Under the pieces are notes generated by a model. That model had not been told where the DNA came from. It saw only the letters and a list, made by a program, of their open reading frames with translations, and did not search any database. A stretch of DNA of 55,907 bases from contig JAILBC010000033.1 of the NCBI GenBank assembly GCA_024681295.1, forward strand, positions 1-55,907, given 5' to 3'. This document shows positions 1 to 55,907 of this stretch, in pieces (the first letter of the stretch is position 1; the number at the start of each line of letters is the position of its first letter). Origin of the DNA: Bacteroidales bacterium. Lineage in GTDB: Bacteria; Bacteroidota; Bacteroidia; Bacteroidales; F082. Both the position numbers and the translations under genes were made by a program.

Positions 1-473
1 TGCAGGCTGCCGAAAAGGGTTACAACCGCTTGATGGAAGGCGTGAAGACCGCCGCTGGATTAAAAGCCACCGAAGGTGCGGCCAACCTTGATATCCAGAA
101 GATCGTGGATGCCTGCTACGATGCCATGAACGATGACTTCAACAGTCCCATCGTCATTGCCAATCTCTTTGAATTGGTGCGAATCGTCAACACCATCAAG
201 GACGGCAAGGCGCAGATCAACGCCCAAGAGTTGGAGCTTCTGAAGAAGACTTTGAACGAGTTTGTATTCGATATTTTGGGCCTTTTGGACAGCAACGCCT
301 CCGAAAGCAATGGCGATTTGGTGGAGGGCCTCATGCAGACCATCATCGACATCCGCAAGGAGGCCCGCGCTCGCAAGGACTGGGCCACCAGCGACCTCAT
401 CCGCGATGAGCTCGCCAAATACGATATTGTTTTAAAAGACGGCAAGGACGGAACTACGTGGAGTAAGAAGTGA
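1..473 (+). CDS. cysS: Cysteinyl-tRNA synthetase, C-terminal part (5' truncated by window edge)
   Basis: Reading frame is open from base 3 and ends at a TGA at 471-473, giving about 156 C-terminal residues. The product charges tRNA-Cys with cysteine in the cytoplasm. The visible part is the helical anticodon-binding DALR region, with a '[13 protein letters not shown]' segment, and the typical CysRS end: a '[15 protein letters not shown]' helix followed by a short 'DGKDGTTW' beta turn. The catalytic HIGH and KMSKS motifs lie outside the window. The last codons and stop run straight into a 7-bp tandem repeat (466-493). Identification rests on the C-terminal signature only, but that signature is distinctive. 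Confidence 0.9.
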
Positions 474-493
474 GAAGTGAGGAGTGAGGAGTA
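466..493 (+). repeat. Tandem 7-bp repeat at the cysS stop codon
   Basis: Four heptads (AGAAGTG twice, AGGAGTG, AGGAGTA) cover the last codons of cysS and its TGA. They belong to a dispersed family seen about ten more times in the window, mostly at gene 3' ends. Confidence 0.8.
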
Positions 494-508
494 TTTAATT
501 TTATTGTT

Positions 509-1831
509 GTGAAGAAATCATTTTTGTTTTTAGCGTTTTTATTAGCGCCTGTTTTCCTTTTCTCCCAGAACAACCTCTGGAAGGATTCACGCAACATCTG
601 GGAACTTGATGGTCGGCTCGGGAAGTATTTCCCCTTTGAGGAACGACATGCTTATATGAAGGTGCTGCCGCAATACGGTCTCGACCTTCGTGTGGCTCGC
701 CAGACTGACGGTCGGGCGCAGTGGGAGAAGGACTTCAACTACCCAGTTTACGGGGCTTTTCTCCGTTTTGAGAAGAATAACGTTGATAGCGTTCAATATA
801 AGTATAGAAACGAAAACGGCAATGAATGCGAGATGTGGCGTCCGCTAGGCGACTGCATCTCGACGGGTGCCTTCATGAACGGGCATTTTTACCGTGGCAA
901 ATACTGGTCGTTCGACTATGACCTAATGGGCGGTCTCTCATTCTGGACCAAACACGGCGACGAGTTCATCGGCTCAGTGGTCAACGTTCACCTTGCCATC
1001 GATGCTGGTCCGACTTTCATTATCGAGGACAACGTCGACCTGTTATTACGCTATCAGTTTTCCCATTCATCGAATGCGGCCTTAAGGTTGCCCAACTGCG
1101 GCATCAACGTGTTCAGCTGGCTCGCCGGCGTACGTTACCATCCTAATGGAAGACCCGAACTCCTTCCCAAGGAGCAACTCCGTCCTACATTCCAAAAGAC
1201 CACCGCCTTATTCGCCTCTAACGCCGTGGGCTTGCTTCAAACCAACGAATGGATGAACAGCTACCAAATGCCCAACGGCAACATGGTATCCGATATGCCC
1301 TCAGAACGTCCATATTATTTCGCTGACGTAGTTCAGTTGGGCATCCACCGCCAGTTCCATCCCAAGTTCAGTTATGATGTGGCTTTGGATTTTGGTTGGA
1401 CTGGCGAGACCAAACGCATGTACGAAAAAGCCCATCAGATGTATAACGATGGCCATGAATACTTCACAGGCAACGACGCCATCCCCTTGATGGAATACAG
1501 TTTCGCCCGTGGTTTGCATCTGGCCCCCTCGGCGATGTTCGAGATCAACTACAATCGTTTCGCCTTCTGCCTCGGCGGTGCCTATTACCTCTGGCACGGC
1601 ATCTATTACGGCACCGACCAGAAAAAAACATGGGGGCTGGCAGAGTCTTCGGAGAGCAACTTCGAAGACATGTACCTTCCCCCTTGTTACCGGACCTTCT
1701 ATGGCCGTTTAGGTTTCAAGTATTACCTCGGTGAGGACCGCAATATGTTCGTAGGTTCCTTCATGAAGGTCCACGAGGTGGTCATCGACTACGCCGAGTT
1801 CACTTTCGGGATGAATTTGTTCCAATGGTGA
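509..1831 (+). CDS. Outer-membrane acyloxyacyl hydrolase / PagL-like lipid A deacylase candidate
   Basis: 440 residues from a GTG start just downstream of the cysS repeat. An N-terminal signal peptide (MKKSFLFLAF...LFSQ, about 20 residues) sends it to the envelope. The body is rich in aromatic, alternating beta-strand segments and ends in a C-terminal Trp after an F-x-F strand, as in outer-membrane beta barrels. Around residues 185-205 it has an H-x-SNA...PNCGIN stretch that resembles the His/Ser active-site region of PagL-type lipid A 3-O-deacylases. At 440 residues it is more than twice the length of PagL, so the second half (about 270-440) is an additional beta-rich region. Its stop codon abuts the stop codon of the convergent V-ATPase K gene with no base between. 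Function is inferred from the motif; an unrelated barrel protein is possible. Confidence 0.6.
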   Translation: MKKSFLFLAFLLAPVFLFSQNNLWKDSRNIWELDGRLGKYFPFEERHAYMKVLPQYGLDLRVARQTDGRAQWEKDFNYPVYGAFLRFEKNNVDSVQYKYRNENGNECEMWRPLGDCISTGAFMNGHFYRGKYWSFDYDLMGGLSFWTKHGDEFIGSVVNVHLAIDAGPTFIIEDNVDLLLRYQFSHSSNAALRLPNCGINVFSWLAGVRYHPNGRPELLPKEQLRPTFQKTTALFASNAVGLLQTNEWMNSYQMPNGNMVSDMPSERPYYFADVVQLGIHRQFHPKFSYDVALDFGWTGETKRMYEKAHQMYNDGHEYFTGNDAIPLMEYSFARGLHLAPSAMFEINYNRFAFCLGGAYYLWHGIYYGTDQKKTWGLAESSESNFEDMYLPPCYRTFYGRLGFKYYLGEDRNMFVGSFMKVHEVVIDYAEFTFGMNLFQW

Positions 1832-2272
<441 letters not shown>

Positions 2273-2283
2273 TTATTGATTGA

Positions 2284-4065
2284 TTAATTGTTATTATTCG
2301 TTAGGGGGTTATATACTCTTCCAGAGCCTTCATAACCACTGTTCTTGAAGAACTCAAGGAAGTTCAGTCTCAAAGGATGCACGAAGGCACCCAGCACACA
2401 CATGGCGACGTTCAAGACATGGCCGATCACCACAATGAGAATGAAGGCGATCCATCCAGCACCGCCATCACCAAGAGCCTGTAATCCGATGGCGTTGAAA
2501 GCCTCACCGAGCTTGGCACCAGCCAAACCCAAAGCATACAGACGCAGGTAGCTCAACACATCGCCGAGCAGTCCCGTGGCCGTGTTGTAGGTCTCCCAAA
2601 GGCCTGAGCCGAAGTTCTTCAAGGGGTTGCGGTGCAAATCGTTGAGGAAGAAGATGCCCAAAGCTGACAGGATGCCAAGGCCGATGATGACCCATTTGGT
2701 CACGGCCTTGTCCATCACGCCCATCAAGGCGAGACCGCCGATGATGACACCGCCCACGATGAGCAAGGTCCAGCCCCAGGTGCCCAAGGAGTTGGCGAAG
2801 CCTTTCACCTTGGTGCTCTGGTAGGTCTTGACGATCATGGCCAGGCAGATGTGCACGATACCAACAAGTAGTGCCAGCACCATGGTGCCGTCAAATCCGG
2901 CAATCTGCGAGGGAACCATGCATTTCTTCACCGCCTCGGGGAGCCAGCTCCAAGTGAGCATGTCCACCGAGAAGAAGGTATGGAACAGGAAACCCACCAC
3001 GGTGGTGGCGATGCCCAAAGTGACGCCCAACGGGGCAATCTTGCCTAACTTTTTCTTCAGTGCGAGGCTAGCGCCGATGAGCACCAGTCCGTAGCCCATG
3101 TCGCCCATGCAAAAGGCGAAAAAGAGCATGAAGAAGATGGAGATGAACACCGTCGGGTCGAACTCGTCGTATTTAGGACGTCCGTACATGTCGGTGAGCA
3201 GCTCGAACATCGACACGAACTTATTGTTTTTCAGCTTAATAGGAGGATTATCATCCACCACGGCCTTATCGGCCACATAGAACACATTCTCCTGATCGAG
3301 CAGGGCGCGCAGGCTTTCTTCAGAGGCGGCAGGCGCAAAGCCTTCGAACACGGTCAAGTATTCGTCGGCGGCCTTCTCCCCTGCTACTTGAGCCAGATGC
3401 AGGTCAAGTTTCGAGGTCAGTTTCTCGAGACCTTTCTGTATATCATCCTCGTGGCATTTCAGCTCGGCTAGATGTTTGTCCTTCTGCACAATCTCGTACT
3501 CCAGTTCGGAGATGGCTTTCTCGACGGCGGCACAGTCCCTATTCGGTGCAGGCAACTCTTTCATCGGGAAGTCGTACTCGTCGCTGTCGGCCACCACCAC
3601 GAAATAGGTGTACGCACCGTCGTTGGAGATCTCGCTCAAGGCGTACTGTTCCTTCCAGGTGGGGTCGATAGCCTTCGCTTTGTAGAAATGCAGTTTCAGC
3701 CCCATGTCGGCAAGCCGTCGGAAGCCTTCCTCATCGAAGCTGCCCCAAGGTCTGCTTTCCTCAAGTTCTTTTCGAAGCAGGGCCAACTGAGCCTGAATTT
3801 CTTCTTTCTCCTTGATGGTATCCAGCACATTCACGGCGAGATCGCCGTATGTCTTCTCGGCGAACTCGGCAGGCTCCACCCCTTTGAGGGCCGACAGGGC
3901 CTTGCGGTAGATACCAGCACGCACCGAGAGTTTTTCCGACTGTTCGTCGACGGGTTTCAGCGAGCGGGTGATGTCAACCAGACCAACTTCTTGAAGCTTT
4001 TTCAAGAAGGCGTCAGCATCGCCGCTCATGAGGATGAAGTCGTATTTCGTCATTTCAGTTACCAT
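2284..4065 (-). CDS. ntpI: V-type ATP synthase subunit I (stator membrane subunit)
   Basis: 593 residues. The N-terminal half (about 1-290) is a soluble, coiled-coil-rich stator arm; the C-terminal half has about seven to eight membrane helices that form the ion path next to the K ring. 'PKYDEFDPTVFISIFFMLFF' marks the start of the membrane part, and 'LSYLRLYALGLAGAKLGEAF' is the conserved helix carrying the functional Arg. It is at the short end for this family (often about 650). The ATG at 4065 has a strong AGGAGG upstream in the subunit D 3' end; the gene overlaps D by 11 bp, indicating translational coupling. An alternative ATG lies four codons in. Confidence 0.95.
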   Translation of the reverse strand: MVTEMTKYDFILMSGDADAFLKKLQEVGLVDITRSLKPVDEQSEKLSVRAGIYRKALSALKGVEPAEFAEKTYGDLAVNVLDTIKEKEEIQAQLALLRKELEESRPWGSFDEEGFRRLADMGLKLHFYKAKAIDPTWKEQYALSEISNDGAYTYFVVVADSDEYDFPMKELPAPNRDCAAVEKAISELEYEIVQKDKHLAELKCHEDDIQKGLEKLTSKLDLHLAQVAGEKAADEYLTVFEGFAPAASEESLRALLDQENVFYVADKAVVDDNPPIKLKNNKFVSMFELLTDMYGRPKYDEFDPTVFISIFFMLFFAFCMGDMGYGLVLIGASLALKKKLGKIAPLGVTLGIATTVVGFLFHTFFSVDMLTWSWLPEAVKKCMVPSQIAGFDGTMVLALLVGIVHICLAMIVKTYQSTKVKGFANSLGTWGWTLLIVGGVIIGGLALMGVMDKAVTKWVIIGLGILSALGIFFLNDLHRNPLKNFGSGLWETYNTATGLLGDVLSYLRLYALGLAGAKLGEAFNAIGLQALGDGGAGWIAFILIVVIGHVLNVAMCVLGAFVHPLRLNFLEFFKNSGYEGSGRVYNPLTNNNN

Positions 4066-4666
4066 GGTCAGCCTCCTCCTCTAATAAATGTTTGTTCTTC
4101 ACGATCTTCTGCGAAGCCTTGGAGAGGTTCTCCTCGTCTTCCATGTATCGTTTGATCTTTCGTATCGCTTCGATATAGCCTGGAATCTGCACCTTTTCGT
4201 ATAGGTTCACCTTCTGGGTGGTCTTCTTGCGCTGGTAGTCGAGGATGCGAGCCGCCTCGGTGTAGATCTCCGACTCGATGCCCAGCTGGGCAAGGTTCTT
4301 GAGAATCTGCACGCCATCGGCGAACCAGATTGGCTTGGTGAACAGGTTGATGTCCTTCACCTCATAAAGCACTTCTTCAAGGGCTGGTGTAGGCACACCG
4401 GCAATCTTGACAGTCTTGAGCTTCACATCGGTGATGGTGATCAATCCTGGCTCAAACTCATTCCAAAGCCTGGCCATGTACTCGTACGACTTGAGTTCGT
4501 CGTTCAGTCTAGCGACAAGGCTCTCCGAACGCTCTTTGGCCTTCTTCACCTCCATGCGCAGAGCACTCTCCTTACTCTTTAAAGTAGGAAGAGCACGAGT
4601 ACGCGTTTTGAGCTGTTTGTTCAGCTCATTCAGCGAAGTCTTGTTATATTGGAATTTTATTGCCAT
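4055..4666 (-). CDS. ntpD: V-type ATP synthase subunit D (central rotor shaft)
   Basis: 203 residues, the usual size for subunit D, the long antiparallel coiled coil that transmits torque between the A3B3 head and the K ring. N- and C-terminal regions are strongly helical and charged ('KFQYNKTSLNELNKQLKTR' at the start, 'RKIKRYMEDEENLSKASQK' near the end). It sits between subunits B and I, overlapping B by one base (TAATG) and I by 11 bp. Confidence 0.93.
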   Translation of the reverse strand: MAIKFQYNKTSLNELNKQLKTRTRALPTLKSKESALRMEVKKAKERSESLVARLNDELKSYEYMARLWNEFEPGLITITDVKLKTVKIAGVPTPALEEVLYEVKDINLFTKPIWFADGVQILKNLAQLGIESEIYTEAARILDYQRKKTTQKVNLYEKVQIPGYIEAIRKIKRYMEDEENLSKASQKIVKNKHLLEEEADHGN

Positions 4667-5985
4667 TATGCTTTCCAGTATTTCTCAATCAATTTTTCCT
4701 TCAGACCGGTTTCGGCCTTGGTGAAATACTTGCCGAACAGTTCCCATGCCGTGTCGAGCATCTCCTCGATGGGGATGTTGACGTCGATGGCGAGAAGACG
4801 TGTCGCGTACTCCTTGGCGTAGTCGAGGCAGCGCAGGTCGTAGTCGCTCAAGTCAAAGCCGTTCTCCAGCTTGGTCTTGGCGTTAGCGGCATCGGCGTAG
4901 AGTCGCACCGAGGTGTTCATCACGGCGCTGTGGTCCTCGCGGGTCTTCTTGTTTTGCACCAGCTGTTTCAAACGCGACAGTGAGCGGAAGGGGTCGACGA
5001 TGACCTTGCCCGAGTCGGGGTCGGCGCGCAGGAAGAGCTGGCCTTCGGTAATGTAACCCGTGTTGTCCGGGATGGCATGGGTGATATCACCGTCGTTCAA
5101 CGTGGTCACGGCGATGATGGTGATGGAGCCGCCGTCAGGCAACTGCACGGCCTTCTCGTAGATCTTGGCCAAATCGGAGTAGAGCGAACCCGGCATAGAG
5201 TCCTTCGAAGGAATCTGATCCATACGGTTACTCACAATACTCAGGGCATCGGCGTATAGCGTCATGTCGGTGAGCAGCACCAGCACCTTCTCGTTCTTGT
5301 CGACAGCGAAATATTCCGCGGCGGTCAGGGCCATGTCGGGAATCAGCAGACGTTCGACGGGCGGCTGGTCAGTGGTGTTCACAAAGCTGATGATCTTGTT
5401 CAGGGCGCCGGCGCTCTCGAACTGGTTCTTGAAGAAGAGGTAGTCGTCGTTGGTGAGGCCCATGCCGCCGAGGATGATCTTGTCCACATCGGCGCGAAGG
5501 GCTACCATGCTCATCACCTGGTTATAAGGTTGGTCGGGGTCAGCGAAGAAGGGGATCTTTTGGCCTGACACCAAGGTGTTGTTCAGGTCGATGCCTGCGA
5601 TACCTGTGGGAATCAGTTGTGATGGCTGACGACGCTTGTAGGGGTTCACCGAGGGACCGCCTATCTGGCGTTTCTCGCCTTCCACGGCCGGACCGCCGTC
5701 AATGGGTTCGCCGTAGGCGTTGAAGAAACGGCCTGCCAGGTCGTCGCTCACGTTCAGTGAAGGCGGCTCGCCAAAGAAGGTCACTTCAGCGTTGGTGGGG
5801 ATATCCTCGGTGCCACCGAACACCTGCAAGGTGACGGCGTTGTCTTTGATCTTCACGACCTGGGCCAGACGTCCGGCCACGAGGGCCAGCTCGTCGTTGG
5901 TGACGCCTTGGGCCTCAAGGGTCACGGTGGCCTTGGTGATGGCGGTCAGCTTGGTATAGATGCGTTGGAATGCTTTCTCACTCAT
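4666..5985 (-). CDS. ntpB: V-type ATP synthase subunit B (non-catalytic head subunit)
   Basis: 439 residues, typical for the B subunit, which alternates with A in the hexameric head. The degenerate P-loop region and 'GLTNDDYLFFKNQFESAG' and 'LTDMTLYADALSIVSNRMDQIPSKDSMPGS' stretches are characteristic, as are 'GSITIIAVTTLNDGDITHAI' and the 'SRLKQLV' segment. The start overlaps the A gene stop by 8 bp and the end overlaps the D start by one base, so A, B and D are co-translated. It has no intact GxxxxGKT, as expected for a nucleotide-binding but non-catalytic subunit. Confidence 0.95.
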   Translation of the reverse strand: MSEKAFQRIYTKLTAITKATVTLEAQGVTNDELALVAGRLAQVVKIKDNAVTLQVFGGTEDIPTNAEVTFFGEPPSLNVSDDLAGRFFNAYGEPIDGGPAVEGEKRQIGGPSVNPYKRRQPSQLIPTGIAGIDLNNTLVSGQKIPFFADPDQPYNQVMSMVALRADVDKIILGGMGLTNDDYLFFKNQFESAGALNKIISFVNTTDQPPVERLLIPDMALTAAEYFAVDKNEKVLVLLTDMTLYADALSIVSNRMDQIPSKDSMPGSLYSDLAKIYEKAVQLPDGGSITIIAVTTLNDGDITHAIPDNTGYITEGQLFLRADPDSGKVIVDPFRSLSRLKQLVQNKKTREDHSAVMNTSVRLYADAANAKTKLENGFDLSDYDLRCLDYAKEYATRLLAIDVNIPIEEMLDTAWELFGKYFTKAETGLKEKLIEKYWKA

Positions 5986-7726
5986 GGTTCAGTTCCTCCT
6001 TAAGCTGGTTCAGGTATTTGTTGAATTGTTCCGACTGGTACTCGGAGTAGTTCATCTGGCGACAGATGTTGATCAGTCCCTTGAAGTAGGTGGTGCACTG
6101 CTCGAAGTTGTCGAACTTGAACGAGCGGTCGCAGATGCCCAGCACCAGGTCGAGCATGAACTTCTGGCGTTCCAGGGGTGAGCAGCCGTCGATGTCATCG
6201 AAGGCGTCTTGTTGTAGGATGACGAAGTCGATCAGTTCCGACTTCCAGTATTGCTCATGGTACGACATCGGCACGCCGTCGTCGCCCAAGATGTTGATCT
6301 GTTCGTAGGCGTCCTTACCTCTTCTAATAATGTATTTGGTCTTGGTCACTTTGTCGACCCAGCCTTTTTCGATTTTGGAGTCTAGATATTCTATGATTTC
6401 TGGATATTCTAGATATTTTGAGTAGGAGTCCACGGGGTCAACAGCGGGGTAACGTTTCTTATCGGCGCGGTTCTGCGAGAGGCCGTAGAAGCAGCGGGCC
6501 GCCTTCTTGGTCGACTCGGTGACGGGTTCCTTGAGGTTACCGCCGGCTGGCGACACCGTTCCGATGAAGGTAATGGAACCCGACTGTCCGTTGTTGAGTT
6601 TGACGTAACCAGCGCGAGCGTAGAAGTTGGAGATGATGGCCGACAGGTCGACGGGGAAGCCGTCCTGACCGGGAAGCTCTTCCAGACGGTTACTCATCTC
6701 ACGGAGGGCTTGGGCCCAACGTGAGGTGGAGTCGGCCAGCAGCAGCACCTTCATTCCCATGGCGCGGTAGTACTCGCCGAGGGTCATGGCTGTGTAGACG
6801 GAGGCCTCACGGGCTGCCACTGGCATGTTGGAGGTATTGCAGATGATGATGGTACGTTCCATCAGGCTACGGCCGGTATGTTTATCTTTCAGTTCGGGGA
6901 ACTCGGTGAAGATCTCCACCACTTCGTTGGCACGTTCACCGCAGGCCGCCATGATGATGATGTCGGCATCGGCTTGCTCAGCCAGGGCATGTTGCAGCAC
7001 GGTCTTGCCGCAGCCGAAGGGACCTGGGATGAAGCCCGTGCCGCCTTCGGCGATGGGGTTCAGCGTGTCAATCGTACGCACACCTGTCTCCATGACTTTG
7101 AAGGGACGTGGTTTTTCAACGTAACCACCCACGGCCACCTTGACGGGCCATTTCTGGGTCATGGTGACATTCACATCTTCACCGTCAGGATTGGTGAGGA
7201 CAGCGATGGTATCGGTAATTTTATACTGGCCTGCCGGGGCAATCGATTTAACGACATACGAGCCATTGAATGAGAAAGGCATCATGATTTTGTGAGGCAG
7301 CCAGCCTTCTTTCACTTCACCCAGCCAGTCGGCGGCGATGACTTGTTGCCCGACCTTAGCGATGGGTGTGAAATCCCAGAGTTTATCCTCGTCCAGCGGT
7401 TTGGTGTATTCGCCTCTCTTGAGGAATACCCCTTCCATGGTAGCGAGGTTGTTTTGCAGACCGTCGAAGTTGCTCGACAGCAGTCCGGGGCCGAGGGTAG
7501 CCTCGAGCATGTAGCCTTGGAATTCGACCTTGTCGCCGATTTGGAGGCCGCGGGTGCTCTCAAACACCTGCACGGAGGCTTTGTTCCCGTTGACCTTGAT
7601 GACCTCTGCCATCATCTTGACCCCGTTGAGGTCAATGAAGCAGATCTCATTCTGTGCCACAGGGCCGTCTACCTCCACGGTGACCAGGTTAGCGATGATT
7701 CCTGTAACTTTTCCTGTAGTTTTCAT
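5978..7726 (-). CDS. ntpA: V-type ATP synthase subunit A (catalytic)
   Basis: 582 residues, the normal length for a bacterial V/A-type A subunit. It hydrolyses or makes ATP in the peripheral head. The P-loop 'GPFGCGKT' is at about residues 233-240; the non-homologous region that separates V-type A from F-type beta is present before it. Further catalytic-core motifs are 'ACGERANEVVE' and 'LADSTSRWAQALREMS'. It lies 27 bp downstream of the DUF2764 gene and overlaps subunit B. Confidence 0.96.
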   Translation of the reverse strand: MKTTGKVTGIIANLVTVEVDGPVAQNEICFIDLNGVKMMAEVIKVNGNKASVQVFESTRGLQIGDKVEFQGYMLEATLGPGLLSSNFDGLQNNLATMEGVFLKRGEYTKPLDEDKLWDFTPIAKVGQQVIAADWLGEVKEGWLPHKIMMPFSFNGSYVVKSIAPAGQYKITDTIAVLTNPDGEDVNVTMTQKWPVKVAVGGYVEKPRPFKVMETGVRTIDTLNPIAEGGTGFIPGPFGCGKTVLQHALAEQADADIIIMAACGERANEVVEIFTEFPELKDKHTGRSLMERTIIICNTSNMPVAAREASVYTAMTLGEYYRAMGMKVLLLADSTSRWAQALREMSNRLEELPGQDGFPVDLSAIISNFYARAGYVKLNNGQSGSITFIGTVSPAGGNLKEPVTESTKKAARCFYGLSQNRADKKRYPAVDPVDSYSKYLEYPEIIEYLDSKIEKGWVDKVTKTKYIIRRGKDAYEQINILGDDGVPMSYHEQYWKSELIDFVILQQDAFDDIDGCSPLERQKFMLDLVLGICDRSFKFDNFEQCTTYFKGLINICRQMNYSEYQSEQFNKYLNQLKEELNHE

Positions 7727-7752
7727 ATATCTAAATTCTTAATTCTTTCTTC

Positions 7753-8325
7753 TTACTTCTGTCTTCTGACTTCGTCCACCAGCTTATGGAACATCTCTTC
7801 TCCTTTGACGGGATCGAGTTCGGCCCAGCGTTGGACGGTCTTGGCTTTCACCAGAAAGGCCAGGATGGCATTCATGTTGAAGTAGTCCATGCGGGCGATG
7901 TCAGAGGCTTTCTCCCACTTGAGTTCGTCCATCTTCTGTTCACGGTCCACGAAGTCGACATCCTCGAGGATGACGCGGATCTGGTGTTGTTCCTCAAAGT
8001 CGGCGTCGGGCATCTCCACGAAATAGTCGTCACCTTTTTTCCCGAGGCGTTTGGCCAGGTACTGCACCTTAATATTACGAAGACGGGCATCGAAGTCGAA
8101 ATACTCGCGGATGAAGCGGTTTTTGCTCTTTGCGGCTTTAGCGTAGAAGTCGGCACCAAGCGTGTTCTCGTCGAAGCCTTCCTCCATGAGTTCGACCAGT
8201 TGCTGGTCTTTCTCGGAGAGCAGTTCGGTGATTGAGTCCTTGAGGGCCTTATAGTCGAAGTCGCCGCCCTCGTAGTTGGCGGTCAGCTCCGGCAGTCCGG
8301 CCACGATATAGACGTAGTTATCCAT
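7753..8325 (-). CDS. DUF2764 protein of the V-type ATPase operon
   Basis: 190 residues, predicted soluble and helical, starting 'MDNYVYIVAGLPEL'. It matches the DUF2764 family encoded between subunits E and A in V-type operons of Bacteroidota, Chlamydiae and spirochaetes. Those operons lack recognisable C and F genes. The opening 'YxYIVAGLPEL' resembles the N-terminus of subunit C ('YY(Y/F)...SLP.L'), so it may serve as the socket between rotor shaft and ring; that role is inference. It overlaps subunit E by one base (TAATG). Confidence 0.85.
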   Translation of the reverse strand: MDNYVYIVAGLPELTANYEGGDFDYKALKDSITELLSEKDQQLVELMEEGFDENTLGADFYAKAAKSKNRFIREYFDFDARLRNIKVQYLAKRLGKKGDDYFVEMPDADFEEQHQIRVILEDVDFVDREQKMDELKWEKASDIARMDYFNMNAILAFLVKAKTVQRWAELDPVKGEEMFHKLVDEVRRQK

Positions 8326-8936
8326 TATCCGAAAAGGATTTTCTTGGTGGCGGGACGCAGGTAGTTGGCGATGAGTTGGGTGAACTCCTCGTCGGTGAAC
8401 TGGAGCATGTAGCCGCCGTCGCGCGGTGACACTTTGAATCCGCCGTTCATCTTCTTGGAGTAGTCCACTTTGACCTCACCCTTGAATTGTTGGGCGATTT
8501 CGTTTTGCACGAAGGGTTCCACTTGGGCTTTCAGGGCTTCAGGCAGGATGAAGTCAAGTGCAACTGGAGAAGCATTTTGAGGATTAAATGCAAGTATTAC
8601 ACTCATTATCAATTCTTTAACAAATTCAGCATTCCCCATATTGGCTTTCACCCCCTGTTGGGTGGCTTGGGTCACCACCATTTGTTCGATTTCCTGTTTG
8701 GTGACAGCGATGCTTTGGGTGGCGGCCATCTTCACGTCGGCGGTCACCTTAGTCTTGAGTTCTTCCGCCTCTTTGTTGGCCTGGGCGATGATGCGTTCCG
8801 CCTCAGCTTTGGCTTCGGCCACTATGGCATCGGCCTCTTCGTGGGCTTTTCGCAGCAACTCTTCGCCTTCCTGTTTCCCTTTTGATAGGCCCTCGTTATA
8901 GAGCCTGTCGGTCAATTCTTGTAGCTTGTCTTGCAT
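8325..8936 (-). CDS. ntpE: V-type ATP synthase subunit E (peripheral stalk)
   Basis: 203 residues. The first 100 are an Ala/Glu/Lys-rich coiled coil ('EEADAIVAEAKAEAERIIAQ') typical of the peripheral stalk; the C-terminal domain (about 110-203) with 'MNGGFKVSPRDGGYMLQFT' is the globular part that grips the A3B3 head. First gene of the V-ATPase operon; a TAnnTTTG box on the minus strand at 8966-8973 gives it a short leader. Confidence 0.92.
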   Translation of the reverse strand: MQDKLQELTDRLYNEGLSKGKQEGEELLRKAHEEADAIVAEAKAEAERIIAQANKEAEELKTKVTADVKMAATQSIAVTKQEIEQMVVTQATQQGVKANMGNAEFVKELIMSVILAFNPQNASPVALDFILPEALKAQVEPFVQNEIAQQFKGEVKVDYSKKMNGGFKVSPRDGGYMLQFTDEEFTQLIANYLRPATKKILFG

Positions 8937-8965
8937 ATCATGTATTATTTCGTTCGATTTGGGGG

Positions 8966-8973
8966 CAAAGTTA
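8966..8973 (-). promoter_or_regulatory. -7 promoter box of the V-ATPase operon (TAACTTTG)
   Basis: Minus-strand TAACTTTG fits the Bacteroidetes -7 consensus TAnnTTTG and lies about 30 bp ahead of the ntpE start codon. It is divergent from, and within 13 bp of, the plus-strand box of the next gene. Confidence 0.7.
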
Positions 8974-8985
8974 AAAAAAACTTCT

Positions 8986-8993
8986 TAATTTTG
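8986..8993 (+). promoter_or_regulatory. -7 promoter box of the T9SS protein gene (TAATTTTG)
   Basis: TAATTTTG matches TAnnTTTG, 29 bp ahead of the ATG at 9023. No well-spaced -33 TTTG was seen. Confidence 0.6.
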
Positions 8994-9022
8994 CTTCTTG
9001 ATAATCTTAAAAACTAAAGAAT

Positions 9023-12240
<3,218 letters not shown>

Positions 12241-12507
12241 ATGATAGTTGAGATAATAACACCGGAAACCTGCTTGTATAAAGGCGATGCCTCTTCAGTG
12301 ACGGTGCCTTCATTGCAGGGGCCATTCACCATGTTGGAGCATCATGCCGCCATAGTGGCCATCCTTGAGAAGGGCAAGGTGACGTTGACTGACCTCAACA
12401 ACGAAACGCATGAGTTTGCCATCAACGGCGGATTCTGCGAGCAACATGAGAATACAGTTATCATCTGTGCGGAAGTTAAAAGTGAAAAGTTAAAAGTTAA
12501 AAGTTAA
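12241..12507 (+). CDS. atpC: F-type ATP synthase subunit epsilon (short form)
   Basis: 88 residues, only the N-terminal beta-sandwich domain of epsilon ('ITPETCLYKGDASSVTVPS', 'GPFTMLEHHAAIVAIL'), which links gamma to the c-ring. The C-terminal two-helix regulatory domain of the roughly 135-residue proteobacterial form is absent, as is common in Bacteroidota, so epsilon-helix inhibition is not expected. The last residues (K-S-E-K-L-K-V-K-S) are translated from heptad repeats, which also provide the TAA stop. Confidence 0.93.
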   Translation: MIVEIITPETCLYKGDASSVTVPSLQGPFTMLEHHAAIVAILEKGKVTLTDLNNETHEFAINGGFCEQHENTVIICAEVKSEKLKVKS

Positions 12508-12522
12508 AAGTTAAAAGTGAAA
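12474..12522 (+). repeat. Seven exact 7-bp repeats spanning the atpC stop and next start
   Basis: Seven consecutive heptads, five AGTTAAA and two AGTGAAA. They encode the atpC C-terminus, its stop (12505-12507) and the GTG start (12517-12519) of the following gene. Confidence 0.9.
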
Positions 12523-12900
12523 AGGGATAGGACGACATATTATTTGGCGCTGTTTTTACTCATTGATTTGATTGAGGTGGGGATACTGTTGTGCTTCTTC
12601 AGCCAGAAGGAATGGTGGACCAATTGGATGGTCACTGTACCCAACCTCTATATGATTCTCGGCGCCCTATACTGCCCCCTGATGAAGAAAAACCTTGACG
12701 CGCAGGTCAACAAGCAAGGCTGGCTATATATCTATAAGGGCATCAAGATGCTCCTCACCATTGCCATGTTGGTGCTCTACATCTTCCTCGTCAAGCACGG
12801 AGCCCGAGCCTTTGTGCTCATCACCGCTATCGCCTATCTGGTAGGGTTGATAATAGAAACCTACAGTTTTATGGACTATTTGAAACGGATTAGCAAATGA
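12517..12900 (+). CDS. AtpI-like small membrane protein of the F-ATPase operon
   Basis: 127 residues with four predicted membrane helices. Its position between atpC and atpB is where Bacteroidales operons carry an AtpI-like gene; AtpI is thought to help assemble the c-ring. Sequence similarity to classical AtpI is not obvious by eye, so the name rests on size, topology and location. The GTG start lies inside a heptad repeat. The stop overlaps the atpB start (ATGA). Confidence 0.65.
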   Translation: MKRDRTTYYLALFLLIDLIEVGILLCFFSQKEWWTNWMVTVPNLYMILGALYCPLMKKNLDAQVNKQGWLYIYKGIKMLLTIAMLVLYIFLVKHGARAFVLITAIAYLVGLIIETYSFMDYLKRISK

Positions 12901-13979
12901 AGTGTAGCCTCAGGCATATCATCCTTTTGTTTCTGCTGACACTTTCGTTTGTGGCGAAAGCCGAAGAGAAAGAGTCACTCGACGTGAAGTCGTTCATCTT
13001 TGGGCATACGGGCGACGGCTACTGCTTCCATATCACCGAGATCAAAGGTGAACCTGTATGCGTATGGCTTCCTGTCATCGTCCACAGCAAGGAGACAGGA
13101 TGGCACTGTTTCTCTTCGAAACACGTGTGCGAGCTTCAGGAAGGCGAGACTTATCAAGGCTTCTACATTGCTCCGATGACCGATCCGAAACATCCCGGCA
13201 AACTGGTGGAAGTAAGCGCCTCGGGCGAAGTTACCCGGCCCTTCGACCTCTCGTTCACCAAAAACGCCTTCGGCATCTTCCTGGTCTGCGGCTTCATGCT
13301 GGCTTTCTTCTTGCCGGCTGCAAGGAAATACAAGAAAGACCCTATGGCAGTGCCCAGCAAATACCAAGGCCTTGTAGAATGGCTCACTTACATGGTGCTT
13401 GACGGCATCATCAGCCCTTCCATCCCGAAGAGTAAAGTGCCGAAGTTCGCACCTTATCTATTAACGGTGTTCTTTTTCATCTTCTTCTGCAACCTCTTCG
13501 GTCTCATCCCCTTCTTCCCCTTCGGCGCTAATGTCACGGGCAACCTTTCGATTACCTTAGTTTTGGCGTTGTGTACCTACGTGGCGGTCAACGTCCTAGG
13601 CAACAGGCATTACTGGAAAGACATCCTTTGGCCCGATGTGCCCCTGTTCTTGAAGTTCCCCATCCCCCTGATGCCCATCATCGAGCTCGTTTCGACCCTC
13701 ACCAAGCCCTTCGCCCTAATGATCCGTCTGTTCGCCAATATCCTAGCTGGTCACATCATCATCATGGTGCTGATGGCCTTGATTTTCATCATTGGTGGAA
13801 TGTACGGCGCAGGATTAGGAAGTGCCACCTCCATCATCTCCATTTTCATGATGGTGTTCATGACGGCGTTGGAGTGTTTGGTGGCGTATATTCAAGCATA
13901 TGTTTTTACCATGTTGAGTTCAATATTTATTGGGATGGCACAGGAGGGAGAGGAAGAAAAGAAGTTAGTTAAAAGTTAA
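12897..13979 (+). CDS. atpB: F-type ATP synthase subunit a
   Basis: 360 residues. A signal-peptide-like N-terminus (…LLFLLTLSFVAKAEE) and a periplasmic stretch to about residue 115 precede five or so membrane helices, a layout typical for Bacteroidota. The essential Arg that faces the c-ring is in 'MIRLFANILAGH' (about 276-287). Subunit a forms the two ion half-channels. The gene overlaps the AtpI-like gene by 4 bp. Its last residues (L-V-K-S) and stop are made of heptad repeats. Confidence 0.95.
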   Translation: MKCSLRHIILLFLLTLSFVAKAEEKESLDVKSFIFGHTGDGYCFHITEIKGEPVCVWLPVIVHSKETGWHCFSSKHVCELQEGETYQGFYIAPMTDPKHPGKLVEVSASGEVTRPFDLSFTKNAFGIFLVCGFMLAFFLPAARKYKKDPMAVPSKYQGLVEWLTYMVLDGIISPSIPKSKVPKFAPYLLTVFFFIFFCNLFGLIPFFPFGANVTGNLSITLVLALCTYVAVNVLGNRHYWKDILWPDVPLFLKFPIPLMPIIELVSTLTKPFALMIRLFANILAGHIIIMVLMALIFIIGGMYGAGLGSATSIISIFMMVFMTALECLVAYIQAYVFTMLSSIFIGMAQEGEEEKKLVKS

Positions 13980-14006
13980 AAGTTAAAAGTTAAGAGTTAA
14001 AAGTTA
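13967..14006 (+). repeat. 7-bp tandem repeat at the atpB stop
   Basis: Five heptads (AGTTAAA three times, AGTTAAG, AGTTAAA) plus a partial copy; they carry the atpB stop at 13977-13979. Confidence 0.85.
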
Positions 14007-14041
14007 TATCACTAAATATCAAATCTTAAAACATTAAAATT

Positions 14042-14290
14042 ATGAACATTTTATCAGTCCTACTTGAAATCGGGGCCTACGTGCCTGGTATCGCTGCCCT
14101 TGCCGCTGCTATTGCCGTTCTCGGTGCTGCCTGGGGTATTGGAGGCATTGGAAAATCGGCCATGGAAGCCATTGCCCGTCAGCCTGAGGCTGCCGGCAAC
14201 GTCCGTTCCAGCATGATCATCGCTGGTGCTCTTGTGGAAGGTGCCACCCTGTTTGCTGTGGTCGTCTGTATCCTGGCTGTGGTTAAATAA
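14042..14290 (+). CDS. atpE: F-type ATP synthase subunit c (rotor ring)
   Basis: 82 residues, two membrane helices joined by the polar 'ARQPEA' loop (residues about 45-50) that contacts gamma/epsilon. The ion-carrying Glu is in 'GALVEGATLF' in helix 2. The Gln of helix 1 and the Ser after the Glu that mark Na+-binding F-type c subunits are absent, so proton coupling is the simpler reading. Located between atpB and atpF. Confidence 0.95.
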   Translation: MNILSVLLEIGAYVPGIAALAAAIAVLGAAWGIGGIGKSAMEAIARQPEAAGNVRSSMIIAGALVEGATLFAVVVCILAVVK

Positions 14291-14298
14291 GTTGAGCA

Positions 14299-14802
14299 AT
14301 GGAACTGTTTCTTCCTGAAAGCGGTTTGATGATTTGGATGCTCATCGGCTTCCTCATCGTGCTTCTCATCTTAGCCAAGGTGGGCTGGCCGATGATCATG
14401 GGTGCCGTGAGCAAGCGCAACCAGCATATCAGCGACTCCTTGTTAGCTGCCAAGGAAGCCAACGAGGCACTGGCTGGCATCGAGGCCGCCAAAGAGAAAG
14501 CCATCGCCGAACAGCAGGCCGAGCAGATTCGCATCATCAACGAGAGTCAGGAACTGCGCAAGCAACTCATCGAGGAAGCCCGAACCGAGGCGCGCAACGA
14601 GGCTGAGAAGATGGTGGCTGATGCACGACTGAAGATCCAAAAGGAGCAGACTGAGGCCATGAACCAGATCAAGGCCGAGGTCATTACCCTCTCAGTCGAC
14701 ATTGCCGAGAAACTACTTCAACGGGAACTCGCCGACAAAGATGCCCAAAGCCGTTACGTGGAGGAAATCCTGAAAGAGAACCAACCCCACATTGAAGCCT
14801 AA
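14299..14802 (+). CDS. atpF: F-type ATP synthase subunit b (peripheral stalk)
   Basis: 167 residues: one N-terminal membrane helix (about 7-27, 'LMIWMLIGFLIVLLILAKVG') followed by a long charged coiled coil ('EAARTEARNEAEKMVADAR'-like), the classic b-subunit plan. It anchors the F1 head to subunit a. 8 bp after atpE and 3 bp before atpH. Confidence 0.93.
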   Translation: MELFLPESGLMIWMLIGFLIVLLILAKVGWPMIMGAVSKRNQHISDSLLAAKEANEALAGIEAAKEKAIAEQQAEQIRIINESQELRKQLIEEARTEARNEAEKMVADARLKIQKEQTEAMNQIKAEVITLSVDIAEKLLQRELADKDAQSRYVEEILKENQPHIEA

Positions 14803-14805
14803 GCC

Positions 14806-15339
14806 ATGGACAACGGGAAGATTTCGGTACGATATGCCAGGGCGTTGTTGAGCGACGCCGCCGAGCAGCACTGCGAGACGGAGGTCTATCGCCAGCTATG
14901 CCTGCTGACAGCCAACTACAGCCTCGCTATCCCCCAGTTCAACGATGCCCTCTCCAACCCCATGGCTGGCGACAACGAGAAAATCGAGCTACTCCGCACT
15001 GCCATCGGCGAACCAGTGCATCCTTGCCTCGACCACTTCCTGAACTTCGTCACGGCAAAGCGACGTGAGAACAAGATCTTCCTCATCGCCTTGAAATATC
15101 AGGAGATGTACCGCGAAATGAAACAGTTGCTCCGCGCCGACGTAACCGCCGCCGCCGAACTCGACGACAAAGCTTTGGAAAGTATCCGTGACTTCGTTCG
15201 CGAGACTTTCAACCGCGACGTGGAGCTGCACACAAAGGTCGACTCCTCCCTCATCGGTGGCTTCATCCTCGACATCGAACACGACCGGATGGATGCGAGC
15301 ATTAAGGGCAGATTGGAGAAGTTAAAAGTTAAGAGTTAA
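14806..15339 (+). CDS. atpH: F-type ATP synthase subunit delta
   Basis: 177 residues, normal for delta, which joins the b stalk to the top of the alpha/beta head. The helical N-domain begins 'ISVRYARALLSDAAEQ', a family hallmark; the C-domain ends 'VDSSLIGGFILDIEHDRMDASIKGRLEKL'-like. The final K-L-K-V-K-S residues and the TAA are formed by heptad repeats that continue to the atpA start. Confidence 0.92.
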   Translation: MDNGKISVRYARALLSDAAEQHCETEVYRQLCLLTANYSLAIPQFNDALSNPMAGDNEKIELLRTAIGEPVHPCLDHFLNFVTAKRRENKIFLIALKYQEMYREMKQLLRADVTAAAELDDKALESIRDFVRETFNRDVELHTKVDSSLIGGFILDIEHDRMDASIKGRLEKLKVKS

Positions 15340-15354
15340 GAGATAAAAGTTAAA
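15320..15354 (+). repeat. 7-bp tandem repeat between atpH and atpA
   Basis: Five heptads (AGTTAAA, AGTTAAG, AGTTAAG, AGATAAA, AGTTAAA) containing the atpH stop and ending just before the atpA ATG at 15356. Confidence 0.85.
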
Positions 15355-15355
15355 G

Positions 15356-16921
15356 ATGAAAGCGAGCGAAATATCAAGCATCTTGAAGATGCAACTGGAG
15401 AACCTGAGCAACCGCACCCAATTTGAAGAGATCGGAAAGGTGTTGCAGGTGAGCGATGGCGTGGCCCGTGTATACGGCCTTGACCACGTGCAGGCCAACG
15501 AGATGGTGGAATTCGAGAGTGGCATCACCGGTGTGGTGCTCAACCTCGAAGAAGACAACGTGGGCGTGGTGCTTCTCGGTCCCACCGAGGGCATCAAAGA
15601 AGGTGAGACCGTGCGCCGCACTCAGCGCATCGCCTCGGTGCTTGCTGGTGAAGGCATGCTCGGTCGCGTCGTCGACGGCCTCGGAAGACCCATCGACGGC
15701 AAGGGACCCATCCAAGGCAATACCTATGAGATGCCTCTCGAGCGCAAGGCCCCAGGCGTCATCTTCCGCCAACCCGTCAACGAGCCGCTCCAGACCGGAC
15801 TGAAGGCCATCGACGCCATGATCCCGATAGGCCGCGGCCAGCGTGAGCTCATCATCGGCGACCGCCAGACCGGCAAGACCGCAATCGCCATTGACACCAT
15901 CATCAACCAGAAGGAGAACTACAAACAAGGCAAGCCCGTTTACTGCATCTACGTCGCCGTGGGTCAGAAAGGCTCCACCGTGGCCAACTTGGTGAAGACG
16001 CTGGAAGACCACGGGGCCATGGACTACACCATTGTGGTCAGCGCTACCGCCTCCGACCCCGCTGCCATGCAGTTCTACGCTCCTTACGCAGGTGCTGCCA
16101 TCGCCGAGTATTTCCGCGACACGGGTCGTCACGCCTTGGTGGTCTACGACGACCTCTCCAAGCAAGCCGTGGCCTACCGTGAGGTGTCGTTGATTTTGCG
16201 CCGTCCCCCGGGACGCGAGGCCTACCCTGGCGACATCTTCTACCTCCACAGCCGTCTGCTCGAACGCGCTGCCAAGATCATCCAGAACGACGATGTGGCG
16301 CGCCAGATGAACGACCTGCCCGACTCCATCAAGGACATCGCCAAAGGCGGTGGCTCCATGACGGCCCTGCCCATCATCGAGACCCAAGCCGGCGACGTCT
16401 CGGCTTACATCCCCACCAACGTCATCTCCATCACCGACGGGCAGATCTTCCTCGAGACAAGCCTCTTCAACGCTGGTGTACGCCCTGCCATCAATGTAGG
16501 TATCTCGGTGTCACGCGTAGGCGGTAATGCCCAGATCAAGTCGATGAAAAAGGTGGCTGGCACCTTGAAGCTCGACCAAGCCCAGTTCCGCGAGATGGAA
16601 GCCTTTTCACGCTTCGGCGCGGAGCTCGATGCTGCCACCCTTGCCATCCTCGACAAAGGCCGAAAGAACGTGGAGTTGCTCAAGCAGCCTCAGTACACTC
16701 CCATGCCCGTCGAGAAGCAGGTGGCCATCATCTTCTGCGGCACCAACGGTCTGCTCAGCAACGTCCCCCTCGACAAGGTCAAGGACTTCGAGAAGCAGTT
16801 CCTCAACTTGTTGGAAGTTAAGCATAAAGACATCCTTGAACAGTTACGTCAAGGGGTTGTCAATGACGATATTAAAAAAACACTAACAGACGAAGCCACT
16901 GTCGTTGCGAGCGGAACATAA
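15356..16921 (+). CDS. atpA: F-type ATP synthase subunit alpha
   Basis: 521 residues, the nucleotide-binding but non-catalytic head subunit. The P-loop 'GDRQTGKT', '[10 protein letters not shown]', '[30 protein letters not shown]' region and the '[10 protein letters not shown]' segment are intact. The start ATG follows directly on heptad repeats. Ninth-subunit order H-A-G is conserved. Confidence 0.98.
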
Positions 16922-16929
16922 TACTTGAT

Positions 16930-17832
16930 ATGTCCAATCTAAAAGAAATAAGAGCCCGCATCGCATCCGTCGCCTCAACGGAGAAGATCACCAGTGCCAT
17001 GAAGATGGTGTCGGCAGCCAAGTTGAAGAAGTCGGAACGAACCACGTTGAACTTCTTGCCCTACAAGAGCAAACTCAACGAGGCCCTCTCCAATTACCTC
17101 GGCTCGCTCGACGAAAAGGTGAACATCCCCTTGGCCGAGCAACGTAAGCCCAAGCGGGTCGCCCTCGTGGCTTTTTCGTCCAGTTCGGGGCTCTGTGGCG
17201 TTTACAACTCCAGCATCAGCAAGCTTTTCCTAAGCACCTATAATGAATATGCCAATCAGTTAGGCGCCGAGAATGTGGACGTGCACCTCTTCGGAAAGAA
17301 GATCGCGGAGTTTGCTGAGAAGAACGGCATCAAGGCCAGTATCCACAAAAGCGTCAGCGAGGAGTTGTCGTTTGAGTTGGCCACCCAACTCAGCGACCAG
17401 ATGGTGGAACAGTTCCTGCAAGGCCGCATCGACTGCGTGGTGATGGTTTACAACCACCACAAGAACGCCGGCGTGCAGCAGCCCCGGGTGGAGACCGTGC
17501 TGCCTTTGGCTACCCAAAGTCAAACCTTGAACGGCGGTCAGGCCCTCGATGGAAACGCTGAACAGAAGGTTTACGATTACCTGGTTGAACCCTCAAAAGA
17601 AGAATTCGTCAACGCATTGGTACCCAAGGTGATACACACTCTGTTCTATGCAATCATGCTCGATGCCATGACTGCTGAGCACGGGGCACGAATGACCGCC
17701 ATGCACATCGCTTCCGACAATGCTGCCAACTTGTTGGTGGAGTTACGGCGCGATTACAACCACGCGCGACAGAATGTGATTACGAGCGAGTTGATAGATA
17801 TTGTGGGAGGAGCGGAAGCGTTGAACAATTAG
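16930..17832 (+). CDS. atpG: F-type ATP synthase subunit gamma
   Basis: 300 residues. The N-terminal helix 'LKEIRARIASVASTEKITSAMKMVSAAKLKK' region and the C-terminal 'HGARMTAMHIASDNAANLL' helix form the rotating shaft; both are near-universal in gamma. Last gene of the F-ATPase operon. The TAG stop overlaps an AGTGAGG heptad array. Confidence 0.97.
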   Translation: MSNLKEIRARIASVASTEKITSAMKMVSAAKLKKSERTTLNFLPYKSKLNEALSNYLGSLDEKVNIPLAEQRKPKRVALVAFSSSSGLCGVYNSSISKLFLSTYNEYANQLGAENVDVHLFGKKIAEFAEKNGIKASIHKSVSEELSFELATQLSDQMVEQFLQGRIDCVVMVYNHHKNAGVQQPRVETVLPLATQSQTLNGGQALDGNAEQKVYDYLVEPSKEEFVNALVPKVIHTLFYAIMLDAMTAEHGARMTAMHIASDNAANLLVELRRDYNHARQNVITSELIDIVGGAEALNN

Positions 17833-17863
17833 TGAGGAGTGAGGAGTGAGGAGTGAGGAGTTA
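17831..17863 (+). repeat. 7-bp tandem repeat joining atpG and the PPTase gene
   Basis: Four exact AGTGAGG heptads plus AGTTA. The array overlaps the atpG stop (17830-17832), puts a TGA in frame at 17840, and contains the GTG used as start of the next gene at 17846. Confidence 0.9.
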
Positions 17864-18418
17864 CTCATATTCGACAACATGTCGGTTATTTCTGAGGAGG
17901 AAATCCTGCGTCTTTTGCCATTGGTTTCAGAGGAACGTCGAGAGGAGGCCTTGCGTTACAAGCACCTCTTCGGCCAGTTTGCCTGTCTGAAATCATACGT
18001 GATGCTCCGCGATTTGTTGGAGCAAAGGGGACTCACCCACCCTTTCCGGTTTGGTTATAACGAACATGGCAAGCCCTTTTTGATGGATTATCCAGAGGTG
18101 CATTTCAACCTCAGTCATTGCAAGAACGGCATCGCCGTGGTGGTCAGTGACCAGCCGGTGGGCATCGACATTGAGAGTTACCGCAGTGTCAGTGACAGCT
18201 TGTTGCGCTATACCATGAACGAGGAGGAACTGCAAGTCATTCGCGAGAGTGATGACCCAATAAGAACATTCACGGAATATTGGACCAAGAAGGAGGCGGT
18301 GTTCAAGTTAAGGGGAACGGGGATTACCCATGACCTACATGGGCTGCTTCAGGGAGAGGAGCAAGTGGAGACCCATGTCAATTCCGAGAAACGGTACGTC
18401 TATTCAATAGCCCGATAG
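17846..18418 (+). CDS. 4'-phosphopantetheinyl transferase (Sfp-type)
   Basis: 190 residues. Transfers 4'-phosphopantetheine from CoA to a carrier-protein Ser. Core motifs are 'FNLSHC' (about 90), 'VGIDIE' with the Mg2+ acidic pair (about 110) and 'WTKKEAVFKLRGTG' (about 150). The GTG at 17846 is the first start after an in-frame TGA; the residues 'LLIFDN' that precede the later ATG (17879) resemble the usual beginning of this family, so the repeat-derived GTG is preferred. It may be read through from the ATPase operon. Substrate, fatty-acid ACP or other, cannot be told. Confidence 0.88.
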   Translation: MRSEELLIFDNMSVISEEEILRLLPLVSEERREEALRYKHLFGQFACLKSYVMLRDLLEQRGLTHPFRFGYNEHGKPFLMDYPEVHFNLSHCKNGIAVVVSDQPVGIDIESYRSVSDSLLRYTMNEEELQVIRESDDPIRTFTEYWTKKEAVFKLRGTGITHDLHGLLQGEEQVETHVNSEKRYVYSIAR

Positions 18419-18438
18419 CCGTCCTCGCAATAACGAAA

Positions 18439-18469
18439 AAAAAGGCTGACCTTGGGGGTCAGCCTTTTT
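18439..18469. terminator. Bidirectional terminator between PPTase and tsf
   Basis: AAAAAGGCTGACC and GGTCAGCCTTTTT form a 13-bp stem with A-run and T-run flanks, suitable for both converging transcripts. Confidence 0.9.
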
Positions 18470-18491
18470 AACATTACGTCTCGTCAACGGT

Positions 18492-19484
18492 TTATTCACC
18501 CAACTTGATACGGAAGAAAGCTTTCACAGTGGCTTCCTTGTCGGCATCTTGGATGTACTGACCGACGGTCTTGGGGTCGGCCACCAAGGAGACCTGGTTG
18601 AGCAGGCAGTTCTCTTTGAAGAACTTGCCCAGACGACCTTTGGCGATGTTTTGGATCATACCGTCGTTGAGCTTGACGGTACCGGGAACGGTAGCCTTGA
18701 TCTCACGAGCTTGGGCACCTTGTTCAGCGGTGATGTAACCCTTGGTGATGTTGGAATCGATGTGGTCATCGCTATCCACGTGGTTGGGGTTGATACCGAC
18801 CTTACGGAGGGCCTTTTCGATCTCTTTGCCGATGAGTTCTTCCTTGGTCTTTTCGATAGCCACGGCGAACTCACGGTCTTTCACCTCTTGCGGGATGGAC
18901 TCCTCGCTGACGGCCAGCGGGTTCATGGCGGCGACGTGCATGGCCACCTCGTGGCTGACTTCCTCGACACCGTCGAAGGACTTGTTCATCTCGACGATAG
19001 TGGCGAGACGGTTGCCCGGGTGGTTGTAGTTGGTCACGTAGACGCCTTCGAGCACTTTGAAGCCACCGAGTTCGGTCTTTTCACCGGTCACGGCGCTTTG
19101 GTTGGCGACGAGGGCTTCGACGGTTTGGCCGTCGATGGTCATGGCCTTCAGGGTTTCGATGTCTTTCACGCGGTTGGCGACGGCTTTGTCAAGCACGTCC
19201 TTGGTGAATTTCACGAAGTCGGCGTTGTTGGCCACGAAGTCGGTCTCGCAGTTCACCATGATAATGGCGGCGTAGGTGTGGTCTTCAGTGCATTTGGAGA
19301 GCACGCAGCCTTCGCTGGCATTACGGTCGGCGCGTTTAGCGGCTTTGGCCATACCCTTCTTGCGGAGGATGTCGATAGCGGCCTGAATGTCGCCGTCGGT
19401 CTCGACGAGGGCCTTCTTGCAGTCCATCATGCCGGCGCCGGTCATTTGTCTCAGTTCGTTGACTTGAGAAGCGGTAATATTCAT
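18492..19484 (-). CDS. tsf: Translation elongation factor Ts
   Basis: 330 residues. Nucleotide exchange factor for EF-Tu. The N-terminal UBA-like domain 'TGAGMMDCKKAL' and 'DIDILRKKGMAKAAKRADR'-type linker are diagnostic, as is 'NCETDFVANNADF' in the core. Ends 'FFRIKLGE'. Last gene of rplM-rpsI-rpsB-tsf, 21 bp after rpsB. Confidence 0.97.
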   Translation of the reverse strand: MNITASQVNELRQMTGAGMMDCKKALVETDGDIQAAIDILRKKGMAKAAKRADRNASEGCVLSKCTEDHTYAAIIMVNCETDFVANNADFVKFTKDVLDKAVANRVKDIETLKAMTIDGQTVEALVANQSAVTGEKTELGGFKVLEGVYVTNYNHPGNRLATIVEMNKSFDGVEEVSHEVAMHVAAMNPLAVSEESIPQEVKDREFAVAIEKTKEELIGKEIEKALRKVGINPNHVDSDDHIDSNITKGYITAEQGAQAREIKATVPGTVKLNDGMIQNIAKGRLGKFFKENCLLNQVSLVADPKTVGQYIQDADKEATVKAFFRIKLGE

Positions 19485-19505
19485 AGTGATGTGATTTCTA
19501 AAGGG

Positions 19506-20330
19506 TTAGTTTTTTGCTATGGGTTTACGGGGACGGCGGGCGCGAGGCTTACGCTCATCTTTGTTTTCCTCTTCCTCGTTCTCGACGGGAGCTTCATCTT
19601 CGGCGGCATCTTCAGGCTCTTCTACGTTGTTCTCTTTGTTGAGTTTGCGTTCGTTGAGGCCTTCTTCGATGGCGTCGACCATCTTACCGACGATCAGGGC
19701 GATGCTCTTGGAAGCGTCGTCGTTGGCCGGGATGGGGAAGTCGACGAGGTTGGGGTTGGTGTTGGTGTCGACGATGGCGAACACCGGGATATTGAGCTTG
19801 CGGGCTTCGGCGACGGCGATGTGCTCTTTCATGATGTCGACGACAAACACGGCGGAGGGCAGACGGCTCAGGTCGCTGATGGAACCGAGGTTCTTCTCGA
19901 GTTTCTCGCGTTCACGCTCGATTTGGAGTTTCTCACGCTTGGAAAGGCTCTTGTAGGCGTCGCTGACCATCATTTTGTCGATGCTGGTCATCTTACGCAC
20001 GGCCTTGCGGATGGTGGCGAAGTTGGTGAGCATGCCGCCGGGCCAGCGCTCGGTCACGTAGGGCATGTTGACTTTTGCGACGAGTTCAGCTACAACGTCT
20101 TTGGCTTGTTTCTTAGTGGCGACGAAGAGGATCTTCTTGCCCGATTTGGCCAGCTGGCACATGGCTGTGGCAGCTTCGTCGACCTTGGCAACGGTCTTGT
20201 TGAGGTCGATGATGTGGATGCCGTTACGCTCCATGAAGATATAGGGAGCCATGGCGGGATTCCACTTTCTTTTCAGATGACCGAAATGACATCCGGCATC
20301 CAATAATTCTTCAAAAGTTACTTGGGTCAT
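19506..20330 (-). CDS. rpsB: 30S ribosomal protein S2
   Basis: 274 residues. 'LLDAGCHFGHLKRKWNPAM', 'FVATKKQAKDVV', 'YVTERWPGGMLTNFATIRK' and 'IPVFAIVDTNTNP' are S2 hallmarks. After about residue 225 there is an acidic, then basic, low-complexity tail (E/D-rich then 'KPRARRPRKP') longer than in E. coli S2, as often seen in Bacteroidota. Lies 110 bp after rpsI. Confidence 0.97.
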   Translation of the reverse strand: MTQVTFEELLDAGCHFGHLKRKWNPAMAPYIFMERNGIHIIDLNKTVAKVDEAATAMCQLAKSGKKILFVATKKQAKDVVAELVAKVNMPYVTERWPGGMLTNFATIRKAVRKMTSIDKMMVSDAYKSLSKREKLQIEREREKLEKNLGSISDLSRLPSAVFVVDIMKEHIAVAEARKLNIPVFAIVDTNTNPNLVDFPIPANDDASKSIALIVGKMVDAIEEGLNERKLNKENNVEEPEDAAEDEAPVENEEEENKDERKPRARRPRKPIAKN

Positions 20331-20440
20331 GAGTTTTCTTTTTAATGTTTACATTCACTAAACACAATTGTAGAGTAGTCTTCATAATGAAAAATCTCCA
20401 CAATTTGGATACTAAACAAAATCGCTCGGCTGAGAATAGC

Positions 20441-20827
20441 TTAACGTTTGCTGAATTGGAACTTCTTACGGGCACCAGGCTGACCGGGTTTCTTACGCTC
20501 GACCATACGCGGGTCGCGGCGCATGAGACCTTTGGCCTTCAGGGTAGGACGATTTTCGGGATCGATCTCGCAGAGCGCGCGGCTGATGGCGAGGCGGAGA
20601 GCCTCGGCTTGGCCGTTGATGCCACCACCGTCGAGGTTGACCTTGATGTCGTACTTGCCGAGGTTATCGGTAAGCATCAGAGGTTGCTCAACCACATAGT
20701 GGAGGATGCTCGTTGGGAAGTACTCCTTGTAGTCGCGCTTGTTCACCGTAATTTTACCGTCGCCGACCTTCATGTAGATGCGAGCAACGGCGGTCTTTCT
20801 TCTACCTAAAGCGTTGATTACTTCCAT
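20441..20827 (-). CDS. rpsI: 30S ribosomal protein S9
   Basis: 128 residues, starting 'MEVINALGRRKTAVARIY' and ending in the basic 'GARKKFQFSKR' tail that reaches the P-site tRNA. 'GGGINGQAEALRLAISRAL' is diagnostic. 2 bp after rplM, the universal L13-S9 pairing. Confidence 0.97.
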   Translation of the reverse strand: MEVINALGRRKTAVARIYMKVGDGKITVNKRDYKEYFPTSILHYVVEQPLMLTDNLGKYDIKVNLDGGGINGQAEALRLAISRALCEIDPENRPTLKAKGLMRRDPRMVERKKPGQPGARKKFQFSKR

Positions 20828-20829
20828 GA

Positions 20830-21288
20830 TTATTTCTTAATAGTGTTAATTTTGAGTTCTTCTGGCTTCTGTGCCTCGTGCGGGTGGTTGGGACCGGCAT
20901 AGACGTAGAGGTTGCGGTAAATGGCATCGCCAAGCTTGTTCTTCGGCAGCATGCCCTTGATGGCGTGCTCGAGAACGGCGATGGGCTTGCGGTTCAGCTG
21001 TTCCTTGACACTGCGGATGCGCTGGCCGCCCGGGAAACCGGTGTAGCGGACATAGTACTTCTCTTCCATCTTGTTGCCCGTCAGCTGGATCTTCTCGGCG
21101 TTGATGATGATCACATTGTCGCCACAATCGCTGTGGGGAGTGAAGCAGGGTTTGCGTTTGCCACGGAGAATCATGGCAACCTCGGAGGCAAAACGTCCGA
21201 GAATCTGGCCTTCAGCATCGATGACATACCATTTCTTCTCGGCATGTTCCTTGTTGACACTGACAGTTTTGTAACTTAAGTAGTTCAT
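20830..21288 (-). CDS. rplM: 50S ribosomal protein L13
   Basis: 152 residues. 'WYVIDAEGQILGRFASEVA', 'DNVIIINAEKIQLTG' and 'HAIKGMLPKNKLG' identify L13. First gene of the operon, with a leader of about 100 nt between the probable promoter at 21397-21404 and the ATG, long for this genome and possibly used for autoregulation. Confidence 0.97.
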   Translation of the reverse strand: MNYLSYKTVSVNKEHAEKKWYVIDAEGQILGRFASEVAMILRGKRKPCFTPHSDCGDNVIIINAEKIQLTGNKMEEKYYVRYTGFPGGQRIRSVKEQLNRKPIAVLEHAIKGMLPKNKLGDAIYRNLYVYAGPNHPHEAQKPEELKINTIKK

Positions 21289-21396
21289 TTTCTTTTAAAT
21301 ACGTTTATCCAATTTATGTTCGCGTAACATCATCTTCGCCCATGGTGGTACGCTTTATTACAAAAATAGATAGAACAGTTTTTACTAACGAGGGCG

Positions 21397-21404
21397 CAAA
21401 AGTA
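21397..21404 (-). promoter_or_regulatory. -7 promoter box for rplM operon (TACTTTTG)
   Basis: Minus-strand TACTTTTG followed by CGC fits TAnnTTTGC. A second candidate, TATTTTTG at 21361-21368, is closer to the gene. Divergent with the gldA promoter. Confidence 0.6.
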
Positions 21405-21417
21405 CGAATAATTTTCA

Positions 21418-21425
21418 TACCTTTG
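21418..21425 (+). promoter_or_regulatory. -7 promoter box for gldA-like gene (TACCTTTG)
   Basis: TACCTTTG followed by CAC, 18 bp ahead of the ATG at 21444. It excludes the upstream in-frame start at 21342. Confidence 0.75.
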
Positions 21426-21443
21426 CACTCAAATCGAAAAAAA

Positions 21444-22355
21444 ATGTCCATCGAGATTCAAAATATCACCAAGCAATACGGTGAGCAACTTGCGCTTAAC
21501 AAGGTCACACTCAGCATCGACAAGGGTATCGTGGGTTTGCTCGGCCCCAACGGTGCGGGCAAGTCGACCCTGATGAAAATCATCACCTGCTTCATCCCTC
21601 CCACTTCGGGCACGGTGAGCGTGAACGGCTTCAGCGTGTTGGAGCAACCCATGGAGGTGAAGCGCATCGTAGGCTACCTACCCGAGCACAACCCTTTATA
21701 TCTCGACATGTATGTGCGTGAGTACCTCGAGTTTGTGGCCGGCATCCACCGTTTGAAGGGCAAAGCCGCCAAGGACCGTATCAACGCGATGATTGAGGAG
21801 ACTGGCCTTGGCCCGGAGGCGCACAAGAAGATTGGTGCCCTCTCCAAGGGTTACCGCCAGCGTGTAGGATTGGCCCAGGCCATGATGCACGACCCCAAGG
21901 TGCTCATCCTCGACGAGCCCACTTCAGGCCTCGACCCCAACCAGCTGGTCGACATCCGCAACCTCATCTCCAGCTTGGGCAAGGAGAAGACCGTGCTTCT
22001 CTCTACCCACATCATGCAGGAGGTGGAAGCCATCTGTCAGCGTGCCATCATTATTAATAAAGGTGTGGTGGTAGCCGACGACCGCATCGAGAACCTGAAG
22101 CAGACTCAGACGGCCGCCAACGTGGTCATCGTGGAGTTCGAGAGCGAGGTCAGCCAGCAACAGTTGCTCAGCATCCCCGGCGTCGCCAAGGTTCAGCGCG
22201 TGAAGAACAATCATTGGATCATCGAGCCCGAAGGTGACACCGACATCCGCGCCGAACTGATGCGTTGGTCAGTCAACAACAATCTGATCATCAAAACCTT
22301 ACAAAAGGAAGACATCAGCATTGAGGAGGCTTTCCAGAAGCTAACGAAGAATTAA
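21444..22355 (+). CDS. gldA: ABC transporter ATP-binding protein, GldA-like
   Basis: 303 residues from the ATG at 21444. Walker A 'GPNGAGKS' (34-41), signature 'LSKGYRQRVGLAQAM' (about 137), Walker B 'VLILDEPTSGLD' (about 155) and the H-loop 'LLSTHIMQEVEA'. The C-terminal extension (about 225-303) matches the gliding-motility-associated GldA subfamily, which works with permeases GldF/GldG; these are not next to it here. GldA is found also in non-gliding Bacteroidales. Its stop overlaps the stop of the convergent gene (TTAA). Confidence 0.8.
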   Translation: MSIEIQNITKQYGEQLALNKVTLSIDKGIVGLLGPNGAGKSTLMKIITCFIPPTSGTVSVNGFSVLEQPMEVKRIVGYLPEHNPLYLDMYVREYLEFVAGIHRLKGKAAKDRINAMIEETGLGPEAHKKIGALSKGYRQRVGLAQAMMHDPKVLILDEPTSGLDPNQLVDIRNLISSLGKEKTVLLSTHIMQEVEAICQRAIIINKGVVVADDRIENLKQTQTAANVVIVEFESEVSQQQLLSIPGVAKVQRVKNNHWIIEPEGDTDIRAELMRWSVNNNLIIKTLQKEDISIEEAFQKLTKN

Positions 22356-22801
22356 TGTGAAAAGACCTCTCCGAATTTAGCCTCCACAAAAAAGATATGG
22401 AACAGCTTCCCTTCTTGAAGCCCTACCATCACTCTGTTATCACCAACAGCCCGAAATACGTGAAGTTCCACTTCCCTTGTGACAAACGAAGGGAGTAAAC
22501 CTATTTGCTTAATTTGGTTTTGCGGTATCGGCTCCATACCGTAAGAGTGGCGGTTAGACCGACGGATTTCTTCCCATCCAAGAATAGAAAGGCTTCTCAA
22601 GCGGTTGAGAAAATTAATGAAGAATTTGGGTTTGACACAGTCCCTCAAAGAAACATCATTGAAGTAACGGAACGAGAACAAAGGGTAATTGATGTTAGTC
22701 AGAGTCTCAACCTCTGAACGGCTGATAACCTTCCTTTCGATGGCGTTCTTGATAAACAAAAGGCCATCGTCTTTGGTGGATTGTTTAACACGTTTTACCA
22801 T
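22352..22801 (-). CDS. Putative toxin partner of the Panacea-domain protein
   Basis: 149 residues, no signal peptide or membrane helix; family not recognised with certainty. It starts one base after the Panacea gene stop, so the two form an operon. The N-terminal half is basic and helical ('KRVKQSTKDDGLLFIKNAIERK'-like), and the C-terminal half has alternating strands ending 'LHVFRAVGDNRVMVGL…KLFHIFFVEAKF'. Panacea proteins (DUF4065) are established antitoxins paired with many unrelated toxin folds, so a toxin role is inferred from genetic linkage only. Confidence 0.55.
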   Translation of the reverse strand: MVKRVKQSTKDDGLLFIKNAIERKVISRSEVETLTNINYPLFSFRYFNDVSLRDCVKPKFFINFLNRLRSLSILGWEEIRRSNRHSYGMEPIPQNQIKQIGLLPSFVTREVELHVFRAVGDNRVMVGLQEGKLFHIFFVEAKFGEVFSH

Positions 22802-22802
22802 T

Positions 22803-23246
22803 TCAAGCCTTAAGTCTCTTCTTGAAAAACGATCTCATTACGCTCTTGGGAATTATATTTCCTTCTCCAGTAGGAGTGTTCTTCCAAGGAGATTCTTGGT
22901 GGGTCATATTCATTAAACCGATGGTCGAGTACGCTCCATAAACTCGACAGACTTCGTTAAATAACGAAAGTTCCTGAGGTTGGTCGAAATTGAATTCGAT
23001 GGTTCGGTCAGGTTCGATTCCGTTGTGTCCATTGGTTTTATATCGGTCGTACATAGCAGGAACCACTGGACCATACATCCATGCTTCGATTTCCTCATCG
23101 AAAAGAGGAGTGTTGAAATAGGCCAGGTGGAAACCCTGTTGATAATAGAGCATCTTTTGAAGCTTCATGTTGGTCATCAACTCACGTCCCATATCGGCGG
23201 AATAGATGAGGAGTTGATTGGCTATTTGTGATACTGGATAGGTCAT
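22803..23246 (-). CDS. Panacea-domain (DUF4065/SocA-like) putative antitoxin
   Basis: 147 residues. 'KLQKMLYYQQGFHLAYF' and 'IEAWMYGPVVPAMYDRYK' are the core of the Panacea/DUF4065 domain found in SocA, GepA and PanA antitoxins. First gene of a two-gene minus-strand operon with a close promoter (23267-23274). A regulatory or phage-related DUF4065 protein without a toxin partner is the alternative. Confidence 0.82.
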   Translation of the reverse strand: MTYPVSQIANQLLIYSADMGRELMTNMKLQKMLYYQQGFHLAYFNTPLFDEEIEAWMYGPVVPAMYDRYKTNGHNGIEPDRTIEFNFDQPQELSLFNEVCRVYGAYSTIGLMNMTHQESPWKNTPTGEGNIIPKSVMRSFFKKRLKA

Positions 23247-23266
23247 AGTGATATTAATTTTGGCTG

Positions 23267-23274
23267 CAAAGATA
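23267..23274 (-). promoter_or_regulatory. -7 promoter box of the Panacea operon (TATCTTTG)
   Basis: Minus-strand TATCTTTGC, 20 bp ahead of the ATG at 23246, giving a leader of about 15 nt. Confidence 0.75.
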
Positions 23275-23390
23275 CAATATTATTTTTATATGTGGCATAA
23301 AAAAGTTGAAGATTTTTTATTAATTTTGAAAAAACTCTCTACTTTTTCGTTTTGAGTTGACCTAGAACTTTTAAATTTTTAGTTTTTTTC

Positions 23391-23421
23391 TTTGACGTGA
23401 GCGCGGAAAAACATATCTTTG
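23391..23421 (+). promoter_or_regulatory. Promoter of the giant T9SS gene (-33 TTTG, -7 TATCTTTG)
   Basis: TTTG at 23391-23394 and TATCTTTG at 23414-23421 are separated by 19 bp, a full match to the Bacteroidetes -33/-7 arrangement. The start codon is 40 bp downstream. Confidence 0.85.
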
Positions 23422-23461
23422 GCCTAACATTTTTCGAACCATTGATTATTGTTTTCTAGAT

Positions 23462-26400
23462 ATGGACATTTTTACAAGATTTTTCAAAATGAGGGGTATT
23501 TTTTTCGGGCTCCTTATGATGCTGGCGCTTGCCATGCCCCAACTGGTTTCCGCACAATCACAAACAGTTACACTGTTTTCGGAAAATTTTGGCTCGTACG
23601 CCAACTATGATTTTCCTGTGGGTTGGACAAAAGTTATCACAAACAGTACTTCCACCATTAGTAACAGTAACGCATACAGTGTAAGCCGCTGTTTCAAATT
23701 CACCAAAGCCATCCAGCAGAGCAATTCAGAGTATTGGAATATCGTTGCAATGCCTTATATCGAGGCAGAAGCGGGTTCTATGACCGTCACGTTTTGGTCG
23801 AGACCTGGTAGCACGAATGCGAATTGCGGCACTTTCGATATCGGATACATCACCGATGTCACTGATGCCTCGACTTTCGTGCAGGTCACTTCCTATGATT
23901 ACACGGAAGGCACTACCTACAAGCAGTATTCAGTTCCTTTGTCGGATTCTCCTGCCGGTGCTTTAGTGGCATTCCGCCATCGTCCTTTGGCATCCAGCAC
24001 CTCTTACCAATGGTTCATTGACGATATCGAGGTAACCGGCCAACTACTTCCTTGCCCAATGACGGTGAACTTGCAGGCCACGGTCACGCCGAGGGAAGGC
24101 GACCATGCCACCCTCACCTGGACGGAGCGCGGCACGGCCACCAACTGGGTGCTTCAATACGGAACCGACAGCGAGTTTGCCTTAGGGACCTACACTGAAG
24201 TGACCGACGGCTTCACCACTAACGGCACTACGGTGACGCGCGAAATCACTGGCCTGACCTCCGATATGACCTATTACGCCCGTATGAAATCTGACTGTGG
24301 CGGTGGTGAATATAGTGCTTGGAGCAACGTCATCTCGTATACACCTACCGACTATACCTATATCGGTTCGGGAACCTCTTCTAATAACGGGAGCGTCCCC
24401 ACCAATTCAGGCAACCAATATTCCCTGACGGAACAAATCTATACTGCTGCTGAGTTGGGTATTAATGGCGACCTTGGCATCATTTTCAGCATTGGTTTTT
24501 ACAATGGCACAGCGAATGAGAAATCCCGCCAATGCGACCTGTATTTGTTGAACACCGACAAAACCGCTTTCACTTCCAATTCCGACTGGATTTCGGTTAC
24601 GGCAGCCGACAAGGTGTTTTCTGGCACGGTGACCTTTGCAGCCAATGGTTGGAGCGACATTGTCTTCAACACGCCTTTCGACTACACAGGCAGAAATATC
24701 GCTCTTATCTTCGACGACAACACAGCGATTTCGAACAGCGGATTGTCGTGCCGTTCTTTCGGCGGTATTTCCAACAACACCTTGTACAAGGCGCAAAATG
24801 GCACGGACTTGGATCCAAGTTCGCCTGATGTTTCTGGCACAAGGAACAGCAATAAGGACCAACTTAGGGTGCTCATCTACCAAACTGCGGCTTCCTTATG
24901 CAAACGCCCTTTGGCATTGCAAGCCTCCGACCTCGGTGCCAACACCGCCACCTTGAACTGGCAGGCCAACGGCGGCACAGCATGGAAGGTGGAATACAAA
25001 ACCGCCGAAGCCACCTCTTGGACTACTTTCGCCAACAATGTGAGTGTCACCAGCTGCAACCTCACTGGCCTCACGGCCAACACTGACTACATCGCCCGCG
25101 TCACCGCCACCTGCGACGACGACCAATGGGCCACGGTGACTTTCACCACGGCTTGCGAGGCCATCAGCGCTTTCCCGTGGACTGAGGATTTTGATAGTTA
25201 TGAGGGCAATTCCAACACTTCCGGAAACATCGCCTATTCCTTCAATGAACCCTGCTGGATCAACAAACGAGTGGCAGGCTCGGGCAACTATTTGTTCCAA
25301 GTTACGACTTCCACACAATCAGGCAACGCCACCAAGAAGCTTGTCATGCCATCTTCCAGTATGAGCGGCACTTCCTTGGAGTTGGCCCTTCCCGTGATGG
25401 CCTTCCCCACTGGTCACGAGTACAAATTCATCCTTGATGCCTTACGCAACACCAATAGTACCAGTTATGCGGATGAAGGTGTACACATTTTTGCTAGTTC
25501 CGATGGCACGCTGGAAAACGCCACCGAAGTGGGCTTCATCTCGCGCCAATACAACAAAACACCTGTTGAAGGCGGAAATGATGTCCCCGCAGAAACCGCC
25601 TCGGGATGGTATAGTTACGAGTTCCTTCTCCCCTCCAACACCATCCGTGTCATTTTAAAAGGCGATTACAAGAGCAACAACGCCTTCTACCTCGACAACT
25701 TCAAGGTGAAGGAAGAACTGCCCTGCAAGCAGCCTTCCGACCCTATTTTCGTGGATGCCACAGGCACCACCGCCACCTTAAGTTGGACCAACGGCGCGGA
25801 GGGCCAAACCGCCTGGCAAATTGCTTACAAGGCAGGTGCCAACTTCAATCCCGAAACCGACTTGGGTCAATACAGCATTGCCGATATGACCAGCAATCCT
25901 GGCACCATCACCGGCTTGACACCACTTACCACCTATTACGCCTATGTGCGCTCCAATTGCGGCACGCTTGGCTACAGCGAATGGAGCGTGGCGTCCTGTA
26001 CATTCACCACAGAATGTGCCTCAGTAACCACCTTCCCCTGGACGGAAACCTTCGAAAGTTATAATTCAGGCAACTTCAGTGACCAGTGCTGGGTGAACGA
26101 ACATATTTCGGGCAGTTCAACGGGAGTATTCAAAGTTTATACCTACTCCATGGGAAACAACTACACCCATCTATTGCAACTGCCCAATATGCAAGCGGGC
26201 ACCCTCACAAAACTCGTGTTGCCCGAAATGCAGTTGCAGGCGGGAACAGACTATCAATTCTGCATCGACATGTATCGATCGGGCAATTACACTGATTACA
26301 CTACGGAAGGCATTAGGGTGTTTGCCAGCACCGACGGCGAGATTGAAGGTGCCACCGAGATGGCATTTATCCCACGCGTTTATTCCGTCGGCAATGCCGT

Positions 26401-29400
26401 GATTCCAGCCGAAACCACTGCCAACGCTTGGTACACCTACCGACTCACCATCCCGCTGACCGGTAGTTGTCACATCATTCTGCGTGGTGAGAGCCAATAT
26501 GGCTACGCCACCTATCTGGACAATCTCAAGGTGAGAGTCACACCGACTTGCAGCGAGCCGGAGCATCTCGTCATGCAAAGCACGACAAGCAGCAGCGCCA
26601 CTTTGAGTTGGACCGATACCGAAACTGGATATTCCGCCTGGCAAATCGCCTACAAGGCCGATGCCGACTTTGACCCCTTGACTGATGTGGGACAATACGC
26701 TATCGTCGATGTGGCCAGCAATCCAGGTACCATTACTGGCTTGACACCGCAAACCACCTATTACGCCTACGTGCGTGCCAACTGCGGCAACAACGACTAC
26801 AGCGAATGGAGTGCCGCCTCATGCCAGTTCACCACAGGTTGCAGCGTGGTGACCGACTTCCCATGGTCGGAGGACTTTGAGAGCCACAGCTCCGGCAACT
26901 TCAACGACCCCTGTTTTGTTAACGAGCATATCAGCGGCGACGGCACGAGTATTTTCCAAGTGTATGTCGGCACCAACGGCACCAACAGCACCCACCAACT
27001 GCGACTGCCCAACATGTCGAACGGCACCTACACCAAGCTCGTGCTGCCCGAGATGCAGTTTGAAGCAAGTGAGGACTATGATTTCAGCATCGATGTGTAT
27101 CGCACCTCCCAATCCTACTATCGAGAGGGCATCCGCATCTTTGCCAGTCCCGATGGCACGATTGAGAGTGGCACGGAGATAGGCTTTATCCCCCGTTACT
27201 ACTCAACCAGCGGTACGGGTGTGCCATACGAGACCACAGCAGGTTGGTACACCTATCGTTTCGCCATACCAAGCGGAACTTCCAACATCATCTTGCGCGG
27301 CGAGAGCATCAATGGCGAAGCCACCTATATGGATAACATGAAGGTAAATGTCACGCCAAGTTGCAGCTATCCTTCCAACTTGCAAGTCCCCTCTGAGGAT
27401 GTCATGGCCCGAAACGCCACCATCAAATGGACTGCCGGCAATGCCACCGAATGGATTGTGGAATACAAAACACAGGCCGCGACCGAATTCTCCGCCATAA
27501 CGGGAGTGACTGAAATTCCCTACGTTTTGACCGGCCTTCAGCCACAAACCCAGTATTCGGTGCGCGTGAGAGCCGTGTGCAGCCCCACCGAAATCACCGA
27601 GCCAACTAATACTAAGAGCTTCACCACCAAGGCACCTTACGATGTTCCCCAAAGATTGAGAGCGAGCAACGTCAGCCCGGCGGGAGTCACCCTTACTTGG
27701 GTGGCGAGGGACAACGAGGACCATTGGGACTTGTTCTACACCGACAACCCTGACTACGAGCCGCAGAGCTACACCCATCCGCAGTTCGCCAACATCACGG
27801 CCAATCCCTTCCAACTGACGGGTCTTGAGCCAGGACGTACCTACTACGCCTACGTCCGCTCAAACGAAGGCACCAACGACGTAAGCGGCTGGAGTGCCCC
27901 ATGCCGCTTCTTCCTTGGCAACCAGCTTACTGTGAACGATGGCACAGTAACCAATACTACAGTCCCCGTTTTAGGCTATTATGTCAACAACTCCTTTAAC
28001 GGACAATTCATTATTCCCGCCGAGGACTTGCAGGGCATGGCCAATGCCGACATCAGTCAGTTGGTATTCTACAACAGCGCATCCAACACCGCCAACATCG
28101 ACTGGGGTGATGTGAGATATGTCCTCTCCTTGTCCGAGACAAGTGTCACCGAATTCAATTCAACAAGTATACCCTTAACCAATCCTTCGGTTACCTGTTA
28201 CATTGGTTCCATCAGAATCATCGATCACCAGATGATGATTGAGTTTGACCAGCCTTACCATTACAACGGAGACAACTTGCGTGTCTCATTCTCATCGAAT
28301 CCATCGGGAAACGTCAATACCGCTTACGCCTATTGGTTGGGCGTGACCACGGAAAATACTGCAGGCTATGGATCGTCGTACTACTACCATTCTTACAACG
28401 ATTATGGCTACCAGTCGTTCCTGCCTAAGGTCACCTTCTGCTATCTCTACCAAGGTGATGATTATTGCTACGCGCCCACCGACTTGCATGCAAACAATAT
28501 CACTACCAACTCCGCCACGCTGAGCTGGACCAACATCCTCAACGACAGTCCCGCTTGGGAGCTGCAATACCGCAAGGCCGACGAGAGCGAGTACACCACG
28601 GTGGAAGGCTCCGTCACCAATCCATTCACGCTGCAAGGACTTGAACCCTCGCACGGCTATGAGGTCCGCGTGAGAGCTGTTTGTGGCGAAGGCCTCTACA
28701 GCGACTGGGTGGAGACCTGGTTTGCCACCGAATGTGTGCCCCTCACGAGCCTGCCTTACAGCACCGGTTTCGAGGATATGGTTTATGGTGTTCTCCCGCC
28801 ATGCTGGTCGTATTATTCTAATGGAGCGTATGCTCCTCATGTATCTTCTTACTACACTAATTCTGGCGATTTTGACTTGGAATTATATGCCGGGGAACCA
28901 GGAGATATCAATATCGTCGTGTTGCCCGAGATTCCCTTGGATGCCCAACACCCGATAAACGGCAACGAATTGGTGTTTGCCGTCGCATCCATGAGTTATA
29001 TTGCTACCACACTGCAAGTGGGCGTGATGACCAACCCGAACGACCCTGGATCGTTTGAGCAGGTTGGAGAAGTAGCATTGCCCGAAAACACAGGATACCA
29101 TAGATGCAAGGTGAGTTTTGCCAATTATACGGGCAGCGGCACTTATATCGCCATCCGGCAAGAGAATACCTCACCCCTTTATTCATTCGAGCATTTTATC
29201 GATGACATTGTGGTGTGTCCCATCCCTGATTGCACAGAACCCACGGGTTTGACGGTCTCCAATGTCACATCGGCTTCCGCCATGCTGCAATGGACCGCCG
29301 GAGGCACGGAGACGGAATGGCAGGTGCAGTATATGCCCATTGATATTTATTATTACTATTACGCCTCCCTCTCCGTCTATAACTCTTACTACAACAATAT

Positions 29401-32341
29401 TGAATGGCCAGAAACTTACCAAACCGTTAGCCAGCCTGCCTGCACCTTGAGCAACCTTGCCGAAGGCACCCCGTATGTCGCGAGGGTGAGGGCGGCCTGC
29501 TCCGCCACCGAGACCAGCGAATGGTCAGGTGTAGTTCCTTTCATTACGAGTTGCACTGCTCCTTTCATCGAAGATTTCGACTTATACACCGACTTGGTTT
29601 CTTCTTCCAGCAGGGGTTGGTGTTTTTCCGACGACCTGTTGGACGAGGTACTTAACCACACTGTTTCTCTTTCCTTTGGGTCAGCCTTCCCTTCTACTTG
29701 GGAGTGGGGCAACAATTCTCTTGTTTTCACCAATGACGAAAACGGCATGTTGTATTACTCCGAAAGCATGCGTACGGCAACGGGTTACGGTGATGACGAT
29801 CATTACTGGCTGATTTCCCCGAGCATCGAGATGGGCGAAGGCTATCAACTCAACTTCGACCTGGCGCTGCTTTACAACCAATCGGCCACCTCGGGTTTGG
29901 ACGACAACCGCTTCGCCGTGCTGGTCACCACCGACGATGGTGCCACCTGGACAACTTTGGGGTTGTGGGACTATGAGGGCACCACAGGCCGGAATTATTA
30001 CGACATCCCATGCTATCCCACTGAAGTCAACTTCAACTTGTCGGCCTTCAACAACCAGACAATCCGCATTGCTTTCTATGTGGAATCGACGGTGAGTAAT
30101 TATAATAACGTTTCCAACAAGGCCAACACGATATATCTCGACAATGTGAATGTCACGAAACGCGTGAAACCCGATGTGGTTGTGGCATCCAATGTGACCG
30201 CCAACAGTGCGCCGCTTAACTGGACCACCCACGGTGAGACTTCCTGGACACTGCAATACCGCATCGACGACGACATCCAAGAATGGACCACGGTAAACAA
30301 CATCACGTCTCTTCCTTACACCCTCGAAGGACTTCAGGTTGCACATCGTTATCAGGTTCGGGTGAAAGCCCATTATGCCTCCGGCGACAGCGAATGGAGT
30401 TTCACTGCCCTTTTTGCCACCGCTTGCGACCCCATCAGCCTTGCGGTGGGCGAGACTTACGAAGAACAATTTAATGGTGTCATGTTTCCCACCTGTTGGG
30501 ACAAGACGGGTTCCAGTTCTTGTTATTGGAGTTGGTATAATTATCTTGGTTATGAATATAGTGACATGCATGCTCCGACCTCCAATGGCTCCGCCACCCT
30601 TATCATGCCGCAGATCGAGGTCAGTCCAGGCATGAGTCTTACTTTCCACCATTCCACTCAAACCAGTTCCCATATTCAGATTAAGGTGCGGGTTTCAAAC
30701 AATTCTTCCTTCGTGAACTCTACCAATTTAAATTATTACTCCGATGACATTTGGGACAACCATGTGGATGACCAGTCAGCAGGTGTAACAGTACTCTCGT
30801 TAAATGAGTATGCCGGTCAGACGGTGTATGTCGGTTTCTATGCTTATGTAAGCAGTAGCAACCAGGGCGGCTACACTTACGCTTTCTCCATTTCCGATGT
30901 CATGCTCTCCATCGACAACGCCTTTGTCAACCAAACCGTGAACCGCTACTGGAACGAAACGGAGAACTGGACTCTGGGTGTGGTGCCTGGAGTGAACGAG
31001 GACGCCCTCATCATTGGCGACGCGGTGATTCCAGGTGGATGCACTGTCCAAGTCGATGAAATCCATGTGGCCAACGGCGGCAGCCTCACCATCGCTGACG
31101 GTGCCCAGTTGAAGCACAACAACCAAGGTGTGACGGCCACAGTGCAGAAGAGCATTACGCCTTACTCCATCGCGCAAACCAATGGGGAAGACAAAGCCAA
31201 CGGCTGGTATCTGATCGCTTCACCCATGCGGAATGCCGAAGAACCTACAGCGAGCATGTTCGCCAACGAATACGACCTCTACCGCTTCAACCAAAGCGCC
31301 GGGAAGGAATGGGAGAACTACTTGCAATATTTCTACCTCAGCCCGTACTTCAAGCTCTACAACGGCCAAGGCTACCTCTACGCCAACAGCGGTGATGGCG
31401 TGAACTCCACTGTGACGATAGATATCAATGGCCAATTACGCCCCTCGAATGAGAATGTCGAAGTGCCGCTGACCTACGATGTCTCGGCGCCTTGTGCTGG
31501 ATTCAACCTCATCGGCAACCCCTTCGCTTGCAACGCCTACCTTACCACAGCCCGCGACTTCTACGTAATGAATGCCAATGGCGACGATTTGGTCATCAAT
31601 ACCTCACAAAACGGCGTTATTGCCCCGATGCAAGGCTTGTTTGTGCAGGCCGCCGATGCAAACGACAACGCGGTAACCTTCACGACCACCCCACCCACAA
31701 CCCAAAACCACAACGGCGCGATTTGCCTGAGTCTAAGCCAAGCTTCTACAAACCGCGCTGAAACCACCATCATCGACCGTGCCCGCGTGCGTTTCGGAGA
31801 AGGCCCCACCTTAGGAAAATTCAACATGAAGGCCGACGTTTCTAAGATGTACATCTCGCAAGGATTGAAGGACTATGCCGTGGTGTTCGCCGACCAACAA
31901 GGCGAGGTGCCTGTCAACTTCAAGGCCGCCGAAAACGGCAACTACACCCTCACGGTGAACCCCGAGGAAGTGAATATGCGCTACCTCCATCTCATTGACA
32001 ACCGCACCGGCGCCGATGTGGACTTGCTGGCGAATCCAAGCTACACCTTCAGTGCCAAGACAACGGATTATGCTTCAAGGTTCAAACTGGTGTTCGCCGC
32101 CGATGGAAACAGCCTCGACAACCAGGATGTCTTTGCGTTTATCAGCAACGGGGAAATCCGGTTGCTGATAGAGACGTGCCCTGATGCAACGCTACAGGTC
32201 ATCGACATGATGGGACGGATCATTACAAACGTAGAGACGTCATATTATGGCGTCTCTACAGTTGGCATGACGCCCGGGGTATACGTGTTGCGGTTGATCG
32301 ACGGCGACAGCATGAAGACGCAAAAGATCGTCATTCCGTAG
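23462..32341 (+). CDS. Giant T9SS-secreted protein with Fn3 and cleaved-adhesin repeats (2959 aa)
   Basis: Signal peptide about 1-32. A cleaved-adhesin/choice-of-anchor-J domain (34-197) ends 'WFIDDIEVTG'. Then fibronectin type III domains, each with a 'ATL.W' strand and a 'Y.ARV.A.C' end, alternate with further jelly-roll modules that often begin 'FPW.E.FESY' and end 'LDNLKV'. Approximate Fn3 starts: 197, 479, 754, 1029, 1300, 1390, 1669, 1924, 2233. Residues about 2490-2890 form a terminal region with 'NETENWTLGVVPGVNEDALI' and 'ANGWYLIASPM' segments. A T9SS type A sorting domain closes it (about 2890-2959, 'IDMMGRIITN', 'TPGVYVLRLIDG'). The Fn3-jelly-roll units at 754-1029 and 1029-1300 are near-duplicates. 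Likely a surface adhesin or glycan-binding scaffold; no catalytic domain seen. A palindromic repeat lies inside its sorting domain. Confidence 0.85.
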   Translation: MDIFTRFFKMRGIFFGLLMMLALAMPQLVSAQSQTVTLFSENFGSYANYDFPVGWTKVITNSTSTISNSNAYSVSRCFKFTKAIQQSNSEYWNIVAMPYIEAEAGSMTVTFWSRPGSTNANCGTFDIGYITDVTDASTFVQVTSYDYTEGTTYKQYSVPLSDSPAGALVAFRHRPLASSTSYQWFIDDIEVTGQLLPCPMTVNLQATVTPREGDHATLTWTERGTATNWVLQYGTDSEFALGTYTEVTDGFTTNGTTVTREITGLTSDMTYYARMKSDCGGGEYSAWSNVISYTPTDYTYIGSGTSSNNGSVPTNSGNQYSLTEQIYTAAELGINGDLGIIFSIGFYNGTANEKSRQCDLYLLNTDKTAFTSNSDWISVTAADKVFSGTVTFAANGWSDIVFNTPFDYTGRNIALIFDDNTAISNSGLSCRSFGGISNNTLYKAQNGTDLDPSSPDVSGTRNSNKDQLRVLIYQTAASLCKRPLALQASDLGANTATLNWQANGGTAWKVEYKTAEATSWTTFANNVSVTSCNLTGLTANTDYIARVTATCDDDQWATVTFTTACEAISAFPWTEDFDSYEGNSNTSGNIAYSFNEPCWINKRVAGSGNYLFQVTTSTQSGNATKKLVMPSSSMSGTSLELALPVMAFPTGHEYKFILDALRNTNSTSYADEGVHIFASSDGTLENATEVGFISRQYNKTPVEGGNDVPAETASGWYSYEFLLPSNTIRVILKGDYKSNNAFYLDNFKVKEELPCKQPSDPIFVDATGTTATLSWTNGAEGQTAWQIAYKAGANFNPETDLGQYSIADMTSNPGTITGLTPLTTYYAYVRSNCGTLGYSEWSVASCTFTTECASVTTFPWTETFESYNSGNFSDQCWVNEHISGSSTGVFKVYTYSMGNNYTHLLQLPNMQAGTLTKLVLPEMQLQAGTDYQFCIDMYRSGNYTDYTTEGIRVFASTDGEIEGATEMAFIPRVYSVGNAVIPAETTANAWYTYRLTIPLTGSCHIILRGESQYGYATYLDNLKVRVTPTCSEPEHLVMQSTTSSSATLSWTDTETGYSAWQIAYKADADFDPLTDVGQYAIVDVASNPGTITGLTPQTTYYAYVRANCGNNDYSEWSAASCQFTTGCSVVTDFPWSEDFESHSSGNFNDPCFVNEHISGDGTSIFQVYVGTNGTNSTHQLRLPNMSNGTYTKLVLPEMQFEASEDYDFSIDVYRTSQSYYREGIRIFASPDGTIESGTEIGFIPRYYSTSGTGVPYETTAGWYTYRFAIPSGTSNIILRGESINGEATYMDNMKVNVTPSCSYPSNLQVPSEDVMARNATIKWTAGNATEWIVEYKTQAATEFSAITGVTEIPYVLTGLQPQTQYSVRVRAVCSPTEITEPTNTKSFTTKAPYDVPQRLRASNVSPAGVTLTWVARDNEDHWDLFYTDNPDYEPQSYTHPQFANITANPFQLTGLEPGRTYYAYVRSNEGTNDVSGWSAPCRFFLGNQLTVNDGTVTNTTVPVLGYYVNNSFNGQFIIPAEDLQGMANADISQLVFYNSASNTANIDWGDVRYVLSLSETSVTEFNSTSIPLTNPSVTCYIGSIRIIDHQMMIEFDQPYHYNGDNLRVSFSSNPSGNVNTAYAYWLGVTTENTAGYGSSYYYHSYNDYGYQSFLPKVTFCYLYQGDDYCYAPTDLHANNITTNSATLSWTNILNDSPAWELQYRKADESEYTTVEGSVTNPFTLQGLEPSHGYEVRVRAVCGEGLYSDWVETWFATECVPLTSLPYSTGFEDMVYGVLPPCWSYYSNGAYAPHVSSYYTNSGDFDLELYAGEPGDINIVVLPEIPLDAQHPINGNELVFAVASMSYIATTLQVGVMTNPNDPGSFEQVGEVALPENTGYHRCKVSFANYTGSGTYIAIRQENTSPLYSFEHFIDDIVVCPIPDCTEPTGLTVSNVTSASAMLQWTAGGTETEWQVQYMPIDIYYYYYASLSVYNSYYNNIEWPETYQTVSQPACTLSNLAEGTPYVARVRAACSATETSEWSGVVPFITSCTAPFIEDFDLYTDLVSSSSRGWCFSDDLLDEVLNHTVSLSFGSAFPSTWEWGNNSLVFTNDENGMLYYSESMRTATGYGDDDHYWLISPSIEMGEGYQLNFDLALLYNQSATSGLDDNRFAVLVTTDDGATWTTLGLWDYEGTTGRNYYDIPCYPTEVNFNLSAFNNQTIRIAFYVESTVSNYNNVSNKANTIYLDNVNVTKRVKPDVVVASNVTANSAPLNWTTHGETSWTLQYRIDDDIQEWTTVNNITSLPYTLEGLQVAHRYQVRVKAHYASGDSEWSFTALFATACDPISLAVGETYEEQFNGVMFPTCWDKTGSSSCYWSWYNYLGYEYSDMHAPTSNGSATLIMPQIEVSPGMSLTFHHSTQTSSHIQIKVRVSNNSSFVNSTNLNYYSDDIWDNHVDDQSAGVTVLSLNEYAGQTVYVGFYAYVSSSNQGGYTYAFSISDVMLSIDNAFVNQTVNRYWNETENWTLGVVPGVNEDALIIGDAVIPGGCTVQVDEIHVANGGSLTIADGAQLKHNNQGVTATVQKSITPYSIAQTNGEDKANGWYLIASPMRNAEEPTASMFANEYDLYRFNQSAGKEWENYLQYFYLSPYFKLYNGQGYLYANSGDGVNSTVTIDINGQLRPSNENVEVPLTYDVSAPCAGFNLIGNPFACNAYLTTARDFYVMNANGDDLVINTSQNGVIAPMQGLFVQAADANDNAVTFTTTPPTTQNHNGAICLSLSQASTNRAETTIIDRARVRFGEGPTLGKFNMKADVSKMYISQGLKDYAVVFADQQGEVPVNFKAAENGNYTLTVNPEEVNMRYLHLIDNRTGADVDLLANPSYTFSAKTTDYASRFKLVFAADGNSLDNQDVFAFISNGEIRLLIETCPDATLQVIDMMGRIITNVETSYYGVSTVGMTPGVYVLRLIDGDSMKTQKIVIP
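32231..32259. repeat. GTAGAGACG palindromic repeat inside the T9SS sorting domain
   Basis: GTAGAGACG (32231-32239) and CGTCTCTAC (32251-32259) are exact inverted arms; with CAT/ATG inside, the stem is 13 bp with one mismatch and a 3-nt loop. It is read in frame as about ten extra residues between 'IITN' and 'VGMTPG'. Confidence 0.85.
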
Positions 32342-32411
32342 CATCCCGGAGGGATGCCAGCTTTGTAGGGAATTTACGTCCTACAGAGCTGGCATCCGCC
32401 CAGGCGGATGC
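32341..32411. repeat. Composite GCATCC palindromic element, copy 1
   Basis: Hairpin GCATCCC/GGGATGC, then CAGCTTTGTAG, a spacer, CTACAGAGCTG, then hairpin GCATCCGCC/GGCGGATGC. The inner segments pair with each other, giving a cloverleaf-like fold. It begins on the last base of the stop codon of the giant gene. Confidence 0.85.
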
Positions 32412-32430
32412 TACTTATGAAAAAAAATCT

Positions 32431-32458
32431 CTCAATTCTAAATTCTCAATTCTAAATT
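32431..32458. repeat. 7-bp tandem repeat upstream of metK promoter
   Basis: CTCAATT and CTAAATT alternate twice: a different heptad from those in the ATPase operon, directly upstream of the metK promoter. Confidence 0.8.
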
Positions 32459-32464
32459 ATTTCT

Positions 32465-32472
32465 TATCTTTG
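32465..32472 (+). promoter_or_regulatory. -7 promoter box of metK (TATCTTTG)
   Basis: TATCTTTGC; transcription would begin near 32479, i.e. at the edge of the riboswitch candidate. Confidence 0.8.
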
Positions 32473-32481
32473 CCGGCGCAA

Positions 32482-32537
32482 ACGTGGAAAGATTTGTTTT
32501 GATTGCAACCACAAGAAAAAATGCTAAACCAATGCTT
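32482..32537 (+). ncRNA. SAM-II-like riboswitch candidate upstream of metK
   Basis: P1 is GTGG (32484-32487) with CCAC (32509-32512). The loop has GATTT (32491-32495), six bases, then ATTGCA (32502-32507): the same 17-nt spacing as in the SAM-II (metA) aptamer. An A-rich 10-nt segment leads to GCTAAA (32523-32528), also a SAM-II hallmark. Loop GTTTTG (32496-32501) can pair with CAATGC (32530-32535) as the pseudoknot, five of six positions. The gene downstream makes SAM, fitting feedback control. P1 is short (4 bp) and three A's separate it from GATTT, so it may be a variant. Recognised by eye; no covariance search was run. Confidence 0.7.
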
Positions 32538-32606
32538 TTTCCTTCCCTTTCAGTCAACAACTTCCCACACAAATTAATTTATTAATCATTTAATAATCAA
32601 TTTGTT

Positions 32607-33935
32607 ATGGGTTATTACTTCACTTCAGAATCGGTCTCCGAAGGCCATCCCGACAAAGTGGCCGACCAGATTTCGGATGCCGTATTGGACGAAATCCTTC
32701 GCAACGATCCCAAGTCAAAAGTGGCTTGTGAGACCTTGGTGACCACCGGTCTTTGTGTGGTGGCCGGCGAGATCCGCACCAACGCTTACGTCGAGATCCA
32801 AGACATCGCACGCCGGGTCATCGACCGTATCGGCTACAATAAATCAGAATTCCAATTCGACGCCCAGTCGTGCGGCGTCCTCTCCGCCCTCCACGGCCAG
32901 TCGAATGACATCTTCATGGGCGTGGGCCGCGAGAAGCCTGAAGAGCAAGGCGCTGGCGACCAAGGCATGATGTTCGGCTTCGCTACCAATGAGACCGCCA
33001 ATTACATGCCCCTCACCATTGACTTGGCCCACCTGCTTCTCAAGGAACTTGCCGCCATCCGCCGCGAGGGCAAACAGATGAAATATCTCCGCCCCGACGC
33101 CAAGTCGCAAGTCACGGTGGAATATGAAGACGGCTGGAAACCTATGAGAATAGACACCATCGTTATCAGCACCCAGCACGACGAGTTCATCAAGCCCGCA
33201 GATAACACCGAAGGAGCCCAGCGCGAGGCCGACATGCGCATGGTCGACAAGATCGAGGCCGACATTCTCAACATCTTGCTCCCGCGTGTGAAACGTAAGT
33301 TGCCGGCCAAGCTCCGCAAGCTATTCGACCAGGACATGAAGATCTTTGTGAACCCCACGGGTAAGTTCGTCATCGGAGGTCCCCACGGCGACACGGGCCT
33401 CACGGGCCGTAAGATCATCGTCGACACCTACGGCGGTCGCGGTGCCCACGGCGGCGGTGCCTTCTCGGGCAAGGACAGTTCGAAGGTGGACCGTTCCGCA
33501 GCCTACGCCGCACGCCATATCGCCAAAAACATGGTGGCCGCTGGTCTCTGCGACCAAGCTCTGGTGCAGATTGCCTACGCCATTGGCATTGCTGAGCCTG
33601 TGGGCTTTTATGTCAACACCGAAGGCACGGCCCATGTGAAGGGCAAAGACGGCAAGGTGTTGTCAGACGAGGCCATCGCCGAGAAGATCCGCAGCATGGT
33701 AGACCTGCGCCCCTACGCTATCGTGAAGCGCTTCGGCCTCACCAACCCCATCTTCGAGGAAACCGCTTCCTACGGCCACTTCGGTCGCACCCCTGAGACC
33801 CGCAAGGTGGAAGTCTTTTACAAGGACAAAGAGACTTTTGCCGAAGGCAAGAAACTTTACAAGAACGTGGAGTTCTTCGGATGGGAGAAACTGGACTTGG
33901 TCGATAGTTTCAAGAAGGCTTTCGGAATTCAATAG
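32607..33935 (+). CDS. metK: S-adenosylmethionine synthetase
   Basis: 442 residues. Makes SAM from methionine and ATP. N-terminal '[17 protein letters not shown]', '[12 protein letters not shown]', the '[20 protein letters not shown]' loop and '[19 protein letters not shown]' are all intact. It is longer than the roughly 385-residue proteobacterial form because of insertions in the second domain, as usual in Bacteroidota. The ATG is about 70 nt downstream of the riboswitch candidate. Followed by a hairpin-rich intergenic region. Confidence 0.98.
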
Positions 33936-33950
33936 GAGACGACCAACATG

Positions 33951-34174
33951 GCACCCCGAGGGGGTGCGACCTCAATAACCCCACGCCAGCGCAGCGTAGC
34001 GTGGGGCTTCCAAGACCAACAAAAGAAAAGTGTGTCGGAGACACACCACTTCTATCGATGAGATAGTCGCGTGTCTTCGACACGCCTATTTTATGGCAGA
34101 TATCACGAAACCCCAGGCTGCGCTCGCTCTGCTCGCTGACCTGGGGTTATTGAAATAGCGCCTCTCCGAGGCGC
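33951..34174. repeat. Cluster of six short palindromic repeats after metK
   Basis: Six separate hairpins in 224 bp: GCACCCC/GGGGTGC (33951-33967), CCCCACGC/GCGTGGGG (33979-34006), GTGTGTC/GACACAC (34030-34046), GCGTGTC/GACACGC (34069-34085), AACCCCAG/CTGGGGTT (34109-34148) and GCGCCTC/GAGGCGC (34158-34174). No ORF is supported here. They resemble dispersed palindromic units of Bacteroidales genomes. Confidence 0.8.
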
Positions 34175-34176
34175 AT

Positions 34177-34614
34177 TTAATCTTGTGGATTCTGCTCCTC
34201 AAACATCCTCACCAACTCCTCGGGGGTCATCCCCAGTTGGGTGATGGCGATGGCGGCATCGTTGGCGAAAGGTGTTCCAGGATATTCATCAATGACACGC
34301 TGGTAGGTCTCACGAGCCTTGTCGAAGTCGTGCATCTGCTCGTCGTAGACGAAACTAGCCAACATAAAAAGGGCAACGGGATTGTTCTCGTATTCGGGAT
34401 AGTCAGTCACCAATCTATCCACCATCTTAATGGTCTCCTGGGGATCCTGCTTGGCGTACATTCTTTCCCCGATGGCATTGAACAAGGCCTCCGGTGAATT
34501 GGCATTGACCTCTGTCACTGCGTTTTCATTGGTAGTTGGGGTCTTCGGGTTATTGTGGCATCCAGTGATGGCCACGGTGGCAAATAAAACCACCAAAAAC
34601 AACACACGTTTCAT
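34177..34614 (-). CDS. Small TPR-containing lipoprotein
   Basis: 145 residues with a lipoprotein signal peptide (lipobox 'AITGC', Cys19). After a Thr/Asn-rich linker, residues about 40-135 form two to three tetratricopeptide-like helix pairs ('ARETYQRVIDEYPGTPFANDAA' type), similar to BamD/YbgF-style TPR repeats. Probably periplasmic and membrane-anchored; partner unknown. It follows def on the same strand with one base between stop and start. Confidence 0.75.
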   Translation of the reverse strand: MKRVLFLVVLFATVAITGCHNNPKTPTTNENAVTEVNANSPEALFNAIGERMYAKQDPQETIKMVDRLVTDYPEYENNPVALFMLASFVYDEQMHDFDKARETYQRVIDEYPGTPFANDAAIAITQLGMTPEELVRMFEEQNPQD

Positions 34615-34615
34615 A

Positions 34616-35185
34616 TTATCTTCTAATTTTTTTCTTCGGGAAAATCATCCTATAATCTACATCACATTTTCCTTCTGAGATGTCGCGGAGTTTGCCTTGA
34701 AGGAGCATTTTGCGAAGGGGCGCTACATGGTCCACGTGAACATGACCTTCGAGGTGGTCGTATTCATGTTGGATGATGCGTGCCTTGATGCCAGTAAATT
34801 CCTCTTCGTGCTCTTCGAAGTTCTCGTCCATGTAACGCAGGCGAATGCCGTCGGGACGCATCACCTCTTCGTAGATGCCTGGCAGGCTGAGGCATCCTTC
34901 CTTGAACGGTACCTCGTCACCGAAAGTGTCGATGAGTTCGGCGTTGATGAACACTCGCTTGAAGTCCTTGGCATCGGGGTAATCGGGATAGAACGGGTTG
35001 GCGTCGACGAGGAACAGGCGAATCGACTGGTTCACCTGAGGAGCAGCAAGTCCCACCCCCTCGGAATGCGTCAGTGTCTCCCACATGTCGGCGATGAGTT
35101 TTTCCAGTTCAGGGAAGTCTTTGTCAATTGTTTTGGCCACAGCTTTTAAAGTCGGGTGTCCGTAAGCAACAATAGGTAATATCAT
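34616..35185 (-). CDS. def: Peptide deformylase
   Basis: 189 residues. Removes the N-formyl group from new proteins. All three catalytic motifs are intact: 'GVGLAAPQV' (motif 1), 'EGCLSLPG' with the metal Cys (motif 2) and 'QHEYDHLEG' with the two metal His and catalytic Glu (motif 3). Start 'MILPIVAYGHPTLKAVAK' is typical. Upstream of it lies ruvX on the same strand. Confidence 0.96.
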   Translation of the reverse strand: MILPIVAYGHPTLKAVAKTIDKDFPELEKLIADMWETLTHSEGVGLAAPQVNQSIRLFLVDANPFYPDYPDAKDFKRVFINAELIDTFGDEVPFKEGCLSLPGIYEEVMRPDGIRLRYMDENFEEHEEEFTGIKARIIQHEYDHLEGHVHVDHVAPLRKMLLQGKLRDISEGKCDVDYRMIFPKKKIRR

Positions 35186-35196
35186 GATAGTTGGAA

Positions 35197-35220
35197 GTTG
35201 ATCAGTTGTTCAGTTATTCA
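35197..35220. repeat. 8-bp tandem repeat at the ruvX stop
   Basis: GTTGATCA, GTTGTTCA, GTTATTCA (plus strand). On the ruvX strand each unit carries TGA, and one of them is the stop. Confidence 0.65.
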
Positions 35221-35632
35221 GTTTTTTACTTTCCATAAACGATTGCAACAGGATGGTTGCCGCAATGGTGTCGACGAGTTCCTTGTCCTGCCGTTGTTTC
35301 TTTTTCAGGCCTGCGTCGATCATGGTTTGGTGGGCCATCACCGAAGTGAAGCGCTCGTCGTAGCGGACAATATTCATCTGGGGTAGCAACTTGCGCAGGC
35401 GGTTAACGAGGGGCTCGATGTACTTGGAGCAGTCCGAAGGGTTATTGTGCATGTCCTTCGGCTCGCCGATGACGATAGTCTCCACCTCTTCACGGCCCAC
35501 ATAGTCCACCACCCAATCAGCCAGCTTGCCGCTTTCCACGGTAGTGAGGCCGTTGGCGATGATTTGCAGGGGGTCGGTGACGGCGATGCCACAGCGTTTC
35601 CTACCTAAGTCGATAGCCATGATTCGAGCCAT
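35210..35632 (-). CDS. ruvX: Putative Holliday junction resolvase / pre-16S rRNA nuclease YqgF
   Basis: 140 residues from the ATG at 35632. RNase H-like fold: 'IMAIDLGRKRCGIAVTD' (first Asp), 'YDERFTS' and the C-terminal 'DTIAATILLQSF' carry the catalytic acidic residues. YqgF family members act in 16S rRNA 5' processing and perhaps recombination. A longer ORF from 35680 is rejected because the promoter box lies between. Confidence 0.9.
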   Translation of the reverse strand: MARIMAIDLGRKRCGIAVTDPLQIIANGLTTVESGKLADWVVDYVGREEVETIVIGEPKDMHNNPSDCSKYIEPLVNRLRKLLPQMNIVRYDERFTSVMAHQTMIDAGLKKKQRQDKELVDTIAATILLQSFMESKKLNN

Positions 35633-35650
35633 AATACATATTTTGGACTG

Positions 35651-35658
35651 CAAAAATA
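35651..35658 (-). promoter_or_regulatory. -7 promoter box of ruvX (TATTTTTG)
   Basis: Minus-strand TATTTTTGC, 18 bp ahead of the ATG at 35632. Confidence 0.65.
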
Positions 35659-35666
35659 CGAAAAAA

Positions 35667-36752
35667 TTATTTATTATCAATCGCCGAACGCAAGGCGTTG
35701 CCCATCAACATAAAGGCCAGCACCAACAACATGATGGCGATGCCAGGCAAGACAGCCAGATAGGCGGCATCCAAAATGATAAAGGCGTAATTCTCTTTGA
35801 TCATACTGCCCCACGAGGGCATGGGCGGTTGCACGCCAATGCCGAGGAAACTCAGACCCGCCTCCAGCAGGATGGCCGAAGCAAAGTTGGAGGCCGAGAC
35901 CACAATGATGGGGTTGACAATATTCGGCAAAATATGCCGTATGATAATCCTAATGTCTTTGAAACCCAGTGCCTTACCAGCCTCCACATAGGTCATCTCA
36001 CGCACCGAGAAGATCTGTCCGCGGACGATGCGGGCCACCTCGACCCACATGGTCAAGCCCACGGCGATGAACACCTGACCGATGCCCTTGCCCAGCGCGA
36101 AGGTGATGGCGATGACTAGCAGCAGCGTGGGGATGGACCACACCACGTTGATGAGCCATACCACCAAGTCGTCGACCTTGCCTCGGAAGAAGCCTCCCAA
36201 GCTACCGATGAAGATGCCAATGGCAAGGCTAAGGGCCACCGCTATGAAGCCCACGATGAGGCTGATGCGGCTGCCCAGCACGAGTCGACTCAGGAAGTCA
36301 CGCCCGAACTGGTCGGTGCCCAGCAGGAACTTTTGGTGTTTGACGCCCGCGATCTCGCTATTAGGGATCTCCTGCACACGGACATTGCCGCTGTGCTCGG
36401 GGTTGAATAAATAAACTAAAGTGTGATTTTCGAATACCTGGATGCTGTCGAAGGGCAGGTAGGTACAGTCGTCGGGACGTCCGTTGATGAGCCGCTCGAA
36501 GAAACCCGGTTTCGCAGGTGGGTTCTCCTTGGGGAGTACCAGCATGTCGACTTCGAAGCCCGGCTTGCGGGTGCTGAGCTCGAGCAGCTGGCGGTTGGCG
36601 TTGGGGGTCGGATCGGGGATGATGTAGTAAGCGAAGAGGGCCAGCAGGGCCACCACGATAATAAAGAACAGCGAGGCCATCCCCAGCTTGTTGCTCTTGA
36701 AACGCTGCCACGCCAAAGCGCTTGGTGACTGTCTGTTGTTCTTCGTTTTCAT
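35667..36752 (-). CDS. ABC transporter permease, OppC/DppC family (lone gene)
   Basis: 361 residues. One N-terminal membrane helix (about 27-48), a periplasmic insert of about 100 residues, then five helices with the permease EAA-like loop 'TYVEAGKALGFKDIRIIIRHILPNI' (about 265-290). This is the DppC/OppC plan for peptide or nickel uptake. The usual partners (OppA, B, D, F) are not next to it. The periplasmic insert is longer than in E. coli OppC. The promoter box is only a few bases from the ATG. Confidence 0.88.
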   Translation of the reverse strand: MKTKNNRQSPSALAWQRFKSNKLGMASLFFIIVVALLALFAYYIIPDPTPNANRQLLELSTRKPGFEVDMLVLPKENPPAKPGFFERLINGRPDDCTYLPFDSIQVFENHTLVYLFNPEHSGNVRVQEIPNSEIAGVKHQKFLLGTDQFGRDFLSRLVLGSRISLIVGFIAVALSLAIGIFIGSLGGFFRGKVDDLVVWLINVVWSIPTLLLVIAITFALGKGIGQVFIAVGLTMWVEVARIVRGQIFSVREMTYVEAGKALGFKDIRIIIRHILPNIVNPIIVVSASNFASAILLEAGLSFLGIGVQPPMPSWGSMIKENYAFIILDAAYLAVLPGIAIMLLVLAFMLMGNALRSAIDNK

Positions 36753-36756
36753 ACTG

Positions 36757-36764
36757 CAAAGATA
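36757..36764 (-). promoter_or_regulatory. -7 promoter box of the permease gene (TATCTTTG), leaderless context
   Basis: Minus-strand TATCTTTGC ends 4 bp before the ATG, so transcription should begin at or next to the start codon. Confidence 0.65.
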
Positions 36765-36804
36765 GATTTTTTTTGAAAAAGGACTTGCATATTAAAAAAA
36801 AGCT

Positions 36805-36812
36805 GTATCTTT
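36805..36812 (+). promoter_or_regulatory. -7 promoter box of tRNA-His (TATCTTTG)
   Basis: TATCTTTGC, 16 bp before the tRNA 5' end. Confidence 0.75.
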
Positions 36813-36828
36813 GCACCCGCAATCAGAT

Positions 36829-36903
36829 GGTGGATTTAGCTCAGCTGGTTAGAGTACCGGATTGTGGTTCCGTGGGTCGTGGGTTCGAATCCCACATTCC
36901 ACC
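36829..36903 (+). tRNA. tRNA-His (anticodon GTG)
   Basis: Full cloverleaf: acceptor GTGGATT/ATTCCAC (one T-T mismatch), D-arm GCTC/GAGT, anticodon loop TTGTGGT with GTG, T-arm GTGGG-TTCGAAT-CCCAC. The extra G at -1 (36829) and C73 at 36903 are the tRNA-His identity pair. CCA is not encoded. Confidence 0.97.
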
Positions 36904-36912
36904 CTCAGCAAG

Positions 36913-36938
36913 AAAGAACGGCTTCGGTCGTTCTTTTT
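36913..36938 (+). terminator. Terminator after tRNA-His
   Basis: AAAGAACG paired with CGTTCTTT, followed by more T's. Confidence 0.8.
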
Positions 36939-36975
36939 TTTATAGGTAAACAAATAAACAAATCAACTTTTTTTG

Positions 36976-36983
36976 TATCTTTG
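36976..36983 (+). promoter_or_regulatory. -7 promoter box of tRNA-Leu and possibly tig-clpPX (TATCTTTG)
   Basis: TATCTTTGC, 10 bp before the tRNA. No separate promoter box was found between the tRNA and tig. Confidence 0.75.
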
Positions 36984-36993
36984 CGGCCCAAAT

Positions 36994-37078
36994 GCGGGTG
37001 TGGCGGAATTGGTAGACGCGCCAGACTTAGGATCTGGTTTTGAAAGAAGTAAGGGTTCGAGTCCCTTCATCCGCACCA
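36994..37078 (+). tRNA. tRNA-Leu (anticodon TAG)
   Basis: Acceptor GCGGGTG/CATCCGC, anticodon stem CCAGA/TCTGG with loop CTTAGGA (TAG), long class II variable arm, T-loop TTCGAGT. CCA is encoded (37076-37078). Confidence 0.97.
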
Positions 37079-37101
37079 ACAGACAGAACAAAACGTAAAG
37101 A

Positions 37102-38499
37102 ATGAACACTACTCAGACAAGCAAGGGAGAACAGCTGATCTCCATCCAAATCAACGTGCTCAAGGAAGACTACGAGCCGCTAGTGAAGAAAGAACTCAAC
37201 AAACTGAAACAGAAAGCCCAGATTCCCGGCTTCCGTCCCGGCATGGTGCCTTTCGGCATGATTAAGAAGATGTACGGCGCCCAAGCCACCATCGAGGTGC
37301 TCAACGACCTCGTCTCCAAGACGCTCAACAACTATATCCTTGAGAACAAGCTCGACCTCGTCGGTTACCCGCTCAGCGACCCCGATCACCAGGAGCCTGT
37401 CGACTTCGAGACCCAAGAAGCCGTCAACTTCTATTTCGAAGCCGCCCTGCGTCCCGAGATCAAGGTAGATTATAAGAAGATTAAGATCGACTTCGCCCAT
37501 GTCATCGCCGACGATGCCGCCATCGACAAGACCGTCGAGGAACTCATTGAACGCAACCCCAACATCACGCACCCTGAGACCGTCGGCGAAGAAGACATCG
37601 TCGAACTGAAAGTCCGCGAAGCCGAAAACGGCCAAGAACTTGAAGGCGGTTTCAAGAAAGACTATGTGCTGCTCGACATCAAGGACATCCGCACCAAGAC
37701 CAACAAGAAGAAATTCATCGGCAAACCCGTCGGCTCCGAATTCATCGTGAACCTCTCCGTCATGCTCGGCTCCAACGAGAAAGCCGCCAAGATCCTCGGC
37801 CAAGACGCTCCTGCCGACAGCGACTACAACGTCATCATCGACGACATCCGCCATGAGGAGAAACACGAACTCAACGAAGAGTTCTTCAAACTGATCTTCT
37901 CCGACAAGGAAATCAAAGACGTCGACGCCTTCCGCGCCGCCGTCAAAGAAGAGATGGAGAGACAATATGCCAACGAGACCGACCGCATCCTCTTCACCAA
38001 GATGATCGACGCCCTCGTCGACAGCACCCCCTTCGTCCTGCCCGACGCTTTCCTGAAACGCTGGATCTATGAGAACAACCAAGGCAAACTCTCCATGGAA
38101 GACATCGAGAAGAACTACGAGGCCAACTACAACAAAGGCCTCCGCTGGCAGCTCATCGAAGACAGCATCGTGAAGGACAACATGGAATTGGCCATCACCG
38201 AGGAAGAGGTCCGCGGCTTCCTCCGCAGCCAGATCTTCCCTGGACTCAACTACGAGACCATGGACGACGACATGAAAGGCCGTATCGACAAGATTGTCGA
38301 AAACTACCTGAAGAACGAAGAACAGATCAACAACGTGAAGAACCAGATGGCCGACATCAAGATGACCAACTTCCTCAAGACCAAGCTGACCATCAACTAC
38401 ACAGACCAGACCTACGACGAGTTCATCAAAGACCTCGAGAAGGAAACCAAGCAGGAGCCTAAAAAGGCCACCCGTAAAAGAAAAACCGCCAACTCCTAA
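37102..38499 (+). CDS. tig: Trigger factor (ribosome-associated chaperone)
   Basis: 465 residues. Binds nascent chains at the ribosome exit. The ribosome-binding signature 'GFRPGMVP' is at 43-50 within the N-terminal domain; the C-terminal region is long, helical and charged. The PPIase domain is divergent, as common in Bacteroidota. Lys/Ala-rich tail. It starts 23 bp after tRNA-Leu with no visible promoter or terminator between, and precedes clpP and clpX, the classical order. Confidence 0.93.
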   Translation: MNTTQTSKGEQLISIQINVLKEDYEPLVKKELNKLKQKAQIPGFRPGMVPFGMIKKMYGAQATIEVLNDLVSKTLNNYILENKLDLVGYPLSDPDHQEPVDFETQEAVNFYFEAALRPEIKVDYKKIKIDFAHVIADDAAIDKTVEELIERNPNITHPETVGEEDIVELKVREAENGQELEGGFKKDYVLLDIKDIRTKTNKKKFIGKPVGSEFIVNLSVMLGSNEKAAKILGQDAPADSDYNVIIDDIRHEEKHELNEEFFKLIFSDKEIKDVDAFRAAVKEEMERQYANETDRILFTKMIDALVDSTPFVLPDAFLKRWIYENNQGKLSMEDIEKNYEANYNKGLRWQLIEDSIVKDNMELAITEEEVRGFLRSQIFPGLNYETMDDDMKGRIDKIVENYLKNEEQINNVKNQMADIKMTNFLKTKLTINYTDQTYDEFIKDLEKETKQEPKKATRKRKTANS

Positions 38500-38511
38500 A
38501 TCCACACTAAC

Positions 38512-39186
38512 ATGAACGAATTCCAAAAGTACGCCACCAAACACTTGGGTATGAACACGCTGGGATTGGAGCAATACATCTCCAAGATCAACAGCGGCTA
38601 CGGATTCATCAACCCCACCGTCATCGAAGAACGTCAGCTCAACGTGGCCCAGATGGACGTGTTCAGCCGCCTGATGATGGACCGCATTATCTTCCTCGGC
38701 ACCGCCATCGACGACTATGTGGCCAACGTCATCCAAGCCCAGTTGCTCTTCCTTGAGTCGACCGACCCGAAACGCGACATCCAGATCTACCTCAACTCAC
38801 CTGGCGGCAGTGTCTACGCCGGTCTGGGCATCTACGACACCATGCAGTTCATCAGCCCTGACGTGGCCACCATCTGCACCGGTATGGCCGCTTCGATGGC
38901 CGCCGTGCTGATGTGCTCCGGCACCAAAGGCAAACGTTCTGCCCTGCCCCACTCCCGCATCATGATCCACCAGCCCATGGGCGGTGTCGAGGGACAAGCC
39001 ACCGAGATTGAGATCACGGCCCGCGAGATCCAGAAACTCAAGAAGGAACTTTACGAAATCATCTCCAAACACTCTGGCCAGGCTTACGACAAGGTTTGGG
39101 CCGATTCCGACCGCGACTACTGGATGACCGCTGAAGAAGCCAAGGAATACGGAATGATCGACGAAGTATTGATTCGGAAGAAATAA
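38512..39186 (+). CDS. clpP: ATP-dependent Clp protease proteolytic subunit
   Basis: 224 residues. Serine protease of the ClpXP complex. Catalytic Ser128 in 'GMAASMAA', His153 in 'IMIHQPMGG', and an Asp in 'WADSDRDYW' (about 198-202). 'YLNSPGGSVYAGLGIYD' forms the oxyanion loop region. 12 bp after tig, 9 bp before clpX. Confidence 0.97.
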   Translation: MNEFQKYATKHLGMNTLGLEQYISKINSGYGFINPTVIEERQLNVAQMDVFSRLMMDRIIFLGTAIDDYVANVIQAQLLFLESTDPKRDIQIYLNSPGGSVYAGLGIYDTMQFISPDVATICTGMAASMAAVLMCSGTKGKRSALPHSRIMIHQPMGGVEGQATEIEITAREIQKLKKELYEIISKHSGQAYDKVWADSDRDYWMTAEEAKEYGMIDEVLIRKK

Positions 39187-39195
39187 GACATTGCG

Positions 39196-40431
39196 ATGAC
39201 CAACAAGAAACAGGACCACTGCTCTTTCTGCGGACGCCCGGCTAGCGAGACCTACATGCTCCTTCAGGGTGTGGAGGCCAAGATTTGCGAACAATGCGCT
39301 GAACAGGCCTATCTCATCATCAAGGAGGAACTCGGCCTCAAGCAGTCGAAGAAGAAAAGCGAAAGCAAGGCTCCTAATTTCGAGTTGAAGAAGCCCCAGG
39401 AGATCAAGCGTTTCCTGGACCAGTATGTCATCGGCCAGGACGAGGCCAAGCGCACCCTCGCCGTGGCAGTCTACAACCATTACAAGCGCATCAGCCAGAA
39501 GGTACTTGCCGACGAGGTGGAGATCGAGAAGTCGAACCTCATCCTCGTCGGTGAGACTGGCACGGGTAAAACCCTTCTGGCCCGTACCATCGCCAGGATG
39601 CTCAACGTGCCCTTTGCCATCGCCGACGCTACGGTGCTCACCGAGGCCGGCTACGTGGGCGAGGACGTGGAGAACATCCTTGTGCGGCTGCTTCAGGCCG
39701 CCAACTACGACGTTGCAGCCGCCGAGCATGGCATCGTGTTCATTGACGAGATCGACAAGATCGCCCGAAAGAGCGACAACCCCAGCATCACCCGCGACGT
39801 CTCCGGCGAAGGCGTACAGCAGGCTCTCCTCAAACTCCTCGAGGGCACCATCTCCAACGTGCCGCCCGAGGGTGGACGCAAACACCCTGAGCAGAAGATG
39901 ATCGCCGTCAACACCAAGGACATCCTCTTCATCGCCGGTGGCGCCTTCGACGGCATTGAACGCATCATCGCCGCCCGAAAGAGCACCAACATCATCGGCT
40001 ATGGCGCCAACAGCGACCAAGTTCTCGACAAGAGCAACCTCCTCCAGTATGTCGCTCCCGCCGACCTCAAGAAATTCGGTCTCATCCCCGAGATCGTGGG
40101 CCGCATGCCCATCATCACCCACCTTGACCCCCTCGATGCCGACGCCCTCAAGCGCATCCTCACCGAGCCCAAGAACGCCTTAGTGAAACAGTTCACCAAG
40201 CTGTTCGAAATGGACGGCATCACCCTCACCTTCGACGATGACGCACTCGACTTCATGGTGGAGAAAGCCATCGAGTTCAAGCTCGGCGCCCGTGGCCTCC
40301 GCTCCATCGTCGAAGCCATCCTCAACGACGCCATGTTCGAGATGCCGTCGGAAGAAACTCCGCGTCAGCTCACTATCACCCGAGCCTACGCCGAGGAGAA
40401 ACTCTCCAAGAACCACAAATTGGCACAATAA
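39196..40431 (+). CDS. clpX: ClpX, ATPase subunit of ClpXP
   Basis: 411 residues. N-terminal C4 zinc-binding domain ('CSFCGRP…CEQCAEQ', residues 9-37). AAA+ core with Walker A 'GETGTGKT', Walker B '[10 protein letters not shown]', pore loop 'GYVGEDVE' and sensor regions intact. Unfolds substrates and feeds them to ClpP. Last of tig-clpP-clpX. Confidence 0.98.
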
Positions 40432-40473
40432 TTGTTTTTTGAGTCTTTTGTACCTCAAAAAAACACACTAGCC

Positions 40474-41118
40474 ATGAAGAAAACCCTCTTCGTCCTATTG
40501 CTCATGATGGCCACTGCCACCGCCTTCAGCCAGATTGTCGCCCATGCTGGAAAAGGCCCCAAGCGCAAAGCACCAGCCACTACCACTCAAGAAACGCAAC
40601 GCAACGTGGTGTACGCCCGCATCGAGGGCAACGACACCATCCTCATCGTGAAGCTGCCTGAAGTGGACATCGACCTCATGAACCGTTACTACCAGATTAC
40701 CGAGACCTACAAAGGCCGCAAACTCGTGAGTAACGTGCGCAAAGTGTATCCCTACGCCCGACTGGCCAGCGACAAGCTTCAAGAATACGACACCATCCTC
40801 GCCCATGCCAGCAGCGACGCCGAACGTCGACAACTGATGAAACAGGCCGAAAAGGAAATCACCGATAGATACACTGAAGAGCTCGAGCATCTCACCTTCT
40901 CGCAAGGCGCCATCCTCATCCGCCTCATTGACCGCGAGACAGGCAACACCTCCTATAAACTTGTTCAGGAACTGCGGGGCAAGGTCAGAGCTTTCTTCTA
41001 TCAAGGCTTCGCCCGCCTCTGGGGATATAACCTCAAGACCGAGTTCGATCCCAAGAACGACCCAGAGGACGAACAGATTGATGTTATCGCAACGTTACTT
41101 GAGAGGGGACAAATCTAG
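40474..41118 (+). CDS. DUF4294 exported protein
   Basis: 214 residues from the ATG at 40474, chosen because it begins a clean signal peptide (MKKTLFVLL…TAFSQ); an upstream in-frame start at 40432 would bury it. The mature part, 'ARIEGNDTILIVKLPEVDI' then a helical region ending 'FYQGFARLWGYNLKTEFDP', matches DUF4294, a Bacteroidota-specific family of unknown function. 42 bp after clpX, possibly co-transcribed. A GCATCC palindrome starts at its stop codon. Confidence 0.8.
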   Translation: MKKTLFVLLLMMATATAFSQIVAHAGKGPKRKAPATTTQETQRNVVYARIEGNDTILIVKLPEVDIDLMNRYYQITETYKGRKLVSNVRKVYPYARLASDKLQEYDTILAHASSDAERRQLMKQAEKEITDRYTEELEHLTFSQGAILIRLIDRETGNTSYKLVQELRGKVRAFFYQGFARLWGYNLKTEFDPKNDPEDEQIDVIATLLERGQI

Positions 41119-41145
41119 CATCCGCCAAAGGCGGATGCCAGCTAT
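41118..41145. repeat. GCATCC palindromic element, copy 2 (half element)
   Basis: GCATCCGCC-AAA-GGCGGATGC (41118-41138) followed by CAGCTATG. It begins on the G of the TAG stop. The T-run from about 41148 may let it act as a terminator. Confidence 0.8.
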
Positions 41146-41153
41146 GTGTTTTT

Positions 41154-42581
41154 TTATTTCCCCCTTCCTTGAATAACAATAAGGACGGTGTAAATCAAAA
41201 TCTTCAAATCCAAGCTGATGCTGACATTCTCGATGTAGAGGATGTCGTATTTCAGGCGCTCGATCATCTCATCCACATTTTCGGCGTAGCCGAACTTCAC
41301 CTCGCCCCAACTCGTGATGCCGGGCTTGACCAGCAGCAGCATGTTGTAATACGGGGCTCGCTCCACGATTTGGTCGATGTAAAACTTCCGTTCGGGACGG
41401 TAGCCCACGATGGACATGTCGCCTTTAAGTACGGTCCAGAACTGCGGAATCTCGTCGAGGCGTACCTTGCGCATGAACTTGCCGAACTTGGTGATGCGCG
41501 GGTCGTCATCGCTAGAAAGCTGCGGGGTACAATCGGCCTCGGCGTCGACCCTCATGCTGCGAAACTTAGCCATCTTGAACGGCTTGCCGTTCTTGCCGAT
41601 ACGTTCTTGCACATAAAACACAGGGCCCGGGGAAGTCAACTTCACGATGATGGCTGTGATGAAATACACCGGTGAGAATACAATCAGCACGAACAACGAC
41701 ACCACGATGTCGAACAGCCTTTTGATGACCCTTTGCCAAATCGGCATCAGTTCGGGACTGACCTGCACCAAGGGTGCGCGCCAGATGGCCGACTGTTTCA
41801 CGTTTCCGAACACCAAGTCCTGCATCACAGGAATGATCTCCACCTCGGCCTTAGTCAGGTTCATCACCGGCAGGATGACGTTCATGCAATCCTTCTCGGA
41901 GCGCTCGATGGCGATGATCACCTCTTCCACCTCGTATTTCTTGACGATGTCGACGATGTCGTTCACCGGCCCGAGGTGCGTCAGGTACTCGTCCAAGGGC
42001 CGCTGTGGAACGTCACGCACGCTCACATAGCCTACGAAGCGTTGGCCCGTGGGTTTTTCCTGTTCGGCGATCTCCTTGTAAATGGCCACAGCGTTCTCGA
42101 AACCGCCCACGATGAGGGTGTTGAACCCTATCTTGCCAGTCTTGATGTTGTGCTTCACGATGCTCGTGATGACCAGTCGACCGAAGTAGGTCAGGAGGAA
42201 CTGTAATCCAAAGAGGGTGATAAACGACTGATAATAAGTCTTATAGGTCATAATCTGGTCATCGAGGATGGCTGCGAAGAACAGCACGGTGACGCCTAGC
42301 AGGGTGATGAAAAAGGTCTGCGACAGTTCCTTCACGCGCGACTTGGAGTAGACGCTCTGGTAGGCACCTGTGATGCCGTAGAGGGCCACCCATCCGATGG
42401 GGATGATGGCCAGGGCGAGCCAGAAGCTGTTGTCGTGGAAGGCGATGCCGAAACGCTGCCATACGCTGGCGTCGGCAACCTCGTAGGTCTTCCTGAAGTA
42501 GTAGAAGAGCGTCCAGGCCACCGCCGAGAGGATCCAGTCGACAAAGCCGTACACGTAAGGCAGTATGCGTTTCTTTTTCAT
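41154..42581 (-). CDS. Undecaprenyl-phosphate sugar-phosphate transferase (WcaJ-like)
   Basis: 475 residues. About five membrane helices with a CoA-binding-like middle domain (to about residue 285), then a bacterial sugar transferase domain: 'KRLFDIVVSLFVLIVFSPVY' helix, 'FRSMRVDAE', 'KVRLDEIPQFWTVLKGDMSIVGYRPER', 'KPGITSWGEV'. It transfers a sugar-1-phosphate (glucose or galactose in characterised relatives) to undecaprenyl phosphate, the first step of capsule or exopolysaccharide synthesis. The upstream lipoprotein gene overlaps it by 4 bp. The sugar is not predictable. Confidence 0.9.
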   Translation of the reverse strand: MKKKRILPYVYGFVDWILSAVAWTLFYYFRKTYEVADASVWQRFGIAFHDNSFWLALAIIPIGWVALYGITGAYQSVYSKSRVKELSQTFFITLLGVTVLFFAAILDDQIMTYKTYYQSFITLFGLQFLLTYFGRLVITSIVKHNIKTGKIGFNTLIVGGFENAVAIYKEIAEQEKPTGQRFVGYVSVRDVPQRPLDEYLTHLGPVNDIVDIVKKYEVEEVIIAIERSEKDCMNVILPVMNLTKAEVEIIPVMQDLVFGNVKQSAIWRAPLVQVSPELMPIWQRVIKRLFDIVVSLFVLIVFSPVYFITAIIVKLTSPGPVFYVQERIGKNGKPFKMAKFRSMRVDAEADCTPQLSSDDDPRITKFGKFMRKVRLDEIPQFWTVLKGDMSIVGYRPERKFYIDQIVERAPYYNMLLLVKPGITSWGEVKFGYAENVDEMIERLKYDILYIENVSISLDLKILIYTVLIVIQGRGK

Positions 42582-43510
42582 CGGTCGTTGTAGATGATTT
42601 TCAGGTTGTCAAAATAGAAATACTGTTCACCATCGTGGCGGTTGAACCATGAGGAGAGGTAGACCTTGAAGTAATCTGCATCCTCGTAGTCGACGAAATA
42701 AGGTCCTAGGTTGATATAGATCTTATGCCATTCCACTGGTTCCTCGCCTGGGGCGCAGGTAGGTTTCAGACGCACCAGGGCCTCCTGGGTAATGGTGTAA
42801 TCCAGACGATAGTAGATGCCCACGGCGCAGGTGTCGGAGCATTTGTAGTCCATCTCGAGCATGCATGGGGAACCTTTGGTGGGAAGGTCGGTGAACTCCT
42901 CGCTGTTGGCATAGCAGAACTGTAACGTGTCGGAGTTCAGCACGAACTTAGCCGAATAGGTAGAGTAAACTCCATCGGGATCGTGCCAGGCCAACGGGCC
43001 TCCGGTCCGAATCATGGGGACATCGCTTTGCGAGGTGGTTTCCATGGTGATGGTACCGCTGTCGAAGTCCTCCATCCAGCGCACATGGGTGTTCTCGTCG
43101 GGACCTTGAGGCCAGTAGGTCACCATCGGGGTGAGGGTAACGACGCTGTCGGGCACCAAGTTGAGTTCGCTGTAGATCACCGGAGCAGTGAAAGGATAGT
43201 CGGCCCGGGCGTTTTTGATGCCGTTGACGGCGATGCCGGCGTAGACGGCAACCTTATGCTTTCCCTGTTTGAGGATCGGGATGGTGGTTGGCAGTTCGAA
43301 GCAGCCTTTGACGTCGTCGTCGACATACACCCAAGCATCCACAAAGTTGTGGGTGTTGGCCCCGTAGGTATAGTAGTCGCAGACAAGTCCTAGCGTGTCG
43401 ATACGGATGTAAGAAGGCACCGTCTGTTCGCCCTCGAAATCTTTGCAGGAAGTGAGGGTGGCGGCGAGGGTGAGAAAAAGAAACAAAAGGAGGGTACAGT
43501 TTCGCTTCAT
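42578..43510 (-). CDS. Bacteroidota lipoprotein of unknown function
   Basis: 310 residues from the ATG at 43510; a start seven codons upstream (43531) is possible. Lipobox 'LTSC' marks membrane anchoring. Beta-rich throughout: 'DAWVYVDDDVKGCFELPTT' resembles a small beta-sandwich, and the C-terminal half ends in 'FYFDNLKIIY', as in carbohydrate-binding jelly rolls. Overlap with the WcaJ-like gene (ATGA) suggests a link to surface polysaccharide. No function recognised. Confidence 0.7.
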   Translation of the reverse strand: MKRNCTLLLFLFLTLAATLTSCKDFEGEQTVPSYIRIDTLGLVCDYYTYGANTHNFVDAWVYVDDDVKGCFELPTTIPILKQGKHKVAVYAGIAVNGIKNARADYPFTAPVIYSELNLVPDSVVTLTPMVTYWPQGPDENTHVRWMEDFDSGTITMETTSQSDVPMIRTGGPLAWHDPDGVYSTYSAKFVLNSDTLQFCYANSEEFTDLPTKGSPCMLEMDYKCSDTCAVGIYYRLDYTITQEALVRLKPTCAPGEEPVEWHKIYINLGPYFVDYEDADYFKVYLSSWFNRHDGEQYFYFDNLKIIYNDR

Positions 43511-43562
43511 AAAAAACGTTTTATAAGTCAACGAAAGAAAACGCCATTTATTATATAGGTGC

Positions 43563-44558
43563 TTAACTTTTATGTTCGATGATTTTTTCCTTGGTGGCTT
43601 CGGCCGCCTTCAGGATATCGTAGGCGAGGTTGAGCACGCGCACACCGTCGTGGATGGTGACTACGGGAGTGGTGTTGTGGATGATGCTGTCGTGGAAGCT
43701 CTCCAGCTCGGTTTGTATGGCGTTGATGGGGTGTATCTCGGGTTTTTCGAGGGTGATCTGTCGGGTGGCGCCGTCGGCCAGGTCGAGGGTCAGCGAGTAG
43801 GGATAGCCGCTCACCTCGTGGTCGTGGATACGGGTGATCTCGGTCTTTTTCTCGAGGAAGTCGACGGTGATGTAGGCGTCGTTTTGGAAGATACGGGTCT
43901 TGCGCATGTTCTTGAGCGAGATGCGGCTGGCGGTGAGGTTGGCCACCGAGCCGTTCTCGAACTCGATGCGGGCGTTGGTGATGTCGGGAGTGGGGCTCAC
44001 GATAGCCACGCCGCAGGCGCTCACACGGCTCACGGGAGAGTCGATGACGGTGAAGAGGATGTCAAGGTCGTGCACCATGAGGTCGAGCACCACGGGTACG
44101 TCGGTGCCGCGGGGGTTGAAGAGGGCGAGCCGATGGGCCTCGATGAACTTTGGGGCTTTGATGAAAGGCTCGGCTGCGATGAAGGCAGGGTTGAAGCGTT
44201 CCACGTGGCCCACCTGAACCTTCACACCAGCCTCGTCGGCCAGTTTGATGAGCTTGGCGGCTTCTTCGGGGGTGGCCACGATAGGTTTCTCGATGAACAC
44301 ATGGCGGCGGTGGCCCAGGGCGCGTGAGGCACAGTCGAAGTGCTGCACCGTGGGTGTCACGATGTCGACCACCTCGACGGCGTCGATGAGGGCGTCGACC
44401 GAGGCGAAACAATGCACACCGGTCTCCTCCTCCACCGCCTTCGCCGTAGCGGGGTCGGGGTCGTAAAAGCCGACCAGCTCGTAGCAAGCGGCCTGACGGA
44501 TGCACTTGAGGTGGATCTTTCCAAGATGTCCGGCCCCTAAAACACCAATTTTCAACAT
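43563..44558 (-). CDS. Gfo/Idh/MocA family NAD(P)-dependent oxidoreductase
   Basis: 331 residues from the ATG at 44558. Rossmann motif 'IGVLGAGHLGKIH' at the N-terminus, the family's 'HVFIEKPI' with the catalytic Lys (about 97), and 'GHVERFNPAF' (about 122). Acts on a sugar or sugar nucleotide; a UDP-GlcNAc 3-dehydrogenase-like role in lipid A is one possibility but not provable here. The ORF extends to 44576 but that codon lies inside the promoter box. Confidence 0.85.
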   Translation of the reverse strand: MLKIGVLGAGHLGKIHLKCIRQAACYELVGFYDPDPATAKAVEEETGVHCFASVDALIDAVEVVDIVTPTVQHFDCASRALGHRRHVFIEKPIVATPEEAAKLIKLADEAGVKVQVGHVERFNPAFIAAEPFIKAPKFIEAHRLALFNPRGTDVPVVLDLMVHDLDILFTVIDSPVSRVSACGVAIVSPTPDITNARIEFENGSVANLTASRISLKNMRKTRIFQNDAYITVDFLEKKTEITRIHDHEVSGYPYSLTLDLADGATRQITLEKPEIHPINAIQTELESFHDSIIHNTTPVVTIHDGVRVLNLAYDILKAAEATKEKIIEHKS

Positions 44559-44573
44559 AGCAGTAATTTTGGA

Positions 44574-44581
44574 CAAAAATA
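44574..44581 (-). promoter_or_regulatory. -7 promoter box of the oxidoreductase gene (TATTTTTG)
   Basis: Minus-strand TATTTTTGTCC, 15 bp ahead of the ATG at 44558; divergent with the pcm promoter 13 bp away. Confidence 0.65.
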
Positions 44582-44594
44582 CAAATAAATATCG

Positions 44595-44602
44595 TACCTT
44601 TG
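44595..44602 (+). promoter_or_regulatory. -7 promoter box of pcm (TACCTTTG)
   Basis: TACCTTTGC, only 9 bp before the ATG at 44612, so the mRNA leader is about 5 nt or less. Confidence 0.75.
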
Positions 44603-44611
44603 CCCCATAAA

Positions 44612-45271
44612 ATGAACCTCATCGAAGATAATTACCGGCACAAGGGCTTGCGGCAGCAGATGGTGAAACAGCTGCGGGACGGCGGCTTCAACGACGAGCG
44701 TGTGCTCGCCGCCCTCAACGAGGTGCCGCGTCACGTGTTCCTCGACTCGTCGTTTGTGGAGTATGCCTATTCCGACCAGCCTTTCTCCATCGGCTCGGGG
44801 CAGACCATCTCTCAGCCTTCCACCGTTGCCGTCCAGACCAAGCTCCTCAACGTGGAGAGCGGCAAGAAGGTACTCGAAGTCGGTACGGGCTCGGGCTATC
44901 AGGCTTGTGTGCTCGCCGCCATGGGCGCCAAGGTGTTCAGCATCGAACGGCAGCGCAACCTTTACTTCCGCACCAAGGAGATCTTGGAGCAGTTGCCTTA
45001 TCGCGTGAAAACTTTCCTCGGTGACGGGTACGAGGGGCTGCCCAACTGGGAGCCTTTCGACCGTATCATCATCACCGCCGGGGCGCCTTTCGTCCCTCCA
45101 AAGCTCGTGGAGCAGCTGAAGCCGGGCGGCATCATGGTCATCCCCATGGACAATAGCGAGGGGGGCCAGACCATGGTGAGGCTCACCAAGCAAACCGATG
45201 GCACGTTGACGCGCGAGGAGTTTGGGAGTTTCAAGTTCGTCCCGATGTTGACGGGGACAGCGAGTGATTAG
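44612..45271 (+). CDS. pcm: Protein-L-isoaspartate O-methyltransferase
   Basis: 219 residues from the ATG at 44612; a TTG at 44600 lies within the promoter. Repairs isoaspartyl residues with SAM. 'VPRHVFLD', 'IGSGQTISQP' and the SAM-binding 'VLEVGTGSGYQACVLA' are diagnostic, with 'FDRIIITAGAP' following. Followed by a large palindromic element. Confidence 0.95.
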   Translation: MNLIEDNYRHKGLRQQMVKQLRDGGFNDERVLAALNEVPRHVFLDSSFVEYAYSDQPFSIGSGQTISQPSTVAVQTKLLNVESGKKVLEVGTGSGYQACVLAAMGAKVFSIERQRNLYFRTKEILEQLPYRVKTFLGDGYEGLPNWEPFDRIIITAGAPFVPPKLVEQLKPGGIMVIPMDNSEGGQTMVRLTKQTDGTLTREEFGSFKFVPMLTGTASD

Positions 45272-45276
45272 AAAGG

Positions 45277-45403
45277 GCATCCCGAAGGGATGCTAGCTCT
45301 GTAGGAAAGACCCATCAAAAAATCTAGCATCCGCCGAAGGCGGATGCGGGGTTAATAAAGGCTATTCCCAGCTACAGAGCTAGCATCCGCCGAAGGCGGA
45401 TGC
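45277..45403. repeat. Composite GCATCC palindromic element, copy 3 (largest)
   Basis: Three hairpins: GCATCCC/GGGATGC (45277-45293), GCATCCGCC/GGCGGATGC (45327-45347 and 45383-45403). CTAGCTCTGTAG after the first pairs with CTACAGAGCTAG before the last. Relative to copy 1 it carries one extra hairpin in the centre. It fills the gap between the convergent pcm and HerA-like genes. Confidence 0.85.
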
Positions 45404-45408
45404 CTTCT

Positions 45409-46959
45409 TTATTTAAAGATTCCTCCCAGGAGAGAACGGAAAATTGACTTCCCAAGCTGACGGCCGAAGGTGGTAGCTGTCGTGTTGATGGCTTTCTCGG
45501 CGGCTTTGCGGCCCGTGGACTTCTTCTTGCTTGAGCTCTTTGAGGATTTGGCTTTTTCTTTCTCCTTGGCTTCTTTCTCTTTGCGTTTGGCTTCTTCCTC
45601 GGCTTCTTTCTGGGCGCGTTTCTCGGCTTGTTGCTGTTCGGCTACCAGCACCTCGTAGGCGCTCTCGCGATCGAAGCTCTTGTCGTATCTGCCGTAGAGA
45701 CGTGAGGAGCGGATGAGGTTTTGCCGCTGTTCGTCGGTGATGGCGCCGATCTGGCTCAGCGGGAAGAGGATCTTGGCGCGTTCCACGATGCAGGGGGCGC
45801 CTTTCTCGTCGAGGAGTGATACGACGGCTTCGCCAGTGCCAAGTTCGAGGATGGCTTCTTCGGTGCTGAAGCTCGGGTTGGCGCGGAAGGTCTGCGCGAC
45901 GGCTTTCACGGCTTTATGTTCCTTGGGGGTGTAAGCTCTGAGACCGTGGAGGATACGGTTGCCAAGTTGTCCGGCGATGATCTCCGGGATGTCGTCGGGG
46001 CTCTGGGTGACGAAATATACACCCACGCCTTTGGAGCGAATCAGGCGGATCACCTGTTCGATCTTGTCGACCAACGCCTTGGAGGTATCCTTGAAGAGCA
46101 TATGAGCCTCGTCGAAGAAGAAGATCAGTTTGGGCAGTTCCAGGTCGCCCACCTCGGGCAGTTGCGTATACAGCTCGCTCAGCAGCCACAGCAGGAAGGT
46201 GCTGTAGAGCTTCGGGTTAAGCATGAGTTTGTCGGCAGCCAGCACGTTCATCACGCCACGGCCGTTTTCGGTCTGGATGAAGTCGAACACGTTGAAGTCA
46301 GGCTCACCGAAGAACTGGTCGGCGCCTTCGGCTTCGAGGGCCAGCAGGGCACGTTGGATGGCGCCCACGCTCACCGAGGAGATGGTGCCGTAGGTAGTGG
46401 TGAACTCCTTGGCGTTCTTGGCCACGTAGTCGAGCATGAGGCGCAGGTCCTTCATGTCGATGAGCAGCAGTCCACGGTCGTCAGCGATCTTGAACACGAT
46501 GTTGAGCACGCCGGTCTGGGTCTCGTTGAGGGCCAGCAGACGCGCCAGCAGTTGGGGACCCATGTCGGAGATAGTGGCTCTCAGGGGGTGGCCCTGTTCG
46601 CCGTACACGTCGAAGAATCGTGTAGGACAGCCGCTGAAAAGTGAAGAGTTAAAAGTTGAGAGTGAAGAGTTATCCTGTCCTTCGACAGGTTCAGCGGGGA
46701 AGAACTCAGGCAATCTCTTTTCGATGAAACCCGACATTTTTCCTGCTTGGCTGATGCCGCTCAGGTCGCCTTTCATGTCGGCCATGAAGCAGGGTACGCC
46801 GGCTTGGCTGAAGCTCTCGGCGAGCACTTGCAAGGTGACGGTCTTACCAGTACCCGTGGCACCGGCGATGAGACCGTGACGGTTGGCCATCTTACCCACC
46901 AGGTAGAGCGGCCCGTTGTCGCAATGTGCAACATAAAGTTGTCTATCTTCTGTGAACAT
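45409..46959 (-). CDS. HerA-like / DUF853 ATPase
   Basis: 516 residues. P-loop 'GATGTGKT' (33-40), Walker B '[11 protein letters not shown]' and an arginine-finger region near '[20 protein letters not shown]' place it in the DUF853/HerA-FtsK group (E. coli YjgR-like); the cellular role of this group is not established. The tail (about 425-516) is a Lys/Glu-rich coiled coil then a basic stretch. Residues about 85-107 come from a heptad repeat plus a CTTCGAC palindrome, absent by expectation from relatives. Confidence 0.85.
46640..46689. repeat. Heptad repeat plus CCTGTC palindrome inside the HerA-like gene
   Basis: Heptads AGTGAAG, AGTTAAA, AGTTGAG, AGTGAAG, AGTTA (46640-46672) followed by CCTGTCCTTCGACAGG (46674-46689). 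Read in frame on the minus strand as Ser/Leu/Asn-rich residues. Confidence 0.85.
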
Positions 46960-46963
46960 ATCT

Positions 46964-46996
46964 TTTTACTTTTAACTATTAACTCTAAACTTTAAA
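46964..46996. repeat. 7-bp tandem repeat at the trmB 3' end
   Basis: TTTTACT, TTTAACT, ATTAACT, CTAAACT, then TTTAAA (plus strand). It encodes the last trmB residues and its stop, and runs to near the start of the next gene. Confidence 0.7.
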
Positions 46997-47652
46997 TATT
47001 TTATGGTAAGTCCCTGATCAAGCCACATTTGTTCATAAAACGTCCTGATGTGTTTCACTTCGAGTTCATCGGTGTTGGCATAGAGGTCGTTGGTGGCATA
47101 AAGCAGCGGGAGTCCCTGTTTCTCGATCACCTCGTGGAGGGTGAACTCGTACATGATGGGGCTGTCGGTCTTGAGGTTGAGGATGCCGTCGGGGGTGACG
47201 ATCTTGCGGTAGCGTTGGAGGAACTCGGGTGAGGTAAGGCGGTGGCGTGCGTTGCGTTCGCCTTCGCCGGGATGGGGGTCGGGGAAGGTGACCCATATCT
47301 CGTTGACTTCTCCGGGACCGAAGAAGTGTTCGATTTGGTCGATGCGGGTGCGGATAAAGGCCACGTTATGGAGGCCTTCGTCGCGGGCTTGTGTGAGTCC
47401 GCGCCACATTCTGGCGCCTTTGATGTCGACGCCGATATAATTGATTTCGGGGTGTACTCGGGCCAGACCCACGGTGTATTCGCCTTTGCCGCAGCCCAGT
47501 TCCAGCACGATGGGGTTGTCGTTGTGGAAGAAGTCGGCCCAGTGCCCTTTCAGGGGGAAGCCTTCCTCCATGATGCGCTCGTATGAGTATTGGAACAGGT
47601 TGTCGAACGACCTATTTTCCTCGAATTTCTGCAGTTTGTTTTTCTTGCTCAT
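46972..47652 (-). CDS. trmB: tRNA (guanine-N7-)-methyltransferase
   Basis: 226 residues. Methylates G46 of tRNA with SAM. 'LELGCGKGEYTVGLA' is the SAM motif; 'NEIWVTFPDPHPGEGERNARHRL' corresponds to the conserved 'FPDPWPKKRHHKRRL' substrate loop. The last residues (F-R-V-N-S) and the stop are formed by a heptad repeat. Confidence 0.93.
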   Translation of the reverse strand: MSKKNKLQKFEENRSFDNLFQYSYERIMEEGFPLKGHWADFFHNDNPIVLELGCGKGEYTVGLARVHPEINYIGVDIKGARMWRGLTQARDEGLHNVAFIRTRIDQIEHFFGPGEVNEIWVTFPDPHPGEGERNARHRLTSPEFLQRYRKIVTPDGILNLKTDSPIMYEFTLHEVIEKQGLPLLYATNDLYANTDELEVKHIRTFYEQMWLDQGLTIKYLKFRVNS

Positions 47653-47659
47653 GGCGCGT

Positions 47660-48856
47660 TTATTTGGTCAGGATCCAGGCTTTGGAGTTATAGTTCTTGA
47701 GTATCTCGGGCAGGGCGGCTTTGGCATCGGCGGTGCTGGGGTATTGTCCGTAGCACACGAAGTATTTGGAGCCGCGTTTCATCGCGAAGGCGTCGGTGCA
47801 GCCTTGGTCGCGGGCTTCGGTGACCATGTTGAGGGCGTTTTGCTCCACGGAGAAGCAGCCGCCTACGATGAAGGCCTTGGAGGTGGGTTCGGGGGTGATG
47901 GTGGTGGGTGGGGTGGGCTGGGTTGGGTGAGTGGGTTTAATGGGTTTAATGGGCTGAATGGGCTCAGTGGGTGATGGGGATGATGGGGATGATGGGGGTG
48001 TTTCAGTAGGATTCTCGGTTGGGGTCTCGACGGGAGTGGTCTTGGTAGTATCCTCAAAGGTGGTCTTGGTAGTATCCTCAAGGGGGGCTATGGGGGTCGT
48101 CAAGGTATCGGCAGGAGTGGTTGGGAGGAGGTGTGGTCTTTCGGGGAGTTGCAGTGAGGGCACCGGCCAGGGTTTGGTGGGCACGGGGCGGAATTTGAAA
48201 TACCACAGGGCAACGCCGGCGGCGGCCAACAAAAGAAGAAGGAGCCAGAGCCACCAGAGAGAGGGATGGGGGGAGGGCGAGGGGGTGGTGGGGTTGGTGG
48301 GGTTGGTGGGGTTAGTGGGGTTAGTGGGGTTAATGGGGTTAGTGGGGTTAATGGGGTTAATGGGTTCTGTGGGTAGTTCTTCAGGACTTACTCCTAACTC
48401 TTCACTCTTCACTCCTAACTCTTCACTCATCACTTTATATATCGGTTCGGGGTTAAGGTCTTCGAGGCCGAAGGCGTCGCCGTTGAAGTTGGTGTCTTCG
48501 GGTTCGAACACAAGGTTTTGCTGTTCGCCCATGGTGAGGGTGCCGAGTCCGGGGAGGGGCATGGTGCCATCCGCTTTGAGGTGAGAGAAACAGTCGCTCA
48601 CGAAGGTGGCGATGGCGGTGCGGGCCTCGTCGTTGGTGAGGCCGTCGCTAGACATGAGCGATTCGATGACGAGGGTGTTCTCCTCGCGCTGGCGCGGGTC
48701 GAAGCTGAGTTGCGACGAGGGACGTTGGAATTCGTTGGTGATGACGTTGACGTGAGCGCTCTCGACGTGACGCACGAAGGCACCGAGGCCCGGCACGATG
48801 ACGGTGTCGTGGTCATAGAGCAGGGATGCTATGGCGGAGGCTACGTTGGTCATCAT
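47660..48856 (-). CDS. HU-CCDC81-like / SPOR-domain membrane protein
   Basis: About 398 residues from the ATG at 48856 (a second ATG follows); the longer ORF to 48961 begins with out-of-frame kdsB sequence. Residues 1-125 form two HU-like CCDC81-type modules ('VIVPGLGAFVRH', 'PRQREENTLVIESL', 'PLPGLGTLTMGE'). A low-complexity linker leads to one membrane helix (about 195-215, 'LWWLWLLLLLLAAAGVALW') and a second Pro/Thr-rich linker. A C-terminal SPOR domain (about 320-398, 'FIVGGCFSVEQNALNMV', 'YFVCYGQY') should bind denuded peptidoglycan at the division site. Both linkers are made of short tandem repeats. Overlaps kdsB by 4 bp. Confidence 0.85.
   Translation of the reverse strand: MMTNVASAIASLLYDHDTVIVPGLGAFVRHVESAHVNVITNEFQRPSSQLSFDPRQREENTLVIESLMSSDGLTNDEARTAIATFVSDCFSHLKADGTMPLPGLGTLTMGEQQNLVFEPEDTNFNGDAFGLEDLNPEPIYKVMSEELGVKSEELGVSPEELPTEPINPINPTNPINPTNPTNPTNPTNPTTPSPSPHPSLWWLWLLLLLLAAAGVALWYFKFRPVPTKPWPVPSLQLPERPHLLPTTPADTLTTPIAPLEDTTKTTFEDTTKTTPVETPTENPTETPPSSPSSPSPTEPIQPIKPIKPTHPTQPTPPTTITPEPTSKAFIVGGCFSVEQNALNMVTEARDQGCTDAFAMKRGSKYFVCYGQYPSTADAKAALPEILKNYNSKAWILTK
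47930..47974. repeat. 9-bp repeats encoding the Pro linker of the SPOR protein
   Basis: Degenerate 9-mers of type AATGGGTTT/AATGGGCTG/AGTGGGTGA, read on the minus strand as Pro-X-X/Pro-Ile-Lys/Gln units in the periplasmic linker. Confidence 0.65.
48288..48364. repeat. 9-bp minisatellite, eight copies, encoding an Asn-Pro-Thr linker
   Basis: Eight consecutive 9-mers of GTGGGGTTR/ATGGGGTTA type, read on the minus strand as repeated Asn-Pro-Thr/Ile before the membrane helix. Copy-number change would keep frame. Confidence 0.85.
48386..48434. repeat. Seven 7-bp repeats inside the SPOR-protein gene
   Basis: ACTTACT, CCTAACT, CTTCACT, CTTCACT, CCTAACT, CTTCACT, CATCACT. Read on the minus strand as two S-E-E-L-G-V-x units, with no stop despite TGA/TAG in other frames. 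Confidence 0.9.
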
Positions 48857-49590
48857 AGCAGTTCTTGGGGGATGTTGAGGAGGTCGTCGGGGGTGTCGAT
48901 GGCGATGCTGTCGCAGGCCGGCACCACGCCGATGCGGATGCGGTAGCCGTTTTCGAGCCACCGCAGCTGTTCCAGTTTCTCGGCTTGCTCGAGTCGCCCC
49001 ATGGGCAACTCACTAACCTCGCGGAGTGTCTCAGACCGATACCCGTAGATACCGATGTGTTGGTAAAAATCGGCGGCCTGAAGCCACTCCGACGAGGACG
49101 CTCCCCTGACATTAGGCAAGGGGGAACGGCTGAAATAGAGGGCGTCGCCCTCTCTCCCGAACACCACCTTGACACAGTGGGAGCTAAACAGGCTTTCTGC
49201 GATAGTGATAGGCTTGGCCAGCGTGGCGATGTGCACGTCGGGCAGCCTGAGAAGGTCGGCCACACGGTTGATGTGGTCTGGATCGATAAAAGGCTCGTCG
49301 CCTTGTATGTTGACCACGGCATCGTAGTCGCCCATCTTGTCGAGTGCCTCGCGACAGCGGTCGGTACCGCTGCGATGGTCGGGGCGTGTCATCACGGCTT
49401 GGCCTCCGAAGCCTTGCACCTCGTCGAAGATGCGTTGGTCATCGGTGGCCACCACCACGGCGTCGAGCGACGACTGGGCAGCGCGCTCCCAGGTGCGCCG
49501 TATCATCGTCTTCCCCCCAATCACGGCCAATGGCTTGCCGGGGAAACGTGTGGATCCGTAACGGGCAGGTATGATGCCGAGTATTCTCAT
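48853..49590 (-). CDS. kdsB: 3-deoxy-manno-octulosonate cytidylyltransferase
   Basis: 245 residues. Activates Kdo to CMP-Kdo for lipid A/LPS inner core. 'IPARYGSTRFPGKPLA' is the CTP-binding signature, with 'TRPDHRSGTDRCREA' and 'NIQGDEPFI' intact. Overlaps the kinase gene upstream by one base (TGATG) and the SPOR gene downstream by 4 bp. Confidence 0.97.
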   Translation of the reverse strand: MRILGIIPARYGSTRFPGKPLAVIGGKTMIRRTWERAAQSSLDAVVVATDDQRIFDEVQGFGGQAVMTRPDHRSGTDRCREALDKMGDYDAVVNIQGDEPFIDPDHINRVADLLRLPDVHIATLAKPITIAESLFSSHCVKVVFGREGDALYFSRSPLPNVRGASSSEWLQAADFYQHIGIYGYRSETLREVSELPMGRLEQAEKLEQLRWLENGYRIRIGVVPACDSIAIDTPDDLLNIPQELL

Positions 49591-50201
49591 CAGAACAATC
49601 CGTTGAGCGAGGCCTCGATCTTTTCGATGATGGTGCCGAGGTCCTCTGGGTTCTCCAGTTCAAGGTTATCCATGTCGATCACCAGGAGTTTGCCCTCCTT
49701 GTAGCCGCTGATCCACTCCTCGTAGCGTTCGTTGAGGTTGCTGAGGTAGTCGAGGCGGATGCTCTGCTCGTAGTCGCGGTTGCGCTTGGCAATCTGTCGC
49801 ATCAGGGTGGGCACCGAGGCGCGGAGGTAGATGAGCAGGTCGGGCGGTTGCAGGAACTTCACCATGAGTTCGAACAGCGAGCGGTAGTTCTCATAGTCGC
49901 GCGACTCCATCAGGCCCATCGAGTAGAGGTTGGGGGCGAAGATCATGGCATCCTCGTAGATGGTGCGGTCCTGGATGACGTCCTTGCCGCTGTTGCGGAT
50001 GTCGACGACCTGGCGGAAGCGGCTGTTGAGGAAGAAGATCTGGATGTTGAACGACCAGCGCTGCATGTCCTCGTAGTAGCTGGCGAGATAAGGGTTGTGG
50101 TCCACCTCTTCGAAATGGGGTGTCCATCCGAAGTGTTTGGCTAACAGGCGGGTCAAGGTGGTTTTTCCCGCTCCTATGTTTCCGGCGATGGCGATATGCA
50201 T
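49590..50201 (-). CDS. Deoxynucleoside kinase (dCK/dGK type)
   Basis: 203 residues. P-loop 'GNIGAGKTTL' at 7-16; 'DRTIYEDAMIFAPNLY' matches the (D/E)RS-type motif that binds the substrate; the lid 'RNRDYEQSI' follows. Phosphorylates deoxynucleosides for salvage; deoxyadenosine/deoxyguanosine or deoxycytidine specificity cannot be told. First gene of a kinase-kdsB-SPOR-trmB run; a promoter-like TATCTTCG lies upstream on the minus strand. Confidence 0.9.
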   Translation of the reverse strand: MHIAIAGNIGAGKTTLTRLLAKHFGWTPHFEEVDHNPYLASYYEDMQRWSFNIQIFFLNSRFRQVVDIRNSGKDVIQDRTIYEDAMIFAPNLYSMGLMESRDYENYRSLFELMVKFLQPPDLLIYLRASVPTLMRQIAKRNRDYEQSIRLDYLSNLNERYEEWISGYKEGKLLVIDMDNLELENPEDLGTIIEKIEASLNGLF

Positions 50202-50224
50202 AACGTAAGATTTATTTCAAACTG

Positions 50225-50232
50225 CGAAGATA
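50225..50232 (-). promoter_or_regulatory. Possible -7 box of the deoxynucleoside kinase gene (TATCTTCG)
   Basis: One base off TAnnTTTG, 23 bp ahead of the ATG at 50201. Confidence 0.45.
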
Positions 50233-50240
50233 AGAAAAAC

Positions 50241-50277
50241 TTTTGACTTTTATCTTTTATCTCTTAACTTTTATCTC
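50241..50277. repeat. 7-bp tandem repeat at the LptG-like gene stop
   Basis: TTTTGAC, TTTTATC, TTTTATC, TCTTAAC, TTTTATC, TC (plus strand); on the gene strand the stop TGA opens the array. Confidence 0.8.
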
Positions 50278-51358
50278 ATTTTGGTGCTTTCACCAAAGTA
50301 ACCACTGCCAGCAGGGCATAGATGGCGTTGGGGATCCAGGCGGCGAGGGCAGGCGACGTCACCCCGTTCACCCCGAAGGCCTTCCCTATCTGCCCGAGCA
50401 GCACATACAGGAATCCTACGGCGATGCCGAATCCCAGGTGCATGCCCATGCCTCCCTTGATCCTGCGGCTTGAGAGGGCCGCTCCGATGAGGGTGAGGAT
50501 GAGGATGGCTGCCGGCTGGGCCATGCGTTGATGCATCTCCACCTCGTAGCGGCGGATACCCTCTGTACCGCGTTGCCGCATCGTGCGGATGTGATCGCGC
50601 AACTCGAAGAAGTTCATCTCCTCGAAATCCTCCTTCATATTATAGAAATCCGATGGAGTAAGAGTTTCTATGATTGTATCGTATCTTCTATGATTAACAA
50701 GAGATTCTTGGTCACCATTAATATAGTGTTCCGACATATAGTCAATCCACCAATTATGTGGCCCGATGGAATCGTAAAAGATGGCCTCCGAAATCAGCTT
50801 GTAGTTCAGCACATTTTCTTTGTACCGTTCCACCGTGAAGTTATACCCGATTTTGTGGTTCAGGTTGTAGTACTCCACATACACGAACTCGTCCTTGTCG
50901 GTCTGCAGGTGCACGTTGCGTCCGGCGCTCTTGGTAAGGTGTTCGATATACTCGTCCTTGAACTTGCGCCGCACCTCGTTCATATTGGGTACCAAGAAGT
51001 TACCAAGATAGAGCGACATCAGGGTGAGCAGCATGGCCCCCATCAGGTAGGGACGCAGGAAACGCCAGAAGCTGACGCCGCTACTGAGCACCGCCACCAC
51101 CTCCGAGTGGTTCGACATCTTCGAGGTGAAGAAGATGACCGAGATGAAGGCGAAGAGGTGGATGAACTGGTTGGTGAAGTAAGGGATCGAGGTGAGGTAA
51201 TGGTCGGTGACCACGCGCTGCCAGGGGGCGTCGTGTTTGAGGAACGAGTCGATGTTCTCCGACAGGTCGAACACGATGATGATGATCATCAGCATGGCCA
51301 CCATGAAGAAGAAGGTGCCGATGAATTTGAACAATATGTAATGGTCGAGTCGTTTCAC
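50276..51358 (-). CDS. LptF/LptG-family LPS export permease
   Basis: 360 residues from a GTG at 51358 that overlaps the tgt stop by 4 bp (GTGA); the longer ORF to 51595 is tgt read out of frame. YjgP/YjgQ family: three N-terminal helices ('FKFIGTFFFMVAMLMIIIIVFDLSENID' region), a large periplasmic beta-jellyroll (about 140-250) and three C-terminal helices. It extracts LPS from the inner membrane together with LptB and a partner permease. 'SENIDSFL' after helix 1 is typical. Whether it is LptF or LptG is not decidable here. Confidence 0.9.
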   Translation of the reverse strand: MKRLDHYILFKFIGTFFFMVAMLMIIIIVFDLSENIDSFLKHDAPWQRVVTDHYLTSIPYFTNQFIHLFAFISVIFFTSKMSNHSEVVAVLSSGVSFWRFLRPYLMGAMLLTLMSLYLGNFLVPNMNEVRRKFKDEYIEHLTKSAGRNVHLQTDKDEFVYVEYYNLNHKIGYNFTVERYKENVLNYKLISEAIFYDSIGPHNWWIDYMSEHYINGDQESLVNHRRYDTIIETLTPSDFYNMKEDFEEMNFFELRDHIRTMRQRGTEGIRRYEVEMHQRMAQPAAILILTLIGAALSSRRIKGGMGMHLGFGIAVGFLYVLLGQIGKAFGVNGVTSPALAAWIPNAIYALLAVVTLVKAPK

Positions 51359-52485
51359 AGTCTTCGGGTGATTTTGGGCAGCATGCCGGCCTTCCAGGTG
51401 CTGAAGTCGCCCTCCACGATGTGCCTGCGGGCCTCCCTCACGAGCCAGAGGTAGAAGCCCAGGTTGTGGAGGCTGGCGATCATGGGGCCGAGGATCTCGC
51501 CGGCCACGAAGAGATGACGCAGATAGGCCCTCGAATATTGTGTATCGACAAAAGTTTCTCCGTGGGGATCCACCAGGCTGAAGTCGGTGCGCCATTTCTC
51601 GTTCTTCAGGTTGATGACGCCTTCCGAGGTGAAGATCATGCCATTTCGTCCGTTGCGGGTTGGCATCACGCAGTCGAACATGTCCACTCCCCTCTCGATG
51701 CCTTCGAGGATGTTGGCTGGGGTGCCTACGCCCATGAGGTAACGCGGGCGGTCTTTCGGCAGGATGGTGTTCACCAGCTCGATCATCTCGTACATCTTCT
51801 CGGTGGGTTCACCCACGGCGAGGCCGCCGATGGCGTTGCCCCAAGCGTTCTTCGAGGCGATGTATTCGGCCGACTTCTCGCGGAGGTCGCGGTACACGCA
51901 GCCCTGCACGATGGGAAAGAGTGCCTGTTCGTAGCCATATTTGGGTTCCGTCTCTGAGAAGCGTTGCACGCAGCGGTCGAGCCAGCGGTGGGTACGTTCC
52001 ATCGACTCCTTGGCGTAGCGGTAGTCGGCGGTGCCTGGGGTGCATTCGTCGAAGGCCATCATGATGTCGGCGCCGATGCTGCGTTGGATGTCCATCACGC
52101 GTTCAGGCGTGAAGAGGTGTCGGGAGCCGTCGATGTGCGACTGGAAGGTGACGCCCTCCTCTTTCATCTTGCGTATGCCCGTGAGTGAGAACACCTGGAA
52201 GCCACCGCTGTCGGTAAGGATGGGGCGTTCCCAGCCGTTGAACTTGTGCAGGCCGCCCACTGCCTCCAGCACGTCGAGACCGGGGCGGAGGTAGAGGTGG
52301 TAGGTGTTGCCCAAGATGATCTGGGCCTTCACCGCGTCGCGGATGTCGCGGATGTGGCAGGCCTTGACGCTGCCCACGGTGCCTACCGGCATGAAGATGG
52401 GGGTCTCGATGTTGCCGTGGTCCGTGTGCAGCACGCCGGCGCGGGCATTGCTCTTGGGGTCGCTGGCGGAGAGGGTAAATTTCAT
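51355..52485 (-). CDS. tgt: tRNA-guanine transglycosylase
   Basis: 376 residues from the ATG at 52485; the ORF upstream of it runs through the promoter. Inserts the queuosine precursor at position 34. The 'TDSGGFQVFSL' motif holds the catalytic Asp92; 'MAFDEC', 'LMGVGTP' and 'FDCVMPTRNGRNG' are conserved. The C-x-C-x2-C zinc motif of proteobacterial TGT is missing: the equivalent stretch reads 'VDPHGETFVDTQYSRAYL'. Leads a two-gene unit with the LptF/G permease. Confidence 0.96.
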   Translation of the reverse strand: MKFTLSASDPKSNARAGVLHTDHGNIETPIFMPVGTVGSVKACHIRDIRDAVKAQIILGNTYHLYLRPGLDVLEAVGGLHKFNGWERPILTDSGGFQVFSLTGIRKMKEEGVTFQSHIDGSRHLFTPERVMDIQRSIGADIMMAFDECTPGTADYRYAKESMERTHRWLDRCVQRFSETEPKYGYEQALFPIVQGCVYRDLREKSAEYIASKNAWGNAIGGLAVGEPTEKMYEMIELVNTILPKDRPRYLMGVGTPANILEGIERGVDMFDCVMPTRNGRNGMIFTSEGVINLKNEKWRTDFSLVDPHGETFVDTQYSRAYLRHLFVAGEILGPMIASLHNLGFYLWLVREARRHIVEGDFSTWKAGMLPKITRRL

Positions 52486-52500
52486 GGTAGAAAATTTTTG

Positions 52501-52508
52501 CAAAGGTA
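52501..52508 (-). promoter_or_regulatory. -7 promoter box of tgt (TACCTTTG)
   Basis: Minus-strand TACCTTTGC, 15 bp before the tgt ATG; 12 bp from the divergent box of the glycosyltransferase. Confidence 0.75.
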
Positions 52509-52520
52509 AAGAAAATCGTC

Positions 52521-52528
52521 TATCTTTG
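52521..52528 (+). promoter_or_regulatory. -7 promoter box of the glycosyltransferase gene (TATCTTTG)
   Basis: TATCTTTGC, 23 bp before the GTG start; a GGAGG at 52540-52544 lies 7 bp upstream of that GTG and decides it. Confidence 0.8.
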
Positions 52529-52551
52529 CACAACTTTTTGGAGGAACCGCC

Positions 52552-53715
52552 GTGAGCATCACTTTTTTCCCTGACCGTCTGTCGTTTTATGTCTTGATTG
52601 TCTTTGTCGCAGCCCTGCTGGTGCAGCTTTGCGTGCATTGGATTCGTTTCTCGAGGTTGGCTTTCAGCAAGCGCCGTCCCCATGCGAAGCTCGACTCAGA
52701 CCTGGAGCCCGTGTCGGTGGTGGTGTGTGCCCGCGACGCCTACGAGCGGCTCACCGAGCTCCTCCCTGCCCTGCTCAGCCAGGACTATCCTGATTTCGAG
52801 GTGGTGGTGGTGAACGACTGCAGCGACGATGAGACCGGCACCTATCTCGAAGACTTGGATCGCAAGGAATCGAGGATCAAACCCGTGCAGTTGCGGCAGC
52901 ATCTCAACTTCTTCAACGGCAAGAAGTTTCCCCTTTCGATGGGTATCAAATCCGCTTCGCACGACCTGTTGGTGTTGACCGATGCCGACTGTCTTCCTAC
53001 CAGCAACCAGTGGCTGCGTAGCGTGGTGGGTTGTTATGGGGAAGGCACCGAGGTGGTGGTAGGTTATGCCCCATACGTCCGTTCCAAGGGACTTTTGAAT
53101 CTTTTGGTGCGTTTCAATGCGGTGCAGCAGGCTATGATGTACCTCTCCGCAGCGTTGGCTGGGAGGCCGTATGCCGGTGTAGGCAAGGACCTCTCCTACC
53201 GTCAGCGTTTGTTTTTCCGGCAGAAGGGTTTCACTTCGCATTATACCATGGAGGCCGGTGACGACGACCTCTTTGTGAGCCAGGCCGCCACTCGGAGGAA
53301 CACGGGGGTGCATCTCGATCCTGACAACACCGTTCAATGTGCCATGCCATCGACGTTTGGTGTTTGGTGGCGTCAGCAGGTGATGCGTTACACCACTTTG
53401 GCTTTGCACCGTCGTGGGCCGAAGGCATTTGCCATCCTGCATTACGCCTCGCAGCTGGTGTTTTATGGTTGTCTCATTGCTTTGTGTATTTTGCCGCCGG
53501 CATTTGCCATGCCTTTTGAAATCCCCTACCCTGCCTATTACTTCCCCGTGTTGGCCTTTTTGTTCTTGTTACGATATGTCACCCAGCTCATCGTTTATCG
53601 TGGTGCTTCCCGTCGTTTGGGCGAGCGCGGCTTGTTGCCAGGGCTGATTTTATGGGATTTCCTTTTTGCCATTTTGACTCCCTTGCTCCGCCTCAGTGGT
53701 CGGATGAAGGGATAA
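52552..53715 (+). CDS. Membrane-bound family 2 glycosyltransferase
   Basis: 387 residues from a GTG with a good Shine-Dalgarno. One N-terminal membrane helix (about 10-28), a GT2 catalytic domain (about 53-280) with 'VSVVVCARDAYERL', 'VVVVNDCSDDET' and the metal-binding 'LTDADC', and about three C-terminal helices. Processive-type topology suggests a lipid-linked or polysaccharide substrate. No partner gene adjacent. It is the last housekeeping-like gene before the accessory region. Confidence 0.9.
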   Translation: MSITFFPDRLSFYVLIVFVAALLVQLCVHWIRFSRLAFSKRRPHAKLDSDLEPVSVVVCARDAYERLTELLPALLSQDYPDFEVVVVNDCSDDETGTYLEDLDRKESRIKPVQLRQHLNFFNGKKFPLSMGIKSASHDLLVLTDADCLPTSNQWLRSVVGCYGEGTEVVVGYAPYVRSKGLLNLLVRFNAVQQAMMYLSAALAGRPYAGVGKDLSYRQRLFFRQKGFTSHYTMEAGDDDLFVSQAATRRNTGVHLDPDNTVQCAMPSTFGVWWRQQVMRYTTLALHRRGPKAFAILHYASQLVFYGCLIALCILPPAFAMPFEIPYPAYYFPVLAFLFLLRYVTQLIVYRGASRRLGERGLLPGLILWDFLFAILTPLLRLSGRMKG

Positions 53716-53720
53716 ACACA

Positions 53721-53824
53721 GAAAAATTCCATATTTTCTACAAAATTGTAGCGAATCCGTCATTTGATTCGTGTTATCCTATCTTGCAGAGTTCAAAAAT
53801 CGTCGTATCTTTGCGGCGAGATAC
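53721..53824 (+). repeat. 104-bp promoter module, copy A
   Basis: Aligned without gaps to copy B, it differs at 11 of 104 positions. It contains CTACAA-AA-TTGTAG, an inverted repeat (53738-53751), and ends in the promoter box TATCTTTG plus GCGGCGAGATAC. It begins 5 bp after the glycosyltransferase stop. Confidence 0.9.
53806..53813 (+). promoter_or_regulatory. -7 promoter box of nuclease cassette A (TATCTTTG)
   Basis: TATCTTTGC within the shared module; leader of about 75 nt to the ORF. Confidence 0.75.
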
Positions 53825-53895
53825 TAAGGTGAACCATGTGTTATCAATGAAACTAGTGCTGGAGTATTAATTCAAACTCTATAAACGATAGTTTT

Positions 53896-54471
53896 TTGAT
53901 ATCCATTACCGACATAGAACTCTCACGTAAGGAATACCTCGCTTTACCTGAAACTGAGTGGAGGAAGGATTATTTCGATGAAGCCACTGGAGGGTATGTG
54001 GTTACACATCACCTAAAGGATAAAGATGACCTCCGGCGTCCAGGTATCGCGGCGGAGGTAATGGCCTGTCAAAAACTCGCGGAAATTGGCAAACACGTCC
54101 TCAGACTTCCAGAAAACGTCCCGGAACTAATCGATGATATCAGCATCGTTGGAACACCATACCGAGAGTTACTCAAGTTCAAATCAGGTGAAAAAGACCC
54201 CAGAGGTTATCCTGATGCGTTTTTTGATGGTCAGACTTGGGACTTTAAAACTTCTACTTTTCGGAACGATGACACTTTAAGACATCGTATTAAAGACGGA
54301 AGAAAAGCAGATAACACCATTTTCATTGTATCGTGTTATGATGATATCGCTCGGATTCGTTCTGCCATTGGTAGAGAATACGGCAGCCGGAAAAAAGAGG
54401 CATCATGGAATGAGTTACCTAATGTTTACTATTTACTTGACAAACGGTTATCACCGGTATGGGAAAAATAA
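53896..54471 (+). CDS. CdiA-CT-like nuclease-domain protein (toxin-like), start uncertain
   Basis: 191 residues from a TTG; no ATG or GTG lies between the upstream in-frame TAG (53854) and this codon. A helix with 'GIAAEVMACQKLAE' precedes 'DPRGYPDAFFDGQTWDFKTS', which reads as the E…PD…DxK active site of restriction-endonuclease-fold nucleases such as CdiA C-terminal tRNases. No signal peptide, membrane helix or secretion domain. Aligned with cassette B, the position of B's ATG is TTT here and the frame differs by one, so the original start may be lost. No immunity gene adjoins. The family call is by motif only. Confidence 0.55.
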   Translation: MISITDIELSRKEYLALPETEWRKDYFDEATGGYVVTHHLKDKDDLRRPGIAAEVMACQKLAEIGKHVLRLPENVPELIDDISIVGTPYRELLKFKSGEKDPRGYPDAFFDGQTWDFKTSTFRNDDTLRHRIKDGRKADNTIFIVSCYDDIARIRSAIGREYGSRKKEASWNELPNVYYLLDKRLSPVWEK

Positions 54472-54495
54472 AAAAGACAGAGTGCTCTGTCTTTT
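54472..54495. terminator. Terminator after cassette A gene, usable on both strands
   Basis: AAAAGACAGA / TCTGTCTTTT, 10-bp stem with a GTGC loop, A-run and T-run on either side; it starts right after the stop codon. Confidence 0.85.
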
Positions 54496-54535
54496 CGTGG
54501 CGCAATAAAAACCCTTTCGGGCTCGAATTACGCTG

Positions 54536-54543
54536 CAAATATA
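54536..54543 (-). promoter_or_regulatory. Possible minus-strand -7 box between the cassettes (TATATTTG)
   Basis: TATATTTGC on the minus strand, pointing back towards the terminator of cassette A with no ORF in between. A similar TATTTTTG lies at the equivalent place left of copy C (55350-55357). Confidence 0.4.
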
Positions 54544-54576
54544 CAACATCTTTCCCATTCCGCAAGAGGTTTTTGT

Positions 54577-54680
54577 GAAAAATTCCAAAATTTCCACAAA
54601 ATTGTAGTGAATCTGTCATGTGATTCGTGCTATCCTATATTGCATGGTACAAAAATCGTCGTATCTTTGCGGCGAGATAC
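54577..54680 (+). repeat. 104-bp promoter module, copy B
   Basis: Same length as copy A with 93 of 104 identical bases; the last 30 bases, including TATCTTTGCGGCGAGATAC, are identical apart from none. Similarity continues more weakly to the start codon (CCATGT, TTATCA, AACTCTA, ACGATA). Confidence 0.9.
54662..54669 (+). promoter_or_regulatory. -7 promoter box of nuclease cassette B (TATCTTTG)
   Basis: TATCTTTGC inside module B, 70 bp ahead of the ATG at 54740. Confidence 0.75.
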
Positions 54681-54739
54681 GATTGAGCCATGTTTTATCA
54701 TTGCAGCTAATGCCATGGTAACTCTAAAAACGATAAAAC

Positions 54740-55255
54740 ATGGATATTCAGCCAATAGGTGTTGGTTACTTCGGGAACATCTACGACCAGTTCAGGGGGA
54801 AGGTAAAGGAAGCCTTCGAATTCCTAATTACTCAAAAAAGCGGTGATCTCTTAGGCGTCTTTCATGATGACGAGATTGGAGATATCGATTTGGTCTGGGG
54901 AAGTTGTGATGAAAACGCAGGTCTGGCCCATATAATTTTTAAGCATGTAGGCAAAGGAAAAGATTTTTCCACCATTGAGGATGCTCGTTTAGCTATTGAA
55001 GTAATTATCAATAAAGGCACAAAGATTAAAGACAACCGAGACAAGGTTATATATGAGTTAGACGGAAAACGCGTGGTCGTCAGAAAGAACCTCCGCAACA
55101 AAGCCACGGGCAACCTGATCGAAGACAAAAAGAAATGGGTAGTTACATCTTACGATAATAACGTACCCAAATCTGGCAAGCTATCCGCTTCCACCCTAAC
55201 TACCCCTGAAAGCGATAAAGGAGGCAGGGCTGTCGCCTCCGATGCTGTTTCTTGA
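54740..55255 (+). CDS. PBECR-type (barnase/EndoU/colicin E5/RelE-like) nuclease, toxin-like
   Basis: 171 residues. 'YFGNIYDQFRGKVKEAFEFL' and 'HDDEIGDIDLVWGS' followed by 'GLAHIIFKH' match the opening of phage-associated barnase-EndoU-colicin E5/D-RelE-like nucleases; 'RDKVIYELDGKRVVVRKN' and 'KKKWVVTSYDN' supply the strands that follow, with His in 'AHIIFKH' a likely catalytic residue. The last 25 residues are Ser/Thr-rich and disordered, like the tails of such domains in large phage or ICE polyproteins. In those proteins it is usually a C-terminal domain; here it stands alone with its own promoter. RNase activity is inferred. Confidence 0.72.
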   Translation: MDIQPIGVGYFGNIYDQFRGKVKEAFEFLITQKSGDLLGVFHDDEIGDIDLVWGSCDENAGLAHIIFKHVGKGKDFSTIEDARLAIEVIINKGTKIKDNRDKVIYELDGKRVVVRKNLRNKATGNLIEDKKKWVVTSYDNNVPKSGKLSASTLTTPESDKGGRAVASDAVS

Positions 55256-55390
55256 TTGTTATCGCGGGGGGTGTCGTACCAGATGGCCCGTCCCTCACGT
55301 CTTGATACTCCATTTGTTTTTCGTTCCGTTGTCCGCGACCAACTGTTTGCAAAAATAAAACAATTCACTCTACTCCGCAAGACTTTTTTT
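55256..55390. other. Gap after cassette B, no supported gene
   Basis: Two overlapping ORFs of 91 and 94 codons exist on opposite strands but show no recognisable domain, and the minus-strand one is partly antisense to the nuclease tail. Part of 55348-55390 resembles the left flank of copy B (shared CCGCAAGA and T-run). Confidence 0.4.
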
Positions 55391-55423
55391 GAAAAATTCC
55401 ATAATTTCCACAAAATTGTAGTG
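55391..55423 (+). repeat. Promoter module, truncated copy C
   Basis: 33 bp matching the first part of copy B with one mismatch, then sequence diverges before the promoter box. It closes the two-cassette array. Confidence 0.85.
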
Positions 55424-55528
55424 TTCCAGTCCAATCAAAGCCCTTCCGTTAAGCAGGCCATCACTGCCATGGGCAAGGTGCGTGGGCCACGGCCGACATG
55501 CGGGGCAGCGCTTGCCCAAGGGGCGGAC

Positions 55529-55618
55529 TAAAGGCTTGAGCGTCAGGGAGCGGCGCGACGCGCAGCGGAGCGTTTGCCTTCGCAGAAGGCACCCCGCGAC
55601 TTGACGCTCAGGCCTTTA
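55529..55618. repeat. GC-rich inverted repeat with 17-bp arms
   Basis: Left arm 55529-55545 (TAAAGGCTTGAGCGTCA) pairs with 55602-55618, one G-T mismatch. Inside are GCCTTC-GCA-GAAGGC (55576-55590) and several GCG-rich short palindromes. No ORF is supported. Confidence 0.85.
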
Positions 55619-55634
55619 GAACGACCGTGCGGTG

Positions 55635-55692
55635 GGCCGATCATGTCGGCCTAGATCTTTTCGGTTCCTTTTCCATCGATGGGAAAAGGAAC
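55635..55692. repeat. Two further palindromes: GGCCGA and GTTCCTTTTCC hairpins
   Basis: GGCCGA-TCATG-TCGGCC (55635-55651) and GTTCCTTTTCC-ATCGATG-GGAAAAGGAAC (55664-55692). The second is followed by an A-run, so it could end minus-strand transcription. Confidence 0.8.
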
Positions 55693-55897
55693 AAAAAAAG
55701 AAGAAGTTTTCAACACCCCAACCCGACCTTGTTAATAAATTATTAATAAAACCCACCGCCCTATCAAAACTTTTTGTAATTTCGCACCCGAAAAAATAGA
55801 CACCCACCACAAGCCTAAAACAAAACCCAACAAATCACCAACGAAATCAATATCAAAACAAAATAAGTAACAAACAATTAAAAACTCTAAAAACAAA
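55693..55897. other. AT-rich upstream region of the last gene
   Basis: Contains TTAATAAATTATTAA, a near-palindrome at about 55731-55745, and TAATTTCGC near 55779, one base off the -7 consensus. No ORF. Probably the promoter and a leader of about 110 nt for the gene beginning at 55898. Confidence 0.45.
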
Positions 55898-55907
55898 ATG
55901 AAAAAGA
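55898..55907 (+). CDS. Start of an unidentified gene cut by the window edge
   Basis: ATG AAA AAG A follows an A-rich stretch typical of Bacteroidales translation starts. M-K-K fits a signal peptide, but only three codons are visible. Confidence 0.4.

Follow-up and report, generated by a model that had tools for sequence, protein, structure and literature searches.

Leader-sharing cassettes of putative nuclease-type toxins with predicted convergent RNA partners in a Bacteroidales genome

The window analysed here is the whole 55,907-nt stretch of contig JAILBC010000033.1 (assembly GCA_024681295.1), which belongs to a Bacteroidales genome of 174 contigs, with a completeness of 91% and a contamination of 4.7%. 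Towards its 3′ end lie two consecutive cassettes, in each of which a small ORF stands behind a copy of the same upstream module and is faced from the opposite strand by a predicted RNA gene. The wider comparison covers 99 genomes of the genus, one per species, many of them incomplete. The features of the two cassettes, with the evidence for each in brackets, are:

53721..53824, plus strand: shared module copy 1, the upstream region and promoter of toxin 1 (repeat and alignment)
53816..53895, plus strand: 5′ leader of toxin 1, type A, with a degenerate hairpin (folding and alignment)
53896..54471, plus strand: toxin 1 (ORF1), TTG start, CdiA_C-like with PD-(D/E)XK-like invariant residues (Pfam and alignment)
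54470..54535, minus strand: predicted convergent RNA 1 with two hairpins, of which the second is a terminator (promoter, folding and a look-alike in G073)
54536..54565, minus strand: promoter of RNA 1, -33 TTGCGG, -7 TATATTTG (pattern)
54577..54680, plus strand: shared module copy 2, the upstream region and promoter of toxin 2 (repeat and alignment)
54672..54743, plus strand: 5′ leader of toxin 2 with a hairpin whose 3′ arm, 54732-54743, includes the start codon (folding)
54740..55255, plus strand: toxin 2 (ORF2), PBECR1 (Pfam and alignment)
55127..55255, minus strand: predicted convergent RNA 2b, which runs antisense to the final 42 codons of ORF2 (conservation and structure)
55258..55349, minus strand: predicted RNA 2a, a homologue of the PBECR3-cassette RNA, located before RNA 2b (alignment)
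55350..55380, minus strand: promoter of RNA 2a/2b, -33 TTGCGG, -7 TATTTTTG (pattern)
55384..55423, no strand assigned: third module copy, truncated, adjoining the RNA 2 promoter (40-nt repeat family)

An earlier note on this DNA had described two unrelated small ORFs, each behind the same 104-bp module, and this is confirmed: 53721-53824 and 54577-54680 form a direct repeat of 104 nt, 89% identical, at a spacing of 856. The truncated third copy that it placed after the second ORF is likewise real, being one member of a 40-nt repeat family (53714-53753, 54570-54609 and 55384-55423) with spacings of 856 and 814. Local alignment of the two upstream regions scores 96, where 500 mononucleotide shuffles reach 17 at most, which rules out a chance origin, and gapped similarity in this alignment runs on beyond the 104 bp via the 5′ leader to approximately the start codons. 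Both full copies carry a Bacteroidetes-type -7 element, GTATCTTTGC (53805-53814 in copy 1, 54661-54670 in copy 2). The minus-strand promoters at 54536-54565 and 55350-55380 adjoin, respectively, the start of module copy 2 and the third copy, which stands alone, and therefore the region between cassettes can be read as a divergent promoter region. A module confined to this one place had been named in the earlier note as a point against its reading. That is the case for the full 104 bp, which a search of 99 genus genomes found in no genome but the window's own; it is not the case for the promoter/leader half, which recurs before other genes in those genomes.

Toxin 2 (171 aa) matches PBECR1 (PF18809) with 55.3 bits, over the Pfam cut-off of 27.6. 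Its residues H64 and H69 are invariant in 31 aligned sequences and are candidate active-site histidines. PBECR1 is present in 51/99 genus genomes, in open frames of 92-256 aa, and phage records hold 95 relatives of ORF2, all below 60% identity, the best being 32% identical over 85% of ORF2. Toxin 1 (191 aa) scores 19.6 bits against CdiA_C (PF18451; E 0.0011), under the Pfam cut-off of 26.6; among 40 aligned sequences, 34 reach E 0.01 or lower against CdiA_C (best 4.9e-7). D107, D116 and K118 are invariant in relatives and E54 is nearly so. A metagenome relative, P0001, is 91% identical and also 191 aa long, and the nearest relative in the genus is G038:C95. We found no relatives of ORF1 in phage records, no solved relative of ORF2 by sequence and just three weak and implausible matches to solved structures for ORF1; neither protein has a match in NCBIfam or PADLOC. 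Relatives of both are close to the query in length, the search having admitted only 0.55-1.75 times the query length. Both proteins are stand-alone; the nuclease-type signature is borne out for ORF2 by a match over the PBECR1 cut-off, and ORF1 is probably CdiA_C-like, judged by its relatives.

In the genus, unrelated cargo stands behind each of at least four types of leader. The type A pattern, allowing up to 3 mismatches, occurs in 6/99 genomes, and 21 copies were compiled, including the window's two and one site that was probably counted twice. Type A leaders precede PBECR1, the CdiA_C-like ORF1, an LPD3-like family that itself matches nothing in Pfam, two more families lacking Pfam matches, and ParE-toxin operons; a gene of the PBECR3 kind, judged by likeness to a Pfam-matched one, sits in one type A array. 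The ParE operons are ordinary ones with a likely protein antitoxin, and therefore the leader and the RNA described below are separate stories. The type B leader, a promoter with 10-bp direct repeats, occurs in 45/99 genomes. Among 79 type B sites, one was read twice and 6 had no ORF of at least 60 aa; 71 sites represent 11 cargo families. Identity of the type B module is independent of cargo and genome (medians of 0.81-0.82 in all four classes). Further genes behind type B leaders are an SSB gene (PF00436; 5 genomes) and, in 6 genomes, a Mg-chelatase-family gene (PF01078), presumably comM/yifB, one example of each having been run against Pfam. Cargo of the type C leader (15/99 genomes) comprises PBECR1, LPD3-like, ORF6N-like, YhcG/DUF1016, HicA, HTH and 23S-IVP-like genes, several of which share their first codons (e.g. 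MAKKEFYEK). For the type D leader, five genomes give strong matches (E below 1e-7) and a further nine give weak ones. Taken together, these data support the proposal that different toxin-like domains are placed behind one interchangeable promoter, since the type A leader precedes varied cargo and the three other types do likewise. Among 11 leaders folded, 6 have an energy z of -2.3 or lower; the window's copies 1 and 2 give -0.81 and -1.32, the latter forming a 12-bp hairpin with an unexceptional energy, matched by 19 of 200 shuffles.

Several other roles for the leader and module were considered and rejected. A role of the module as a comM promoter in the window's clade is not supported, as the comM-like gene of the window's genome has a different upstream region (28 loci compared, G032 being absent from the result). 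A short upstream ORF in leader A was considered as an attenuator and, judged by eye, is not conserved. Leader hairpins do not track toxin type and a convergent RNA is seen instead, which argues against the hairpin as antitoxin. A viral module finds no support in type B, whose core is present in 0 viral contigs; the short type A pattern matched 12.

Beyond the toxin stop codon, a Bacteroidetes-type promoter on the opposite strand aims back at the gene, and a predicted structured RNA follows it. A strict promoter pattern (TTG-N18-20-TANNTTTG, at most 220 nt after the stop) is found at 46 of 65 PBECR1 loci, these being the genus matches minus the window's, as against 10 of 442 control ORFs, which are ORFs of at least 200 aa taken from the fetched loci rather than a random genome sample. 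It is absent at 19 of the 65. A looser pattern is found at 63/65 loci, yet also at 94/442 controls, and the strict pattern on the same strand occurs at 0/65 loci versus 34/442 controls. In the type B set, the convergent promoter accompanies 38/48 toxin-like cargoes and 0/17 others, six comM rows of the 71 having been left out as their loci were too short. By group it is present in PBECR1 9/9, PBECR3 7/8, two LPD3-like groups 12/15 and 8/11, and others 1/1 and 1/4; the cargoes without it are RhuM/ORF6N (9), ssb (5) and small groups (3). The cassettes had previously been described as lacking visible immunity genes. This is not supported: they carry a predicted convergent structured RNA, which is the likelier immunity.

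The type of RNA goes with the toxin. Across 66 loci, adjusted mutual information is 0.63 between RNA and toxin clusters, versus 0.27 between RNA clusters and leaders, and 0.28 between toxin and leader clusters. The commonest PBECR1 RNA, represented by 14 sequences chosen from the loci, has a 13-pair structure with 182/182 cells paired and two-sided changes at 6 pairs; neither this count nor the covariation score is reached in 500 shuffles, and further pair types are not above shuffles (154/500). G-U pairs are kept on the RNA strand of the convergent elements, and hairpins that resemble terminators, with U runs, come next, near the toxin stop codon. A covariance model of the PBECR1 RNA, with filters that miss weak matches, gave at least 32 matches in 28/99 genomes, 23 of the 32 at PBECR1 genes. 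Seven of the nine remaining were read: four are RNAs with a lost or cut PBECR1 gene (G042, G069, G079 and G080), another neighbours an LPD3 gene, and the last two are fragments. With G017, where the middle of the toxin is lost and the RNA and promoter are kept, this makes five loci at which an RNA outlasts a toxin that is lost or cut. Judged by eye, two similar units are present in one LPD3-like RNA; none such were seen in the window's RNAs. No Rfam family was matched at gathering score in 10 loci, and all five matches on 53600-55907 fall under it. The core of the type-1 RNA was found in 6 viral contigs, the best at 18.4 bits (model R1), where the genus matches listed score 30.7-116.4. The core of window RNA 2b was found in 0 viral contigs, and the window's RNA region had no match in phage records. 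Matches of a short PBECR3-RNA core in 44 viral contigs were judged to be chance (best alignment score 24.5).

RNA 2b overlaps the coding end of ORF2, and there the gene hardly varies in its DNA. Across five genomes (the window, G090, G073, G041 and G038), codons 130-171 are identical at 33/42 and silently different at 3, versus 7 identical among codons 1-129. Per 30 nt, the identical positions number 28, 26, 27 and 29 from 55130 on versus 12-19 before. Where the amino acid is shared and a silent difference would be possible, the codon is unchanged at 25/25, 25/25, 27/27 and 25/26 sites of the tail (codons 143-171) versus 34/84, 34/80, 37/85 and 31/84 in codons 1-110. The conservation boundary coincides with a minus-strand terminator-like hairpin, and G073, G041 and G038 have the convergent promoter directly after the stop. 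The near identity of the tail could come in part from recent transfer of that segment. Aligned with two diverged relatives, one of them that of G017, RNA 2b has 38 pairs with 97.7% of cells paired, most stem pairs being kept in the relatives by compensatory changes; 4 pairs show two-sided changes (reached by 4/500 shuffles), the covariation score is reached by 1/500, and further pair types are not above shuffles (470/500). In a sister group (L047, L050 and L051) the tail DNA is largely conserved, although in L050 a one-base deletion alters the protein end.

RNA 2a is homologous to the RNA of PBECR3 cassettes, with scores of 48 and 60 versus shuffle maxima of 22 and 20, and the tandem RNAs of loci L074 and L075 resemble, by eye, the arrangement of 2a and 2b. 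RNA 1, which is shorter, is the least-tested of the RNAs; its single look-alike, in G073, was seen by eye.

Cassettes also occur in longer arrays. G074 has seven type B cassettes in a row after an alaS-looking gene (by eye), and in G014 and G066 the arrays that follow this gene are made up of other cassettes. The arrays of G079 and G017 stand before the same downstream genes but differ in part of their cargo. The locus of the window's cassettes, between a glycosyltransferase-like gene and a gene starting at 55898, was read in 14 relatives of 95 matching genomes. Eight of these (G082, G038, G026, G072, G025, G032, G013 and G041) have no cassette, and in them a secreted-protein-like gene follows directly; G015 and G073 have other cargo with a different leader, the place is taken by other genes in G017, G079 and G064, and in G055 another gene follows directly. 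In the relatives read, the locus is empty or differently loaded. We infer that cargo may be exchanged by recombination at the module.

We consider it probable, on sequence comparison, that these are leader-sharing toxin cassettes with convergent RNA antitoxins, arranged in the window as a two-cassette array. Each cassette would consist of a toxin gene and a structured RNA gene running toward it, transcribed from its own promoter, with the RNA ending at or near the toxin stop codon or inside the coding end. The protein would be toxic and the RNA would act as antitoxin to the toxin of its cassette, most likely by binding the protein itself, in the manner of type III antitoxins, and not solely by pairing with mRNA. 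The common promoter and structured leader would put different toxins under the same control, and the ORF2 leader hairpin, which includes the start codon, would damp translation. An antitoxin role for the RNA is suggested by systematic pairing, specificity for toxin family, conserved structure, its own promoter, persistence without an intact toxin, and no visible protein antidote.

The strongest alternative is a type I system, in which a convergent antisense RNA would pair with the toxin mRNA at its 3′ end, causing decay or a block of translation; we regard this as unlikely. In the sections of PMC4147584 that deal with convergent type I pairs (RNA I/RNA II of pAD1, txpA/RatA and bsrG/SR4), the RNA overlaps the 3′ end of the toxin transcript, and the gene order, 3′ overlap of transcripts and terminator at the stop codon predicted here fit such a scheme, the terminator being shared or near. 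However, invariant loops and compensatory stems exceed the needs of cis pairing and differ by toxin family, and an RNA of another toxin family stands in front both in the window and in L074/L075. Moreover, the RNAs persist with cut or lost toxins, and the toxins are enzyme-sized, nuclease-like proteins of 140-190 aa as opposed to the small peptides of known systems. Pairing in trans would be compatible with all of these points.

It is very improbable that the locus reflects duplication of a promoter in one genome, with genes that are decaying remains of phage or mobile elements and convergent promoters without a role. Restriction of the full 104-bp module to the window's genome among the 99 genomes would agree with this, as would the existence of decayed cassettes, the TTG start of ORF1 and its degenerate leader hairpin. 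Set against it are the leader types, at least four, shared by unrelated cargo across the genus, the invariance of catalytic-type residues in relatives, and an RNA partner that is systematic and under DNA-level constraint. Least credible of all is that the conserved 3′ element is an attC-like DNA recombination site acting by minus-strand folding in single-stranded DNA: it does lie directly after the ORF, fold, and occur in arrays with exchangeable cargo, but it has a promoter and terminator on the same strand, is tied by type to toxin family, is missing from ssb and RhuM/ORF6N cassettes behind the same promoter, keeps G-U pairs on the RNA strand, occurs also at lone genes, and has no attC site or integron integrase recognised by eye in the fetched flanks.

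Toxin cassettes with convergent RNA antitoxins would share with type III systems (ToxIN, CptIN and TenpIN) a nuclease-type toxin and a structured RNA thought to neutralise the protein. In type III, as the relevant passages of PMC5086642 describe it, the RNA lies upstream in one operon, with a terminator before the toxin, and is made of tandem repeats. In contrast, the cassette RNA is downstream, on the opposite strand and has its own promoter, and the toxin families are others, the CdiA_C-like ORF1 and PBECR1 ORF2 belonging to none of the known type III families. The cassettes are thus members of neither type III nor type I as defined, with an order like type I and conservation like type III. 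It is possible, and we put it forward tentatively, that they represent a new toxin-antitoxin class, in which enzyme-sized nucleases of the polyvalent repertoire would be neutralised by convergent RNAs, under shared-leader control and with a tandem RNA immunity array. On such a reading, RNAs of foreign or lost toxins would be kept in tandem, cargo would change behind a small number of structured leaders, and these would bring whole groups of toxins under a common control, which in one sister clade would also drive ssb and a comM-like gene.

Solo PBECR1, PBECR3 and LPD3 domains are known in phages and mobile elements from the account of polyvalent proteins in PMC5512222, the consulted sections of which mention no RNA partner. 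Here, in contrast, members of these three families sit in arrays on the chromosome, share leaders and have predicted RNA partners. In CDI, Maf and polymorphic toxin systems, toxin modules are exchanged beside a constant part. Unlike those, the constant part in the cassettes is a promoter and leader (sometimes with the first ~10 codons) and no secreted protein, and no immunity protein is visible. Inspection by eye of the window's ORFs from 44000 on revealed no large CdiA exoprotein, CdiB or immunity protein near the genes. A search of titles and abstracts, with no preprints and few subscription journals covered, returned no description of such toxin-RNA pairing.

We know of no described antidote for solo PBECR, LPD3 or CdiA_C-like genes, and the convergent RNAs provide a concrete RNA candidate for one. 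If our interpretation is correct, RNA-antitoxin systems would gain enzyme-sized toxins and a new gene order, and immunity would be encoded within the toxin's own coding end. Leader sharing illustrates how unrelated toxins can come under one switch. Lastly, the tandem and orphan RNAs suggest the idea of RNA immunity without a toxin.

The first ~40 aa of ORF1, the CdiA_C-like gene of the window's array, are found again at the start of short genes at three other loci (L357, L358 and L300). In genomes G038 and G015 this start is joined to another C-terminal part. A further type of convergent RNA is common to L357 and L358, a predicted structured RNA gene on the opposite strand that points at the toxin 3′ end. 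Among the relatives of ORF2, the PBECR1 protein P0233 is named as from Microviridae.

Sequence features were also seen beside the arrays, the first between the window's array and the next gene, the second adjoining the array of genome G055 (locus L137):

Window, 55521-55626: inverted repeat rich in G+C, with arms of 33 nt that are 79% complementary
L137, 4735-5394, in orientation as read: gene resembling a REP-associated tyrosine transposase, by eye

Short genes at L115, L116, L117, L120 and L123 also have in front of them the initial ~26 nt of the window's own leader, type A; at L116 and L117, the loci read further, a ParE-type toxin gene lies 3′ of the short gene. Type C leaders occur in several genomes as opposite-orientation pairs on one contig, spaced ~10–14 kb apart (genome:contig G019:C10, G092:C2, G027:C93, G076:C42, G078:C1 and G098:C11). 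In the sister clade (L125-L178, e.g. L160 and L162), a type B promoter with 10-bp direct repeats drives toxin-like cassettes, and the same promoter serves two other genes, one for SSB and one that is comM/yifB-like. Together, this type B set may constitute a regulon linked to competence.
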